From contig CANQHN010000009.1 in the NCBI GenBank assembly GCA_947623745.1, forward strand, positions 1 to 64,000: a DNA stretch of 64,000 bases. Reading direction: 5' to 3'. The notes beneath the pieces are model-generated. The model did not search any database and had not been told where the DNA came from. It was given only the letters and a program-made list of their open reading frames with translations. This document shows, in pieces, positions 1 to 64,000 of the stretch. Each line of letters begins with the position of its first letter. Within the stretch, counting starts at the first letter, position 1. This DNA comes from an uncultured Oscillospiraceae bacterium (GTDB lineage Bacteria; Bacillota; Clostridia; Oscillospirales; Oscillospiraceae). Position numbers and translations under genes: made by a program.

Positions 1-639
1 AAGAACCAGCGCAAGGAACTCATGGAGATGATCGTCCTGTATGTGATACAGGAACTGTTCCGGCAGCCTGCATACCGCATCCTGGTCTCCGGCATGTGCT
101 ATGCTTATCATGTAAGCCAGAATGAAGGCAGTGAAGCCTATGAGGAATCATTAAAGGCCCGGTTAAAAGAAGTCGAGGGAAAGCTCGCCAACATCATCAA
201 GGCAATCGAAAAGGGCATTTTCGGCGATACGATGGCGGAGCAGATGAACGTCCTGGAAAGCTAGAAAAGCATGTTGAGCGACGCGCTCCTGGCGGAACAG
301 AACAGGAAGAAGTATGCCCTGAAACAGGAAGATATCCTCCGGTATCTGGACAGTTTCGTTGGTGACATCAACAACCCTGACACACGGAGACACCTGTTAG
401 ACAGTTTTATCGACAAGATTTATGTTTTCCCGGATAAGCTGGTGATTACGTTCCATTATACCGATGACCGAAGGGAACTGCCGTTTGAGGAAATGAAGCA
501 GCTTATTGAGAACAGCCGAACAATCGAATCCATGCTCGGCGATTATCAGGACACCCCGACGGAGGCGGCTGCCAAAATGAGGGAAAGCCTGCTTAACGGT
601 CTGGAAGAAAACGAGGAAGACCCGGATTTTTTTCAGTGA
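1..639 (+). pseudogene. C-terminal part of a large serine recombinase, 5' end outside window, interrupted by in-frame TAG at 262-264
   Basis: ORFs 22-264 and 271-639 are in the same frame, separated by one TAG and a short gap; coiled-coil and C-terminal region typical of large serine recombinases. Confidence 0.65.
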
Positions 640-642
640 GGT

Positions 643-668
643 GTTCGTATACTAAAGAGGTTAGTATA
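643..668. other. Candidate left attachment-site region (GTTCGTATAC plus TATACTAA-AGAGG-TTAGTATA inverted repeat)
   Basis: GTTCGTATAC at 643-652 recurs at 37526-37535 after the second serine recombinase; perfect 8-bp inverted repeat at 648-668. Confidence 0.35.
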
Positions 669-785
669 ATACACAGTTTTAAGAATAAGTGCAATATTGG
701 AATTGTAAGAAATCCAGTCCACTGTTTTGCCAAAAAGCGCCCTATAACTGGGCGCCTTTTTTTATTCCCAAGGAGGCATCCGTAT

Positions 786-1739
786 ATGAGTGAAAAACCA
801 GCCTTTGACTATTACTACGGCGACGAGAGCGGTCAATTCTCCTTCTACCGAATCCCCCGCCAGCTCATTACCGACGAGAGGTTCAGGAAGCTGTCCACCG
901 ACGCCAAGCTGCTCTATGGCCTGCTGCTGGACCGCATGGGACTCTCCGCAAAAAATGGTTGGTACGACGAGGCCAGGCGGGTCTACATCTACTACACCCT
1001 GGAGGAAATACAAGGGGACCTCGGCTGCGGACATGAAAAGGCCGTGAAGCTGTTGGCCGAGCTGGATACCGGCAAGGGCTTCGGCCTGATCGAGCGTGTC
1101 AAACAGGGCCAGGGCCGCCCCACTAAAATATATGTCAAGCGTTTCACTACAGGCGAAAAACCGCAGCAATCCCCTGTGTCGCAAGAAGTTCCCAGACTTC
1201 CGATTTTCGGAAGTCAAGACTTCGGAAAATCAGAAGTCAAGAGTTCCGATAATCCGAAATCAAGACTTCGGAAAATCGGAAGTGCAGACTTCGGAAAATC
1301 GGACGCAAGTTATATTGAATCTAATCAGCCTGATTTTAGCTATATTGATCCATCTATCCATCCGTCCCCCTCCAAGGCAGCGGGATGGATGGATAGAAAC
1401 GATTGCAGAGAAGAAATCAGAGAGAATATCGAGTATTCCACCCTTTGCCAGCGGTACAACCGCGGGGATGTGGACGAGGTGGTGGAGCTGATCGCCGATG
1501 TACTCTGTTCCACCCGCCCCACTCTGCGGATCGGCGGCGAGGAGCTTCCCACCGCCCAGGTGAGGGACCGTTTCATGCGTTTGGGATATGACCACCTGGA
1601 ATATGTTTTTGGCTGTTTGCGCCGCAACACCACAGAAGTTCGCAACATCCGGGCCTACCTGTTGACCGCCCTATACAACGCTCCGGCGACGATCAACAGC
1701 TACTACCAGGCAGTTGTCCAACATGATTTCGGTCCCTAA
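786..1739 (+). CDS. RepA_N-type replication initiator
   Basis: MSEKPAFDYYYGDESGQFSFYRIPRQLITDERFRKLSTDAKLLYGLLLDRM is the hallmark N-terminus of replication initiator protein A. Confidence 0.85.
   Translation: MSEKPAFDYYYGDESGQFSFYRIPRQLITDERFRKLSTDAKLLYGLLLDRMGLSAKNGWYDEARRVYIYYTLEEIQGDLGCGHEKAVKLLAELDTGKGFGLIERVKQGQGRPTKIYVKRFTTGEKPQQSPVSQEVPRLPIFGSQDFGKSEVKSSDNPKSRLRKIGSADFGKSDASYIESNQPDFSYIDPSIHPSPSKAAGWMDRNDCREEIRENIEYSTLCQRYNRGDVDEVVELIADVLCSTRPTLRIGGEELPTAQVRDRFMRLGYDHLEYVFGCLRRNTTEVRNIRAYLLTALYNAPATINSYYQAVVQHDFGP
1195..1309 (+). repeat. Five tandem 23-bp iteron-like repeats inside repA
   Basis: Units start at 1195, 1218, 1241, 1264, 1287; consensus GACTTCGGAAAATCGGAAGTCAA; each is partly self-complementary. 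Confidence 0.85.
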
Positions 1740-1747
1740 TGTCAGTT

Positions 1748-1776
1748 GAAATGTGTCTCAAATTGAGACGCATTTC
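1748..1776. repeat. 29-bp ICE palindrome copy 1
   Basis: GAAATGTGTCTCAAATTGAGACGCATTTC, between repA and parB. Confidence 0.9.
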
Positions 1777-1810
1777 TTGATAAAAATCTGAAAAATGGAG
1801 GTATTTATCA

Positions 1811-3631
1811 ATGGCAAGCGAAAAGAAAAACCCGTTGCTGGGCGCTTTCCGAACTCCCGCCCCGGAAGCGCCACCCCCCACCGAGCCGCCCAAGGAACCC
1901 GTGAACGCACCGGCCACCGGCGCCGCCCCTGCCGCGCCTGCGGTGGGGAAGAAACCTACCGAACCGTCCCAGCCTGTTGCCGAGGGTAAGCCCGTCGGGA
2001 CTGCCTCTGCCAAGCCTGCGGAGGAAAAGAAGCCCGCCGAGCTGTCCAAGGCCGCTGCCGAGGGTAAGCCTGCCGGGACCACCCACGCCAAGCCTGCGGA
2101 GGAAAAGAAGCCCACCGAGCCGTCCAAGGCCGCCGCCGAGAGTAAGCCTGCCGGGACCGCCCCCGCCAAGCCCGCGGAAGAAAAGAAGCCCGCCGAGCCG
2201 TCCAAGGCCGCCGCCGAGGGTAAGCCTGCCGGGACCGCCCCCACCAAGCCTGCGGAGGAAAAGAAAACCGCCGAGCCATCCAAGGACCCAGCCGTTCGCT
2301 TTGTGGCGCTGGACAAGATCGTACCGCTCCCCGGCACCTATGTGAAGGACCAACCCAGGGCGGACTATTCCGATTTGATTGCCAGCATCAAGAAGAACGG
2401 TCTGGAGAAATCCGTCATTCTCCGCCAGGGCGAAAAGGGCGAGTTCCAGCTTGTGGACGGGTTCCACCGCTGCAAGGCGGTGGAGCAGATGGGGATGAAG
2501 GAGATCAAATCCGATGTATATGAAATGACCTTGGCAGAAGCCAGCCGTTACCGCAAGGAACATCGGAAGGACCCTAAGCTGGCCATTCCCGGCAAGCTGG
2601 TCCCCTACCCTCCTGTGGAGCCGGAGAAGCCAGCGCCCAAAACAGAGCCAGCGCCCAAAGGTGAAGAAGCAATTGATGATGATGGCGTCCCCGAGGACTT
2701 TACGCTGCCCATCACCAAGGAAGGCCAGTCAGAGATCATCACCACGCTGAAAGTGGCGGAGATCCATCCATTTGAAGGCCACCCGTTCAACGTCAAGGAC
2801 GACAAGGACATGATGGACCTGGTGGACAGCGTCAAAAAATTCGGTGTCCTGGAGCCTGTTGTAGTTATTCCCCGTAAAGAGGGCGGCTACGAAATGATTT
2901 CCGGCCACCGGCGCCGCCGGGCCTGCGAGCTGGCGGGGATCACCACTATGCCGGTCATCGTCCGCCAGCTGGACCGCGACGAGGCCACCATCTCCATGGT
3001 GGACGCCAACCTGAAACGGGAGAATATTACCCCCATGGAAAAGGCCCGTGCCTACTCCATGAAGCTGGAGGCCATGAAGCGTAAAGCAGGCCGCCGCTCC
3101 AAGTCGGAATCCTTGAATGGTGAGAAGCCCATGCGAGCCGATGAAATTTTGGCCCAGCAGACGGGCGAGAGCCGGGCCAACATCCAAAAAATCACCCGTC
3201 TGACCAAGCTGGAGCCGGAGCTTCAGAAGATGGTGGACGACAAAAAGCTGCCTGTTCATACCGCCGCCGATATTTCCTATTTGAAGAAAGACGAGCAGAA
3301 GGCCCTGGCCGACACTATCCAGAAGGAGGACAAGGTTCCCTCCGGGACCCAGGCGGCGGAACTGAAAAAGGCCAGCCAGGCGGGGACGCTGACCAAGGAC
3401 AAAATCGAAAAGACTGTAGCCCCCACCAAGCGGGATGAGACCCCGCCGCTGAAAATCACCTTGACAGAGGAGGACCTGCGGCCCTATTTCCCGGACAAGC
3501 GGACCACGATCCCCGATGTGAAGCGGGGCGTATTCGAGGCGCTGGACCTGCGGAAAAAGGCGCTGGAGCGCCAGAAGGCCAAGGCCCAGGCAGAGAAGGA
3601 TGGAAAAAAGTCCCCTTCTCCAGCGAGGTGA
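1811..3631 (+). CDS. ParB-like protein with two ParB/Srx-type domains and repetitive N-terminus
   Basis: Two ParB-like blocks (FVALDKIVPLPGTYV...LVDGFHRCKAVEQMG and LKVAEIHPFEGHPF...MISGHRRRRACELAG); SD GGAGG upstream. Confidence 0.85.
   Translation: MASEKKNPLLGAFRTPAPEAPPPTEPPKEPVNAPATGAAPAAPAVGKKPTEPSQPVAEGKPVGTASAKPAEEKKPAELSKAAAEGKPAGTTHAKPAEEKKPTEPSKAAAESKPAGTAPAKPAEEKKPAEPSKAAAEGKPAGTAPTKPAEEKKTAEPSKDPAVRFVALDKIVPLPGTYVKDQPRADYSDLIASIKKNGLEKSVILRQGEKGEFQLVDGFHRCKAVEQMGMKEIKSDVYEMTLAEASRYRKEHRKDPKLAIPGKLVPYPPVEPEKPAPKTEPAPKGEEAIDDDGVPEDFTLPITKEGQSEIITTLKVAEIHPFEGHPFNVKDDKDMMDLVDSVKKFGVLEPVVVIPRKEGGYEMISGHRRRRACELAGITTMPVIVRQLDRDEATISMVDANLKRENITPMEKARAYSMKLEAMKRKAGRRSKSESLNGEKPMRADEILAQQTGESRANIQKITRLTKLEPELQKMVDDKKLPVHTAADISYLKKDEQKALADTIQKEDKVPSGTQAAELKKASQAGTLTKDKIEKTVAPTKRDETPPLKITLTEEDLRPYFPDKRTTIPDVKRGVFEALDLRKKALERQKAKAQAEKDGKKSPSPAR
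1982..2293 (+). repeat. 78-bp (26-aa) in-frame tandem repeat, four copies, in ParB N-terminus
   Basis: GAG(G/A)GTAAG recurs at 1982, 2060, 2138, 2216; unit about EGKPAGTAPAKPAEEKKPAEPSKAAA. Confidence 0.9.
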
Positions 3632-3637
3632 GCGGGG

Positions 3638-3919
3638 ATGTGTGAAGATCGAGTATGCCAGGGGTATCGGGTTATCAAGAGCCAGCGTGTCAAGACGGTG
3701 GAGATCGTCCTTGCTCATAACCCTTTGGCCGTGTCACCCTATGTGACCTGGAAAGCCTATGCTCACACGCAGTTCAAGGATTTTGCCTACGGTCACTACT
3801 TTATACGCCGCAGCCAGGCGGAGAAGGACTTTGAGCGGCGAGTGGCGGATGCCAGAGAGGACTTCTGCCCCCACTTTCCCCAGCATAAAAAGCCGGGGCA
3901 GGACACCCCGGAGAGGTGA
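3638..3919 (+). CDS. Conserved small hypothetical protein
   Basis: Co-directional ORF of 93 aa between parB and ardC-like gene, overlapping the next start. Confidence 0.5.
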   Translation: MCEDRVCQGYRVIKSQRVKTVEIVLAHNPLAVSPYVTWKAYAHTQFKDFAYGHYFIRRSQAEKDFERRVADAREDFCPHFPQHKKPGQDTPER

Positions 3920-3924
3920 GGCAG

Positions 3925-4872
3925 ATGTACGACGGCTACCCCACCCCGGCGAAGCGCCTGAAAGCAGCCACCGATAAGCTGGAGGCCGGAATCGTTGATT
4001 TGTTTGAAAGCCAGCGGTTCACGGATTACCTCCGCACCATGTCAAAATTCCACCGTTACAGCTTTGGAAATGTGCTGCTGATTATGATGCAATGTCCCGG
4101 CGCGTCCCAGGTAGCGGGCTTTCACGACTGGAAGAAGAAATTTGGCCGCAGCGTCAAAAAGGGGGAAAAGGGTATCACCATCCTGGCCCCCTGCCCCTAC
4201 CGCAGATGGGAGGAAGTCGCGGAGACCAGACCGGACGGCGAGGAAGTCAAGTCGGCCCGATTGGTTGAGCGGCGCAGCTACCGAACCGTCACAGTATTCG
4301 ATGTGAGCCAGACCGAGGGGAAGGCTTTGCCTGCCCTTACCACAGAACTGACCGGCACCGTGGAGCAGTACGAAGCCCTCACCGCCGCTCTGGGAAAGCT
4401 GTCCCCCGTCCCCATCGTATTTGACCAGGTTCCCGGCACGGCCAAGGGCTATTTCAGCAGCCGGGAGGGCCGCATCGTGATACGGCCCGGCATGAGCCAG
4501 ACGCAGACCTTGAAAACCATGGTCCATGAGACCGCCCATGCCAAACTCCACGCGCTCCCGGTGGAAAACGGCGCTGTCATAGGACAGCAGGAGAAAGACC
4601 GCCGCACCCGTGAAGTGGAGGCGGAGAGTGTAGCCTATGTGGTCTGCCAGCACTTTGGGGTGGATACGTCGGAGTACACTTTCGGCTATGTGGCCGGTTG
4701 GAGCCGCGGGAAGGAACTCCCGGAGCTGAAAGCGTCCCTGGACTGTATCCGGGCCACCGCCGCCGAGTTGATCGACGGCATGGAGAGCCGGGAAAAGGAG
4801 CTTGTCCCGCCCCGGCAGGAAAAAATAGCGCGGCACCGTCCTACGAAGCAGCGGGCGGTGCCAACACGATAA
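3925..4872 (+). CDS. ArdC-like antirestriction protein (ssDNA-binding N-terminal domain plus HETAH metallopeptidase-like motif)
   Basis: FHRYSFGNVLLIMMQCPGASQVAGFHDWKKKFGRSVKKGEKGITILAP and HETAHAKLH motifs; a GTG start at 3916 is also possible. Confidence 0.8.
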   Translation: MYDGYPTPAKRLKAATDKLEAGIVDLFESQRFTDYLRTMSKFHRYSFGNVLLIMMQCPGASQVAGFHDWKKKFGRSVKKGEKGITILAPCPYRRWEEVAETRPDGEEVKSARLVERRSYRTVTVFDVSQTEGKALPALTTELTGTVEQYEALTAALGKLSPVPIVFDQVPGTAKGYFSSREGRIVIRPGMSQTQTLKTMVHETAHAKLHALPVENGAVIGQQEKDRRTREVEAESVAYVVCQHFGVDTSEYTFGYVAGWSRGKELPELKASLDCIRATAAELIDGMESREKELVPPRQEKIARHRPTKQRAVPTR

Positions 4873-4884
4873 GGAGAGCAGGCT

Positions 4885-5292
4885 ATGTCAAGAATCCCTA
4901 TCCGTACTGCTACAACCAGCAACTACAAAGGTATGGCCGCTATGATTGGAGAGGATGGTCAGGTGTACCTGGGGCGGCGTGAGAATCTGCACCCCGGGGA
5001 ACACCCCGAAGATCCAGGTTTCTATGATAATGTGGACGGCACCCTGCGACACATCTCCAACAATGTGAAGATGTATCATCTTCTCTACGGAGACGGTTTC
5101 GGCTATTCTCAGCAGAGAATGCAACGGGAACACTGGTTCACCAAAGCGGACTATATGGAGTTCGCCAGCCTGCGGGACGGCATCCTGTCCCGTTTTCCCG
5201 CTGTCCGGGAGATTACGTTTGCAGGGCGGCCCTTTGAGCAGCCCAGAGAATACCGCAGACTGCACCGTGAGCAGTACGCTTCTGCCAGATGA
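4885..5292 (+). CDS. Hypothetical ICE protein
   Basis: 135-aa co-directional ORF with GGAGA RBS, ends at the palindrome at 5291. Confidence 0.55.
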   Translation: MSRIPIRTATTSNYKGMAAMIGEDGQVYLGRRENLHPGEHPEDPGFYDNVDGTLRHISNNVKMYHLLYGDGFGYSQQRMQREHWFTKADYMEFASLRDGILSRFPAVREITFAGRPFEQPREYRRLHREQYASAR

Positions 5293-5319
5293 AATGCGTC
5301 TCAAATTGAGACGCATTTC
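5291..5319. repeat. 29-bp ICE palindrome copy 2
   Basis: GAAATGCGTCTCAAATTGAGACGCATTTC, perfect 14-bp arms. Confidence 0.95.
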
Positions 5320-5374
5320 GTCATTTCAGCCCAGGGACGCAGTTATTTCCACTTTTGAAAGAGGTGATACCAAT

Positions 5375-5977
5375 ATGGAATACAAATATTATTCCACTCA
5401 GCGCCCAGTGGATATAGGGACGTTTCCCAAGCCGCCGGGCAACCCGCCGCTGGCAATCACCAATTATGACGAGCGCATTTGGATCGAAGATGAATTACTC
5501 CTGGCCTGGGGTGAACTAACCTATGCTATGCCTCTGACGCAAGCGCAGCTGGACGATTACGAGCTAAAAGCATCCCGCCACAATCCAAACAGGGCGCGCA
5601 GGTATCCGTTGGACGCTATGGCAGAGACATTTGAAGTAGTCCATCTTCTGAACCGTCCCGCCCTATTCACTGAACTGCGGGTGGACCGGGCTACCATCCC
5701 CAAGGGGTTGTATGCCTATGATATGCAGGTAGCAGATGACGACTGGTCTCGTCCCTGTCTGTTAGGCCGCTATATTTCAGTAGAGCATTTTGGCACCGTT
5801 CTTACCGCCGCCCCCATCAAGTTGAATGACGAGGGATACCGGGATCTGTCCCCCGAAGATTTTACCATGGGGACCGGTGCGGGACGCATGACCACTTTGG
5901 AATTTAAGGCGGCCTGCCGCTGCATGACGCCGGAGCCACATCCGAAACGGAGTTCCCCTCAGCGTGGAGAAAGGTAG
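5375..5977 (+). CDS. LPD28-like (large polyvalent protein-associated) domain protein
   Basis: ALFTELRVDRATIPKGLYAYDMQVADDDWSRPCLLGRYISVEHFGTVLTAAPI; RBS GAGGTGAT before ATG 5375. Confidence 0.55.
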   Translation: MEYKYYSTQRPVDIGTFPKPPGNPPLAITNYDERIWIEDELLLAWGELTYAMPLTQAQLDDYELKASRHNPNRARRYPLDAMAETFEVVHLLNRPALFTELRVDRATIPKGLYAYDMQVADDDWSRPCLLGRYISVEHFGTVLTAAPIKLNDEGYRDLSPEDFTMGTGAGRMTTLEFKAACRCMTPEPHPKRSSPQRGER

Positions 5978-5986
5978 GGAACGGCT

Positions 5987-6826
5987 ATGTCAGCAGAACT
6001 CAAGCGGCCGGAGCCCACCTTCTATCACGAATGGCATCCAACTGACCGATTTACGCCCGGTGAGCACATCGAACTAATGCGCACCTTGGAATTTTCTAGC
6101 TGGTACGTTGATAAATGCGATTTGGCGGAGTTGATCCAACTGCCCCTGTCTGACCTTGAATCCAGGAGGACGGCCAGCGTGGAGGCAGAAAAGGCCGTCT
6201 TTGAAAAGATGCAGGCCGCCGCCCAGGAGTGGGAAAGCCGAGCTGTCCAGACGATGCTCCTGGACAGGGCCTTAGAGTACGCGCACATGATAGAGGTCAC
6301 GCACACGGCCAACGAGTGGAAACAGTTGGACGGCGGCATTTGGGAAATCAGCAACCGCGTCTATAAAATGCGCTATACCGTTCAGGAGGAGACCGACGGG
6401 AAGAAAAAAGGGCAGTGGTGCGCCACCTGGGGCATTGCCATCAATCGGCCTGCCCGTCCTAAGACGGAAAAGCATTACTTTTCCGGGGACATTATGGTGG
6501 TGGAGCAGAAGAAGAAATATTACAACGCCGAAGCGGAAGCCCGTCATTACATCCAGAGCCGTTTTGACGTGTATGCCCACCTGTTTACGGAGTTGTCCCC
6601 ACCCATCCCGAGCCAATATAAGCATCACTTTATCATCAACGGTCTCCTTCTGCCAGGTTATACGGTGGCTCCCCCGGAGCGGCCGTTCCAGGAGGTAGCC
6701 AGCGAATTGCTCGCCCTGCTGGACGACAGCGACGTTGTGCTTTCTCCCAGTGTAGAACCTAAGTCCACCCACCCCACAAAAAGCAAAACCAGGCATAACA
6801 AAGCTAAGGCCGCCCCAGAGAGATAA
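5987..6826 (+). CDS. Conserved ICE hypothetical protein, paralogue A
   Basis: Shares TELSPPIP...NGLLLPGYTVAPPERPFQEVASELL with 7311-8111. Confidence 0.6.
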   Translation: MSAELKRPEPTFYHEWHPTDRFTPGEHIELMRTLEFSSWYVDKCDLAELIQLPLSDLESRRTASVEAEKAVFEKMQAAAQEWESRAVQTMLLDRALEYAHMIEVTHTANEWKQLDGGIWEISNRVYKMRYTVQEETDGKKKGQWCATWGIAINRPARPKTEKHYFSGDIMVVEQKKKYYNAEAEARHYIQSRFDVYAHLFTELSPPIPSQYKHHFIINGLLLPGYTVAPPERPFQEVASELLALLDDSDVVLSPSVEPKSTHPTKSKTRHNKAKAAPER

Positions 6827-6876
6827 GGGCGGCTATAAAAGCAAATCAAATATTAATTGCAGTGCGGGCAAAAAAG

Positions 6877-6896
6877 GCCCGCCAATATAGGCGGGC
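6877..6896. terminator. Bidirectional terminator-like hairpin
   Basis: GCCCGCC-AATATA-GGCGGGC between convergent genes, preceded by AAAAAA. Confidence 0.6.
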
Positions 6897-6904
6897 ACTA
6901 AGGT

Positions 6905-7102
6905 TTAAAGCTCAAGTCCGAGCTTCTTTGCAATCTCTTCAGGTGACAGTTTGGATTCTTTGATTTTGTCCATCACGGTTTTCATCGTGACAGGATGAAG
7001 TAGCTTCTCCTTTTTAGCTTTCAGCTCTTCAATCTCGGCTTCCTTCTTGGAGATTTTCTCGTCGATAAGTTTGATTCGTTCTTCACTCGTTTTTGCAGCC
7101 AT
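6905..7102 (-). CDS. Small coiled-coil protein, unknown function
   Basis: MAAKTSEERIKLIDEKISKKEAEIEELKAKKEKLLHPVTMKTVMDKIKESKLSPEEIAKKLGLEL with GGAG RBS. Confidence 0.55.
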   Translation of the reverse strand: MAAKTSEERIKLIDEKISKKEAEIEELKAKKEKLLHPVTMKTVMDKIKESKLSPEEIAKKLGLEL

Positions 7103-7310
7103 GATATAACCGCTCCTTTCCATCAAGGTTAATTAATTTTATGCTATTCCAATATTGTTGTCAATTAAAAGTTCAATCTTTTCATGCAATGTGAGTTTAC
7201 AATTGAAGAAAGCGAGGCAATGCCTATGCTGATTAATTCAAATAGTTCTTTTATAAACAAAAATTGTTGTCAAATTCCCAGGGCTGCCCCTGTGAGGTAG
7301 GAGGGCAATT

Positions 7311-8111
7311 ATGGCATATACGCATATCGACCCAGGAAAGGAGATCCAGCTCTCCGAGCATTTCTATTCCTACGCTGGGAAATTGGATGTTTCCGATTTG
7401 ATTTCTCAGCCGCTGGCGGAGCTGATGAAGCAGGAACAGGCCAGCATTGAAAAGGAAAAGGAGATTTTTGGACAGATACGGGGGATTGCTTTTGAATGGA
7501 CACAACAGGCCCAGGAGACAGCCCGGCTAAGGCAGGCCCAGCAGTATTTGAAAACCCCGCCCGTCAAGCACACTTCAAATGTCTGGACGGAAGGCGAGTA
7601 CGACCTGCATGAGATCAGCAACATGGTCTACTCCATGACGTGGCAGGTATATGAGCATACCCGCTACGACCGGGCAAAGGGCAAATCCGTCATTGATGCC
7701 TGGGAACTGTCCTGGTATGTGAACTTCAATACACCAAGGGAGCCGGACGATACCCGGCCTGGCCGGCAGCTTGCGGGCCAGGACCGAAAACGCTACACAG
7801 ACAAGGCCGCTATGGAGAAGTACCTGCGAGGCCGTATCGCCGCCTACGCCCACCTGTTCACAGAAATATCCCCGCCCATCCCCAGGGACCAGGCGGGCCG
7901 CTTTTCCGTCAACGGCGTGCTGCTCCCCGGCTATACCGTGGAGGCCCCGGAGCGGACTCCCCAGGAGGTGGCCGACGATCTGCTGGATTTCCTGGACGAC
8001 GACGACACCCCGTCCGTATCGGAACCCGCCCCTGCTCCAGCCGCACCCCATACCGCCCGGCCTGCCGCCAAAAAGAGATCCGGCCCCAAGCGCTCAGGCC
8101 CGGTGCGGTAG
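7311..8111 (+). CDS. Conserved ICE hypothetical protein, paralogue B
   Basis: Homologous to 5987-6826; C-terminus duplicated at 9901-10059. Confidence 0.6.
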   Translation: MAYTHIDPGKEIQLSEHFYSYAGKLDVSDLISQPLAELMKQEQASIEKEKEIFGQIRGIAFEWTQQAQETARLRQAQQYLKTPPVKHTSNVWTEGEYDLHEISNMVYSMTWQVYEHTRYDRAKGKSVIDAWELSWYVNFNTPREPDDTRPGRQLAGQDRKRYTDKAAMEKYLRGRIAAYAHLFTEISPPIPRDQAGRFSVNGVLLPGYTVEAPERTPQEVADDLLDFLDDDDTPSVSEPAPAPAAPHTARPAAKKRSGPKRSGPVR

Positions 8112-8143
8112 GCGGACACAAAGGAGATCCCGCCATGAAAAAT
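7965..8143 (+). repeat. Left copy of ~178-bp direct repeat
   Basis: Near-identical and gap-free to 9913-10091 (constant offset 1948). Confidence 0.9.
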
Positions 8144-8309
8144 CAGAATTTATACCTGACAAAAATTTAGCCTGTTACCACTCGTTTTAGCACGATATTA
8201 AAGTCCTTCAAAGCCTTGAAGAATTTACAGTTTAGGATGAACAAGACTAAGCAAGTGCGGCAGAAATTGTAAACTGCGAGCTGATCTATGTTTAATAGAT
8301 TATTAACGA

Positions 8310-8342
8310 AGTAGGGACCACTCCAATCTGGCGGTCCCTACT
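8310..8342. terminator. Terminator-like hairpin 3' of anti-sigma gene
   Basis: AGTAGGGACC-N13-GGTCCCTACT. Confidence 0.55.
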
Positions 8343-8358
8343 TCTGCTGTAACACGTT

Positions 8359-9306
8359 TTACTCGATTATACTCAAAGAAAGATTATCAAGAATACCCCC
8401 TACCTCGTCCGTGGTCAGATTCGCGCCATACAGACTAATATCAGCATGACTTGTGCGGCACTTCGCCCAAACAATTCCGTTGTTCATTTCAATCAGGAAC
8501 TCATGACCATCAATGGATGTGTAATAATAGGCGGTTTCATAGCTACCTTCGATAACGTACGTTTGACTAAAATAATTTGCTTGTGCGATATTTACGATTG
8601 TAAGATCGACATATCCACTACTGTCCTTCTTTGCGTAAAGAGCGCTAAAGTATTCGCTGACATAATCGCCCTTTGCATCAGACACGACAAAGGACAAGTT
8701 AGCATCTGGGACGTAATCATAATGCTCGTCCATCCATTCCAAATCAAAGGTTACGCGACCTGTAAGCGTGTCCAGAAGATTTGTGGGGTTTCCAGCAGTA
8801 TATTCCATTTTCTCCGCGCCATCTTCCCGCCCAATGCGGCGGATGCGGAGAGTAGGATTACTGCTCAGAATCTCTACAGAATCCCACTGATGGTATTCAG
8901 ATACAGCTCCTCCGTTAATATTTTCGCCCAAATCCCAATCGTTCGATTTGAACCTCTCAGATTTTATCACTTCTTCCAAAGTACGGGGCAGATTCCCTGC
9001 GGGGCCGCCGATAACAACGGCACCAGGGACACTATTATTGCTTGAATATGCTGGAATGTCATCCACGCTGGGTACGATGATGTCATTTCTAAACAGGTGT
9101 ACTACTGCGGCGGCAGTAGAAAGTGTCAATGCCATCACTATAACAACAGCGACAGCAATCACCGATGCGCGAGATTTTGTTTTAGATTTTTTCGTAGGAA
9201 TATCCTCTGATTGTTTCTGGTAGGAGACAAGCAGGGAGCGAATACGCTCCCGACTCTCCTGTGGCAATTTCAGTTCAGCAGAAATGCGGTTGAAGTTTTG
9301 CTCCAT
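8359..9306 (-). CDS. Membrane-anchored anti-sigma-like protein
   Basis: Immediately downstream of the ECF sigma gene; N-terminal helical region, single TM (ASVIAVAVVIVMALTLSTAAAVV), extracytoplasmic domain. Confidence 0.6.
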   Translation of the reverse strand: MEQNFNRISAELKLPQESRERIRSLLVSYQKQSEDIPTKKSKTKSRASVIAVAVVIVMALTLSTAAAVVHLFRNDIIVPSVDDIPAYSSNNSVPGAVVIGGPAGNLPRTLEEVIKSERFKSNDWDLGENINGGAVSEYHQWDSVEILSSNPTLRIRRIGREDGAEKMEYTAGNPTNLLDTLTGRVTFDLEWMDEHYDYVPDANLSFVVSDAKGDYVSEYFSALYAKKDSSGYVDLTIVNIAQANYFSQTYVIEGSYETAYYYTSIDGHEFLIEMNNGIVWAKCRTSHADISLYGANLTTDEVGGILDNLSLSIIE

Positions 9307-9307
9307 A

Positions 9308-9766
9308 TCAATCCCTCCCTAATTGCTTTTTTAAGATGCTCTTGGCCCGATGCAACCGCATGGAAACGGCAGAGATACCGATGTTTAAGAATTCTGAAAT
9401 TTCCCGAAATGAGTAGCCTTCAATATAGTGCAGGGTCACAACGGCCCTATATTTTTCTGGTAACTCCATAATTGTAAGAAATATGTCCCAATCCTCTGGC
9501 TGTGTCAACAAAACGGTTTCATCCAGTGCGATAATTTCATGCCTCCTTGCTGTGCTGAGAAGGTTTTTGCAGTGATTGATTGTAACCTTCGTCAAAAACG
9601 CACGTTCTTTACCGGGGTAAACTGCAATGCCACCCTCTAACAGTTTGAGAAATACAGTCTGCACAACGTCCTCCGCTTCTTGCGGGGAACAGAGGTAACT
9701 GAGAGCAATACGATACACCATATCCGCATAACGGTCAAAAAGTACCAGCACAGTTTTTTGCTCCAT
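9308..9766 (-). CDS. ECF-type RNA polymerase sigma factor
   Basis: VLFDRYADMVYRIALSYLCSPQEAEDVVQTVFLKLL (region 2) and LPEKYRAVVTLHYIEGYSFREISEFLNIGISAVSMRLHRAKSILKKQL (region 4). Confidence 0.9.
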   Translation of the reverse strand: MEQKTVLVLFDRYADMVYRIALSYLCSPQEAEDVVQTVFLKLLEGGIAVYPGKERAFLTKVTINHCKNLLSTARRHEIIALDETVLLTQPEDWDIFLTIMELPEKYRAVVTLHYIEGYSFREISEFLNIGISAVSMRLHRAKSILKKQLGRD

Positions 9767-9900
9767 CGGCGCACCCCCTTCCGTTCCATTTTGAGGTCCC
9801 ATATATATAACAAATCATCAGGCCGAATTTACACAAAAAATTTCATAAAAATTATAGCACATAAAACATTATCTAGCTTACAAACGGGCTTCCGTTCGGA

Positions 9901-10059
9901 ATGAGGCAAAATGAGGTGCCCGATGATCTGCTGGACTTCCTGGACGACGACGACACCCCGTCCGTATCGGAACCCGCCCCTGCTCCAGCCGCACCCCATG
10001 CCGCCCGGCCTGCCGCCAAAAAGAGATCCGGCCCCAAGCGGTCAGACCCGGTGCGGTAG
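9901..10059 (+). pseudogene. Duplicated C-terminal fragment of the 7311-8111 gene
   Basis: MRQNEVPDDLLDFLDDDDTPSVSEPAPAPAAPHAARPAAKKRSGPKRSDPVR* matches the 3' end of 7311-8111. Confidence 0.8.
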
Positions 10060-10091
10060 GCGGACACAAAGGAGATCCCGCAATGAAGAAA
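9913..10091 (+). repeat. Right copy of ~178-bp direct repeat
   Basis: Aligned without gaps to 7965-8143. Confidence 0.9.
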
Positions 10092-10649
10092 CAGCGATTC
10101 TATTATACATTCAGCGGATACCACTGGGCGCCGGAGAGCTTCCGTGTGAGGAAGGGCCTGCTCGGTTATCCCTCGAAGGAGCTTCCCCTGACATCAGAGG
10201 AACGCCACCAGGTCGGCGTCCTCTTTCTGACCGAGGGCCGCGAGGCCGCGGCGGGCTATGTCCGGCATATAGAGCGAGCCAGGGAGCGCCAGCGCCGGTG
10301 TGTGATGACCTATGGCTTTTTCGCCAAAGAGGAGTCGGGCCGGTTTGTGTACTGTCCACAGCTTACCTGCCGCTCTGACGCCGCCCTAAAGGAACGGCTG
10401 CGCTTATTCAAAAAGGTGCGCGCTGTCCTGATGGAGACAGGCGGGCGCGTCACGGTTTCAGGCCAGTGTGAATTGGACGAAAAATACCGGCCCGTGAATG
10501 TAAGAGAAAACACAGTCACAGCAGATTTCAGCCGTCCTCTCCGTATCCCCATGGGCGGCCAATTTATCCGGGACTGCCCGGAGCGGCTATACCGCCCCCG
10601 GCCAAGGCATCCAAAGAATGCCAGGAAGAATACGGCCCCGACACGGTAA
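10083..10649 (+). CDS. ICE hypothetical protein
   Basis: 188-aa ORF with AAGGAGAT RBS; its expected 5' end is also present as a truncated remnant after 8135. Confidence 0.6.
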   Translation: MKKQRFYYTFSGYHWAPESFRVRKGLLGYPSKELPLTSEERHQVGVLFLTEGREAAAGYVRHIERARERQRRCVMTYGFFAKEESGRFVYCPQLTCRSDAALKERLRLFKKVRAVLMETGGRVTVSGQCELDEKYRPVNVRENTVTADFSRPLRIPMGGQFIRDCPERLYRPRPRHPKNARKNTAPTR

Positions 10650-10775
10650 CAGCGGCGCTTGCGCCGCTGTCCCAGCAAGTACGGCATTTGGTAGTACAAA
10701 TGCCACTTGTTAGGGGCAAGCCCCTAATACCCTACCGTTCGGGCCGAAAAAAGCCCGCGCCAACCGGCGCGGGCT
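10649..10775. other. Cluster of four perfect or near-perfect hairpins (candidate oriT or structured RNA)
   Basis: ACAGCGGCGC-TT-GCGCCGCTGT; CAAGT-AC-GGCATTTG-GTAGTA-CAAATGCC-ACTTG; TTAGGGGC-AA-GCCCCTAA; AGCCCGCGCC-AACC-GGCGCGGGCT. Confidence 0.6.
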
Positions 10776-10780
10776 GCCAT

Positions 10781-11086
10781 TTAAAAAAGTCTCGCCATGT
10801 AGTCCTGACGCCCATCGAGTACACGAGTGACTTCGATATGGTTGTTCTCTACCACGCGGTAGAAAATGAGATGCTTCGAGACAGTAAGAAAACGCAGGTC
10901 TGTGTCCACCGGGTATTTGCCGTTAAGAGCCGCACCTATATATGGATGATCCGCAAGGAGCATGGCCGCGTCATATATGGACGTGGAGAACTTCTTTGCG
11001 GCGACCTTGTTTTTCAGCACATCCGCGATATATGCGCTTGTTGCGTTTATATCGTCGATGGCCGTTTTCTTAAAAAACACTCTCAT
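10781..11086 (-). CDS. RelE/ParE-family toxin
   Basis: MRVFFKKTAIDDINATSAYIADVLKNKVAAKKF...RFLTVSKHLIFYRVVENNHIEVTRVLDGRQDYMARLF; overlaps antitoxin by 4 nt. Confidence 0.85.
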   Translation of the reverse strand: MRVFFKKTAIDDINATSAYIADVLKNKVAAKKFSTSIYDAAMLLADHPYIGAALNGKYPVDTDLRFLTVSKHLIFYRVVENNHIEVTRVLDGRQDYMARLF

Positions 11087-11385
11087 TCTGCAAGCCCTAA
11101 CAATTCTCGGGTCTCAGCCTCGTCGTAAACTTCCTGGCATTGATCTCCAGCATCCAACTCACGCATGAGACGGTTAAGGGCTTTGGCCCGCACGATCTCC
11201 GCATTGCCATCGGTCACAGGAAACGGGAATCCCCCAGCGTTCAAGGACTGCTGAAAAAACACGTTTACAGCATCCGTCAGTGTCAGGCCGGTTTTCGCAT
11301 AGACCTGTTCCAGACGGCTTCGCATTTCGGGGTTCACTCGAATACGAAATGTATCTGTTTTCGGAGCGGAAACATAATTCTCCAT
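11083..11385 (-). CDS. RelB/DinJ-family antitoxin
   Basis: DTFRIRVNPEMRSRLEQVYAKTGLTLTDAVNVFFQQSLNAGGFPF. Confidence 0.85.
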   Translation of the reverse strand: MENYVSAPKTDTFRIRVNPEMRSRLEQVYAKTGLTLTDAVNVFFQQSLNAGGFPFPVTDGNAEIVRAKALNRLMRELDAGDQCQEVYDEAETRELLGLAE

Positions 11386-11465
11386 ACTTGCCACCTCCCT
11401 GTAGAGCCAATATATCATGTCCCGGGGATAAAGTCAATATGTGTAGCTACGTTGTTGCTACATTT

Positions 11466-11488
11466 TTGCGTCTCAAATTGAGACGTAT
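11466..11488. repeat. ICE palindrome copy 3
   Basis: TTGCGTCTCAAATTGAGACGTAT; core identical, outer arm degenerate. Confidence 0.9.
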
Positions 11489-11510
11489 TTTTTTGTCGAA
11501 GGAGGCCGCT

Positions 11511-11819
11511 ATGCGGACACGAAATAAGCACGTCAGTGTATGGCTGACTGACCAGGAACATCAGCATTTGAAAGAGCAGGCCGAGCTGTCCGGCCTGGGC
11601 ATCGACCCTTTTATTCGCCGCCTGATCCTGGGCATGGACCTGCGCCCCCGGCCCCCCGATGTGTACGCCGCCCTGCTGCGGGAGCTGTCCGCTATCGGAA
11701 ACAACATCAACCAGCTGGCACACCAGGCCAACGCCAGGGGCAGGGCCGCCCCGGAGGAGATCAGCGAGGCGGCCCGGTTGGTGCGGCAGGCGTGGCGGAT
11801 GGTAAAAGAGAGCCTGTAA
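11511..11819 (+). CDS. mobC: Relaxosome accessory protein MobC
   Basis: RTRNKHVSVWLTDQEHQHLKEQAELSGLGIDPFIRRLILG...ELSAIGNNINQLAHQANARG. Confidence 0.85.
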   Translation: MRTRNKHVSVWLTDQEHQHLKEQAELSGLGIDPFIRRLILGMDLRPRPPDVYAALLRELSAIGNNINQLAHQANARGRAAPEEISEAARLVRQAWRMVKESL

Positions 11820-13180
11820 TGGCCTACGATAAAATTATTGCCATTCGCTCCCGGCTGGATCATTGTGTCGGCTATGTGCTGAACCATGAAAAGACCAGCC
11901 TGGCCTCCGCGCTGGACTATATCGGCCGGGAGGAAAAAGTAACGCTGCCGGATGGTAACGCGGTATTGGAAACCGCCCTCAACTGCCAACTGGATACCGC
12001 CTACCAGGATATGATGGAGACCAAGCGCCGCTGGGGAAAGACCGGCGGCGTCCTCGGTTTCCACCTGATCCACTCCTACGCCCCCGGTGAGGTCGCGCCG
12101 GAACAGGCCCACGCCATCGGCGTGGAATTTGCGTCCCGCCTGCTGGGGGATCGTTATGAGACGGTCATTTCCACACACCTGGACCGGGACCATCTGCATT
12201 GTCACATCCTGTTCAACTCGGTATCCTTCGTGGATGGCCGGAAATACCGCAATACCTTCAAGGACTACTTTGGAGATATTCGCGGCATCTCCAACGAGAT
12301 AAGTCATGCTCACGGCCTGTCGGTCATTGAGCCGGGCGGAAGCGGAAAGCACTATGCGGAGTGGAGCGCGGAGACCCAGGGCAAGCCAACTCTGCGGGGC
12401 CTGGTCCGTCAGGATATAGACGCCGCCATCGCAGCGAGCTACACCAGCAAGACCTTCTGGCAGGAGCTGGCCCGGATGGGCTACACCGTCAAGCGCGGCC
12501 CCAATGTAAAGCATACCGCCGTGAAGCCGCCGGGCGGCCAGCGGTTTCTCCGCCTGGACAGCCTGGGAGACGGCTACACCGAGGACAGCATCCTGTCCCG
12601 CTTGTCCGCCGCCCGCTCCGGCGGGGCCACAGCGCTCAACCCGGCGCATCCCGTAGTTCAATGGCTGACCCCAGGCCGGAGATACCGGCCCCAAGGCAGA
12701 TTTCCCAGCAGGCCGCGCAGGCTGAAAGGGTTCCGCGCCCTTTACTTCAAATACCTCTGCCTGCTGGGGGCGGTTCCCCGGCGGCGAACCAAGGGGCGGC
12801 GGGCCAGCGTATCCCGGACGGAGATCATCAAGTTTGACCGCTACCAGGAGCAGTTCCAATATCTGATGAAAAATCAAATTGAGACGGCGGAGCAGCTTTC
12901 CATGCAGTATGACGCGCTGCAAGCGGAGATCGACGCCCTGGCGGGCCATCGGAAAACCCTTTACAAAGTCCGCCGCACTTTGGGAGACAGCAGCACCGAT
13001 GATGAAATCACCAAAATCACGGACCGTATGCGGATGCTGCGCCGGGAGCTGAAATTGTGCGCCCGCATTGAGGGCGACCTGCCTGCGGTCCGGGCCGGAG
13101 CAGACGCCCAGCGACCAGCCGTTCCCGGCAGGCCAGGCGAAAAAGGAATCAAGAAATCCACACAGGAAAAAGGGAGGTGA
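11819..13180 (+). CDS. mobA: MobA/VirD2-family relaxase
   Basis: ISTHLDRDHLHCHILFNSVSFVDGRKYRN (HxDxxHxH type motif); ATG overlaps mobC stop. Confidence 0.9.
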   Translation: MAYDKIIAIRSRLDHCVGYVLNHEKTSLASALDYIGREEKVTLPDGNAVLETALNCQLDTAYQDMMETKRRWGKTGGVLGFHLIHSYAPGEVAPEQAHAIGVEFASRLLGDRYETVISTHLDRDHLHCHILFNSVSFVDGRKYRNTFKDYFGDIRGISNEISHAHGLSVIEPGGSGKHYAEWSAETQGKPTLRGLVRQDIDAAIAASYTSKTFWQELARMGYTVKRGPNVKHTAVKPPGGQRFLRLDSLGDGYTEDSILSRLSAARSGGATALNPAHPVVQWLTPGRRYRPQGRFPSRPRRLKGFRALYFKYLCLLGAVPRRRTKGRRASVSRTEIIKFDRYQEQFQYLMKNQIETAEQLSMQYDALQAEIDALAGHRKTLYKVRRTLGDSSTDDEITKITDRMRMLRRELKLCARIEGDLPAVRAGADAQRPAVPGRPGEKGIKKSTQEKGR

Positions 13181-13185
13181 AGTCA

Positions 13186-13809
13186 ATGGATGTAAGCGGA
13201 GAAGCCGCCGATGTGATGGTAAAGGAAAGTATGCAGATCACCGCGGAGAGCATCAAGCTGCTGGCGGCGGGGAGCAAAAATCTGGCGGCGCTCCTTTGGG
13301 CGCTGGCCCAGGACAACAAGAAGCTGGTAGGCAAAACCAACATGGGCCGCCTGCTCCGGGAGGGTAAGGAGCTGAAGGTATTTCGCATCAAAGAGAGCGA
13401 TTTGCCGGAGTTCCGGGCCTTTGCCAAAAAGAACGTGCTGTTTGCCGCCGTCAAGGACACCCGGCAGACAGACGGCATGATCGACCTGGTGACGAATGTG
13501 GATTTTGTACCCCAGGTCAACCTGTTTATGGAGCGCCGGGGCTACCACGTCCCGGAACGTGGTACAGAGGACGCCGCGCCAAAAAAAGCCGGCCCCCGCG
13601 CTCAGCGAGACAGCTCCTCACCACAGCGCGGGAGTGGATCGAGGCCAACGCAGGAGCGGACGACGAGGACGATGAATACGGAGACACCGACTACTGAAAA
13701 GCCTTCTGTAAAAGCTCGCCTGGACGCCCTGCGGGCCGCATCCGAGAGTATGAAGCAGAGCGGACCCACCCGAACGCCCAGGAGGACCGCCCCAAAGAAA
13801 ACACGATAA
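13186..13809 (+). CDS. PcfB-like (DUF3801) protein
   Basis: VKESMQITAESIKLLAAGSKNLAALLWALAQDNKKLVGKTNMGRLLREGKELKVFRIKESDLPEFRAFAKKNVLFAAVKD. Confidence 0.8.
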   Translation: MDVSGEAADVMVKESMQITAESIKLLAAGSKNLAALLWALAQDNKKLVGKTNMGRLLREGKELKVFRIKESDLPEFRAFAKKNVLFAAVKDTRQTDGMIDLVTNVDFVPQVNLFMERRGYHVPERGTEDAAPKKAGPRAQRDSSSPQRGSGSRPTQERTTRTMNTETPTTEKPSVKARLDALRAASESMKQSGPTRTPRRTAPKKTR

Positions 13810-13825
13810 GGAGGGATTCACCCCA

Positions 13826-14689
13826 ATGGCAAATCTGGAGCAGCTTATTACAAAAAAGGCCGCCGCGGATACCCAGTGGAAAGAGCAGCGTCAGGCGGAA
13901 CGGGAAAACGCCGTCGCTATGCAGGACGCTGGCGTGACGGAGATCACCACCAGCCCGGAGGCATACGCCCGTTACCTGGACATGCAGGGGGACAACCCCA
14001 CATACAGCGCCGGGAATATTGCCCTGGCGATGCTCCAGGACCCGGAGGCCACCACCATCGGCACCCCCGACCGCTGGCGCACCCTGGGCCGCTCCGTCAT
14101 GGATACGGAGAAAAGCAAGGGGTTCAAGATTTTCGCCCGGCTGCACGGCCGGGGCTACGCCCTCGCGGACGCCTACGATATCTCCCAGACCGTGGGCCGG
14201 GAGGTCAGAAGGCCGGTCGTCCGGGAAAACTCCAAGGAGATGGAGACGGCCCTTGCCGCTGTCCTCAACTACGCAGTCGTCCCCGTCGTGGCGGACCGGG
14301 AGCTGCCTGTTGCGGCCTACTATGACAGCCGGAACATGGAGCTGGCCATCAACCCGGACTTTCCGGATGCAGAAGCATTCTCCGCCATCGCCGCCGAGAT
14401 CGCCCACGCCCGTATTCATGGGAAGGGTATCAATCACGGTTATGACCGAAGCGAGTGCGACCTGGATGCCCAAAGCGTTTCCTACATCCTCTGCCGCCGC
14501 TTTGGGATCAAGCGGGACCTGCCTGATATGACAAAACTGCCCGAACTGTATGAGGGCTACGATTCCCAGCAGCGCAGGCAGAGTCTGGATAGTATCCAGG
14601 ACATGAGCAAACAGATCGGCGGGTCCATTGAAAGGGGCATCACGCCCCAGCAGCGGACACGGGTGCCTGTCCACCGGCCTGTCCGATAA
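13826..14689 (+). CDS. ArdC/LtrC-like protein
   Basis: YLDMQGDNPTYSAGNIALAMLQDPEATTIGTPDRWRTLGRSV; degenerate AAEIAHARIH motif. Confidence 0.5.
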   Translation: MANLEQLITKKAAADTQWKEQRQAERENAVAMQDAGVTEITTSPEAYARYLDMQGDNPTYSAGNIALAMLQDPEATTIGTPDRWRTLGRSVMDTEKSKGFKIFARLHGRGYALADAYDISQTVGREVRRPVVRENSKEMETALAAVLNYAVVPVVADRELPVAAYYDSRNMELAINPDFPDAEAFSAIAAEIAHARIHGKGINHGYDRSECDLDAQSVSYILCRRFGIKRDLPDMTKLPELYEGYDSQQRRQSLDSIQDMSKQIGGSIERGITPQQRTRVPVHRPVR

Positions 14690-14703
14690 GGCCCGGAACC
14701 TGG

Positions 14704-14864
14704 GGGGCGTTCTCCCTGCGGGGGAGGATAATCTGCCGCCCGTCCCCCGTCAAGGCCGGGCGATTGCTAACACAATCGCCCGCGAGCCGGCCAGTCTGCG
14801 GACTGGCCGGGCCTTGACCGGGGCCGTTCGGCGGATTATGCAGTTATCAAGGGGGAAACGCCCC
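14704..14864 (+). ncRNA. Candidate multi-helix structured RNA (five nested or branched stems)
   Basis: GGGGCGTT/AACGCCCC (14704/14857); ATAATC/GATTAT (14728/14834); CCCC-x-GTCAAGGCC/GGCCTTGAC-x-GGGG (14744/14810); GGGCGATTG-CTAACA-CAATCGCCC (14758); CCGGCCAGTC-TGCG-GACTGGCCGG (14787). Confidence 0.6.
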
Positions 14865-14888
14865 AAAAGCCGCCAGTTGGCGGCTTTT
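14865..14888 (+). terminator. Intrinsic terminator directly after the structured region
   Basis: AAAAGCCGCC-AGTT-GGCGGCTTTT. Confidence 0.8.
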
Positions 14889-14974
14889 GCTATCCTGGAA
14901 GCGCGGCGCTCCGCCGGAGCCTCCAGCGGTCCTCACAGCGCCCGCCGCAATCCAACGGCGGGGCGGTTGCTTTG

Positions 14975-15003
14975 GAAATGCGTCTCAATTTGAGACTCAT
15001 TTC
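14975..15003. repeat. 29-bp ICE palindrome copy 4
   Basis: GAAATGCGTCTCAATTTGAGACTCATTTC. Confidence 0.95.
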
Positions 15004-15036
15004 GATAATCTATCTGAAATGGAGGGAACCAATACC

Positions 15037-15999
15037 ATGAAACGAACAGCGGCCCTTATCCTCTCGGCGCTGTCGGCCGTTATGCTGGCCTGCCCGGCCC
15101 TGGCCGCGGGACTGCCGGAGGCCACAGCCCCGCCCCGGTCCTCGGAGCTGTACCCCACGGAGATCGTGGAGGCCGTAGAGGGCGACCATCTCAGGCTGGA
15201 GAAAATCTATCTTCTCACCGCCGCCGACAACCCTGCAAACATTCCCACAGCAGACTTTGACCGGGAGGGCTATCACTACTCCCTGCTGGATGTGACCCGC
15301 CAGGACTTTACGGAAAGTGATGCAAAGGAGTACAGCGAAACGTACACAGTGGAGAGCGATACAAAGGATATGGATCAGATCATGCCCCAGCTCCCCGCCA
15401 CCAGGGAGGTCACGACGGAGGACGGTTATACCGGCGTGCTGACACTGGACACCGCCAGCATCCGGGTGGAGGCGGCGGGCTATGCCTCATCCTCCCGAAC
15501 TGTCACCGCCACGAGAAGCTATCCCAACCTGTCCGATGCGGACGCATCCTTTCTTCCAAGAACCATTACGGATAACGGGCGGACGCTGACTCTGTCCGAT
15601 GTTCAGTGGCAGGAGACGGGGAACTATTACAACGCCACGGCCACCTACACTGGCACGGCGTCCAGCAGCTACGTCACCGGATACACCGTCACCGCGGAAT
15701 ACGCGGGGGAAGTGGTCAAGACTCTGAGCGGCAGCATGATCTACACCGCAGTTTTCAGCGGCATCCCTATCCAGGCAGAGGCAGAGCCAGACGGATCCGA
15801 TAAACAGGACGAAAGCGATACCCCGGGGGCCATGCCGGGTACGCCCACTTCCAGTGACAACCAGGAGCAGGGCGGCATGGGCCTGAAATGGCTGCTGGTC
15901 CTGCCCGCCGCCGCAGCAGTGGCCGGAGTGATCGTTCTCGGAAAGATCCTGATGAAGAAATACAAAGCAAAAAAAGAATGGAAGGAGTACACAAAATGA
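15037..15999 (+). CDS. Secreted or membrane-anchored surface protein, unknown function
   Basis: Signal peptide MKRTAALILSALSAVMLACPALAAG and C-terminal TM (WLLVLPAAAAVAGVIVLGKIL); overlaps sortase start. Confidence 0.65.
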   Translation: MKRTAALILSALSAVMLACPALAAGLPEATAPPRSSELYPTEIVEAVEGDHLRLEKIYLLTAADNPANIPTADFDREGYHYSLLDVTRQDFTESDAKEYSETYTVESDTKDMDQIMPQLPATREVTTEDGYTGVLTLDTASIRVEAAGYASSSRTVTATRSYPNLSDADASFLPRTITDNGRTLTLSDVQWQETGNYYNATATYTGTASSSYVTGYTVTAEYAGEVVKTLSGSMIYTAVFSGIPIQAEAEPDGSDKQDESDTPGAMPGTPTSSDNQEQGGMGLKWLLVLPAAAAVAGVIVLGKILMKKYKAKKEWKEYTK

Positions 16000-16796
16000 G
16001 AAAATGGATCCCTCTGCTGCTGTCCCTCTCCCTTATGCTCTCCACGGTGGCAACGCCAGCCTACGCATTGGAATATACCATTGACGGCCCGGAGAGCGGG
16101 GATTTTGGAGACCCTACCAGCGATGACACCATCTACGCGACCGTGGATGAGAATGTGGATAGAAGCAAAAACAGCGCTTTGATCCCGCCTGGCTTCGGAA
16201 CCCCCACCAGCTACCTGCCGGGGAGCGGCGAGTACCTGACACCCAATCTAGCCGCCGGCGGCCCATTGAACAGCGGCGCCCTGATCCCCGGTGCCGGGAC
16301 CGTGGGCGGAGGAACTGTCACATATCCCGGCGCGGTGGACGCGCAGGCCGCCAACGATCCCACCACAAGCACCCCGGCAACAGCTTATACGGATGTGACC
16401 CCGGACCTTTACTACAAAAACGGCTCCTTGGGCACATTGAAAATTCCCGCCGTTGATCTGACTGTAAAGGTAGTCCAGGGGACCGACAGCGCGGCGCTGG
16501 CCAAAGGTGCGGGGCACTTTCCAAATACAAGTATTTGGGATGGAAATGTCTGCATCGCCGGGCATAACCGAGGGACAAACTGTTACTTCGGTAATATCCA
16601 CACCCTGGAGCTGGGGGACAATATCACTCTAACTACAAAGTTCGGCACAAGGACCTATGCCGTCACCAGCGTTTCCAAAATCAGCGAGACCGACAACTCC
16701 ATGCTGGCAGCCACAAGTGACAACTGCATCACCCTCTTTACCTGCGTGCGTAATGAGCGGGAGTACCGCTGGTGCGTAAGGGCCATGGAAGTATAG
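15996..16796 (+). CDS. Sortase-family transpeptidase
   Basis: IAGHNRGTNCYFGNIHTLELGDNITLTTKFGTRTYAV...CITLFTC...R; signal peptide. Confidence 0.85.
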   Translation: MRKWIPLLLSLSLMLSTVATPAYALEYTIDGPESGDFGDPTSDDTIYATVDENVDRSKNSALIPPGFGTPTSYLPGSGEYLTPNLAAGGPLNSGALIPGAGTVGGGTVTYPGAVDAQAANDPTTSTPATAYTDVTPDLYYKNGSLGTLKIPAVDLTVKVVQGTDSAALAKGAGHFPNTSIWDGNVCIAGHNRGTNCYFGNIHTLELGDNITLTTKFGTRTYAVTSVSKISETDNSMLAATSDNCITLFTCVRNEREYRWCVRAMEV

Positions 16797-16800
16797 AAAT

Positions 16801-16829
16801 AAAATGTACCTTAAACTGAGGCATGTTTT
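16801..16829. repeat. Possible decayed copy of the ICE palindrome
   Basis: AAAATGTACCTTAAACTGAGGCATGTTTT: 18/29 matches to consensus, all 11 differences are transitions. Confidence 0.4.
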
Positions 16830-16935
16830 AGACGCATCTCCCAAAAACTTGCATTTTTTGACCGATTTCCATATTTTTGGTACAATAATAGTGGGAAATA
16901 CACCAAAAATATTTTAGATTTGGAGGAATCAAAAA

Positions 16936-17721
16936 ATGCGAAGAAACCACATCAGCTTTGTCGCCGGCCTTGTCACCGGGGCCATACTGTTCAGCGGTGG
17001 GACGGTACTGGCCGCTGGATTGTCCGCAGCCCCCAGCCAGCAGAGGTTCTATTTTAATGGACAGCAAATCAAGCTAGAGGCATACAGCATCAATAGCCGC
17101 AACTATGTCCAGCTCAATGACCTGTCCAAGTTGGTGGGCTTTGCGCTTGCCTATGACAGCGGCACTAACAGCGTATACATTGGAGAGCGGCCCCAGGCAA
17201 ACGCGGTACAGGGCGAAACAGTCCAGTTACCCACAGACGGCTCCAAATATGTGCCGCAGGCGGGAGATGTGATCCGCTGCTCCGATGGGACCGACTATAC
17301 CATTACAGATGTCAGCCGCTGGGAAAACAACATCTTTTCGCCTGCCCCACTCGGCGGCCTGCCTTCTGCGTCCTGCGACTGGAGCAAGTTCCCGCCCCTG
17401 GCCCTGCCAGGCCCCGAGGCCCGCCACTTCTCCAACAGTTCCGGCGAGGTACTGTTTATGCGTAACCTCTACGAGACGCGCCGGATGCAGTACACGGTAT
17501 ATAACGCGCTTGGCGGGGAGCCAAGTGCCTGGAAGGATGGAAGGCTGCTGGCAACAGTACAACTGACCGTCCCCGCAGACCTTGATCCCTACGCCGCATC
17601 CTTCTGGCCCTGGCGGGCATCGGAACTGGAAAAACTGGTCCACAGCCGTCCCAACAGTCAGTATTATATCGAGGCGTGGGACTGCTACACCAATGGGGTA
17701 TTCCAATACACCCGCTATTGA
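16936..17721 (+). CDS. Secreted protein with copper-amine-oxidase-N-like / stalk domain
   Basis: Signal peptide and YFNGQQIKLEAYSINSRNYVQLNDLSKLVGFALAYDSGTNSVYI. Confidence 0.65.
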   Translation: MRRNHISFVAGLVTGAILFSGGTVLAAGLSAAPSQQRFYFNGQQIKLEAYSINSRNYVQLNDLSKLVGFALAYDSGTNSVYIGERPQANAVQGETVQLPTDGSKYVPQAGDVIRCSDGTDYTITDVSRWENNIFSPAPLGGLPSASCDWSKFPPLALPGPEARHFSNSSGEVLFMRNLYETRRMQYTVYNALGGEPSAWKDGRLLATVQLTVPADLDPYAASFWPWRASELEKLVHSRPNSQYYIEAWDCYTNGVFQYTRY

Positions 17722-17735
17722 GGAGGAAACATTCC

Positions 17736-18083
17736 ATGAAAATGACCACTGACATCATCGCTGCCCACCAGCGCAGGGCCATGCGGCGTTATTTTACCGC
17801 TGTTCTGGCCCTTGCCCTCTGCACCGCGCTGGCCTGCCCCGCCTTCGCTGCTGGAGGCGGTGGCGGCGGAGATCCGCTGTCCATTGTCAACAATCTCTCC
17901 GACTTTATTTTCTCCATCATCAAGGCCCTGGGCGTCATTATCCTGGGCTGGGGCATTGTCCAGGTGGGCATGAGCTTCCAGTCCCACGACGCCAGCCAGC
18001 GCACCCAGGGTTTCCTCTGCCTGTTCGGCGGCCTGCTGATTGCGTTCTGCAAGGAGATCCTGACCACCATCGGCGCGGTGTAA
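17736..18083 (+). CDS. Small two-TM VirB2/Maff2-like T4SS protein
   Basis: Signal peptide, Gly-rich stretch, FIFSIIKALGVIILGWGIVQVGMSFQSHDASQRTQGFLCLFGGLLIAF; upstream of VirB6. Confidence 0.7.
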   Translation: MKMTTDIIAAHQRRAMRRYFTAVLALALCTALACPAFAAGGGGGGDPLSIVNNLSDFIFSIIKALGVIILGWGIVQVGMSFQSHDASQRTQGFLCLFGGLLIAFCKEILTTIGAV

Positions 18084-18093
18084 GTACAGCACA

Positions 18094-18117
18094 GGGGCGG
18101 GCCGCAAAGCCCGCCCC
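18094..18117 (+). terminator. Terminator-like hairpin
   Basis: GGGGCGGGC-CGCAAA-GCCCGCCCC. Confidence 0.55.
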
Positions 18118-18130
18118 CTTGAGAATTGTC

Positions 18131-18159
18131 GAAATGCGTCTCAATTTGAGACGCATTTC
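18131..18159. repeat. 29-bp ICE palindrome copy 5
   Basis: GAAATGCGTCTCAATTTGAGACGCATTTC, perfect; directly abuts AGGAGGTG RBS. Confidence 0.95.
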
Positions 18160-18174
18160 AGGAGGTGATTTTTA

Positions 18175-19014
18175 TTGAGCGACAACTGGATCGTCGGGAA
18201 CCTGCAATCGTCCTTTAATACCTGGAATGGCAAACTGGCAGAGATATGGACGCTGATTACCACCACGCCGGAGAGCTTTCGAGGCGGCACAATTTGGTCC
18301 ACCATCGTCAATATCAACGAGGCGCTAAAGGCAGTCGGATACGGCCTGCTGGTGCTGTTCTTTGCTATGAGCATCTTTCAGTCTGCTGTCAGCTTTCGGG
18401 ACTTCCAGCGCCCGGAGGTTGTATTCCGGCACTTTATCCGCTTCCTGCTGGCCAAGGTTGCTGTTGGCTCCGCTATGGAGATCATGACGGCCATCTTTTC
18501 CGTCTGCGGCGGCATCGTGCAGACAGTCATGGGGAGCATCGGCGGCATGGCAGCGGCCAGCGTGACCCTCCCCACGGAGATCGTGGACGCAATCGAGGGT
18601 GTGGGCTTTCTGGCCAGCATTCCCTTGTGGCTGGTCTCGCTGCTGGGCAGCCTGTTCATCACGGTCATGTCCTTTATCCTGATTCTGACCGTGTACGGCC
18701 GCTTTTTCCGGCTCTACTTCTACACCGCCCTGGCGCCCCTGCCCCTGTCGTCCTTCGCCGGAGAGGGCACCAGCTTCGCGGGGAAAGCCTTTTTGAAGTC
18801 ATGTATCGGCGTGTGCATGGAGGGGGCCATCATCGTCCTTGCCTGCCTGATTTTCTCCGCTTTCATGTCCAGCGGCGCCCCGGTTGTGGACACGTCCCTG
18901 TCCGCTGTCACAATGAGCTGGCAGTACATTGGGGAGACCATCTTCAATATGCTGGTCCTCGTCGGCCTGGTCAAAGGCGCGGAGCGGATTGCCAAGGAGA
19001 TGTTCGGACTATAA
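18175..19014 (+). CDS. VirB6/TrbL-like T4SS membrane protein
   Basis: Multi-TM protein between VirB2-like and PrgI; TTG start at 18175. Confidence 0.8.
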   Translation: MSDNWIVGNLQSSFNTWNGKLAEIWTLITTTPESFRGGTIWSTIVNINEALKAVGYGLLVLFFAMSIFQSAVSFRDFQRPEVVFRHFIRFLLAKVAVGSAMEIMTAIFSVCGGIVQTVMGSIGGMAAASVTLPTEIVDAIEGVGFLASIPLWLVSLLGSLFITVMSFILILTVYGRFFRLYFYTALAPLPLSSFAGEGTSFAGKAFLKSCIGVCMEGAIIVLACLIFSAFMSSGAPVVDTSLSAVTMSWQYIGETIFNMLVLVGLVKGAERIAKEMFGL

Positions 19015-19062
19015 GAAAAAGCAGCCGTTTTACCACACCATTTTGGAGAAAGGATTTATAGT

Positions 19063-19407
19063 ATGGAAATCAAAATCCCAAAGGAAGTCCGGGCGCACAA
19101 GGAGACCATCTTCTTTGGCCTGTCCGCCCGGCAGTTCATTTGCGCGGTGCTGGCCGTAGCGTCAGCCGTAGGCGTGTACTTCCTGCTCAAAAATATCACC
19201 GGCGCCGAGACGGCCAGCTGGGCCTGTATCGTGGCGGCGGCCCCCGTGGCCGTCACCGGCTTTTTCAGCTACAACGGCCTGACCTTTGAGCAATTCGCCT
19301 GGGCCTGGTTCAAGTCCCAGGTCCTGTGCGCTGGGCCGCGCACCTTCCAGTCTGAAAACATCTACTGCAAGGCGCTGACAAAAAAGGGGGTACATGACTA
19401 TGATTAA
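19063..19407 (+). CDS. PrgI-family T4SS protein
   Basis: MEIKIPKEVRAHKETIFFGLSARQFICAVLAVASAVGVYFLL. Confidence 0.85.
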   Translation: MEIKIPKEVRAHKETIFFGLSARQFICAVLAVASAVGVYFLLKNITGAETASWACIVAAAPVAVTGFFSYNGLTFEQFAWAWFKSQVLCAGPRTFQSENIYCKALTKKGVHDYD

Positions 19408-21730
19408 AACTTTAGCGGCCGCCAACCGCAGCGAGCGGGAGTCCTTCAAAATTCCGAGAAGCGTCCAGCAGTCCATCCCCATCCAGCGCATTTTCCGGGA
19501 CGGGATCTGGCAGGTGGGCGGCGCCAAGTACAGCCGCACCTGGCATTTCGCGGATATCAACTACTCCGTGGCGTCCCATGAGGACCAGCGGGAGATGTTT
19601 TTGTCCTACTGCGGCGTCCTCAACAGCCTGCCCACCGGGGCCACCGCAAAAATCACCATCAACAACCGCTATCTCAACGGGACCGATTTCCAGCACAGCG
19701 TCCTCATGCGTCTGAAGGGGGACAAGCTGGACCGATACCGCCAGGAGTACAACGGCCTCCTGGTGGAGAAGGCCACCGAGAGCAACAACCTGATTCAAGA
19801 CAAGTACATTACCATTTCCGTGGAGCGCAAGAATATCGAGGAGGCCCGTACCTTTTTCAAGCGGGTGGATATTGACCTGGGCAAGAGCTTCGGCAAGCTG
19901 GACAGCGGGGCCAAGGCCCTGGACAACCATGACCGCCTGCGTATCTTCCATGACTTTTTCCGCCCCGGCGAGGAACGGGACTTCCGTTTCGACTTGTCGG
20001 AGGCCATGAGGCGGGGCCACAGCTTCAAGGACACCATCGCCCCGGACGGGATGCGTTTCCTGGCGGACCACTTCGAGATCGGCGGCAAGGTTGGCCGGGT
20101 GCTGTTTCTCCGGGAGTACGCCAGCTACATCAAGGACCGCATGATTACCGACCTGTCCGACTTCTCCCGGAACCTGATGCTGTCCATCGACATCCTGCCC
20201 ATCCCCACCAATGAGGCCATCAAGGAGATGCAGAGCCGCATCCTGGGGGTGGAGTCCGACATTACCCGCTGGCAGCAGAAGCAGAACGCCAACAACAACT
20301 TCACCGCCACGGTCCCCTATGAGCTGGAACAGCTGCGGGCGGAAAACAAGGAGTTTCTGGACGACCTCTCCACCCGTGACCAGCGGATGATCTTTGCCAA
20401 TGTCACCCTCGTCCACATGGCGGACACCCTGGAGCAGCTGGACGCCGACACCGAGACCCTGCAATCCATCGGCAATGAGAGTCTCTGCCAGTTCTCCATT
20501 CTGCGCTACCAGCAGGAGGACGGCCTGAACACCGCCCTGCCCTACGGCTTGCGGCGGGTCAGGACCACCCGCACCCTCACTACCGAGAGCACAGCGGTCC
20601 TCATGCCGTTCCGTGTCCAGGAGATCCAGGACGCAGGCGGCATTTTCTGCGGTGTGAACGCCGTGAGTAAAAATCTCCTCATTTGCAATCGGAAAAGACT
20701 GCTGAACCCCCACGGCTTCATTCTGGGCGTCTCCGGCTCCGGCAAGTCCTTCACCATGAAGGAGTTTATTACATTTATCGCCCTGGCCACCAGCGACGAT
20801 GTAATCATCATTGACGCCGAGCGGGAGTACGGCGAGCTGACCCGCGCCCTGGGCGGGGCGGTCATTGAGATATCTCCCAGCAGCCCCCACCATATCAATC
20901 CGCTGGAAATCAGCCGGGGCTATGGCACCGGGGAGAACCCCGTGGCTATGAAGTCCGAGCTGATGATGAGCATTTGTGAGCAGCAGATGGGTGCGGGCCA
21001 GCTGGGGGCCTTCCATAAGTCCATCATTGACCGCTGCACCGCCAACATCTACCACGACCTCATTAAGAACGGCGGCCGGGGCCGGCAGCCCATCCTGCCC
21101 GACTGGAGGAATGAGGTCAAGCGTCAGCCGGAGCGCGAGGCCCAGGAGTTGGCCCTGGCGTCCGAGCTGTTCGTAGAGGGCAGCTTAAACATGTTTGCCC
21201 ATGAGACCAATGTGGATATTGCCAACCGCATCGTCTCCTTTGACCTCTACGAGATGGGGGAACAGCTCAAGCCCACGGCCTTGAACGTCACGCTGGAGAC
21301 CATCCAGAACCGGGTGGCGGCCAACCGCCTGGCGGGGAAATACACCTGGGTATTCGTGGACGAGGTGTACCTGTTTTTCCGCTACCACTACTCCGCTCAA
21401 TTCCTCTACAAGTGCTGGAAGCGGTTTCGGAAGTACGCCGCGGCCATGACCGCGGCCACACAGAACGTGGAGGAGTGCCTGCGCTCCGACACCGCCCGGC
21501 TCATGTTTGCCAACAGTGAATTTCTTGTGCTGCTGAACCAGGCCGCCACGGACCGGGCGGAGCTGGCCAAGCTGCTGAACATCTCCACCAACCAAATGTC
21601 CTATATCACCAGCGCCGAGGCCGGCCACGGCCTGATCCGCGTAGGCGGCTCCATCGTTCCCTTTGTCAATGAATTTCCCAGGGACACAGAGCTGTACCGC
21701 CTGATGACTACCACGCCGGGGGACAGATAA
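19394..21730 (+). CDS. VirB4-type conjugation ATPase
   Basis: Walker A GVSGSGKSF, Walker B WVFVDEVYLFF, downstream of PrgI. Confidence 0.95.
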   Translation: MTMIKTLAAANRSERESFKIPRSVQQSIPIQRIFRDGIWQVGGAKYSRTWHFADINYSVASHEDQREMFLSYCGVLNSLPTGATAKITINNRYLNGTDFQHSVLMRLKGDKLDRYRQEYNGLLVEKATESNNLIQDKYITISVERKNIEEARTFFKRVDIDLGKSFGKLDSGAKALDNHDRLRIFHDFFRPGEERDFRFDLSEAMRRGHSFKDTIAPDGMRFLADHFEIGGKVGRVLFLREYASYIKDRMITDLSDFSRNLMLSIDILPIPTNEAIKEMQSRILGVESDITRWQQKQNANNNFTATVPYELEQLRAENKEFLDDLSTRDQRMIFANVTLVHMADTLEQLDADTETLQSIGNESLCQFSILRYQQEDGLNTALPYGLRRVRTTRTLTTESTAVLMPFRVQEIQDAGGIFCGVNAVSKNLLICNRKRLLNPHGFILGVSGSGKSFTMKEFITFIALATSDDVIIIDAEREYGELTRALGGAVIEISPSSPHHINPLEISRGYGTGENPVAMKSELMMSICEQQMGAGQLGAFHKSIIDRCTANIYHDLIKNGGRGRQPILPDWRNEVKRQPEREAQELALASELFVEGSLNMFAHETNVDIANRIVSFDLYEMGEQLKPTALNVTLETIQNRVAANRLAGKYTWVFVDEVYLFFRYHYSAQFLYKCWKRFRKYAAAMTAATQNVEECLRSDTARLMFANSEFLVLLNQAATDRAELAKLLNISTNQMSYITSAEAGHGLIRVGGSIVPFVNEFPRDTELYRLMTTTPGDR

Positions 21731-21735
21731 ACGTC

Positions 21736-21760
21736 GAAATGCGTCTCAATTTGAGACGCA
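21736..21760. repeat. ICE palindrome copy 6
   Basis: GAAATGCGTCTCAATTTGAGACGCA followed by AAAAAA. Confidence 0.9.
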
Positions 21761-21842
21761 AAAAAACAGGGAGCGCATTTGCGTTCCCTGTTAAATGTCT
21801 TGATTAAGGGCCAAGAGAAGCCCGCACAAGTGAACTCTGTAT

Positions 21843-22070
21843 TTATGCTGCCTCCGAATAGTCGATAATGGAGATTTGCTGCATCAGCTTTTTTGCCGCT
21901 TCAATGATTTGCTCCAGCTTTTGGACTACATCGGCGGTGTAGATCACCTCGTTGCACTCGCCACATTTATAGCAGGGGACGTTTCGTACAATGATGAGGC
22001 ATTTCCCCAAATCTGTAACGCTGGTTGTATAACCCTTTTCGGCAATCGCTCCGCACGACAAACACTTCAT
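21843..22070 (-). CDS. YgiT-type zinc-finger antitoxin-like protein
   Basis: MKCLSCGAIAEKGYTTSVTDLGKCLIIVRNVPCYKCGECNEVIY (CxxC ... CxxC). Confidence 0.75.
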   Translation of the reverse strand: MKCLSCGAIAEKGYTTSVTDLGKCLIIVRNVPCYKCGECNEVIYTADVVQKLEQIIEAAKKLMQQISIIDYSEAA

Positions 22071-22390
22071 TTTGACCGCTCCCTCCTTGTCTTGTAATCA
22101 TTTTCCCATATTCGCGTATCCGGGAAATATGCGGTAATCAGATAGATAAACTCGCTGTCGTGGCTCACTACCGCGTGAACATACTTATTATTCACGGTCT
22201 GGCCAAGAATCAAGCAGCTGGGAAAAGGTTTATCGTCCTCGTATTGCGCAATGATTTCACCAGATGCAATACACTGTATGATGTCCTCAACCGTAATTCC
22301 CCGCTCTATCAGGCGAAGGCGGGCGTGTTCTGTAATCGCTATCCGCTCAGGTCTGTTGAGCGCCCTGATGGAAGAAATATCTATCATTTG
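22067..22390 (-). CDS. DUF4258-like toxin partner
   Basis: ITEHARLRLIERGITVEDIIQCIASGEIIAQYEDDKPFPSCLILG; 4-nt overlap with 21843-22070. Confidence 0.75.
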   Translation of the reverse strand, partial: QMIDISSIRALNRPERIAITEHARLRLIERGITVEDIIQCIASGEIIAQYEDDKPFPSCLILGQTVNNKYVHAVVSHDSEFIYLITAYFPDTRIWENDYKTRRERSK

Positions 22391-22495
22391 AAGCCTTGAT
22401 CCTTCCATATTTTATGTTTTTATTGTAGCACCTTTCTTATGAAGCGTCAACGTCTCATGTTTGCCAAGAATGAATTAAGCAAAAGGAGTCATTCA

Positions 22496-24553
22496 ATGAA
22501 CCCAAAAGAGAAACCTGTGAATGAAAAGAATGTCCCCAAGTCCGGGACAGCTCTGCCTATTACATCGAAGCAGGCGGCGAAACTGCTAAAGAACAAATAT
22601 GTGAAGCAGCTTGAGCAGCGGCCAGAGGGTGAGACCACCGCCGAGAGCCAGGCCGCTGGGCAGGTGGAGGATGCCGGGGCTTGGGCGGCAGACGAGCTGG
22701 CCTCCCATATCGTACCCCGCCAGCGGCAGCTGAAAATCAAGGAGAAGCCAAAGGATGTGCGGCAGGCAACAGAGCGGGCCGGTGTCCACTCAGTATCTAC
22801 CCCGAGTAGTATGAGGGGGCGCCCGGTCCCGGACGACCCAACTCCATTGGGTCTACCAGTCATTAAGGAGCGCGGCGCAACCAGCGCAGCCGCGGGTCCC
22901 AAACAGAAGCCCGACACAGATGCAGTACAGTCTCCCATCTATGCACAAGGCCAGGAGACTATCGCCGCCACAGGAGACTTCCCGGTGGTGAGCCCCAGCA
23001 GCACGGGACAACAGGTGCAAGGTAAGGCCCCTCTTGACCGCCCATCCGGGCGGCCCCGGAACACCGCTGCAACGCCAGGCCATCCAGCAATCCGGCGTCA
23101 GGCCGCTGAACGCATCAAGCAGGACCGCGGGCAAAGGCCACCCAATTCTCCCGAAACCGGGCACACCGAAGCGCCCCCAGCATCGTTCCCAGGTCGAAGA
23201 TCCCGGGACCGGGATGGTTTCGGGAGCACCACCCCGAAAGCCAGAGAAAAAGCCTATTCTAAAGAAATCCCCCAGCCCAAGGCCCGAGGCGTCCCCGCCA
23301 AGGGCATACCGCGCCCTAGACAGAGAGTCGGGCAGACAACCAGAGGCCAAATGCTCCAGGCGGCGGTACAGCGGACACAAAAGACGGCCAGGACTGCGGA
23401 AGTATTCTTGAAAAGGGCAGCAGCGGCCACTACAAAGGCCGCATCCGCTCTGGCCAGCTCCTTTGCTGCTATCGCCGGAGGCAGTATTCTGTTGATTGCC
23501 ATGGTAGTTGTCATTGTGATTGCCGCCGTCGCCAGCTCTCCCTTTGGCCTGTTCTTCGCCCAGGAGCGAAACGCCCCGGACACTGTATCGGTAGCCGAGG
23601 CCGTAGCCACTGTGAACGTCTCCTACAATGCCAGGCTGGAGGAACTACAGGGCGGAGACTATGACAGCATCGAAATCAACGGCCAATCGGCGGACTGGAC
23701 CGAAGTGCTGGCCGTGTTCGCCGTCAAGACGGCCGGGGCGGACACTGGCATCGACGTGGCCACCCTGGACGCCGACAGGGTGGATCGCCTGATTGATGTA
23801 TTTTGGGACATGAACACTCTTACTACAGAGGTGGAGGCCATTCCCCATGAGGATAGTGACCCCGACGACGATATGGACGGCAGCTGGATAGAGCATATCT
23901 TACATATCGCCATCATAGCCAAAACAGCTGATGATATGCGGACGGCGTATGCCTTTACAGACTACCAAAACTCCGCGCTGGACGACCTGCTGGCGGACCG
24001 AGCGGCCCTGGCGTCGCTGGCTGGGAGCCTGTCCATCACCAACGCCCAAGCCGTCCTGGGGGCGTTGCCTGCGGACCTGTCCCCGGAGCGGCGGGCGGTG
24101 GTGGAAGCAGCGTTGACCCTTTACGGCAAGGTCAATTACTTCTGGGGTGGTAAGTCCCTGATGATTGGCTGGGACAGCCGTTGGGGACAGATAGAAAAAG
24201 TAACGGCGGCGGGCAGTTCTACTACCGGCACCTACCGGCCCTACGGTCTAGACTGTTCCGGGTTCGTGGATTGGGCGTTTTACAACGCCACGAGCGGCGG
24301 CTACATCATAGGCCACGGCGGAGGCGCCCATGCCCAGCACACCAACTGCACCACTATTGCCTGGGAGGACGCCCTGCCTGGAGACCTGGTGTTTTACCCG
24401 GAGGACAGCCATGTAGGGATCGTCTGCGGCCGGGATGAGGGTGGTAATCTCTTAGTGATCCATTGCGCCAGCGGCGCCAACAACGTAGTTATCACTGGCA
24501 CATCCGGTTTTACCAGCATCGGCAGGCCACAATATTTCACACGATATTCATAA
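22496..24553 (+). CDS. Membrane-anchored NlpC/P60 (C40) peptidoglycan hydrolase of the T4SS
   Basis: TM segment near residue 330; YGLDCSGFVDWAFYN ... HVGIVCG catalytic motifs. Confidence 0.85.
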   Translation: MNPKEKPVNEKNVPKSGTALPITSKQAAKLLKNKYVKQLEQRPEGETTAESQAAGQVEDAGAWAADELASHIVPRQRQLKIKEKPKDVRQATERAGVHSVSTPSSMRGRPVPDDPTPLGLPVIKERGATSAAAGPKQKPDTDAVQSPIYAQGQETIAATGDFPVVSPSSTGQQVQGKAPLDRPSGRPRNTAATPGHPAIRRQAAERIKQDRGQRPPNSPETGHTEAPPASFPGRRSRDRDGFGSTTPKAREKAYSKEIPQPKARGVPAKGIPRPRQRVGQTTRGQMLQAAVQRTQKTARTAEVFLKRAAAATTKAASALASSFAAIAGGSILLIAMVVVIVIAAVASSPFGLFFAQERNAPDTVSVAEAVATVNVSYNARLEELQGGDYDSIEINGQSADWTEVLAVFAVKTAGADTGIDVATLDADRVDRLIDVFWDMNTLTTEVEAIPHEDSDPDDDMDGSWIEHILHIAIIAKTADDMRTAYAFTDYQNSALDDLLADRAALASLAGSLSITNAQAVLGALPADLSPERRAVVEAALTLYGKVNYFWGGKSLMIGWDSRWGQIEKVTAAGSSTTGTYRPYGLDCSGFVDWAFYNATSGGYIIGHGGGAHAQHTNCTTIAWEDALPGDLVFYPEDSHVGIVCGRDEGGNLLVIHCASGANNVVITGTSGFTSIGRPQYFTRYS

Positions 24554-24787
24554 TTCAAGCCCTGCTGTGATTCCTGCCAGCCGGGCGGTGTCCTTCCTGA
24601 CGTAATAGAGTTCTGTGATTTCAGAGGTGGAGTGGCCCAGCAGGTCGGCCACCTGGCGTGGGGATAGGGCCTTGATGCTGCCGCCCGGTTGTCTCACTCC
24701 ATTCACCAGGTTGGTGGCGAATGTGTGACGGAGGCTGTGCAGGCCCTTCCGTTCCAATCCGGCCGCCTCCAGGATATGTGTTAACAT
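24548..24787 (-). pseudogene. Truncated tyrosine recombinase (C-terminal catalytic fragment)
   Basis: GLHSLRHTFATNLVNG...VADLLGHSTSEITELYYV keeps HxxR, LGH and Tyr motifs; N-terminal ~2/3 missing. Confidence 0.8.
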
Positions 24788-25332
24788 TATTGTGCAGGAA
24801 TGAGTAAGGAGGAGATTTCATCTAGGAGATTATTAAAATACTCTTGGCTTTCGTCTGCGTTAGGTTGACCACCTCCTGCGGATTTATTATGGTGATGTGA
24901 AATGGACAAGATATTCATTGCCGTCGATGATAAAGAATGAGTAGAAAATGAATTGGCTCTCCTCCTGACTATTATTTGAATGCCGCACCTGATAATAATA
25001 TGAAATTGCCATCGGGCAATTGTTTGCCGTAGAAGCAGAATCAGAATAAAACTGGGCACTTTTAAGGCGGAAACGGTGATGGAGGAACGGTGGCGTTTTG
25101 GGATGATGAGGGGGGCAGGAGGACAGCAGGAGGGTGCAAAGAGTGAATGGCTGGAAAGGCGTTCCTCGGCCCCAACGGGGCGGGGGAAGGGTGGCGGTGG
25201 GTACTTACCCCTCCTACGGCGGTGGGAGGGCACACGGGGGTGGACAGGAGGCAACAGGAAATCCTTCTTTCTCTGCCTATGATTGCTGTTCAATCGGCTT
25301 CAATTCCCTCAAATGAGGCGGCACTGCTTTTC

Positions 25333-25381
25333 TTGACAAGGCGCGCCTACAGGTGTAAGATAAGTACAGCTTACAGTTGTA
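25333..25381 (+). promoter_or_regulatory. Promoter with two BlaI/MecI-type operators
   Basis: TTGACA at 25333; TACAGGTGTA at 25348 and TACAGTTGTA at 25372 (TACA-N2-TGTA), 24 bp apart. Confidence 0.8.
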
Positions 25382-25393
25382 GGAGGACTGGCC

Positions 25394-25756
25394 ATGAAAC
25401 TTTCTGAGCGGGAATGGACGGTGCTGGACGCGCTGTGGGAATCCGGCGGGACGGCCTTGGGGGAGCTGACTCAGGCGCTTCAGACTCAGACCGGATGGAA
25501 CCGAAACACGGTCTTTACCTATTTGACCCGGATGGAGGCAAAGGGGTTGGTGTCCATTGACACGGACGGCCACCCCCGGCGGTACCGGGCGGCGCTGAGC
25601 CAGGAGGACTGCCGGGCCCAGGCCCGGGACAGCTTTTTGCAAAACGTGTACCATGGCTCCACCGGGGACCTGGTGGCGGCCTTTCTGCGGGAAAAACCAA
25701 TCTCCGCCCAAGAGAAGGAGCGGCTGCGCCGCCTTCTGGACGAGATGGAGGTGTAG
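25394..25756 (+). CDS. BlaI/MecI-family repressor (module 1)
   Basis: LSEREWTVLDALWESGGTALGELTQALQTQTGWNRNTVFTYLTRMEAKGLV. Confidence 0.9.
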   Translation: MKLSEREWTVLDALWESGGTALGELTQALQTQTGWNRNTVFTYLTRMEAKGLVSIDTDGHPRRYRAALSQEDCRAQARDSFLQNVYHGSTGDLVAAFLREKPISAQEKERLRRLLDEMEV

Positions 25757-25759
25757 GGC

Positions 25760-27691
25760 GTGACCGACTTTTGGAGTTTCCTTCTCCAGACCCTCACCGC
25801 ATCAGGGGCGGCGGCGGTGCTGCTCGTCGTAAAGGCCATGTTTCGGGACAAGCTGTCCCCCCGGTGGCAGTTTGCCGTCTGGGGCATCCTGGCGGTGATG
25901 CTGCTGCTGCCGGCGGGCTTTTTGGGACGGTATTCTCTCGTCAACTGGCCCATAATCGTGGAGGTCCTGAAGTCTGCCCTCACCGGGCGCTTCGGGACGC
26001 TGACGAAGGTGACCGCTCCCGTCCCCCTGCCGCCCCTCGGCCCGCCGGAGACGGTGTGGGACTGTCTGTATCTGATCTACGCAGCGGGCGCGGTCCTGCT
26101 GCTGGCCCGATATCTCGCGGCCTATATCCGTCTGCGGCTGGCCCTGAGAAGGGGCCGCCCCGTCCTGGACGGCCGTGTGCGGGAGGCGGCGGCGCGGTAC
26201 GGCCTGCCTGTCTGCGCGGCGGTGAAGGTGGAGGGCCTGCCGTCAGCCTTTGTGTGCGGGGTGCTCCGGCCCGTGCTGGCCCTGCCGGCGGGGCGGGAGA
26301 CGGACGAGAAGGTGCTCCTCCACGAGCTGCTCCACCTGAAATATCATGACGCCGCCTGGGGGCTGGTCATCTGCTTTTTCCGTTGCCTCCACTGGTGCAA
26401 CCCGCTGCTGTGGCAGTGTGCCAATCTGGCGGGGAACGACCTGGAGTCCCTGTGCGACCAGCGGGTCCTGGAGCGGCTGGAGGGGGAGGACCGCCGGGAC
26501 TACGGCCGCATCCTTCTGGATATGGCCAATGAGAAGTACGCCCGTGCGCCGGGCACCTCCTCCATGGCCAACGGGGGCCGGAATATCCGCCGCCGCATCC
26601 AGGCCATCGCCCGGTTCAAGCGCTACCCCGCCGGGATGGCCCTGGTGTCGGTGTGCGTGGCTCTGGTGCTGGCCTGTCCGATGGTGGTGGGGGCGCGGGC
26701 GGAGGCCCTGCCGGACAGCGAAAACCGCTATGTGGTCCTGGCCGCCGCCCGGACCACCCGCTGCACCACCTATGCCGGGGCCTTCGACGCCTATGCCAAG
26801 GCCATGCTCACCGGCCGGACGGACTACCGCGCCCTGTGCGCGCCCCTGGCGGAGCAGGACACTCTGGCGCAGTGCTACGGGCGGGACAACGTGGAGGGAG
26901 ACTGGAACTGGCTCCCTGCGGAGGGCCTCTGGCGGGACAACCTCGACAGGTTCTCCGGCTATCAGATCTACAACCTGGCCCAAAGCGGGGACGGCTGGGA
27001 GGGCCTGCTGGCCCTGACGCTGAACAGCGCCCCGCCGGGGGAGACGTGGGACAGCGGAGTCTATGACCGCTGGATGCTGACCCAGCGCCTCCGGGCGGAA
27101 AAAGAGGGGGACCGCTGGGTGATCGTCCCCCAGGGGGAGCTTCGGGCCATGCAGGGGGACATCCGGGACGGCGGGAATATCGGCCTGCCCGCCTGGGAGT
27201 ACACCGCCCCGGCGGGGGACTTCACCTTACGGGTGCGGTGGCAGACAACCTCCGCCGTGGAGAGCGGCGGAGCGCCTAACTGGTTCAGTGTGTCTGTCAA
27301 CACCGCGCCTATTCTGAACGGGGAATTTACCAACTATTTCGACCAGATCATTATGGCGGACTACACCGGCGCAGCGGAGGACAAGGCCGGCTATGAGAGC
27401 ATCGGCGTGTCGTATGTACCCCTGTGGGCGGGCGATGAACGGCCTGTACTCCAAGGCGAGGGAGGGATGAACGGCAGCGGTAGCAGTTCCGACGGGGAAG
27501 GATGGGGACAAAACATCCTGGACTGGGACTGGGGGGATACCGTCTTTCTCGTCGGCGATGGCGGCAGCCGGGGGGACTTTATCGACCCGCCGGAGCGCTA
27601 CGCGGCGGACCTCTACCTCAACGGGAAAAAGGCGGCGGAACTGACCCTCCTGCCGTCGGAAGGAGGCGGTTTGGTTGAGCCCAGAGCGTAA
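25760..27691 (+). CDS. BlaR1-like M56 peptidase (module 1)
   Basis: HELLHLKYHDAAW with M56 TM topology; extracellular C-terminus not recognisably penicillin-binding. Confidence 0.8.
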   Translation: MTDFWSFLLQTLTASGAAAVLLVVKAMFRDKLSPRWQFAVWGILAVMLLLPAGFLGRYSLVNWPIIVEVLKSALTGRFGTLTKVTAPVPLPPLGPPETVWDCLYLIYAAGAVLLLARYLAAYIRLRLALRRGRPVLDGRVREAAARYGLPVCAAVKVEGLPSAFVCGVLRPVLALPAGRETDEKVLLHELLHLKYHDAAWGLVICFFRCLHWCNPLLWQCANLAGNDLESLCDQRVLERLEGEDRRDYGRILLDMANEKYARAPGTSSMANGGRNIRRRIQAIARFKRYPAGMALVSVCVALVLACPMVVGARAEALPDSENRYVVLAAARTTRCTTYAGAFDAYAKAMLTGRTDYRALCAPLAEQDTLAQCYGRDNVEGDWNWLPAEGLWRDNLDRFSGYQIYNLAQSGDGWEGLLALTLNSAPPGETWDSGVYDRWMLTQRLRAEKEGDRWVIVPQGELRAMQGDIRDGGNIGLPAWEYTAPAGDFTLRVRWQTTSAVESGGAPNWFSVSVNTAPILNGEFTNYFDQIIMADYTGAAEDKAGYESIGVSYVPLWAGDERPVLQGEGGMNGSGSSSDGEGWGQNILDWDWGDTVFLVGDGGSRGDFIDPPERYAADLYLNGKKAAELTLLPSEGGGLVEPRA

Positions 27692-28289
27692 ATATCTGGT
27701 GGGCGGCCTGTCCAGCGCCGCCTGGGGGTACTTTTTTCTCAACTTTGACATCAACCTGGGTACGGTGAGCATCCTGCCCCGGTTCGCCGGGTTCCTGATC
27801 CTGCTGGCTACCATCGACGCGCTGTCCGTGGAGCGGCGGGACCTCCCGCTGCTGCGCCCCCTGTGTATCCTGCTGGCGGCGTGGGCCGGGATCAACTGGC
27901 TGTTCTCCTGGCGGGGGGCCGATTTGGACGGGCTGTTCCCGCCCCTGGACCTCATCATTGCGGCGGCGGGGCTGTACTTCCACTTCCAGTTCCTCACCGA
28001 CATGGCGGTCCTGGCAGAACGGTATCAGCCCGAGGGTGGCAATCTGGACCAGAAACTTCGCCGCCGCCGCACGGTCTATGTAGTGGCCTGCACCGCCGGC
28101 GCCCTTCTCACCGATCTTCGTTCGGGCCTGCCCGCCGGACTTGTCAGGGACTGGGCGGGGCCGGCCGCCCTGGTTTGCGCCCTGGCGGGCATGGCTGCGG
28201 CGCTGGCCGTCATGTTCGGCCTGTTCGCTCTGCGCCAGTGCGCGATGCACGGGGAGCCGGGAGAGAAGGATGAAACATACGGAAATTAA
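27675..28289 (+). CDS. Multi-TM membrane protein, co-transcribed with module 1
   Basis: TTG start overlapping M56 gene; about six hydrophobic segments. Confidence 0.6.
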   Translation: MSPERKYLVGGLSSAAWGYFFLNFDINLGTVSILPRFAGFLILLATIDALSVERRDLPLLRPLCILLAAWAGINWLFSWRGADLDGLFPPLDLIIAAAGLYFHFQFLTDMAVLAERYQPEGGNLDQKLRRRRTVYVVACTAGALLTDLRSGLPAGLVRDWAGPAALVCALAGMAAALAVMFGLFALRQCAMHGEPGEKDETYGN

Positions 28290-28372
28290 GCGGACGGAAA
28301 AGGTCGGTTCTTTTTTGATTGTGAAAAGTGGGGATGAGGATAACTAAAGATTAGGATGGCATGAAGTAAAAA

Positions 28373-28389
28373 AATGCGTCTCAAATTGT
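28373..28389. repeat. Half copy of the ICE palindrome
   Basis: AAATGCGTCTCAAATTG; right arm missing. Confidence 0.75.
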
Positions 28390-28428
28390 GCATAGGTCAA
28401 TCCATCATTAAATGAGGAGGGAAATACT

Positions 28429-29286
28429 TTGAAGGAAAGGGCAATTTTGATAGGAATCGTAGGCCTTTCGCTTATCTTCGCTGGATGTTCCAGGCCTGAC
28501 ATCGGTAGTGCCGCCGCTCAGTCAAATCAAGATGCTGCGTCATACAGCAGTTCAGCCAGTGAAAACAAACAACCACCAGTTCTATCGGAGGACGGCAATA
28601 AAAACCCGGAGATCGAAGAGGGTTCTGCCGAGATAACGGTTGATATTAAATCGGAACCCCCTCTAAGCGTATCCGACTTATCCATCTCCGTACCCGATTT
28701 TTTGGATGATGATCAGCAGCTCTTATACAGAAAAGCGCATAGTCTGTATCAACATATGTTTGGAGGGTCAACAGGGGGCATTGACTATTTTGAAACGTTG
28801 GATACTGTCCCGCCTGATCCTCCGATGGTTGAAATTGATGGGCACATATACAACATTTCGGCCGGGAGATACAGAAATTGGGTCGATTTTGAAGCTGTGA
28901 TTCAGTCCGTATTTACCGATTCCTTTGCGGAGCAGACCGGACTATATTCGATATATAGAAGTTATAACGGCCGGTTAGCTTATCTCCTTGCAGAAAGAGG
29001 GGCTGGCTACTATTATAATGAGAACTTCCCTGATGAGTTTAGGCTGATTACCCAAAGCGATTCCGAAATATCTTTTGTGTTGATTGGGCACTACTCCCCT
29101 GTGTTTTTAAAAGAAGGCGAGACCGCAGAGGAACGGGATGCACGCCTTGCCAGTGAGTATGAGTACACGTTAGAATTTCCTATTTCACTGGTCAATACAG
29201 ATTTGGGCTGGCGTTTCAGCCAGTTCCATTCTGCGCTGGCTGATGAGGATGTGCCGCAAGACGCCACTTCACAACTTCAGAACTGA
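28429..29286 (+). CDS. Lipoprotein, unknown function
   Basis: Lipobox LIFAGC; RBS GAGGAGGG; TTG start. Confidence 0.7.
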   Translation: MKERAILIGIVGLSLIFAGCSRPDIGSAAAQSNQDAASYSSSASENKQPPVLSEDGNKNPEIEEGSAEITVDIKSEPPLSVSDLSISVPDFLDDDQQLLYRKAHSLYQHMFGGSTGGIDYFETLDTVPPDPPMVEIDGHIYNISAGRYRNWVDFEAVIQSVFTDSFAEQTGLYSIYRSYNGRLAYLLAERGAGYYYNENFPDEFRLITQSDSEISFVLIGHYSPVFLKEGETAEERDARLASEYEYTLEFPISLVNTDLGWRFSQFHSALADEDVPQDATSQLQN

Positions 29287-29320
29287 AAAATTGATTATAA
29301 CCCAGAGAAAAAGCCCTGTC

Positions 29321-29349
29321 GAAACGCGTCTCAAATTGAGACACATTTC
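29321..29349. repeat. 29-bp ICE palindrome copy 7
   Basis: GAAACGCGTCTCAAATTGAGACACATTTC. Confidence 0.9.
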
Positions 29350-29409
29350 TCCGTGCCCTTTTTTCTGAGGAAGAGGTCAGACTATCATTAAAATAGAGGG
29401 GTGAATACT

Positions 29410-29460
29410 TTGAAGAAAAGAGCAATTTTGATAGGAATCGTAATTCTCAATCAGCGTTGA
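29410..29460 (+). pseudogene. Truncated duplicate of the 28429 lipoprotein 5' end
   Basis: ATACTTTGAAGAAAAGAGCAATTTTGATAGGAATCGTA matches 28424-28460 region; stops after 16 codons. Confidence 0.75.
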
Positions 29461-29483
29461 TACTTATTTCAATATTTCTCCTA

Positions 29484-29537
29484 TTGACATTCCGCTTAGA
29501 CAATTGTATAATACACACATTAAGACAAGCGTCTAAA
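29484..29537 (+). promoter_or_regulatory. Promoter and dyad operator of BlaI module 2
   Basis: TTGACA (29484) - 17 bp - TATAAT (29507); TTAGACAATTGTATAA and TTAAGACAAGCGTCTAA dyads. Confidence 0.65.
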
Positions 29538-29568
29538 CACATCATGATTGGTCTAAGGAGGAATCGTC

Positions 29569-29946
29569 ATGGAAAAAACACTGTCCCGTTTGCCCGACGC
29601 GGAGCTGGAGGTGATGCAGGCCCTGTGGCAGATCAGACCCTACCCCGCCCACACTGCCGCCATCGCCGCCTGTCTGAACCGTGACTGGAAGGCCCCCACC
29701 CTCATCAAGCTCCTCTCCAGGCTGGAAGATCGGGGTTTCGTCCGGGCGGAGAAGGAGGGCCGGGCCAACCTGTACACCCCTTTGGTCTCTCAGGAGGAGT
29801 ACCTGCGCTATGAGAGCCGGTCCTTCCTCAATCGCCTCCACGGCGGTTCCCTGTCCAGTCTGGTGGCCGCCCTGTACCCCAACGCCAAGCTCACCGACGA
29901 GGATATGGCGGAGCTGGAACGCATCCTGAACAGGGAGGGAAAATGA
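29569..29946 (+). CDS. BlaI/MecI-family repressor (module 2)
   Basis: LPDAELEVMQALWQIRPYPAHTAAIAACLNRDWKAPTLIKLLSRLEDRGFV. Confidence 0.9.
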   Translation: MEKTLSRLPDAELEVMQALWQIRPYPAHTAAIAACLNRDWKAPTLIKLLSRLEDRGFVRAEKEGRANLYTPLVSQEEYLRYESRSFLNRLHGGSLSSLVAALYPNAKLTDEDMAELERILNREGK

Positions 29947-29947
29947 G

Positions 29948-31813
29948 ATGCTGAACTTTCTCACCGCCCTGGGCGCCGTCAGCCTGGGGGGCGGCGCGGC
30001 CATCCTGCTGTTGACGGCCCTGTCACCCTTCCTCGCCCGCCGGTTTGCCCCCACGGTGCGGCTGAAGGCGTGGCGCCTCCTGGCCAGCACCCTGCTCCTC
30101 GTCCCCACCCTTTTCTCTGTCTATCTGGGCTTCGCGCCCCACGTTTCCCTACCCCACGCAGTCACTCTGGAGACACCCCAAGTTCTGGTAGAGTCGGAGT
30201 ACCACCCTATGGAGGACAACCATCTCGACGAACCCGGGACCGACGGCAACAGTCACAACCTCCACTATGAGGGCTATAATGGACAGGAGCGGACCATCGA
30301 GGACAACTTCCTCTGGCGTACCATTACAGAAAACGGTGTGCGGACCATCCATGTCCACTGGACCACCCTGGTGTTCCTGGGCTGGCTGCTGGGAGCCGCC
30401 GTCCACTTCGGGACGGTGTGGGGAAATTACCTTCTGTTTCGGAAACGGACCATGCGCTGGGCCGCCCCCGCCGGGGAAGGAGACCTGGCCGCCCTGACAC
30501 GGCAGCAGGCAGCGGTGGGCTGCCTCCAGACGCCGGCGCTGTACCGCTGTCCCCTGGTCCACACCCCTCTGCTGATGGGGGTACAAAAGCCAACCATCCT
30601 CCTGCCCGAGAAGCTGACGGAGGGCGCCCTGGAGCCCGCCCTGGCTCATGAGCTGACCCACTTAAAAGAAAGCCACCTGGTGGATAAGGCGCTCCTGCTG
30701 CTCTCCCGCAGCCTCCACTGGTTCAACCCCCTGGTGTGGTGGATGGTCCGCCAGGCGGAGCAGGACCTGGAGCTGTGCTGTGACTATGAACTGACCCGGG
30801 ACCGGGACGAGGGGGCGCGCCGGACTTATGGCCAGGCTATTCTGGACCAAATGACCGTTGGGCAGCGGGAGGGGACGTCCCTGACCACCGGCTTCTCCGG
30901 CAGGAAAGAGGAGGTATTCCGCCGCTTCCGGTCCATCATGAACCACGCACCCAAGCGGAAGGGTGCTCTGACCGCCTGGCTGCTGGCGGCGGGTACGGTG
31001 CTGTTGTCCGTGTGCCTGGTGTCCTGCCAGACCCCCCAGGTCCCGACAGTACCCGGCCCCAGTCAGGACGTCCCGGACGGTAGCATCTCCCATATTGTGC
31101 CGGATTCATCCCAGGAGGTGTCTGTTCAAGGCGAGGTACTGCCGGACGGCGATGGATCCAGTAACGGAAGGGGCGGTCCATCCTACCATGAGGCATATTT
31201 AGATATTCTATCAGAAATACAGGATGAAGAATACCGTCCTTATCAGAATAGTCGCACGGTTGGGCGTGCTTGTCTGTATGACCTTGACGAAAACGGACAG
31301 GATGAACTGCTATACATCTACGAAAGGGAAGCTGACATACTGTGCTGTGCTGTCTGGACATTTGATAACGGTACGCCTGTTTTGGTTCTAGAAGATGATT
31401 TGGCTGATTTGGCTGGGATCGGGACCGGCGGAATTAATCTGGTCGAATATGACGGAAAGCAGTACATCTGCGGGTGGGCATATAATTCGGCACCTTGGGA
31501 GCCTGGAGAGGCAAATATGTATTATGACTGCTTCCTGTGGGAGTACCCAAACTCTATTGAAGATTTCAAATTTCCGTTTCGCTGGCCCACGCACACCTAT
31601 GAGTTCCGGTATTTCCTGACTGAAGATAATAAGGTCCGTTCCGACGCATTCAGTTTTGTGCAGGATGATTCCATAGCACTGACCATAGACGACTTCAAAG
31701 GATTGAAGGATATCTTATTGGATCACCCAGTTCAGCGGCTTTGTGAGGCAGATATTATCCACAGCGAAGGGCTTACCTTCGATCAGGCAATCTTGCTCTT
31801 ACAAGATAAGTAG
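29948..31813 (+). CDS. BlaR1-like M56 peptidase (module 2)
   Basis: ALAHELTHLKESHLVDKALLLLSRSLHWFNPLVWWMVRQAEQDLELCCD. Confidence 0.85.
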   Translation: MLNFLTALGAVSLGGGAAILLLTALSPFLARRFAPTVRLKAWRLLASTLLLVPTLFSVYLGFAPHVSLPHAVTLETPQVLVESEYHPMEDNHLDEPGTDGNSHNLHYEGYNGQERTIEDNFLWRTITENGVRTIHVHWTTLVFLGWLLGAAVHFGTVWGNYLLFRKRTMRWAAPAGEGDLAALTRQQAAVGCLQTPALYRCPLVHTPLLMGVQKPTILLPEKLTEGALEPALAHELTHLKESHLVDKALLLLSRSLHWFNPLVWWMVRQAEQDLELCCDYELTRDRDEGARRTYGQAILDQMTVGQREGTSLTTGFSGRKEEVFRRFRSIMNHAPKRKGALTAWLLAAGTVLLSVCLVSCQTPQVPTVPGPSQDVPDGSISHIVPDSSQEVSVQGEVLPDGDGSSNGRGGPSYHEAYLDILSEIQDEEYRPYQNSRTVGRACLYDLDENGQDELLYIYEREADILCCAVWTFDNGTPVLVLEDDLADLAGIGTGGINLVEYDGKQYICGWAYNSAPWEPGEANMYYDCFLWEYPNSIEDFKFPFRWPTHTYEFRYFLTEDNKVRSDAFSFVQDDSIALTIDDFKGLKDILLDHPVQRLCEADIIHSEGLTFDQAILLLQDK

Positions 31814-31825
31814 GAGAATATTATT

Positions 31826-33172
31826 ATGAATACAAAGTTTTCAGCTGATTTGTTTCTCAAAAAAACGACCGCACTTTTGGGACTAATTATCTTTTTGTTC
31901 TCTGGCTGCACAGCTCCGGCTGAGAACATAGGCTCTAAATCACCTGCCTCCAGTTCTCAGATAGATGGGAATATCGCGTCTCCAGGTGCTTCTATACCTG
32001 AGCAAGAAATTATGCTGGAGATGGATGTTATGCAGAACGGTCGAGACATCACTCAGTATTTTGATCTCTCCGATCCATGGGTTAATTTGATCTTTTCAGG
32101 TGACGTACTGCTCCAAGAAACTTACGACGAAAATTCTGAGATAACGATTCACCGAATGGATCTGACGACCAATCCCGGGGATGAGTTGTCTGCTGTCCAT
32201 GTGAAGGGCTTTAATTGGGTTTCCGCAGTCGATTCGGTCGTGATGGGGGAGCGTTACTTCTACTTTACCCAAACTGTAGACGCAGGGGTAGACTACACTG
32301 TTTCGGACAGGCAGTTGATTGAAGTGGATACAGAAATGGGGACTTATTCTGTAATTGATTACAGACTAATTACTGATGAAGATCGTCCATTCGTGTATCT
32401 TACCAAGTACGATGCGGCCCGATACCTCTCTTGCGAAATCAACGCAGAAGAGTCGATCCTGAAACTGCACAATTCAACAGATGGTGGTTTAGTTGAGCTA
32501 GTGAATCATCCACATGAGAGAATCGATGGTGTAATATACGGGGAAGTCCTGATGGATGTCGCCGCTTCAAATGGAAAAATCTTTGCATTGATGTGCTCCT
32601 GTGGCCAAGAAACCTTATACTACTTAAACGAGTATAACGAATCCGGCCATTTAATAAACACTTATGAGTCGGCAGCACTCGACACAATGCTAAATCAGTC
32701 CCCGCCGGTTGGAATTTATATGTTGGGTGACTATTTGTTTTTGAGGACTTGGGACGGTGACCATGCCCTTTTCAAATTGGAGCTGGAGAAAGGCACTTTG
32801 ACCCAATGTTACATCCCGATCGTAGGTTCAATGCTGATGTTTTCGCTGGGTAACTACGACAACTATTATACGGATAAGGATAACCACTATATCTATTTCA
32901 GAGCTGATAACGGAAAGTACAACGACAATCTCTATGTTTTTGACACACAGCGTGGAGAGTGGCTGACTGTTCATCTTCCCTTAGGCGATACTGGCAAGGT
33001 AATTTATAGCACAAACTGTGATGAATCTGGCAACTTGATTCTTACCTATGTGAAATATGACCCCGACCCGAAATCGCCAAGTCGGATATCTGATTTTTCA
33101 TACCATTATCTGCCGCACAGCGAACTTGCTGGATACGTAGACGAGCAGTGCGGAACTCAAAATATAAGATAA
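31826..33172 (+). CDS. Lipoprotein of unknown function
   Basis: Lipobox IFLFSGC; RBS AGGAGAA; follows M56 gene. Confidence 0.65.
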   Translation: MNTKFSADLFLKKTTALLGLIIFLFSGCTAPAENIGSKSPASSSQIDGNIASPGASIPEQEIMLEMDVMQNGRDITQYFDLSDPWVNLIFSGDVLLQETYDENSEITIHRMDLTTNPGDELSAVHVKGFNWVSAVDSVVMGERYFYFTQTVDAGVDYTVSDRQLIEVDTEMGTYSVIDYRLITDEDRPFVYLTKYDAARYLSCEINAEESILKLHNSTDGGLVELVNHPHERIDGVIYGEVLMDVAASNGKIFALMCSCGQETLYYLNEYNESGHLINTYESAALDTMLNQSPPVGIYMLGDYLFLRTWDGDHALFKLELEKGTLTQCYIPIVGSMLMFSLGNYDNYYTDKDNHYIYFRADNGKYNDNLYVFDTQRGEWLTVHLPLGDTGKVIYSTNCDESGNLILTYVKYDPDPKSPSRISDFSYHYLPHSELAGYVDEQCGTQNIR

Positions 33173-33436
33173 TATCCCGATAAAAATTATATTTGTCACC
33201 GCGACTCCTCCCCTTGCATGTGCCAATTCCCGTCTTACTGAATTAAATTCACTTTAGTTTGACAGGTAAATCCACGCCTTGCAAGCCGGGGGAGTCGTTT
33301 CATATTGTGTTACCTAAATCAGGCTAAAAACCATGTTTCAAAAGGCTTGATCTGTTATTGTCAGTACCTTTCTTCGGAGCTATAATAAAGTTAATAAAGG
33401 TCTACTTGGCTGTGTCTGAAACCTTGGAGGTTAGCA

Positions 33437-34045
33437 ATGAAGGTAAAGAAGAAAATCTGGATATGCGCAACATTATTAGCAGTATGCTATGTTGTTATAA
33501 ATGTTATAGAAATATGTTCATTTAGTACAAAAGGCCAAAAATGCAAAGCAGATGTTGCAATTATTCTTGGAGCATCAACATATGACGGAGATGTATCCCC
33601 AGTCTATCAGGAGAGAATCAATCATGGCATTACCCTATATAACGAAGGTTATGTTGAAAAATTGATAGTCACTGGTGGTATAACAAGCGGTAATAATAAA
33701 TCAGATGCCTATGCTGCTAAACAGTATGCCATTTTACAGGGCGTTCCTGAAGCAGATATATTGACAGAAGATATATCTACGACTACACAAGCGAATTTGG
33801 AAAATGCCAAAATAATAATGGACGAGAATGGATGTCGTTCAGCAATCATTGTAAGTGACCCATTGCATATGAAGCGTTCAATGCTATTGGCAAAAGATGC
33901 AGGAATTGATACCTATAGCTCACCGACGCCAACATCGAAATATATAAGTTTAAAAACACAGATCCCATTTCTCGCGAGAGAAACATTTTTCTATGTAGGA
34001 TATAAATGGTATAGGCTTATTAAATCAATATTTATGGGGCAATAG
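33437..34045 (+). CDS. YdcF/SanA-like DUF218 membrane protein
   Basis: ADVAIILGASTYDGDVSPVYQERINHGITLYNEGYVEKLIVTGG...SDPLHMKRSMLLAKDAG. Confidence 0.8.
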   Translation: MKVKKKIWICATLLAVCYVVINVIEICSFSTKGQKCKADVAIILGASTYDGDVSPVYQERINHGITLYNEGYVEKLIVTGGITSGNNKSDAYAAKQYAILQGVPEADILTEDISTTTQANLENAKIIMDENGCRSAIIVSDPLHMKRSMLLAKDAGIDTYSSPTPTSKYISLKTQIPFLARETFFYVGYKWYRLIKSIFMGQ

Positions 34046-34217
34046 CACACTAATTTGGAAATAGAAAAGGTGGAGATATTCCCCACCCCTTTTTGTCAAA
34101 GAATACTATCAATCAATTGAAATGATAAATCCGAACACATTACCCGTTTGGAGAATGTAGTTCGGATTATCATTGCATAAACCGGGTGGCGAGCGCCTCC
34201 CCGGATGGGAATTCCGC

Positions 34218-34370
34218 AATCATGCTAGAGCAGAAGGGGTCCATAAAAGTCAAGTAATGCGCTCCATCAATCATGCTAGAGCAGAAGGGGTCCATAAAAG
34301 TCAAGTAATGCGCTCCATCAATCATGCTAGAGCAGAAGGGGTCCATAAAAGTCAAGTAACGCGCTCCATC
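34218..34370 (+). repeat. 51-bp tandem repeat, three copies
   Basis: AATCATGCTAGAGCAGAAGGGGTCCATAAAAGTCAAGTAATGCGCTCCATC starting at 34218, 34269, 34320. Confidence 0.95.
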
Positions 34371-34468
34371 AATCACGCCTTGGCTACGCTGGAAAAATAT
34401 CTCAAATCTTTACGGTAAAGGCGCAACTTTTAGCCCTATTTTCTCACGGTTGTTGAGGAGGTAGTTTT

Positions 34469-34732
34469 ATGAGAGAAATCTCCTATGCCGTAAAACAGGT
34501 CCAGGCAGAGGATGGAAAAATGCTTTCTTTAGCATATTCCATCTTGATAGACGATAGCCACAGTGGGCCGGAAAGCTACGGCGTGAGAATCGTAGAGCAA
34601 AATAGCGGCAGTCATACCGAGGCTACTGATCTAACCACTGATGCAGCGCAGATTGATGCCCTGATGGACAAGCTCTCCCGAAATACTGTCACACCCACCG
34701 GCCTAGCGGATATTCTAACCGACTGGCTTTAG
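34469..34732 (+). CDS. Small conserved protein (DUF6514-like, tentative)
   Basis: 87-aa ORF with GAGGAGG RBS, co-directional with next gene. Confidence 0.5.
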   Translation: MREISYAVKQVQAEDGKMLSLAYSILIDDSHSGPESYGVRIVEQNSGSHTEATDLTTDAAQIDALMDKLSRNTVTPTGLADILTDWL

Positions 34733-34745
34733 AAAGAGGTAAGAA

Positions 34746-35075
34746 ATGGAGACAGAGCAGCTATTAAGGCACCTTGGAGCAACCGGTAATCTGACAGGGT
34801 TTCACTACGCAATCTTCATGATTGAATTAGTAGCGCGGGACCCTTCTGCCGCAACGCTTGTCACCAAGTATCTCTACCCGAGAACCGCAAAGGAATTTCA
34901 CGTTTCCCCTGGTTCAGTTGAGCGCAGTTTACGGACGCTGATCCACACCAGTTGGAACCGTGGTAATTTGAGCTTTTGGGACGAAATAGCGGGAACACAC
35001 TTATCTCACTGGCCCACCAATGGAATGTTTCTGGACATGACCGCTTCATATCTGCGGCGTCAGCAGAAACCCTGA
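34746..35075 (+). CDS. Stand-alone Spo0A C-terminal (DNA-binding) domain protein
   Basis: TKYLYPRTAKEFHVSPGSVERSLRTLIHTSWNRGN...WPTNGMFLDMTASYLR aligns with the Spo0A_C helix-turn-helix domain; no receiver domain. Confidence 0.85.
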   Translation: METEQLLRHLGATGNLTGFHYAIFMIELVARDPSAATLVTKYLYPRTAKEFHVSPGSVERSLRTLIHTSWNRGNLSFWDEIAGTHLSHWPTNGMFLDMTASYLRRQQKP

Positions 35076-35134
35076 TTTTTGAGAGGCTCCAGCCCGGATA
35101 GACTATGCTCTATCCGGGCTGGGCTGTTCCGGGG

Positions 35135-35163
35135 AAAATACGTCTCAAATTGAGACGCATTTC
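35135..35163. repeat. 29-bp ICE palindrome copy 8
   Basis: AAAATACGTCTCAAATTGAGACGCATTTC. Confidence 0.9.
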
Positions 35164-35569
35164 GACATTCGCCCATCGGCGCAAGCCCACCGCCCCGGCG
35201 GGCCTGTGCGGGCTGGCGACAGTCCTTTTCTGCTTAACTGGCAGCAAAGATATGCACCTTGAAATCTGAATGACCGTCCAAACGAGGATATGCCTCCCGG
35301 AGAAGTGACGCATCCCGCGTGCCAAGGGAGCGCAATACACCGCTGGACAGACCAGGGGTAGGAACGGCTTTGGATAGAGCGGCAATTTATGAGAGATGGA
35401 GGTGTTGAAGATACCTGGTAATCAAATGTATGACCAAAACCGCCTGGACCGGGAAACTGTCGATCCGCACCATCGGAAAGCAATTTCCCGGCCTTGGATA
35501 TATCAAAAGCCGTATCCGCAGGAGGGTACGGCTTTTGCGTGAAAAATCTGCAATGGAGAGGAGTTTGCA

Positions 35570-35740
35570 ATGGAGAAAAAAGTATCGGCCACATCATGCG
35601 ATCGTGACAGCAAGCAAAGGCAGGAACTTTGGGTTGATGGGCATAAGGTCGTGATACACTACGGCCAGCAGAAGAACCCTTCCGCGGTAAAGGCGATCAA
35701 GAATATGCTGCTCACTGGCATTAAAACCGCACAAGACTGA
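35570..35740 (+). CDS. Small protein upstream of serine recombinase
   Basis: 56-aa ORF MEKKVSATSCDRDSKQRQELWVDGHKVVIHYGQQKNPSAVKAIKNMLLTGIKTAQD. Confidence 0.45.
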   Translation: MEKKVSATSCDRDSKQRQELWVDGHKVVIHYGQQKNPSAVKAIKNMLLTGIKTAQD

Positions 35741-35846
35741 TTTTTTGCTGTTTCTGCCAGGATATGAGATAATAATGGTGTAGATTGTACCTTGAAAACA
35801 GAAAAAAGAGGTTATATACACCTTGTTTCCAGAAAGCGAGGAGTAT

Positions 35847-37490
35847 ATGTCAGAACAAGTTTCAACGCACCTCAAAAAACGTGTTTACTGCCTGTACCGT
35901 GTTTCGACAGTAGGTCAGGTAGAGAAAGATGACATACCCATGCAGAAGCAATGCTGTCGGGACTTCGCCCAGCAACAGGGATGGACTATCGCCAGGGAGT
36001 TCTCCGAAAAGGGCGTGTCCGGCTTCAAGCTGTCCGCCAAGGACCGAGATGCTATCCAGGAGATTCAGCGGGACGCGATTGACAAGAAGTTTGATATTCT
36101 CCTGGTATTCATGTTTGACCGTCTGGGCCGCCGGGACGATGAGACACCTTTTGTTGTTGAGTGGTTTGTCAAAAACGGCATTGAAGTCTGGAGCGTTATG
36201 GAGGGCCAGCAGAGGTTTGATACCCATGTTGATAAGCTGATGAACTACATCCGCTACTGGCAGGCATCCGGCGAGAGCATCAAGACCTCTGTTCGGACAA
36301 AGACCCGCATCGGCCAGTTGACCGAGGAGGGCCACTACACGGGCGGCGGCGTCCCCTACGGCTACCGCATAGAGAGCAAGGGCCGCACCAACAAGCGAAA
36401 CAAGGCCGTTTACGACCTTGTTGTGGAGCCGGACGAGGCGGAGGTCGTAAAGCTGATTTTCCAGAAGTATGTCTATGAAGGTTACGGGGCACAACGTCTA
36501 TGCCGCTACCTTGTAGAGCAGGGCATCAAGAACAAAAAAGGAAAGAACATCCCCACCACCAGCATCAACCGCATCATCAAAAACCGCATCTATACCGGCG
36601 TGATTTGTAACGGCGACAGCCAGTCGGAAGTGCTGCCAGACCTGCAAATCATTTCAGAGGAAAACTTTTTGAAAGCCCAGGAGATGATGGAAAAGCGAGT
36701 GACCCATCATAATGAAGTCCCGCTCAATACCAGGGGCCGGTCCCTTCTTGTAGGCAACGTCTTTTGCGGTCACTGTGGCGGCAGGTTGACGCTGACCACC
36801 AGCGGCCGCAAGCGTATGCGCAAGGACGGCACTATTCACCGGGAGACCCGCGCCAGGTATCAATGTCACTATAACGTGCGGCACCCCGGCGAGTGTGACA
36901 GTCAATCCGGGTATGGCGTGGATAAGCTGGACAAGCTGGTGGACCAAATCATTCGGATGCAGTTTGAGCGAATCAAAAACATCCCGCCGCAGGCGTTGAT
37001 TGAAAAACAGCAGGCCCAGGCGGTCGAAACCAAGAAAGCGGAATTGAGGCTTTTGAGCGACCAGCTCAAAACAAAGCAGAAAGAATATCAGGACTTGAGA
37101 GCAGAGACCATCCGGGTCATTCAGGGCACCAGCAAATTGAATCCCGACTTGCTGAACAGCCTCGTTGATGAAACGGGGACGCAGATTGGGCTTCTGCAAC
37201 AGCAGATACGAACAGCGGAAATAGAACTAAGCGGTCTTATAACCGATGCCGCACAGGCGCGGAAAGAGTACGCACAGCTAATCAGCTGGGCCAGCTTATA
37301 TGATAGCTGCTCCTTTGAGGCCAAGAAGATGATCGTGGCGCAGTTTGTAAAGGCTGTCCATGTACGGCGCGACTATGAAATCGACATAGAGTTTAATGTA
37401 TCCTTTGAGGAATTACAGAATTTGTACCTGGAGGGGGAGACGGAAGAAAGCAAAAAGCCTGGAACGGAGACGTTCCTGGCTTTTGTCTGA
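35847..37490 (+). CDS. Large serine recombinase (site-specific integrase)
   Basis: Resolvase N-terminus YCLYRVSTVGQVEKDDIPMQKQCC, recombinase domain, zinc ribbon FCGHCGGRL, coiled-coil. Confidence 0.92.
   Translation: MSEQVSTHLKKRVYCLYRVSTVGQVEKDDIPMQKQCCRDFAQQQGWTIAREFSEKGVSGFKLSAKDRDAIQEIQRDAIDKKFDILLVFMFDRLGRRDDETPFVVEWFVKNGIEVWSVMEGQQRFDTHVDKLMNYIRYWQASGESIKTSVRTKTRIGQLTEEGHYTGGGVPYGYRIESKGRTNKRNKAVYDLVVEPDEAEVVKLIFQKYVYEGYGAQRLCRYLVEQGIKNKKGKNIPTTSINRIIKNRIYTGVICNGDSQSEVLPDLQIISEENFLKAQEMMEKRVTHHNEVPLNTRGRSLLVGNVFCGHCGGRLTLTTSGRKRMRKDGTIHRETRARYQCHYNVRHPGECDSQSGYGVDKLDKLVDQIIRMQFERIKNIPPQALIEKQQAQAVETKKAELRLLSDQLKTKQKEYQDLRAETIRVIQGTSKLNPDLLNSLVDETGTQIGLLQQQIRTAEIELSGLITDAAQARKEYAQLISWASLYDSCSFEAKKMIVAQFVKAVHVRRDYEIDIEFNVSFEELQNLYLEGETEESKKPGTETFLAFV
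37452..37484 (+). terminator. Terminator-like hairpin overlapping recombinase 3' end
   Basis: AAAAGCCTGGAACG-GAGA-CGTTCCTGGCTTTT with one mismatch. Confidence 0.55.
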
Positions 37491-37504
37491 TGGAGGGCTA
37501 AAAT

Positions 37505-37540
37505 ATGAGGTATACGAACCAAAATGTTCGTATACCTCAT
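37505..37540. other. Candidate right attachment site: perfect 15-bp inverted repeat
   Basis: ATGAGGTATACGAAC-CAAAAT-GTTCGTATACCTCAT between recombinase and tRNA. Confidence 0.45.
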
Positions 37541-37543
37541 AGG

Positions 37544-37620
37544 TGGTGGACCTGAAGGGACTCGAACCCTCGACCTCTCGGATGCGAACCGAACGCTCTC
37601 CCGGACTGAGCTACAGGCCC
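37544..37620 (-). tRNA. tRNA-Ala(CGC)
   Basis: Reverse complement GGGCCTGTAGCTCAGTCCGGGAGAGCGTTCGGTTCGCATCCGAGAGGTCGAGGGTTCGAGTCCCTTCAGGTCCACCA folds as a cloverleaf; anticodon CGC; G3:U70; encoded CCA. Confidence 0.9.
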
Positions 37621-37765
37621 GTATTTTGTTTTATCTTTGGAACAAAAAGCGAGTATTTGCAAGGGTTGACGAAAAGAGAAGATTGGAAAAAATGGAGTAG
37701 CGAACCGTGCGGGCAATCAAAAATTCTCGCCAAGAAACTTGGTGAAAATTTCAAAAAGAGTGAGA

Positions 37766-37855
37766 TGTGAACCGAATACCAGCAAATGAGTTACAGGCCA
37801 AAAGCAAAGGGGGCTAGAACCGAACCGCTTGCGCTCCCAACTGCGCTACAGGCCC
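37766..37855 (-). pseudogene. Two degenerate tRNA 5'-half fragments
   Basis: GAACCGAATACCAGCAAATGAGTTACAGGCC and GAACCGAACCGCTTGCGCTCCCAACTGCGCTACAGGCCC resemble the 5' half of the adjacent tRNA-Ala. Confidence 0.6.
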
Positions 37856-37953
37856 AAATGCGTTTTTTCAAAGTCAGCTTGTTTATTATAACAGGTTTTT
37901 CGGAAAAGTAAAGGGCTCTTGAAAAAATTCCCGGAATCTTTTTCGCGGGGAGA

Positions 37954-37981
37954 GGGGGGCTGTCCGGCCGGACAGCCCCCC
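37954..37981 (-). terminator. clpB terminator
   Basis: 28-bp perfect palindrome GGGGGGCTGTCCGGCCGGACAGCCCCCC. Confidence 0.7.
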
Positions 37982-37988
37982 TGTGCAG

Positions 37989-40583
<2,595 letters not shown>

Positions 40584-40625
40584 AGAACGAAACCTCCTTT
40601 TCCACGGTTTCAAAATTTAACGAAG

Positions 40626-40652
40626 TTAGCACTCTGCAATATCAAGTGCTAA
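40626..40652 (-). promoter_or_regulatory. CIRCE (HrcA operator) upstream of clpB
   Basis: TTAGCACTC-N9-AAGTGCTAA. Confidence 0.88.
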
Positions 40653-40713
40653 AACAAGCATACATCATATCCCCCGGTTTTGCAAGAGGGATCTGCAAAA
40701 TTTTTTCAAAAAA

Positions 40714-40951
40714 CGGGCGGGCCAGACGGCCCGCCCGCTCAGCTTGTCAAAGAAGCCTCGCAGAGTTCGCGCCCGCAGGCGCGAAGAATTTTAATTTATT
40801 TTTCCCGGCGGCGTGTACGTCGGGAAAAATACCTCTCGGCCCGCAAACGTGCGAGCGCAGCGAGTGCGCTGCAGCGGGCCGCAGCCCCTTGTCAAAAAAG
40901 GCCAACGGCCTTTTTTGACAGTCTCAGCGGGCGGGCCAGACGGCCCGCCCG
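40714..40951. repeat. Hairpin-dense intergenic element bounded by two identical 24-bp palindromic copies
   Basis: CGGGCGGGCCAGACGGCCCGCCCG at 40714 and 40928; internal TGTCAAAAAAGGCC-AACG-GGCCTTTTTTGACA and TTCGCGCCCGCAGGCGCGAA hairpins. Confidence 0.7.
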
Positions 40952-40977
40952 TTTCGCTTTTCAGATTGCCGGTTTGA

Positions 40978-41400
40978 TCACTGGATGGCGATCTTATGGC
41001 TCTGAGGCAGGACCTCCTGCCGCTTGGGCATGGACAGCTCCAGCACGCCGTCCTGGTAGGAGGCGGTGATGCCGTCCTCCTGGATGCCGTCCAGGCTGAA
41101 GGAGCGGCGGAAGGAGCCGCTGCGGCGCTCCCGGCAGAGATAGCTGCCGTCCTTCTGCTCATTGGTCTCCTCGTGGTTGGCGGAGATGGTGAGCACGCCG
41201 TCCTTCACGTCCAGGTCGATGTCCTCCTTGCGCATACCGGGCAGCTCGGCCTGGAGCAGGTAGTGGTCGCCCTCGTCCTTGATGTCGGTGCTGAAGGCGG
41301 GGGTGCGGCGGCCGGTCTCGCCGAACACGCTGCGCTCGAACTCGTCGAACAGGTCGATCAGGCTGGAGGAATTGCGGTTGGTATAAGGCATCATATACAT
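40978..41400 (-). CDS. Hsp20/alpha-crystallin small heat-shock protein
   Basis: DIKDEGDHYLLQAELPGMRKEDIDLDVKDGVLTISANHEE. Confidence 0.93.
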   Translation of the reverse strand: MYMMPYTNRNSSSLIDLFDEFERSVFGETGRRTPAFSTDIKDEGDHYLLQAELPGMRKEDIDLDVKDGVLTISANHEETNEQKDGSYLCRERRSGSFRRSFSLDGIQEDGITASYQDGVLELSMPKRQEVLPQSHKIAIQ

Positions 41401-41529
41401 AGTAAAAACTCCTTTCGGGACCCTCGGGAGCGGCCCCGTGCCGCTCGGTCCAGGTCCATCTCGATTTGCCCTTAGTATAGTGCCCAATTATGAACAAAGC
41501 TTGCAAAGAATGTGTCCGAATTGTAAATA

Positions 41530-41556
41530 TTAGCACTTAAAAATAGAGAGTGCTAA
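41530..41556 (-). promoter_or_regulatory. CIRCE-like HrcA operator upstream of hsp20
   Basis: TTAGCACTT-N9-GAGTGCTAA. Confidence 0.85.
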
Positions 41557-41626
41557 AAATAGGGCGGGGCAGAGGACAGAAAACGCCCCGGCGGCCGCGG
41601 CCGCCGGGGCGGATCGAATGAGTGGG

Positions 41627-42415
41627 TCAGGCGTTCTCCGCGTACCGGGACAGGAACTGCCTGGTGCGCTCCTGTGCGGGGTGCTCGATGACCCGCCGGG
41701 CCGGGCCCTGCTCCACGATGACCCCGGAGTCCATGAAGATGACCTGGTCGGCCACGTCCCGGGCGAAGGCCATCTCGTGGGTGACGATGATCATGGTGGT
41801 TTTCTGCTCCGCCAGGCCCCGAATGACCCGCAGCACCTCGCCGGTGAGCTCCGGGTCCAGGGCGGAGGTGGGCTCGTCAAAGCAGAGAATGTCCGGCTTG
41901 AGGGCCAGGGCCCGGGCGATGGCCACCCGCTGCTGCTGGCCGCCGGAGAGCTGGTGGGGGTAGTGGCTGGCCCGGTTGGCCAGGCCGATGTCGCTGAGCA
42001 GCTCCATGCCGTGGGCCTCGATCTGCTCGTAGATCTGCTTCTTGTTGGCCTTGAAGTCGGGCCGCTCCTTGGCCAGCAGCTTCACCGCCAGGGTCACGTT
42101 CTCCAGGGCGGTGTACTGGGGGAACAGATTGAAGGACTGGAACACCAGCCCGAAGTGCAGCCGCTTCTTGCGCACCTCGCTCTCCCGCTGGGTGGCGGGA
42201 TCGGCGGCGTCAAAAATCACGTTCCCCAGGACGGAGATGGTCCCCTTGTCGGGGGTCTCTAAAAAGTTCAGGCAGCGCAGGAGGGTGGTCTTGCCGCTGC
42301 CGGAGGAGCCGATGATGGCCAGGGCCTGCCCCTGTTCCAAGTCGAAGCTGATGTCCTCCAGCACCCGGGTGGGGCCGAAGTGCTTTTCGATGTTGTGTAC
42401 TTCCAGAATTGCCAT
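41627..42415 (-). CDS. Polar amino-acid ABC transporter ATP-binding protein
   Basis: GSSGSGKTTLLRCLNFLE, LSGGQQQRVAIARAL. Confidence 0.93.
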   Translation of the reverse strand: MAILEVHNIEKHFGPTRVLEDISFDLEQGQALAIIGSSGSGKTTLLRCLNFLETPDKGTISVLGNVIFDAADPATQRESEVRKKRLHFGLVFQSFNLFPQYTALENVTLAVKLLAKERPDFKANKKQIYEQIEAHGMELLSDIGLANRASHYPHQLSGGQQQRVAIARALALKPDILCFDEPTSALDPELTGEVLRVIRGLAEQKTTMIIVTHEMAFARDVADQVIFMDSGVIVEQGPARRVIEHPAQERTRQFLSRYAENA

Positions 42416-42428
42416 GCCCTGCCCCTCC

Positions 42429-43181
42429 TTAGCGGAAATATTCCAGTTTCTTCTCCAGCCGGGCCAGCAGGATGGTGACCACGCCGCTGAACACCAGGTA
42501 GTACACCGCTGTGAAAAACAGCGGCCACACCAGTCCGGAGATGCCCCGGTTGCCCTTCATGAAGGACTCGCCCATCCAGATGACCTCCTGCAGGGCGATG
42601 ACCCGGGCCAGGGAGGTGTCCTTGACCAGGGTGATGACCTCGTTGGAGATGGGGGGCACGATGCGCTTGATCATCTGTAAAAGGGTGACCTTGAAGAAGA
42701 TCTGGCTCTTGGTCATGCCCAGCACCAGCCCGGCCTCCTGCTGGCCCACGGACACGCCCTGGATGCCGCCCCGGTAGATCTCGGAGAAGTAGCAGGCGTA
42801 GTTGAGGACGAAGGCGATGCACACCGCCAGCATCCGCCCCCTCTCCCCGGAGGGCCAGTTGAACAGCCGCTGCATCCCGGGGACATAGAACAGGATGATG
42901 ATCTGCAGCACCAGCGGCGTGCCCCGGACGACCCACACCAGCAGACGGCAGACAAAGCTGATGGGGCGGATCCCCAGTATCTTGTCCAGGATAGGGCCCT
43001 GATCCCCCCGGCGCAGGAACTTGAGGGGGCCAAACTGGTTCATGGACCCCAGGGCGATGAGCAGTCCTAAGGGCAGCGCCCCGATCAGGGTGATGCAGAA
43101 CAGCTCCAGGGTGCGCAGAAAGCCCTCGTTCAGGGCGCCCAGGACGGTCTGGGTAGTGGGGGAGGCGAAAAATTCCAGCAT
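42429..43181 (-). CDS. Amino-acid ABC transporter permease
   Basis: His/Glu/Gln/Arg-type permease signatures; operon with ATPase and SBP. Confidence 0.9.
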   Translation of the reverse strand: MLEFFASPTTQTVLGALNEGFLRTLELFCITLIGALPLGLLIALGSMNQFGPLKFLRRGDQGPILDKILGIRPISFVCRLLVWVVRGTPLVLQIIILFYVPGMQRLFNWPSGERGRMLAVCIAFVLNYACYFSEIYRGGIQGVSVGQQEAGLVLGMTKSQIFFKVTLLQMIKRIVPPISNEVITLVKDTSLARVIALQEVIWMGESFMKGNRGISGLVWPLFFTAVYYLVFSGVVTILLARLEKKLEYFR

Positions 43182-43218
43182 GGACGGGCATCCTCTCTTT
43201 GGTTGAAATCGGGAAAAA

Positions 43219-43248
43219 AGGGGCAGAGGGGGAACGCCCTCTGCCCCA
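43219..43248 (-). terminator. Terminator-like hairpin
   Basis: GGGGCAGAGGG-N-CCCTCTGCCCC downstream of SBP gene. Confidence 0.6.
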
Positions 43249-43264
43249 GGAGCATGACCGGAGA

Positions 43265-44164
43265 TCAGTCGGTGATGACGGACTCCTGCACGCCGTAGGT
43301 GGTGGCGACCTGGATGGCGGAGCCATCGGCCACGGAGGCGGCCCAGAAGTCGTTGTAGGCGGCGGTCAGGTCAGAGCCCTGGCGGAAGCCCACGCCGTAC
43401 TCCTCGGAGGGCAGGTCCTGCATCTCGTTCAGGTTCAGGGTGTAGGTCAGGTCGGCGTAGCTGGTGCCCTCGCCGATCATAGCGCCGGCCATCAGCAGGT
43501 CGATGACGGCGGCGTCAGAGGTGCCGGCGGAGACCTCCATCAAGGTGTTGGCCTGGGACTGGACGGGAACGGTGGTGGCGCCCAGGGCCTCGGCGGCGTC
43601 CTCGCCGGCGGAGCCGGACTCCACGGCCACGTTCAGGCCCTCCAGGCTCTCCAAGTTCTCAAAGTCCGCGGCCTTGTCGGCGGGGACCACCAGCACCTGG
43701 GCGTTGAGGCAGTAGGGGTCGGAGGTGCTCATGGAGGCCTTGACCTCGTCGTTCAGGGTCATGCCGTTCCACACGCAGTCGATGGCCTTGCTGTCCAGCT
43801 CAAAGAGCTTGTTGTCCCAGTTGATCTCGATGAACTCGGCCGTGACGCCGATGCTCTCGGCGAAGGCCTTGGCCATATCGGCGTCGAAGCCGATCCAGTT
43901 GCCGTCGGCGTCCTGGTAATCCATGGGCTCGAAGTTGGTGATGCCCACCACCAGAGTGCCCTTGTCCTGGACATAGGCCAGGTCGCTGTCCGCCTCGGCG
44001 GGGGCGCTGGCTTCAGGGGCGGGGGTGCTGGCCTCGGGAGCGGACGCGCTGGCCTCGGGAGCGGGGGTGCTGGCCTGGTCCTGGGCGGGCTGAGTGCCGC
44101 CGCCGCAGGCGGTCAGGGACAGGCACATGGCCAGGGCCAGAAGAGCGGAAAGTGTCTTTTTCAT
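43265..44164 (-). CDS. Amino-acid ABC transporter substrate-binding lipoprotein
   Basis: Lipobox LSLTAC; family-3 SBP signature GFDADMAKAFAE. Confidence 0.92.
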   Translation of the reverse strand: MKKTLSALLALAMCLSLTACGGGTQPAQDQASTPAPEASASAPEASTPAPEASAPAEADSDLAYVQDKGTLVVGITNFEPMDYQDADGNWIGFDADMAKAFAESIGVTAEFIEINWDNKLFELDSKAIDCVWNGMTLNDEVKASMSTSDPYCLNAQVLVVPADKAADFENLESLEGLNVAVESGSAGEDAAEALGATTVPVQSQANTLMEVSAGTSDAAVIDLLMAGAMIGEGTSYADLTYTLNLNEMQDLPSEEYGVGFRQGSDLTAAYNDFWAASVADGSAIQVATTYGVQESVITD

Positions 44165-44428
44165 ACTATGTATCCTCCAATTCTTGTTCAGCGGTGCCGG
44201 GTGGAGACACACGGCACTTTTGCATTTTAGCACGCTAATGCGGTATTGTAAAGGGGGTTTTTTATTTTCATCACTTTTTGACAAAAGGACCGGGCGGCCC
44301 CTGCGGTTTTGGGAAAACTGTCAAAGCCGCGGGGCAAAAGTCCGCCGCGCCGGCAGTGTATCCAACCGCGAGAGCCGCCCGGCCCGCCGTTGTTCAGAAA
44401 GAGAAGCTCGACCGGGGAGAACGGAAAG

Positions 44429-44629
44429 TTACTTCAGGCCGTTCTCGTAGGACTCGATCATCTTCTTGACCATCTGGCCGCCCACAGAGCCGGCCTGACG
44501 GGCGGTGATGTCGCCGTTGTAGCCCTGCTTCAGGTTGACGCCCACCTCGTTGGCGGCCTCCATCTTGAACTTCTCCATAGCCTCACGGGCGTTGGGAACC
44601 ATGATACGGTTGCTGTTGTTGCTAGCCAT
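44429..44629 (-). CDS. Alpha/beta-type small acid-soluble spore protein
   Basis: EAMEKFKMEAANEVGVNLKQGYNGDITARQAGSVGGQMVKKMI. Confidence 0.95.
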   Translation of the reverse strand: MASNNSNRIMVPNAREAMEKFKMEAANEVGVNLKQGYNGDITARQAGSVGGQMVKKMIESYENGLK

Positions 44630-44877
44630 AACGATGTCTCTCCTTTACAAATTTACAAACAGGTTTGGATTTACGTTGGATGGAACATCCGCATATATCA
44701 TTGCCCGCTCCCGTCCCAATATACGAAAAAACGATTTCCTCTTTTTTCATGCCGCGGCGAGCGCGTGAGTTTAAAATGACACAGTAAATAGAGAGCGCCC
44801 CCGCCTTGACGGGCGGAGGCGCTTTCGCTTTTATGGTCGTTTAAAGCCGGGTTGAAATTTTGGATGGGGGAGAGACG

Positions 44878-46197
44878 TCACGCGCCTGCGGCGGCGTTCG
44901 CCGCCGCCTCAAAGGCTGCGGCGGCGGTTTCCGCGTCCTCGCCGGCCCCCACGGACTGGAGCATGTTCCACCAGGCGGTGCGGGCCTCCGCCCAGCCGGG
45001 AGTGACCTGGTAGTAGTCGCCCAGGTACTGCCGGAGGACAAAGTACTCCGACATCAGCTCGTCGTTCTCATAGATGTTGGGCACGTCCCGCACCGGCCAG
45101 AAGGTGGAGGACAGCACCGCCTGGGTGTACTGGGTCAGATCTTCCGTCATGAAGCGGATAAAGGTCTTGGCCGCCTCGATCCGGGTCTCGTCGCCGTTGT
45201 CAAAGACGCCGAATCCCCAGATGCCGCCCTGGAGGTTGAAGTCCCCGTCGTTGGTGGGGAAGGTCATGGGGAAGATATCGAAGCCCAGGTTGGGGTTGGA
45301 GATGACTTGGGTGACCTCGCTGGCCACGTTCCAGCAAAAGCTCATGGCCAGCTCCCCGTCACAGAATTTAGTGATCTCGTCCGCCCCCACCAGGTTCGGG
45401 TCAAAGGTGATGCCGTCCATGCCGGAGAGCAGCTCCAGGGCCTGGACGTTCGCTGGGCTGTTGAAGGTGTAGCGGGTGTGTTCCGGGTCGGTGAAGGAGC
45501 CGCTGTACAGGTTGGTGATCAGGGCGCGGGTGCCCTGGTCGCCGCCCTGGCCGCCGCAGTAGACCGCCGCCACGTTCTCCACGCCGTAGGCCCGCAGGGC
45601 CACTATGGCGGCGATGAAGTCCTCCGTGGACCAGGTGTGGGTCTCCTCATCCACATACTGCCAGGCCCCGGCGGCCTCGAACAGGTCCCGGTTGATGGCC
45701 ATACAGTGGGTGGTCATGCACAGGGGGTAGATGTAGTGGGCGCCGCCGCTGCTCTGGCAGGCCGCCGCGACGGAGTCGTAGATGGCCCCGGCGGCCTCGC
45801 CCTCCCACAGGTCGCTCAGGTCGGCCATGAGCCCCCGGGCGCCCCAGTTGGCGGAGAGCCGTTCCGGCCCCTCAAAGACCAGGTCGGGGGCCTGGCCGGC
45901 GGCGATGGCGTCCTCGATCTCCTGGTCGCCGGTGACGTAGTCCACCGACTGGACCGACACCCGGATGTTGGGGTAGGCCCGATGGAACGCGGTCACCATG
46001 GCGGACACGGTGCTCCCGTTCCCCCAGCCGCCCACGGGGTAGGTCCAGAGGGTCAGCTCCACGTCCTCCTGGACGGGGGCGGAGACGCTCTCTCCGGGCC
46101 GGGAGGCGCTCCCGTCGGGGACGGCCGCCGTGTCCGGCCCGCCGCAGGCGCTCAAAACCAGGAGCAGGGCCAGCATCAGCGCGCAGAATCGTTTCAT
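44878..46197 (-). CDS. Sugar-type ABC substrate-binding lipoprotein
   Basis: Lipobox LVLSAC; extracellular solute-binding family 1 fold features. Confidence 0.88.
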   Translation of the reverse strand: MKRFCALMLALLLVLSACGGPDTAAVPDGSASRPGESVSAPVQEDVELTLWTYPVGGWGNGSTVSAMVTAFHRAYPNIRVSVQSVDYVTGDQEIEDAIAAGQAPDLVFEGPERLSANWGARGLMADLSDLWEGEAAGAIYDSVAAACQSSGGAHYIYPLCMTTHCMAINRDLFEAAGAWQYVDEETHTWSTEDFIAAIVALRAYGVENVAAVYCGGQGGDQGTRALITNLYSGSFTDPEHTRYTFNSPANVQALELLSGMDGITFDPNLVGADEITKFCDGELAMSFCWNVASEVTQVISNPNLGFDIFPMTFPTNDGDFNLQGGIWGFGVFDNGDETRIEAAKTFIRFMTEDLTQYTQAVLSSTFWPVRDVPNIYENDELMSEYFVLRQYLGDYYQVTPGWAEARTAWWNMLQSVGAGEDAETAAAAFEAAANAAAGA

Positions 46198-46233
46198 TTC
46201 AGCATCATCCTTCCGTCCGAAAAGCTTCGTGGA

Positions 46234-48786
46234 TCATTTGCCGGAGATGTACTTCTCCAGCAGGCGGGCGACCTCGTCCACATCGATGGGCTTGGCGGTG
46301 TGGGCGTTCATGCCGCAGTCCAGGCAGTGCTGCACATCCTCGGAGAAGGCGTCGGCGCTCATGGCGATGATGGGGATGGTCCCGGCGTCCTCCCTGGCCA
46401 GAGCGCGGATGGCCTCGGTGGCCTCGTACCCGTTCATGACCGGCATCCGGATGTCCATCAGAATGGCGTCGTACCAGCCTGGCGGATTGGCCAGGAATTT
46501 GTCCATGCAGATGCGTCCGTCCTCCGCCCGCTCCAGCTCCAGGCCCAGCTCGGACAGCAGCTCCTGGGCGATCTCCCAGTTCAGGTCGTTGTCCTCCGCC
46601 AGGAGTACCCGCCGGCCGGTCAGATCCGCGTGTCCGGCCTCCTCCGGGGCCTCCTGCTCCTCCGGGGCGCCGCAGTATTGCCGGAGGGAGTAGTAGAGGG
46701 TGGAGCGGAACAGCGGCTTGGGGATGGAGCCATTGATCCCGGCGACCCCCGCCTGCTCCTCCACCTCGCTCCAGTCGGCGGCGGTGATGATCAATATCAC
46801 GGGGCCGTCGCCGCAGATCTCCCGGAGCCGGCGGGCGGCCTCGATCCCGTCTATGCCGGGCAGCTTCCAGTCCAGCAGGATCACGGGGTAGTCCTCTCCC
46901 GCGCTGTGGCGCCGGACGGCCTTCTCCACGGCGTCCTCGCCGGTGGGGGCCCAGTCTACCTGGCAGCCGATGGAGTTGAGGGTGGCCACCGCGCTCTCGC
47001 ACAGCAGCTCGTCGTCGTCCACCAGCAGCACCTGCCAGGGGGGCAGCTGCATATCCGACTCCTGGACGGGGGCCTTCTCCAGATCCAGGGTCACGTGGAA
47101 CTCGGTGCCCACGCCGGGGGTGCTGTCCACCTCGATGGTGCCGTCCATGGCGTCCACGATGTACTTGGTGATGGCCATGCCCAGGCCGGCGCCCTCGGTC
47201 TTTTGGACCCGGGTGCTGTCCTCCCGGGAGAAGGACTCGAAAATGCGCTCCTTGAATTCCGGCGACATACCGATGCCGTTGTCCTTTACCCGCAGATGGA
47301 CCCGCACCTTCTCGTCCCCGAGGGGGGAGTGCTCCTCGTACAGGGCCATGCAGATGTTGCCCTGCTCCGGGGTGAACTTGATGGCGTTGCCCAGCAGGTT
47401 GAGCAGGATCTGGTTGAGCCGGATGCTGTCGCAGTAGACGTGCTCATTGGGGATGTCGTAGACGTAGACGTCGAAACGCTGCTTTTTGGCGTTGACCTGG
47501 GGCTGGACGATATTGACGATGCCCTGCATGGCCTCCTGGAGGGACATCTGCTCCATGTGCAGGGTCAGCTTGCCGCTCTCGATCTTGGACATGTCCAGGA
47601 TGTCGTTGATGAGGCCCAGCAGGTGCCGGCTGGACAGGGCGATCTTCTTCAGGCAGTTCTTCACCTGGGGGAGGTTGTCCAGATTGGCGCTGGCGATGGC
47701 GGTCATCCCCACGATGCCATTCATGGGGGTGCGGATGTCGTGGCTCATGTTGGAGAGGAACTCGCTCTTGGCCTGGTTGGCGTGCTCGGCGGCCATCCGC
47801 GCCTCCTCCAGTTCCCGCATCTGCCGCCGGGTCAGGCGGAAGTACCAGGAGAACAGGGCCAGCAGGGCGATCAGGATGAACGCGCAGCTCATCAGCGCAC
47901 CCCAGCCCCAGGCCTGGCTCAGGCCGTTCACCGTCTGGTCCAGCTGGCCGTAGGGCATGAACAGGAGCAGATACCACTCGGAGTAGGGCAGGGGGGTCCC
48001 GTAGAGATGCCGGCGTTCCCCCTCCAGGGTAAACTCGCTGGTGTAGTTTTTCCCCAACTCCATCGTATCTTTCAGCTCCGCGATGTACTGCTCGCCGGTC
48101 ATCCCCTCCACGCTGTCATACCGGTCCCGGACCCGCTGGAAGTAGCTCTCGTCGGTGATGTCCCGGTCCCGAACGATGAAATCCCCGTCCCGGTCGATGA
48201 TGATGTAGTAGATCATGGCGTTGTCCGAGTCCAGGGACAGGGTGTCGCTGATGTAGCTGATGGGCAGGGCGGCCACCAGCGCCGCGCTGGTCCCGCCGTC
48301 CGTCATGGGGTAGGCGGCGGGGATGCCCATGAGCACCAGCTCCTCCCCAATCCGGTCCACGCCGGAGGCCATCCGCTCCTCCCCGTCCAGGAGGGAGCCG
48401 AGGAACCCCTCCGGGTCCGCCACCTCCATCTGGCTGCCGTAGAGCATCTCAAAGGTGCCGTCCTCGGCGTAGAGGGCCAGATGGTCGAACCCTCTGGCCC
48501 GGGCGTTGTAGCTCAACGCCACCCGGATGGCGCTGCGGTCCATGGTGCTCTGGGGGGGCACCGAGTCCACCAGGGCGCCCACCTGGGACAGGCGGAGCTC
48601 AATGGCGGTGCCGAAGTGGGCGGCGGCCTGCTCGCTCATGCCGGCCATGTAGATGGAGCCGATCTCTCCGATGGCCTCCGCGTCCTTGCGGTTCATGCGC
48701 AGGGTCAGGTAGGAGAAAACCAGTACGCACAGGGCGGAGATACACACAAGGCTGACGAGCAGGACGTGAGTCGTCTTGTTTTTCAA
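46234..48786 (-). CDS. Hybrid sensor histidine kinase with two receiver domains
   Basis: [17 protein letters not shown]-box, [15 protein letters not shown]-box, two REC domains; likely TTG start at 48786. Confidence 0.9.
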
Positions 48787-49012
48787 GGAGATCGACCCCC
48801 TTAAGCGGCCGGGCGCCCGGACGGACCGGCCGGAGCACATATTTTCTTCAGTGTAGCACAGAACTGCGAAAAAGTAAAAGATATTTTGCACGGATACGCG
48901 CCTTGCTCCGTCTCCGTCCGCCCCTGTAAGGAGGACGCGGGGGACGAAAGACCGCCGCCCGGCGGGTCAGCCGGCGCGGCGGTCGCTGTTTTGGTGGATT
49001 TTAGAAGGATGC

Positions 49013-49513
49013 TCACCGCCGGCTCTGGAGGGCCTGGGCGGTCTTGAGCCGCTCCCGCAGCTCCGGGGCCACCTTGGCGTGGCCCTCGATGTGGGCCAGG
49101 ATGTCCAGGATCAGGGAGCCCAATCCCTCAATGAACTGCTCCAGCTCCAGCCGTTTCCCGTTTTTCAGCTTGAACCAGGCGGGCATCCGGGCGATGATGT
49201 TCAGTCCGTCTATTCCTGCCTCGGTGAAGTCCTCCCAGGGGTAGAGCGTCACCTTCCCGCCCCGGCACACCTCCAGGCCGTCGTCCCGGATCTGATACCA
49301 CAGGTGGGCGGCGCACCAGTCCAGCAGCTTCACCGTCCCGAAGGCGGCGGCCGCCGCCAGAAGGGCGAAGCCAACCCCCAGGGCAAACTGGTTCCACTGG
49401 GGGAACAGGGTCTGGTAGATGAAGTGGAAGCAGTACAGCACCAGGACCTCCGCCCCCACGCACACATACTTGACGCGCCCGAACCGCGCGCCCAGCTGGT
49501 ATTTTCTGCCCAT
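49013..49513 (-). CDS. Membrane protein of unknown function
   Basis: 166-aa ORF with two hydrophobic segments. Confidence 0.55.
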   Translation of the reverse strand: MGRKYQLGARFGRVKYVCVGAEVLVLYCFHFIYQTLFPQWNQFALGVGFALLAAAAAFGTVKLLDWCAAHLWYQIRDDGLEVCRGGKVTLYPWEDFTEAGIDGLNIIARMPAWFKLKNGKRLELEQFIEGLGSLILDILAHIEGHAKVAPELRERLKTAQALQSRR

Positions 49514-49533
49514 AGGTCATGCCTCCCCGGCGG

Positions 49534-49941
49534 TCACTCCCCGTCCGCCCGGCCGCTGCCGGGGGTGTGGATGTCCTGATATTTCCCGATGTGTTCCTTG
49601 ATCTTTGCGAAGGTTTGGTCGCTCAGGTCGTGTTCGATCTTGCAGGCGTCGGCGGCGGCGGTCTCCTCGTCCACCCCCAGGGCGATGAGCAGGGAGGTGA
49701 GCACCTTGTGCCGCTCGTAGATGCGCTCGGCCACCGCCTGGCCCTTGTCGGTCAGGGTGATGTAGCCGTCCCGGTCGGTGAGGATATAGCCGTTTTCCCG
49801 CAGCTTCTTCATGGCCACGCTGACGCTGGGCTTGGTGAACTGCAGCTCGTTGACGATGTCGATGGAGCGCACCAGTCCAATGCGCTCGCGGAGAATGAGG
49901 ATGGACTCCAGATAATCTTCGGCGGATTGATGGATGACCAA
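49534..49941 (-). CDS. DtxR/MntR-family metal-dependent repressor
   Basis: SAEDYLESILILRERIGLVRSIDIVNELQFTKPSVSVAMKKLRENGYI. Confidence 0.92.
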   Translation of the reverse strand: MVIHQSAEDYLESILILRERIGLVRSIDIVNELQFTKPSVSVAMKKLRENGYILTDRDGYITLTDKGQAVAERIYERHKVLTSLLIALGVDEETAAADACKIEHDLSDQTFAKIKEHIGKYQDIHTPGSGRADGE

Positions 49942-50107
49942 TGCGATCCCTCCCGGTAAAAATGATCCGCCCGTCCGGGCGTTGCATATCTTGACTTATT
50001 TTGGATTATAACACAGCGGGGTGCTTTTGGCAAGTTGACAAATTTGCGCTCTCCGACAGAATAAGTCTTGACAAACTCGGTTAGCCGTATTAAACTGCGG
50101 TTGTCGA

Positions 50108-50127
50108 TGGTTAGAGGATGCTAACCA
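50108..50127. promoter_or_regulatory. Candidate DtxR-type operator upstream of feoA
   Basis: TGGTTAG-AGGATG-CTAACCA. Confidence 0.6.
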
Positions 50128-50166
50128 ATATGAGAGACCTGTTTGTTTTGGAGAGGAGGACCCGAT

Positions 50167-50379
50167 ATGATGCCCCTGACTATGGCCGGCCCCAGCGAGA
50201 CCGTCACCATCCGCAAGATCACCGGGAAGGACGAGGTGCGCCAGCACCTGGCCGAGCTGGGCTTTGTGGTGGACAGCGACGTCACCGTCGTCACCCAGCT
50301 GGGCGGCAGCCTGATTGTCCAGGTGAAGGACAGCCGGGTGGCCCTGGACCGCTCCATGGCGAACCGGATCATGATTTGA
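50167..50379 (+). CDS. feoA: FeoA-domain protein 1
   Basis: ETVTIRKITGKDEVRQHLAELGFVVDSDVTVV. Confidence 0.9.
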   Translation: MMPLTMAGPSETVTIRKITGKDEVRQHLAELGFVVDSDVTVVTQLGGSLIVQVKDSRVALDRSMANRIMI

Positions 50380-50395
50380 CGAAAGGAGAATCGGG

Positions 50396-50632
50396 ATGAG
50401 GACATTGAAGGATGCAAAAGTGGGCGAGACGGTCACTGTGGCCCGGCTCCACGGCGAGGGCCCGGTGAAGCGCCGCATCATGGACATGGGCATCACCAAG
50501 GGCGTGGAGATCCATGTGCGCAAGGTGGCCCCTCTGGGCGACCCCATGGAGCTGAACCTGCGGGGGTACGAGCTGTCCGTGCGCAAAGCCGACGCTGAGA
50601 TGATCGAAATAGAAGCGTCTGAGCCGTTGTGA
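50396..50632 (+). CDS. feoA: FeoA-domain protein 2
   Basis: GETVTVARLHGEGPVKRRIMDMGITKGVEIHVRKVAPLGDPMEL. Confidence 0.93.
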   Translation: MRTLKDAKVGETVTVARLHGEGPVKRRIMDMGITKGVEIHVRKVAPLGDPMELNLRGYELSVRKADAEMIEIEASEPL

Positions 50633-50821
50633 GCCGCGCGGATGGACCGAAGCGAGGGCGAGCGGCGGGGCCGCAGGCCCCAGAGACCAGCCCGAGTCGG
50701 AGGGAAACCGCGCGCAGCGAACAGGCGAGGCGTGACAACAAGAAGCGTCCTGACCGCTGAAAGCCGCACGAAATAAGAACACCAGACCAAAGCGGCCCCG
50801 GGCCGCTGATTCTTAACGTCG

Positions 50822-50843
50822 GAGGTTAGGGAAACCTAACCTC
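50822..50843. promoter_or_regulatory. Candidate iron-box-like operator upstream of feoB
   Basis: GAGGTTAGG-GAAA-CCTAACCTC perfect dyad, 15 nt before feoB. Confidence 0.65.
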
Positions 50844-50858
50844 GGGAAGGAGAAGCAT

Positions 50859-53348
50859 ATGGACATCAAGATTGCCCTGGCGGGCAACCCAAACTGCGGC
50901 AAGACTACTCTGTTCAACGCCCTGACCGGGTCCAACCAGTACGTGGGCAACTGGCCCGGCGTTACCGTGGAGAAGAAGGAGGGCCGGCTCAAGGGCCACA
51001 AGGACGTGGTCATCCAGGACCTGCCCGGCATCTACTCCCTGTCCCCCTACACCCTGGAGGAAGTGGTGGCCCGCAGCTACCTGGTGGGGGAGAAGCCCGA
51101 CGCCATCCTGAACATCGTGGACGGCACCAACATCGAGCGCAACCTGTATCTGACCACCCAGCTCATCGAGCTGGGGCTGCCCGTAGTGGTGGCGGTGAAC
51201 ATGATCGACCTGGTGCGCAAAAACGGCGACCAGATCGACCTGGCCAGGCTGGGCCAGGCCCTGGGGTGCCAGGCCGTGGAGATGTCCGCCCTGAAAAACG
51301 AGGGCGGCATGGAGACCGCGGAGATCGCCGTCAAGCTGGCCCAGGAGAAAAAGACCGGCGAGCACCCCCACGTGTTCACCGGCAGCGTGGAGCACGCCCT
51401 GGCCCACATCGAGGAGTCCATCGAGGGCAGGGTGGACCAGCGCTACCTGCGCTGGTACGCCATCAAGATCTTCGAGCGGGACGAGAAGGTGCTGGCCGAG
51501 CTGAAGCTGGACAAGGAGCTCTCCGACCACCTGGAGCAGCACATCGCCGACTGTGAGGCCGAGCTGGACGACGACGCCGAGTCCATCATCACCAACCAGC
51601 GCTACGCCTACATCAACGGTGTGGTCTCCAAGGCGGTGAAGAAGAAGGGCGCCAAGCACAGCATGAGCACCTCCGACAAGATCGACCAGGTGGTCACCAA
51701 CCGGGTGCTGGCCCTGCCCATCTTCTTCGTGGCCATGTTCCTGGTGTACGCCATCGCTATGGGCGGCTGGTCGGTGTCCATCGGCACCGCCCTCACCGAC
51801 TGGGCCAACGACGGGCTGTTCGGCGACGGCTGGTTCGTCCCCTTCACCGCCGACACGGATGCGTGGGAGGAGGACTCCGGCGCCTACGAGGAGGCCGGCA
51901 CCGTGATCGAGGGCTTCCTGGCCGCCGCCGGGGAGGCGGGCTACGACGTGGAGCCCATCTCCTCCGCTCTGGAGGAGGGCACGCTGGACCAGGCCGCCCT
52001 GGCCGGCTTCGTCAACGAGACCGCCTCTGTCGCCACCGAGGTCTACTTCTACGACGACGAGAACGGCGAGACCACCACCATGCCCGTGGGCGCGGCCGAC
52101 TTCGCCGCCGCCGTCCAGGTCCCGGAGCCCGACCCCCACGACTATGGCACCTGGGTGCCCGGCGTCCCCGTGCTGGTGGAGAGCGCCCTGACCGCCCTGA
52201 ACTGTAATGAGCTGGTTACCTCCCTGGTGCTGGACGGCATCGTGGCCGGTGTGGGCGCCGTGCTGGGCTTCGTGCCCCAGATGCTGGTGCTGTTCCTGCT
52301 GCTGGCCATCCTGGAGGACATCGGCTACATGGCCCGCATCGCCTTCATCATGGACCGGATCTTCCGCCGCTTCGGCCTGTCTGGCAAGTCCTTCATCCCC
52401 ATGCTGGTGGCCACCGGCTGCGGCGTGCCCGGCGTCATGGCCTCCCGGACCATCGAGCAGGACCGGGACCGCAAAATGACCATCATGACCACCTGCTTTA
52501 TGCCCTGCGGCGCCAAGGCCCCCATCATCGCCCTGTTCGCCGGCGCCATCTTCGGCCACTCCCCCCTGGTGGCCGCCTCCGCCTACTTCATCGGCATCGG
52601 CTCGGTGATCGTCTCCGGCATCATGCTCAAGAAGTTCAAGGCCTTCGCCGGCGAGCCTGCCCCCTTCGTCATGGAGCTGCCCGCCTACCACATCCCCTCC
52701 CCGGGCAACGTGCTGCGGGCCACCTGGGAGCGGGGCTGGTCCTTCATCAAACGGGCCGGTACCATCATCCTGCTCTCCTCCATCCTCATCTGGTTCCTGC
52801 AGAGCTTCGGCGTCACCGCTGAGGGCCTGCGCATGGTGGAGGACAGCGACGCCTCCCTGCTGGCCGCCATCGGCGGGGCTGTGGCCTTTATTTTCGCGCC
52901 CCTGGGCTTCGGCACCTGGCAGGCCACCGTGGCCTCCATCACCGGCCTGGTGGCCAAGGAGGAAGTGGTGGGCACCATGGCCGTCCTGTATCCGGGCAAC
53001 TTCTCCATGGAGATCGCCGCCCACTTCACCCCCATCACCACCTACAGCTTCATGATCTTCAACTTGCTGTGCGCCCCCTGCTTCGCCGCCATCGGCGCCA
53101 TCAAGCGGGAGATGAACAACACCAAATGGACCCTGGGCGCCGTGGGATATATGTGCCTGTGGGCCTACGTCCTGGCCCTCATCGTCTACCAGATCGGCGG
53201 AGTCCTCACCGGCGAGGTCGCCTTCGGCGTGGGCACCGTCGTGGCCATGGCGCTGATCGCCTGCATCATCTACATGCTGGTCCGCAAGGGCTACCAGGGC
53301 GAGGACACCAGGAGCCGCCTGTCCTCCGTGCGGGCCGCCCAGGTGTGA
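50859..53348 (+). CDS. feoB: Ferrous iron transporter FeoB
   Basis: G-domain ALAGNPNCGKTTLFNALTGSNQYVGNWPGVTVEKKEG and FeoB core. Confidence 0.97.
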   Translation: MDIKIALAGNPNCGKTTLFNALTGSNQYVGNWPGVTVEKKEGRLKGHKDVVIQDLPGIYSLSPYTLEEVVARSYLVGEKPDAILNIVDGTNIERNLYLTTQLIELGLPVVVAVNMIDLVRKNGDQIDLARLGQALGCQAVEMSALKNEGGMETAEIAVKLAQEKKTGEHPHVFTGSVEHALAHIEESIEGRVDQRYLRWYAIKIFERDEKVLAELKLDKELSDHLEQHIADCEAELDDDAESIITNQRYAYINGVVSKAVKKKGAKHSMSTSDKIDQVVTNRVLALPIFFVAMFLVYAIAMGGWSVSIGTALTDWANDGLFGDGWFVPFTADTDAWEEDSGAYEEAGTVIEGFLAAAGEAGYDVEPISSALEEGTLDQAALAGFVNETASVATEVYFYDDENGETTTMPVGAADFAAAVQVPEPDPHDYGTWVPGVPVLVESALTALNCNELVTSLVLDGIVAGVGAVLGFVPQMLVLFLLLAILEDIGYMARIAFIMDRIFRRFGLSGKSFIPMLVATGCGVPGVMASRTIEQDRDRKMTIMTTCFMPCGAKAPIIALFAGAIFGHSPLVAASAYFIGIGSVIVSGIMLKKFKAFAGEPAPFVMELPAYHIPSPGNVLRATWERGWSFIKRAGTIILLSSILIWFLQSFGVTAEGLRMVEDSDASLLAAIGGAVAFIFAPLGFGTWQATVASITGLVAKEEVVGTMAVLYPGNFSMEIAAHFTPITTYSFMIFNLLCAPCFAAIGAIKREMNNTKWTLGAVGYMCLWAYVLALIVYQIGGVLTGEVAFGVGTVVAMALIACIIYMLVRKGYQGEDTRSRLSSVRAAQV

Positions 53349-53379
53349 CTGAGCTGAGATCGGAAAGGAGGGGCGCGTC

Positions 53380-53553
53380 ATGCCTGGTTTTCTTGGAACG
53401 TTGATCGTTGTGCTCCTTGTGGCGGGGCTGGCCGCCCTGTGCGCCCGCTCCCTGTGGCGGGACCACAAATCCGGCGGCGGCTGCGCCGGGTGCTCCGGGA
53501 ACTGCGCCCACTGCTCCGGCTGCGCCCGGAGCGAGCCAAAAAGCGGAGAATAA
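53380..53553 (+). CDS. FeoB-associated Cys-rich membrane protein
   Basis: MPGFLGTLIVVLLVAGLAALCARSLWRDHKSGGGCAGCSGNCAHCSGCARSEPKSGE. Confidence 0.85.
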   Translation: MPGFLGTLIVVLLVAGLAALCARSLWRDHKSGGGCAGCSGNCAHCSGCARSEPKSGE

Positions 53554-53599
53554 AACAAAAAACAGGCATGGCCTCGGCCATGCCTGCTTTTTTGTTTTG
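53553..53599. terminator. Bidirectional terminator
   Basis: AAACAAAAAACAGGCATGGCC-TC-GGCCATGCCTGCTTTTTTGTTT. Confidence 0.85.
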
Positions 53600-53600
53600 C

Positions 53601-54860
53601 TTAGTCCCAGATAGCAGTGGCGAAGTAGTCCTCGGGGGTCTCGGCCCGGCGAATCAGGCGGGTGGAGCCATCCTCACACAGCAGCACCTCCGCCGAGCGC
53701 AGCCGGCCGTTGTACTGGTAGCCCATGGCGTGGCCGTGGGCGCCGGTGTCGTGGATGACCAGCAGGTCGCCGATGTCGATTTTGGGCAGCATCCGGTCCA
53801 CAGCGAACTTGTCGCAGTTCTCGCACAGGGAGCCGGTGACGTCGTACCTGTGGTCGCAGGGGGCGTCCTCCTTGCCCATGACGGTGATGTGGTGGTAGGC
53901 CCCGTAGATGGCCGGGCGCATCAGGTTGGCGGCGCAGGCGTCCACGCCGATGTACTCCTTGTGGGTGTGCTTCTCGTGGATGACCCGGGTGACCAGGTGG
54001 CCGTAGGGGGCCAGCATGAACCGGCCCAGCTCGGTGCACAGGGCCACGTCCCCCATGCCGGCGGGGACCAAAATCTCCTCGTAGGCCCGGCGGACCCCCT
54101 CGCCGATGACGGCGATGTCGTTGGCGGGCTGGTCGGGCCGGTAGGGGACCCCCACGCCGCCGGACAGGTTGATGAAGGTGACGTGGGCCCCGGTCTCCCG
54201 CTGGAGCTCTACGGCGGTGCGGAACAGGATGGCGGCCAGGGCGGGGTAGTAGTCGTTGGAGATGGTGTTGGAGGCCAGGAAGGCGTGGATGCCGAACTCC
54301 TCCGCCCCCAGCTCCTTCAACCGCTTGAACGCCTGGGTCATCTGGGGCCGGGTCATGCCGTACTTGGCGTCGCCGGGGTTGTCCATGACCTGGAACCCCT
54401 CCTTGCTCTCGCCCAGGGTGAAGGTGCCGCCGGGGTTGTAGCGGCAGGAGATCCGTTTGGGGATATAGCCGATGGTGTCCTTCAAAAAGTCGATGTGGGT
54501 GATGTCGTCCAGGTTGATGGTGGCCCCCAGCCTGGCGGCCAGGGCGAACTCCTCGGCGGGGGTGTCGTTGGAGGAGAACATGATCTCCTCCCCGGTGAAG
54601 CCGCACCGGTCGGACATCATCAGCTCGGTGAGGGAGGAGCAGTCCACGCCGCAGCCCTCCTCCCGCAGGATCTTCAAGATCTGGGGGTTGGGGGTGGCCT
54701 TCACGGCGAAGTGCTCCCGGAACCCCTTGTTCCAGGCGAAGGCGCGGTACAGGGCCCGGGCGTTTTCCCGGATGCCCTTCTCGTCGTACAGGTGGAAGGG
54801 GGTGGGGTAGTCTTTTACGATCTCCTGGAGCTGCTCCAGGGTGACAAAGGGCTTTTTCAC
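53601..54860 (-). CDS. lysA: Diaminopimelate decarboxylase
   Basis: PLP-binding FAVKATPNPQILKIL and fold III decarboxylase motifs; likely GTG start. Confidence 0.85.
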   Translation of the reverse strand: MKKPFVTLEQLQEIVKDYPTPFHLYDEKGIRENARALYRAFAWNKGFREHFAVKATPNPQILKILREEGCGVDCSSLTELMMSDRCGFTGEEIMFSSNDTPAEEFALAARLGATINLDDITHIDFLKDTIGYIPKRISCRYNPGGTFTLGESKEGFQVMDNPGDAKYGMTRPQMTQAFKRLKELGAEEFGIHAFLASNTISNDYYPALAAILFRTAVELQRETGAHVTFINLSGGVGVPYRPDQPANDIAVIGEGVRRAYEEILVPAGMGDVALCTELGRFMLAPYGHLVTRVIHEKHTHKEYIGVDACAANLMRPAIYGAYHHITVMGKEDAPCDHRYDVTGSLCENCDKFAVDRMLPKIDIGDLLVIHDTGAHGHAMGYQYNGRLRSAEVLLCEDGSTRLIRRAETPEDYFATAIWD

Positions 54861-54984
54861 GGCAGTCGGCTCCTTTTTCTGTGTGTAGCGTGCGGAAAGC
54901 GCGGGATTCTGTTCTAGTTTAGCGAAACCGTGCCCCGCTGTCAAGAGCGGAGAAAAAAGTCCTCTGCGGGCCCGGCCCCGCCCG

Positions 54985-56595
54985 TCAGCCGCCCCGGAGG
55001 GCCGCCTCCCGGATCAAGCCGGCGCGGAAGGAGTAGTAGGGGTCGTAGCTGATCGAGCCGCTGCGTTCGAGGTTTATATAGACATAGTCGAAGTCGTACT
55101 CCATCTTCCAGGTCCCCAGGGGGCGCCCGGCGGCGTCAAAGCGGGTGAGCAGGCTGTAATAGTCGTCCTCGCCGCCGTGCAGGGGATTGAAGGAGAAGCC
55201 GTTGGCGTACCAGTAGTGGAACAGGTAGTACCCGCCGTCCGCGCAGTCGAGGCGGACCCAGGTGTCGCCCATGTAAAAACGGGCCCTCTGAATACTGGCC
55301 GGCTCGTAGGCCGTCCTTTTGCTGGCGTTGAGGATACGCACCAGTCTGCCGGTGTAGGCGCCGGGCAGCGCCTCCACCTCTTTCAGCTCGGGGATCGCGT
55401 CGTAGAGGGGCACATAGTCGTACCACTGCTCTATGGGGCACTGCTCCAGCACCTGGGCCATTCTGGTGCCGGAGACCACAGAGTCGGGGTCGATGTATCC
55501 CCCCGGCTGGGACGCCCCCAGGGCGGCGGCGGTGCACAGGGCCAGCACCGCCAGGACCGCGGAGAGGGAGGCCGCCCCCCGCCAGAGCCGGCCGCTGTTC
55601 AGGATGGCCGTCAGCCGGTCCTTGAGGTTTTTCTTCTCCTCGCACACGGCGGTGGAGATCACCGCCCCAGGCAGGCGGGCCGGGGCGGCCATGTCGATGA
55701 GGGTGTCGCCGTAGTCCTGCTTCCCGGTGCTGTCCAGGGTCTGGATCACCGCCTCGTCGCAGGCAAGCTCGCAGGAGCGGGCCAGTTCCCGGCGGACCAG
55801 CCAGGCGAGGGGGTTGAACCAGTGCAAGCAGGCGGCCAGCACGGCCCACCATTTCAGCGGCACGTCGCCGTGGCAGTAGTGGGCCAGCTCGTGGCGCAGG
55901 ATGTTCTCCAGCTGCTTATCGGTGTACTCCCGGTCGGGCAGATAGATCGCGGGGTCCAGGACCCCCACCAGCATGGGGGTGGGGACCAGGGGGCTGCGGA
56001 ACAGCTTGGGGCGGCACTCCGACGGCCTCAGCTCCAGGAGCTTGGCCGTCTCCTCCTCCCGGGCCGGGAGACGGGTCCTGCGCAGCTCTTTGTAAAAGCG
56101 CCGGTAGCGGACCCACGTCACGAGGAACAGGGCCGCGGAGACGATGGGGAGCAGGATCAGCACCTGGTCGGCCACCGCGGCCGGGTCCAGGGCGGGACCG
56201 CCCGGGGCGTCCTCCCCGATATCGGTGGAGTCGCCGTAGACGGGGGCGTGACCGAGGCCAATCCAATCCATGACTGCGCTGTTCCCGTCCCAGTGGCGCT
56301 CCACCACCGCCTGCTGGATGACGTTCTGGGCGGCGGAGATGGGCGTGCTCACCCGGAGGGTGAGGAACAGGGAGACGGGCACCAGAAAGCCCGCCAGGGC
56401 GATCTTCCACAGCCGGTACTCCCCCTTCCTGGTGAGGCGGCTGCGCAGGAGGGGCCGGAGGACCAGCAGAGCCAGGGTCAGCACGCCGCCGGACAGGGTC
56501 ATCATCAGGACCAGCCGCAGCGCCCACTGGGAGGCGGCGTAGAGCAGGACCGGGAGTATCACGATCACTTCCGCCAGGATCACAGCAACGATCAT
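54985..56595 (-). CDS. BlaR1-like M56 peptidase (chromosomal, module 3)
   Basis: ILRHELAHYCHGDVPLKWWAVLAACLHWFNPLAWLVRRELARSCELACDEAV. Confidence 0.88.
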   Translation of the reverse strand: MIVAVILAEVIVILPVLLYAASQWALRLVLMMTLSGGVLTLALLVLRPLLRSRLTRKGEYRLWKIALAGFLVPVSLFLTLRVSTPISAAQNVIQQAVVERHWDGNSAVMDWIGLGHAPVYGDSTDIGEDAPGGPALDPAAVADQVLILLPIVSAALFLVTWVRYRRFYKELRRTRLPAREEETAKLLELRPSECRPKLFRSPLVPTPMLVGVLDPAIYLPDREYTDKQLENILRHELAHYCHGDVPLKWWAVLAACLHWFNPLAWLVRRELARSCELACDEAVIQTLDSTGKQDYGDTLIDMAAPARLPGAVISTAVCEEKKNLKDRLTAILNSGRLWRGAASLSAVLAVLALCTAAALGASQPGGYIDPDSVVSGTRMAQVLEQCPIEQWYDYVPLYDAIPELKEVEALPGAYTGRLVRILNASKRTAYEPASIQRARFYMGDTWVRLDCADGGYYLFHYWYANGFSFNPLHGGEDDYYSLLTRFDAAGRPLGTWKMEYDFDYVYINLERSGSISYDPYYSFRAGLIREAALRGG

Positions 56596-56972
56596 GATTT
56601 CCCGCCTCCCATCCGGAAGTAGGATTTCAGCTCGTCGATGTCCGCCTCGGTCAGCGCCCCCCGGCCGCACAGGGCGGCCACCAGGTTTTTCGCGCTGCCC
56701 TGGTAAAGCCGGTCGATGAGGTCCCGCTCCGCCTCCGCCTGGAGGTCCGCCTCCGAGATGAGGGGGCTGTACTGCGCCACGCCCCGCTTCTCCACCCGGA
56801 CGGCCCCCTTCTCCACCAGGCGGCGCAGCAGGGTGTTGACGGTGGATTTCTCCCAGCCCTTCGTCTCCTTGAGCCGGGCGCGCAGGTCAGAGAAGGACAG
56901 CGAGGCATCCGCGCCCCAGAGCAGCTTCATCACCTCCAGCTCCGCGTTGGAAATCTTGTCCGTGAAATTCAT
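56592..56972 (-). CDS. BlaI/MecI-family repressor (module 3)
   Basis: ISNAELEVMKLLWGADASLSFSDLRARLKETKGWEKSTVNTLLRRLVEKGAV. Confidence 0.92.
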   Translation of the reverse strand: MNFTDKISNAELEVMKLLWGADASLSFSDLRARLKETKGWEKSTVNTLLRRLVEKGAVRVEKRGVAQYSPLISEADLQAEAERDLIDRLYQGSAKNLVAALCGRGALTEADIDELKSYFRMGGGKS

Positions 56973-56988
56973 AGCGTTTCCTCCGTAT

Positions 56989-57037
56989 TACAAATGTAGC
57001 ATGTACACATATTACACTTGTAACACAGCCCTGTCAA
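56989..57037 (-). promoter_or_regulatory. Promoter with two BlaI-type operators
   Basis: TTGACA (complement 57037-57032), 17 bp, TAATAT; TACAAATGTA at 56989 and TACACTTGTA at 57013, 24 bp apart. Confidence 0.82.
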
Positions 57038-57191
57038 GGGGGTTTTGAAAAAAACTGCAAAATGGCTGGCGCGGCGCCTGGACGGTGTGTTTTGGGAGTT
57101 GTGGCTTGAACCCGGCCCCGGGTTGTGGTATAGTTTTCCTGCGGAAGAGCAAATACGGATGGTGGCGCCCGCCGGGGCGCCGGAGGTCGCT

Positions 57192-58601
57192 ATGGCAAAG
57201 AAACTGGGCCGGTTGGGAGAGAGGATATGCCTGCTGTGCGCGGCGGTGTTCTGCGCCGTCATCGTGCTCCAGAGCGCCCGGGCGGCGGCGGACGGCCTGA
57301 CCGCCGTGGTGGCGCTGGGGGCGCTGTGCGCCGCCGCGGTGCTGGCGCTGGCGGTGAGGTTCTGGCCCTTCGGGGACCGGGGGACCATCCTGGCCCTGTT
57401 CCTGCTGCGGTTCGCCCTGGCCATGGGGGTGATCCTGCTCATCGGCGCCCAGCCCATCCAGGACTTCAACACCATGTACCTGGCCGCCCAAGACATGGCC
57501 CGGGGTTCCCGGGACTACCTGGGCGACGTCTACTTCTACAACTGGGCCTATCAGACCGGCTTTTCCTTCTACGAGAGCCTGCTGCTGCGCATCTTTGGCC
57601 CCGGCCAGCTCCCCCTCCAGGTGGCCAACGCCCTGTGGATGGGCGGCATCGGCGCGCTGGTGTACGCCATCGCCCTGCGGCTGATGCCCCGGCGGGCGGC
57701 GGTGGGGGTGAGCGTGCTGTTCGCGGTTTATCCAGCCCCCTACTTCCTGGCCGCGGTGCTCACCAACCAGCACATCGCCGCCTTCCTGTTCTACCTGGCC
57801 GTGTGGCTGCTGGTGCGGCGGGAGGAGCTCACCCCCGCCCGGGCGGCCCTGGCGGGGGTGGTCATCGCCCTGGGTAACGTGATGCGGCCCATCGGGGTGG
57901 TCCTGGTGCTGGCCGCCCTGTGCTGGCGGGGGGTCCGGCTGCTGCTGGGCCGGGAGGAGAACTGGAGGCGGGCCCTGGCCTGTCTGGCCCTGCTGCTGGT
58001 GGGGTACGAGGCGGTGTTTGCCCTGTGTTCCGGCGCGGTGGCCCGGTCGGGGCTGAACCCGGAGGGCCTGACCAACAACCAGCCCATGTGGAAGTTCGTC
58101 CTGGGTCTGAATCAGGAGAGCAGCGGCGCCTGGAACCGGGAGGACTACGAGGCGTACCTGTGCCTGCCCCCGGAGCAGGCCGACCCGGCCATGCGGGAGG
58201 TGGTGAAGGAGCGCCTCCAGGCCGGCCCGGTGGAGCTGGCAAAGCTGGCCCTGCGCAAGAGCCAGGTGATGTGGGGGGCCGACGAGTACATGTACTGGGG
58301 ATTCGGCCACCTGGACCCCCAGCGGAAGCTGGGGCCGCTGACCGTCGATCAGTACACCCGGGTCCTGGCCCGGGGGGACAAGGGGGTCTATCTGCTCGCC
58401 TTTGTCCTGGCCCTGCTGGGGGCGGCCGCCCTGCTCCGGCGGGGGACAGAGGGGGGACCGGCCCTGCTGGCGGCCTTCCTGCTGTGCGGCTACTACGCCG
58501 TCCACCTGATGGTGGAGGTCCAGTCCCGCTACCGTTATTTCCTCATGCCCGCCGTGTTCCTCCTGGCGGGGATTGGGCTGGCGGCATTGGCGGAGCGGTG
58601 A
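57192..58601 (+). CDS. Polytopic membrane glycosyltransferase-like protein
   Basis: Multi-TM protein with ArnT/PMT-like features (FYNWAYQTGFSFYESLLLRIFG). Confidence 0.65.
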   Translation: MAKKLGRLGERICLLCAAVFCAVIVLQSARAAADGLTAVVALGALCAAAVLALAVRFWPFGDRGTILALFLLRFALAMGVILLIGAQPIQDFNTMYLAAQDMARGSRDYLGDVYFYNWAYQTGFSFYESLLLRIFGPGQLPLQVANALWMGGIGALVYAIALRLMPRRAAVGVSVLFAVYPAPYFLAAVLTNQHIAAFLFYLAVWLLVRREELTPARAALAGVVIALGNVMRPIGVVLVLAALCWRGVRLLLGREENWRRALACLALLLVGYEAVFALCSGAVARSGLNPEGLTNNQPMWKFVLGLNQESSGAWNREDYEAYLCLPPEQADPAMREVVKERLQAGPVELAKLALRKSQVMWGADEYMYWGFGHLDPQRKLGPLTVDQYTRVLARGDKGVYLLAFVLALLGAAALLRRGTEGGPALLAAFLLCGYYAVHLMVEVQSRYRYFLMPAVFLLAGIGLAALAER

Positions 58602-58620
58602 AAGAAAGGATAAAAAGCGC

Positions 58621-58650
58621 GGGCGCTGTGGAAAACCCACAGCGCCCGAT
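58621..58650 (+). terminator. Intrinsic terminator
   Basis: CGGGCGCTGTGG-AAAA-CCCACAGCGCCCG followed by TTTTTT. Confidence 0.85.
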
Positions 58651-58684
58651 TTTTTGGGAATATCGTCGAATGGGAGTGACGGTA

Positions 58685-58891
58685 TCAGCTCCGCTCCTCC
58701 ACCGGATCGCGGTCTCGGAACAGCAGGGAGATACACCACACGGCGGAGAGGCCCACCAGAGTATAAACCACCCGGCTGATCATGCTGCCGGAGCCCCCGC
58801 AGGCGAAGGCCACCAGGTCAAATTGGAACAATCCGACGCTGCCCCAGTTCAGCCCGCCGATGATCAGCAGGGTCAGGGCGATCTTGTCCAT
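58685..58891 (-). CDS. DUF378 membrane protein
   Basis: MDKIALTLLIIGGLNWGSVGLFQFDLVAFACGG. Confidence 0.9.
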   Translation of the reverse strand: MDKIALTLLIIGGLNWGSVGLFQFDLVAFACGGSGSMISRVVYTLVGLSAVWCISLLFRDRDPVEERS

Positions 58892-58953
58892 GATCACGGT
58901 TCCCACCTCCTTGTCTTGGTATTCCGGGGATAGTATCTCCGGCGGGCGGGAAA

Positions 58954-59379
58954 CTATACGCGGTTTGACTTTTCGCCGCGCTGCTTTTTTAAGGAGGCGG
59001 GGCCGAACCCGCTGGGGAGCAGCTCCGACAGGCTTGCCTGCCGGTACGCCCCGTCCCCCCGGACGGCCAGGATGCGCAGGCCGGGGGCGAACTCGTAGAG
59101 CATCTGCCGGCACGCGCCGCAGGGCCAGCAGAAATCCTCCCCCCGGCCGGCAATGGCCAGGGCGGCGAAGCCGGAGGTGCGCCCCTCGCTCACTGCCTTC
59201 ACCAGGGCGGTGCGCTCGGCGCAGATGGTGGAGCCGTAGGCGGCGTTCTCCACGTTGCAGCCGGTGAACACGGTCCCGTCCTCACACAGCAGAGCGGCCC
59301 CCACCGGGAAGTGGGAGTAGGGGACATAGGAGCGGTCCTGCATCTGGACAGCCCGGGTGATCAGTTCCTGGTCGGTCAT
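58954..59379 (-). CDS. cdd: Cytidine deaminase
   Basis: SHFPVGAALLCEDGTVFTGCNVENAAYGSTICAERTA...PCGACRQ. Confidence 0.95.
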   Translation of the reverse strand: MTDQELITRAVQMQDRSYVPYSHFPVGAALLCEDGTVFTGCNVENAAYGSTICAERTALVKAVSEGRTSGFAALAIAGRGEDFCWPCGACRQMLYEFAPGLRILAVRGDGAYRQASLSELLPSGFGPASLKKQRGEKSNRV

Positions 59380-59728
59380 GGGGAAAACTCCTTTCCAGCT
59401 GCCCCGAGGGGCGAAATTGGGGCAAAAACGAGGAAATTTCAGCTCTGAAGTATTTCTAAAGAAAAATATTTCAGAAAAAAAGTACTGCTATCCTGAAAAA
59501 ACGTGGATTTTTTACAGTTTCTGTAAAAAACAGCGGCAAAAGCCCCGGAGAGGTTCCCCGGAGCGGGATGTGCCGCGCGGAGCTCCCGCCGGGAAATTTT
59601 GCCCCGCCGGGACCTTGGAAAACTGGACAAACCCCGGCCGCCGCGCTATACTGAGAGCGAACCGCGGCGGATCGGGGGCACCACTTTCCGTCGCCTGACA
59701 AAACTTCAATGTGTAAGGAGAAAAGGAT

Positions 59729-60523
59729 ATGTTTACAGCATTGACGATCGCTGGGAGCGATTCCAGCGGAGGCGCCGGCATCCAGGCGGACATCAAGACC
59801 ATGACGGCCAACGGCGTGTACGCCATGAGCGCCATTGCCGCCCTCACCGCCCAGAATACCACCGGGGTCAAGAGCATCCTGGAGTCCACTCCGGAGTTCC
59901 TGGCCGACCAGCTGGACTGCGTCTTTACCGACATCTTCCCCGACGCGGTAAAGACCGGCATGGTCTCCAGCATCCCCCTCATCGAGGTCATCGCGGACAA
60001 GCTGAAGCAGTACGGGGCGAGGAACATCGTGGTGGACCCGGTGATGGTGGCCACCAGCGGCGCCCGGCTCATCTCCGAGGACGCCATCGGCGCCCTGAAG
60101 GAGCGGCTGTTCCCCCTGGCCTGCGTGCTCACCCCCAACGTGCCGGAGGCGGAGGTCCTCTCTGGGCTGACCATCTCCGGCCCGGCGGACATGGAGCGGG
60201 CCGCCCAGGCCATCGGCGGGCGCTACGGCTGCGCCGTGCTGTGCAAGGGGGGCCATCAGATCAGCGACGCCGACGACCTGCTGTGGCGGGACGGGGAGCT
60301 GCGCTGGTTCCGGGGCAGGCGCATCGACAACCCCAACACCCACGGCACCGGCTGCACCCTCTCCAGCGCCATCGCCGCCAACTTGGCCAAGGGATACGGG
60401 CTGGACGAGAGCGTGGAGCGGGCCAAGCGGTACATCTCCGGCGCCCTGGGGGCCATGCTGGACCTGGGGGCCGGCCAGGGGCCCATGAACCACCTCTACG
60501 ATTTGAAAAGCGAATTTATTTGA
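59729..60523 (+). CDS. thiD: Hydroxymethylpyrimidine/phosphomethylpyrimidine kinase
   Basis: TIAGSDSSGGAGIQADIKTMTANGVYAMSAI. Confidence 0.95.
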   Translation: MFTALTIAGSDSSGGAGIQADIKTMTANGVYAMSAIAALTAQNTTGVKSILESTPEFLADQLDCVFTDIFPDAVKTGMVSSIPLIEVIADKLKQYGARNIVVDPVMVATSGARLISEDAIGALKERLFPLACVLTPNVPEAEVLSGLTISGPADMERAAQAIGGRYGCAVLCKGGHQISDADDLLWRDGELRWFRGRRIDNPNTHGTGCTLSSAIAANLAKGYGLDESVERAKRYISGALGAMLDLGAGQGPMNHLYDLKSEFI

Positions 60524-60526
60524 ACG

Positions 60527-60556
60527 GAAAACACCTGCCCGCCGGGGCAGGTGTTT
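60527..60556 (+). terminator. Intrinsic terminator
   Basis: AAACACCTGCCC-GCCG-GGGCAGGTGTTTTTT. Confidence 0.85.
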
Positions 60557-60568
60557 TTTGTGTACGGG

Positions 60569-61171
60569 TCAGATCTCCCGGCGGCCCTCCAGGGCGCGCA
60601 TGAGTGTGGCGTCGTCGGCGTACTCCAGGTGGCTGCCCACGGGGATGCCGTAGGCCAGGCGGGTGACCTTTACGCGGAAGGGCTTGAGCAGGCGGGACAG
60701 GTACATGGCGGTGGCCTCCCCCTCGGTGTCGGGGTTGGTGGCCATGATGACCTCCTGCACGGTGCCGCCACTCACCCGCTCCACCAGCTCCCGGATGCGC
60801 AGGTCGTCCGGGCCGATGTGGTTCATGGGGGAGATGACCCCGTGGAGCACGTGGTAGAGCCCCTGGTACTCCCGGGAGCGCTCCATGGCGGCCACGTCCT
60901 TGGGGTCGGCCACCACGCACACGGTGCTCTCGTCCCGGCGGGGGCTGGCGCAGATGGGACAGGGGCCGTCCCCCTCGGTGAGGTTCTGGCAGACGGGACA
61001 GCAGTGGATGTCCCGCTTGGCGTTCAAAATGGCCTGGGCGAATTGCTCGGCCTCCTCCTGGGGCAGGGAGAGCACGTGGAAGGCCAGGCGCTGGGCGGAT
61101 TTCACGCCGACCCCGGGCAGCTTAGCGAACTGCTCCACCAGCGCGTCCAGGGCAGGGGAGAAGCTGGGCAT
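60569..61171 (-). CDS. recR: Recombination protein RecR
   Basis: LPGVGVKSAQRLAFHVL, zinc finger, Toprim motif. Confidence 0.95.
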   Translation of the reverse strand: MPSFSPALDALVEQFAKLPGVGVKSAQRLAFHVLSLPQEEAEQFAQAILNAKRDIHCCPVCQNLTEGDGPCPICASPRRDESTVCVVADPKDVAAMERSREYQGLYHVLHGVISPMNHIGPDDLRIRELVERVSGGTVQEVIMATNPDTEGEATAMYLSRLLKPFRVKVTRLAYGIPVGSHLEYADDATLMRALEGRREI

Positions 61172-61184
61172 GGGCGAGGACCTC

Positions 61185-61835
61185 CTAACGCGCCCCGCGC
61201 AGGGCGGCGATGGCGGCGGGGATATCGGGGGCGTTGTAGACATAGGAGCCGGCCACCAGCACGTTGGCCCCGGCGGCCACGGCGGCGGGGGCGGTGTCCA
61301 GGGCCACGCCGCCGTCGATCTCCAGCTCGCAGGCGGGGTTGTACTGCTGGATGATCTCCCGCACCCGGCGGATGGTGTCCAGCTGGCCGGGGATGAACTT
61401 CTGCCCGCCGAAGCCGGGCTCCACCGTCATCACCAGCACCAGGTCCAACTGCTCGATGTAGGGCAAAATGGCCTCCGGGGAGGTGATGGGCCGCAGGGCC
61501 ACCGCTTTCTTCACCCCGCACTGGCCCATAATGTCCAGGGCCTTGGCGATGCCAGTGGGGTGGTCGGACTCCAGGTGGACGGAGAGCAGATCGGCCCCCG
61601 CCTTGGCGAACCCCTCGATGTACCGGGCGGGCTTTTCGATCATCAGATGCACGTCCAGGAACATATCGGTGCACTTGCGGATGGACTTGACCACCGGGAT
61701 GCCGATGGTGATGTTGGGCACGAAAGCGCCGTCCATCACGTCCACGTGGAGGTAGTCGGCGGCGGCGACCTTTTTGATATCGCGCTCCAGGTTGGCGAAG
61801 TCGGCGGATAGGATGGAGGGGGCGACCTTGATCAT
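61185..61835 (-). CDS. rpe: Ribulose-phosphate 3-epimerase
   Basis: APSILSADFANLERDIKKV...DYLHVDVMDGAFVPNITIG...TVEPGFGGQKF. Confidence 0.96.
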   Translation of the reverse strand: MIKVAPSILSADFANLERDIKKVAAADYLHVDVMDGAFVPNITIGIPVVKSIRKCTDMFLDVHLMIEKPARYIEGFAKAGADLLSVHLESDHPTGIAKALDIMGQCGVKKAVALRPITSPEAILPYIEQLDLVLVMTVEPGFGGQKFIPGQLDTIRRVREIIQQYNPACELEIDGGVALDTAPAAVAAGANVLVAGSYVYNAPDIPAAIAALRGAR

Positions 61836-62013
61836 AGCGATCCTCTCTTTTCAAAATATTTTGAGACACTCCAGGGGGCTGTTTTCAGGGGCAGAGGCGG
61901 GCCCGGCGGCATAGGATACAGCGCGGAGGGGAGTTTCCCACAGGCCCGGCGGCACGCACCCCGGCCCGCTCCCACGACCGCCCGGCACACCGCCGGCCTG
62001 TCCGCTTTTGAAT

Positions 62014-62214
62014 AGCCGCCCGCTGGCGCAGCCAGCGGGCGGCGCAGTTTCCGGAGGGAGAGAGCGGATATGGGGAGAGAGGCGGAAGGAAAGATGGTGT
62101 GGAAGAAAACCATCAGGGTTGTCTTCCACGTGAGATCCGGCGGCCCGGCATAGCCGGGCCGCGCCCGCTGGCTGCGCCAGCGGGCGGCGCAGTTTTCGGA
62201 GGGAGAGAGCGGAT
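62014..62214. repeat. Duplicated ~50-bp intergenic hairpin element
   Basis: GCCCGCTGGCGCAGCCAGCGGGCGGCGCAGTTTCCGGAGGGAGAGAGCGGAT and CGCCCGCTGGCTGCGCCAGCGGGCGGCGCAGTTTTCGGAGGGAGAGAGCGGAT. Confidence 0.8.
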
Positions 62215-62233
62215 TCAGGGAAAACAGGCGCGG

Positions 62234-63454
62234 TCAGTTGTAGATCTCCGGGGTGAGGACCACCTGGACCTGATAGCCGCTCTGGCGCAGGGCCTCCAGG
62301 ATGGCGCTCTTGTGGTCGTGGCCGAAGGCCTCCAGGGTGACCTTCAGCTCCACCCCGGACTGGCGGTTGATGTTGACGAACTGGTTGTGCTCCAGCTTGA
62401 TGATGTTGCCGTTCTCCCTGGCCAGGATCTCCGCCACCCGCAGCAGCTCGCCGGGGCGGTCGGGCAGCATGACGGAGAAGGTGAAGATGCGCCCGCGCTC
62501 GATGAGCCCGTGCTGCACCAGGGAGGACATGGTGATCACGTCCATGTTGCCCCCGGAGAGGATGCAGACCACGTTCTCGTTTTTGCAGTCCAGGTGCTTC
62601 AGGGCGGCCACGGACAGAAGGCCGGAGTTCTCCACCACCATCTTGTGCCGCTCCATCACGTCCAGGAAGGCCTCCACCAGCTCGTGGTCGGGGATGGTGA
62701 TGATCTGGTCCACGTTGTCCCGGACGTAGGGGAACACCAGCTCGCCCACCGTCTTGACGGCGGTGCCGTCGGCGATGGTGTTGGCGCTGGGCAGGGTGAC
62801 CACGTGGCCGGCCTCCAGGCTGGCCTTCATGGAGGCGGCCCCCTCCGGCTCCACGCCGATGACCCGCACGTTGGGGTTGAGCAGCTTGGCCAGGGTGGAC
62901 ACGCCGGCGGACAGGCCGCCGCCCCCGATGGGCACCAGGATCGCGTCCACGTCGGGCAGGTCCTGGAAAATCTCGTAGGCGATGGTGCCCTGGCCGGTGG
63001 CCACGTCCAGGTCGTTGAAGGGGTGGACGTAGGTCAGGCCCTTCTCCTGGGCCAGCTGGGCGGCCAGCTCCGCCGCGTCGTCGAACACGCCGCCGTGGAG
63101 GATGACGTTGGCCCCGTACTCCTTGGTGTTGTTCACCTTCACCAGGGGGGTGGTGGTGGGCATGACGATGGTGGCCTCTACCCCCGCCTGCTGGGCGGCG
63201 TAGGCCACGCCCTGGGCGTGGTTGCCGGCGGAGGCGGTGACCAGGCCCCGCTGCTTCTGCTCCTGGGTGAGGGTGCTGATCTTATAGTAGGCGCCGCGGA
63301 TCTTGTAGGCGCCGGTGACCTGCATATTCTCCGGCTTGAGATATACGTTGTTCCCGCAGCCCCGGGACAGGGAGGGGGAGTGGATGAGGGGGGTGGGACG
63401 CAGCACGCCCTTGAGCACGTTGCGGGCGGATTTGAACTTCTCCAGGGTCAGCAT
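62234..63454 (-). CDS. ilvA: Threonine ammonia-lyase with C-terminal ACT domain
   Basis: NVYLKPENMQVTGAYKIRGAYYKI, SAGNHAQGVAYAAQ, VPIGGGGLSAG. Confidence 0.92.
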   Translation of the reverse strand: MLTLEKFKSARNVLKGVLRPTPLIHSPSLSRGCGNNVYLKPENMQVTGAYKIRGAYYKISTLTQEQKQRGLVTASAGNHAQGVAYAAQQAGVEATIVMPTTTPLVKVNNTKEYGANVILHGGVFDDAAELAAQLAQEKGLTYVHPFNDLDVATGQGTIAYEIFQDLPDVDAILVPIGGGGLSAGVSTLAKLLNPNVRVIGVEPEGAASMKASLEAGHVVTLPSANTIADGTAVKTVGELVFPYVRDNVDQIITIPDHELVEAFLDVMERHKMVVENSGLLSVAALKHLDCKNENVVCILSGGNMDVITMSSLVQHGLIERGRIFTFSVMLPDRPGELLRVAEILARENGNIIKLEHNQFVNINRQSGVELKVTLEAFGHDHKSAILEALRQSGYQVQVVLTPEIYN

Positions 63455-63697
63455 CGCTGACAGCTCCTTTACTAAGACGTTGCATAACGTATCATACTAA
63501 ATCTCGCCGGGGAAGTCAACGACAAAGGGGCCTTTTCAGGCGGATTTCAGAAGATTTCGGGGGCGGGGAGCGCCGGGGAAAATCCGCCGCCGCCGGGGCG
63601 TTCTCCTTGACAGGGCGGGGGCGGGGGAGTACAATATATCCGTGAGATTTTACCTATATCCGCGCCGGAGACGGCGCGGCCCGGGAGGCATGGCACT

Positions 63698-64000
63698 ATG
63701 GCAAAGCATGTGAAGAAGTCCGCGGCCCCGATCTACCTGGTGGGCGCGGTGTGGCTGGTATACGCGCTGATCTTCCCCCTGTACGCCCTGCCCCACTACC
63801 TGATCTGCGCCGCCCTGTCCGCCGCCGCCTTCCTCGCCGGGAAGGCCCTCTTCCCGGACAGGACCTATGAGATCCCCGGGGAGAAGGAGCCGGAAAAGGC
63901 CAAACCCGAGCAGAAGGCCAAAAAGCCGGAGACCACCGGCAACCCCGACATCGATAAGCTGGTCCAGGAGCGGGACCGGGCCCTCTCCGAGATGCGCCGC
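63698..64000 (+). CDS. Membrane protein, possibly XpaC-like, partial (runs off window)
   Basis: MAKHVKKSAAPIYLVGAVWLVYALIFPLYALPHYLICAALSAAAF... open to window end. Confidence 0.55.
   Translation, partial: MAKHVKKSAAPIYLVGAVWLVYALIFPLYALPHYLICAALSAAAFLAGKALFPDRTYEIPGEKEPEKAKPEQKAKKPETTGNPDIDKLVQERDRALSEMRR

Follow-up and report, generated by a model that had tools for sequence, protein, structure and literature searches.

A covarying three-way junction linked to an oriT-like site in mobilization modules of Oscillospirales, a candidate single-strand origin

We describe a discrete structured element, termed S, in the mobilization module of an ICE within a 64,000-nucleotide stretch of DNA from an uncultured Oscillospiraceae bacterium (hereafter the window, meaning the whole stretch analysed). 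S forms a predicted three-way junction whose fold is under selection. As judged from sequence comparison, S probably acts in cis as single-stranded DNA in one way or another; it is most likely a hairpin element of the transferred strand serving as a single-strand origin (sso), a reading to which we assign a probability of about 0.5.

Organization of the mobilization module

The ICE gene order is O, MobC, relaxase, DUF3801, orfU, S, T, P, orfD1, sortase and T4SS genes, where O is the oriT-like site described below. The window contains the following features.

11468–11486: second copy of palindrome P, just upstream of MobC
11511–11819, plus strand: MobC/NikA-like accessory protein (Pfam NikA-like, 2.8e-17)
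11792–13180, plus strand: MobA/VirD2-type relaxase (Pfam Relaxase, 8.4e-34)
13177–13809, plus strand: DUF3801 protein (domain search)
13826–14689, plus strand: orfU, without a Pfam or NCBIfam match, its stop right before S
14702–14864, minus strand putatively folded: element S, 163 bp (fold, covariation, wobble pattern)
14865–14888, plus strand: element T, a terminator-like hairpin directly after S, AAAAGCCGCC-AGTT-GGCGGCTTTT with A4/T4 flanks
14976–15002: palindrome P, AAATGCGTCTCA-ATT-TGAGACTCATTT, located after S and kept there in homologues

S directly follows the stop codon of orfU and extends to the start of T. T has the makings of an intrinsic terminator, namely a GC-rich hairpin followed by a T run, which is short (four T). 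It is kept in most homologues; the T run has been lost in loci L085 and L106, and the hairpin is absent from L091 and L093/L094. T would end the mobilization transcript and perhaps also a primer RNA.

In addition, a palindrome of the form GCGTCTCA-AWT-TGAGACGC occurs at eight places over 33 kb of the window (positions 1753, 5296, 11468, 14980, 18136, 21741, 29326 and 35140), giving 16 matches counting both strands versus 0.37 expected. Homologues keep copies of this P family after S and before MobC, and the family is possibly an element-wide operator or partition site. A conserved TG-n-TATnCT-GGG motif, resembling an extended -10, follows T at 14889–14900 of the window and in many ICE copies. 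Between O and MobC, the segments 10781–11086 and 11083–11418 (minus) encode, as judged by reading, RelE/ParE-like and DinJ/RelB-like proteins, apparently a toxin-antitoxin insertion. At loci L112 and L117, orfU is fused to a DUF3991/Toprim protein (checked), and the same arrangement is found in L113, L114 and L116.

Predicted fold of S

S consists of an outer stem, a second stem, a conserved GTCAAGG/CCTTGAC stem and two hairpins, arranged as a three-way junction with the following parts.

14704–14711 GGGGCGTT with 14857–14864 AACGCCCC: outer stem, 5' and 3' arms (read in the sequence, RNAfold, covariation)
14728–14733 ATAATC with 14834–14839 GATTAT: second stem (read in the sequence)
14744–14757 with 14810–14823: basal stem of the junction, with one C.C mismatch (read in the sequence, alignment)
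14758–14781: hairpin 1, 9 bp, GGGCGATTG..CAATCGCCC, with strong covariation; a second subfamily lacks it or has it replaced
14787–14810: hairpin 2, 10 bp, CCGGCCAGTC..GACTGGCCGG (read in the sequence, covariation)

The two hairpins are joined by a single-stranded GCGAG linker that is nearly constant in the alignment, and the GTCAAG/CTTGAC core pairs of the basal stem are invariant in 32 of 32 aligned sequences. RNAfold gave −133.1 kcal/mol for positions 14690–14900, compared to −96.9 ± 4.9 for shuffled sequences (z = −7.35; 0 of 200 as good), and returned the same three-way junction as that read by eye. The initial annotation had placed the nested stems, the two perfect hairpins and the terminator-like hairpin at these same coordinates, with which the computed fold agrees. 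The reverse strand folds to an equally extreme degree (z = −7.56), because S is nearly palindromic. Using DNA parameters, S as single-stranded DNA is predicted to form stem-loops of −57.5 (plus) and −58.8 (minus) kcal/mol.

A 121-residue ORF starting with TTG traverses S, and no annotated-looking ORF explains it. The TTG ORF is an unlikely explanation, since the lengths of homologous elements differ by non-multiples of three; the earlier view was likewise that coding does not account for S. S also lies outside Rfam, consistent with the initial failure to assign it to a known class: against Rfam 15 no family reached its gathering cut-off (only a tRNA elsewhere did), and the best weak matches of a permissive scan scored 13–19 bits against cut-offs of 39–197, which is chance level. 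Searching plasmid and phage collections with blastn yielded no relatives of S. A search among open-licence papers turned up no description of S, which is weak evidence of novelty, and no paper on oriT in Oscillospiraceae ICEs.

Homologues and covariation of S

A DNA search of 149 related genomes revealed 11 clear matches to S, the window's included, four of which came reversed owing to the near-palindrome and were turned before aligning. With covariance model R1, matches to S came from 11 of the 64 genomes examined for the genus (E ≤ 0.001; two weak) and from 11 of the 396 examined for the order (E ≤ 0.01; some weak); of 392 genomes of the class, that of the window was the sole one with S. Among named genomes, 53 loci hold relatives of orfU, from Pseudoflavonifractor, Flavonifractor, Oscillibacter, Colidextribacter, Dysosmobacter, Agathobaculum, Acutalibacter and uncultured relatives, and S directly follows orfU in 45 of the 53 (two cut by a contig end). 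Altogether, S homologues are present in tens of Oscillospirales elements.

The covariation alignment comprises the window and 31 sequences not used for deriving the structure. In this alignment, 90.1% of cells pair, and compensatory double changes occur in 31 of 49 pairs. Doubly changed cells number 152, compared to 51.4 ± 5.5 after shuffling, with a covariation score of 0.266 against 0.104 ± 0.007. Once the partner is slid by 1–3 columns, pairing drops to 31–48%. The fold of S is under selection. The initial annotation had described a discrete multi-helix element in an ICE with a terminator-like hairpin behind it, and had named missing covariation among homologues, or a match to an Rfam family, as what would count against it; S withstands both checks, and the element and its conservation are borne out.

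A second subfamily of S has no hairpin 1, which is therefore not essential to the family. At L143 (6901–7066), the 3' half of S is apparently replaced by other sequence, possibly a broken copy.

The oriT-like site O

About 4 kb upstream of S in the window lies a block, termed O, with the anatomy of an oriT.

About 10646–10735 (10649–10732): O block, consisting of hairpin A, an inverted repeat and hairpin B
10649–10670, plus strand: hairpin A, with homologue mismatches mostly G.T on plus
10676–10709, minus strand: core inverted repeat, GCAAGTACGGCATTTG..CAAATGCCACTTG, oriT-like
10710–10727, minus strand: hairpin B, TTAGGGG..CCCCTAA

The consensus of the inverted repeat is GCAAGyAyG-nCATTTG..CAAATGn-CTTG. 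The anatomy of O, together with its position before MobC and the relaxase, suggests that O is the oriT; the putative nic would be a minus-strand site where the inverted repeat has its CTTGC end. The terminator flank GCTATCCTGG had been considered as an RP4-like nic site, an idea given up on the discovery of O. With 41 of 396 genomes of the order carrying it (E ≤ 0.001, many weak), O has a wider distribution than S and could serve to find relaxase-less mobilizable elements.

Linkage of S to O and the mobilization genes

For counting the linkage, 39 distinct S cores were gathered by motif search. O lies upstream on the same strand, 0.1–5 kb away, in 31 of them; the other eight, for which no O was found, are on contigs with little upstream sequence. 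None of the 39 has O downstream of S or on the other strand. Overall, the distance from O to a downstream S is 0.1–8.4 kb, the map orientation of S is always that of O and the mobilization genes, and the second S subfamily has the same linkage. Seen from O, S lies within 0.1–8.4 kb of every strong site (≥71 bits) of the genus, contig-end sites left aside (17 of 17), and of 10 of 11 further strong sites in the order sample, the exception being G453:C1. Weaker O-like sites (30–64 bits), widespread in the order, have no recognizable S; the exceptions among weak sites are L214, at 29.9 bits, and L226, with a marginal match upstream of its O. Sliding-window folding downstream of distant O-like sites gave strong folds, among which S was recognizable only in L214. 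Thus, S is not required for every O, because the distant O-like sites and G453:C1 are without it.

Small elements have the order RepA_N, O, MobC and S, with cargo and recombinases (L076, L079, L080 and L082–L084), and contain no relative of the window relaxase in the stretch examined. One of them, L080 (G000:C26, 2896–12791), is a second, small element of this kind in the window's own genome. It encodes RepA_N (6.8e-28), a NikA-like MobC, a tyrosine integrase, a large serine recombinase and a 1541-residue ORF, and no relative of the window relaxase is found within the 14 kb read. In L075, L081, L091 and L214, the last being divergent, O and S adjoin without a mobilization gene between them. 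The small mobilizable elements thus retaining S have no recognizable relaxase, and some are without MobC as well.

Natural deletions point in the same direction. Five loci (L112, L113, L114, L116 and L117), mutually related and hence representing few independent events, keep orfU, orfD1 and the sortase, lack S, and have no MobC, relaxase, DUF3801 or O within 6 kb upstream. L109 and L110 are also without S, but the upstream part of their contigs is too short for a verdict. S belongs to the mobilization module and is not merely the end of orfU.

The linkage bears on two alternative readings. As S is near-palindromic and a genome can hold more than one copy (at most five, in G006), it could be a chance or selfish palindrome of the REP/MITE type, or a decaying remnant. 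However, S shows heavy compensatory change, and every copy examined that has enough flank sits in a mobilization module and shares its strand with O; none of them was a dispersed copy in an unrelated context, as expected of a REP or MITE. A chance palindrome is ruled out by the covariation, and the reading as a whole is hardly credible. The second alternative is that S serves the excised element in replication or as a site acting in double-stranded form, such as part of an origin, a partition site or a resolution site, tied to RepA_N. Indeed, the small elements encode RepA_N beside O and S, and the window has a RepA_N relative at 807–1436. In the window ICE, however, this gene is about 13 kb from S, which stays with the mobilization genes, and duplex sites would not give the opposite wobble patterns of neighbouring hairpins described below. 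We consider this reading very unlikely.

Wobble pattern and the putative folded strand

G.U or G.T pairs are tolerated on the working strand of a hairpin, and the same change appears as A.C on the other strand. On the plus strand, the departures from pairing in the S core comprise 28 A.C cells versus 3 G.T, leaving out the outer stem, in which bulges shift the register and the bias is not seen. Among distinct hairpins, with related sequences treated as separate, hairpin 1 has 11 A.C versus 1 G.T on plus and hairpin 2 has 2 versus 0. The tree-corrected minimum for S on plus is 19 A.C versus 4 G.T (p = 0.0026, changes counted as independent), in a test that is alignment-based and involves few events. 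Free folding of 51 distinct S cores gave 4 G.U pairs as plus and 30 as minus, and per core G.U favours minus in 24 and plus in 3; the corresponding counts on O were uninformative.

The inverted repeat of O behaves like S, with about seven A.C and no G.T on plus, as does hairpin B with about four and none. By contrast, hairpin A has the opposite pattern of 34 G.T versus 8 A.C (overlapping variants counted). A plain uniform mutation bias is thus unlikely, since hairpin A leans opposite to S and the O inverted repeat. We infer that minus is probably the folded strand for both S and the O inverted repeat. At first, plus had been taken as the transferred strand (CTTG^TTAGGGG), a view that the wobble counts led us to abandon. 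Such a comparison of wobble polarity may be a cheap guide to the working strand of a hairpin element.

The same counts bear on the possibility that S acts as RNA, being the plus-strand structured 3' end of the mobilization transcript with T as its terminator, and functioning in stability, attenuation, readthrough control or as a released small RNA. The strong RNA fold of S would suit such a role, as would its position directly after orfU and, in most ICEs and IMEs, before a terminator-like hairpin. Nevertheless, changes in the S core avoid G.U on plus and show A.C, S is kept without a preceding mobilization gene in L075, L081, L091 and L214, and T is missing in L091 and L093/L094. An RNA from the minus strand, on the other hand, would have to cross T before reaching S. 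An RNA role therefore appears rather unlikely. A free ncRNA, the first choice of the initial annotation, is likewise the weaker reading: S tracks O even where no gene intervenes and is missing from loci without the mobilization module, and its wobble changes fit the minus strand whereas T would serve only a plus transcript. The single-stranded DNA role that had been offered as an alternative to the ncRNA fits better. Its single-strand origin part is retained, whereas its oriT part is less likely, given O, a separate oriT-like site about 4 kb upstream.

Proposed function of S

We propose the following course for S as a single-strand origin. The relaxase and MobC would nick O, as suggested by gene content and the anatomy of the site. 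As a general rule, the relaxase lies in the lagging region (PMC11541004); together with the strand result, this rule makes it likely that the minus strand is transferred and that S lies upstream of nic, so that the relaxase, MobC and S would enter late. Once single-stranded, S may fold in the cell into the junction with its two hairpins. Host RNA polymerase or primase could use this fold to make a plus-sense primer running toward T, the hairpin of which may end the primer. DNA polymerase would then copy the second strand, with S as the sso. Small mobilizable elements would retain O and S because both are needed in cis, with the relaxase and the pore provided by a helper.

S might also be a cis-acting DNA site of the relaxosome or of transfer other than an sso, for example a binding or loading site for MobC, the relaxase or the coupling protein, an aid to termination or re-circularization, or a single-strand promoter. 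The linkage of S to O and the mobilization genes, its sharing of the strand pattern of the O inverted repeat and its retention in small elements would fit such a site. However, an O–S distance of 0.1–8 kb is unusual if S must touch the relaxosome, and single-strand promoters of the Frpo type have been described in the leading region (PMC11541004), whereas S is putatively lagging. We thus regard a transfer site of this sort as somewhat unlikely. More broadly, and tentatively, it is possible that S and O form a two-part cis package whose covarying junction acts on the transferred strand in an undescribed way, for example as a strand-specific loading site or as a priming structure that sets the host range. 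Such a package would be spread among gut Oscillospirales by ICEs as well as by IMEs that lack a relaxase.

Second-strand synthesis is poorly known for ICEs, and before sso1 virtually nothing was known on how the transferred single-stranded DNA of an ICE is made double-stranded (PMC4595007). As a putative sso, S provides a compact and strongly conserved candidate with a matched oriT-like site, present both in ICEs and in relaxase-less elements of gut bacteria, and thereby opens this step to experiment. Moreover, S and O give two sequence models for finding mobilizable elements without a relaxase.

Comparison with known systems

Like S, sso1 of ICEBs1 and the pTA1060/pBAA1-type ssos are about 200 bp in length, non-coding, contain several stem-loops when single-stranded and are located downstream of the relaxase gene, immediately so in the case of sso1 (PMC4595007). 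Despite this resemblance, S has no sequence or model similarity to the sso of pTA1060, a relative of ICEBs1 sso1; a full-model scan of the pTA1060 sso region with S gave a best score of 6.5 bits (E = 0.29), which is no match. The CS-6 motif TAGCG[AT] marks ssoA-type origins. It is absent from S and from the pTA1060 sso as well, hence it is not diagnostic of all ssos. If S is an sso, it would represent a new sequence family of a known kind. S would be located upstream of nic, as in most rolling-circle plasmids, where the sso is usually upstream of the nick site, whereas ICEBs1 sso1 is downstream of oriT in terms of transfer (PMC4595007). This geometry, opposite to that of ICEBs1, counts against the sso reading.

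The Frpo/ssi elements resemble the proposed S in that folded single-stranded DNA is used by a host polymerase for transcription or priming (PMC11541004). They differ in being located in the leading region and having promoter hexamers in the stem, whereas S is putatively lagging with no promoter match demonstrated. T shares the anatomy of intrinsic terminators, whereas S, a three-way junction of 163 bp, does not. In addition, the O–S elements are similar to relaxase-less IMEs, namely the MGIs that use an ICE-like oriT and hijack the relaxase of a helper (PMC5704250). Like these, the O–S elements are small and retain sites needed in cis, and they would likewise depend on a helper relaxase. Compared to the described MGIs, which share the oriT, the O–S elements also keep a second structured element, RepA_N and often MobC.
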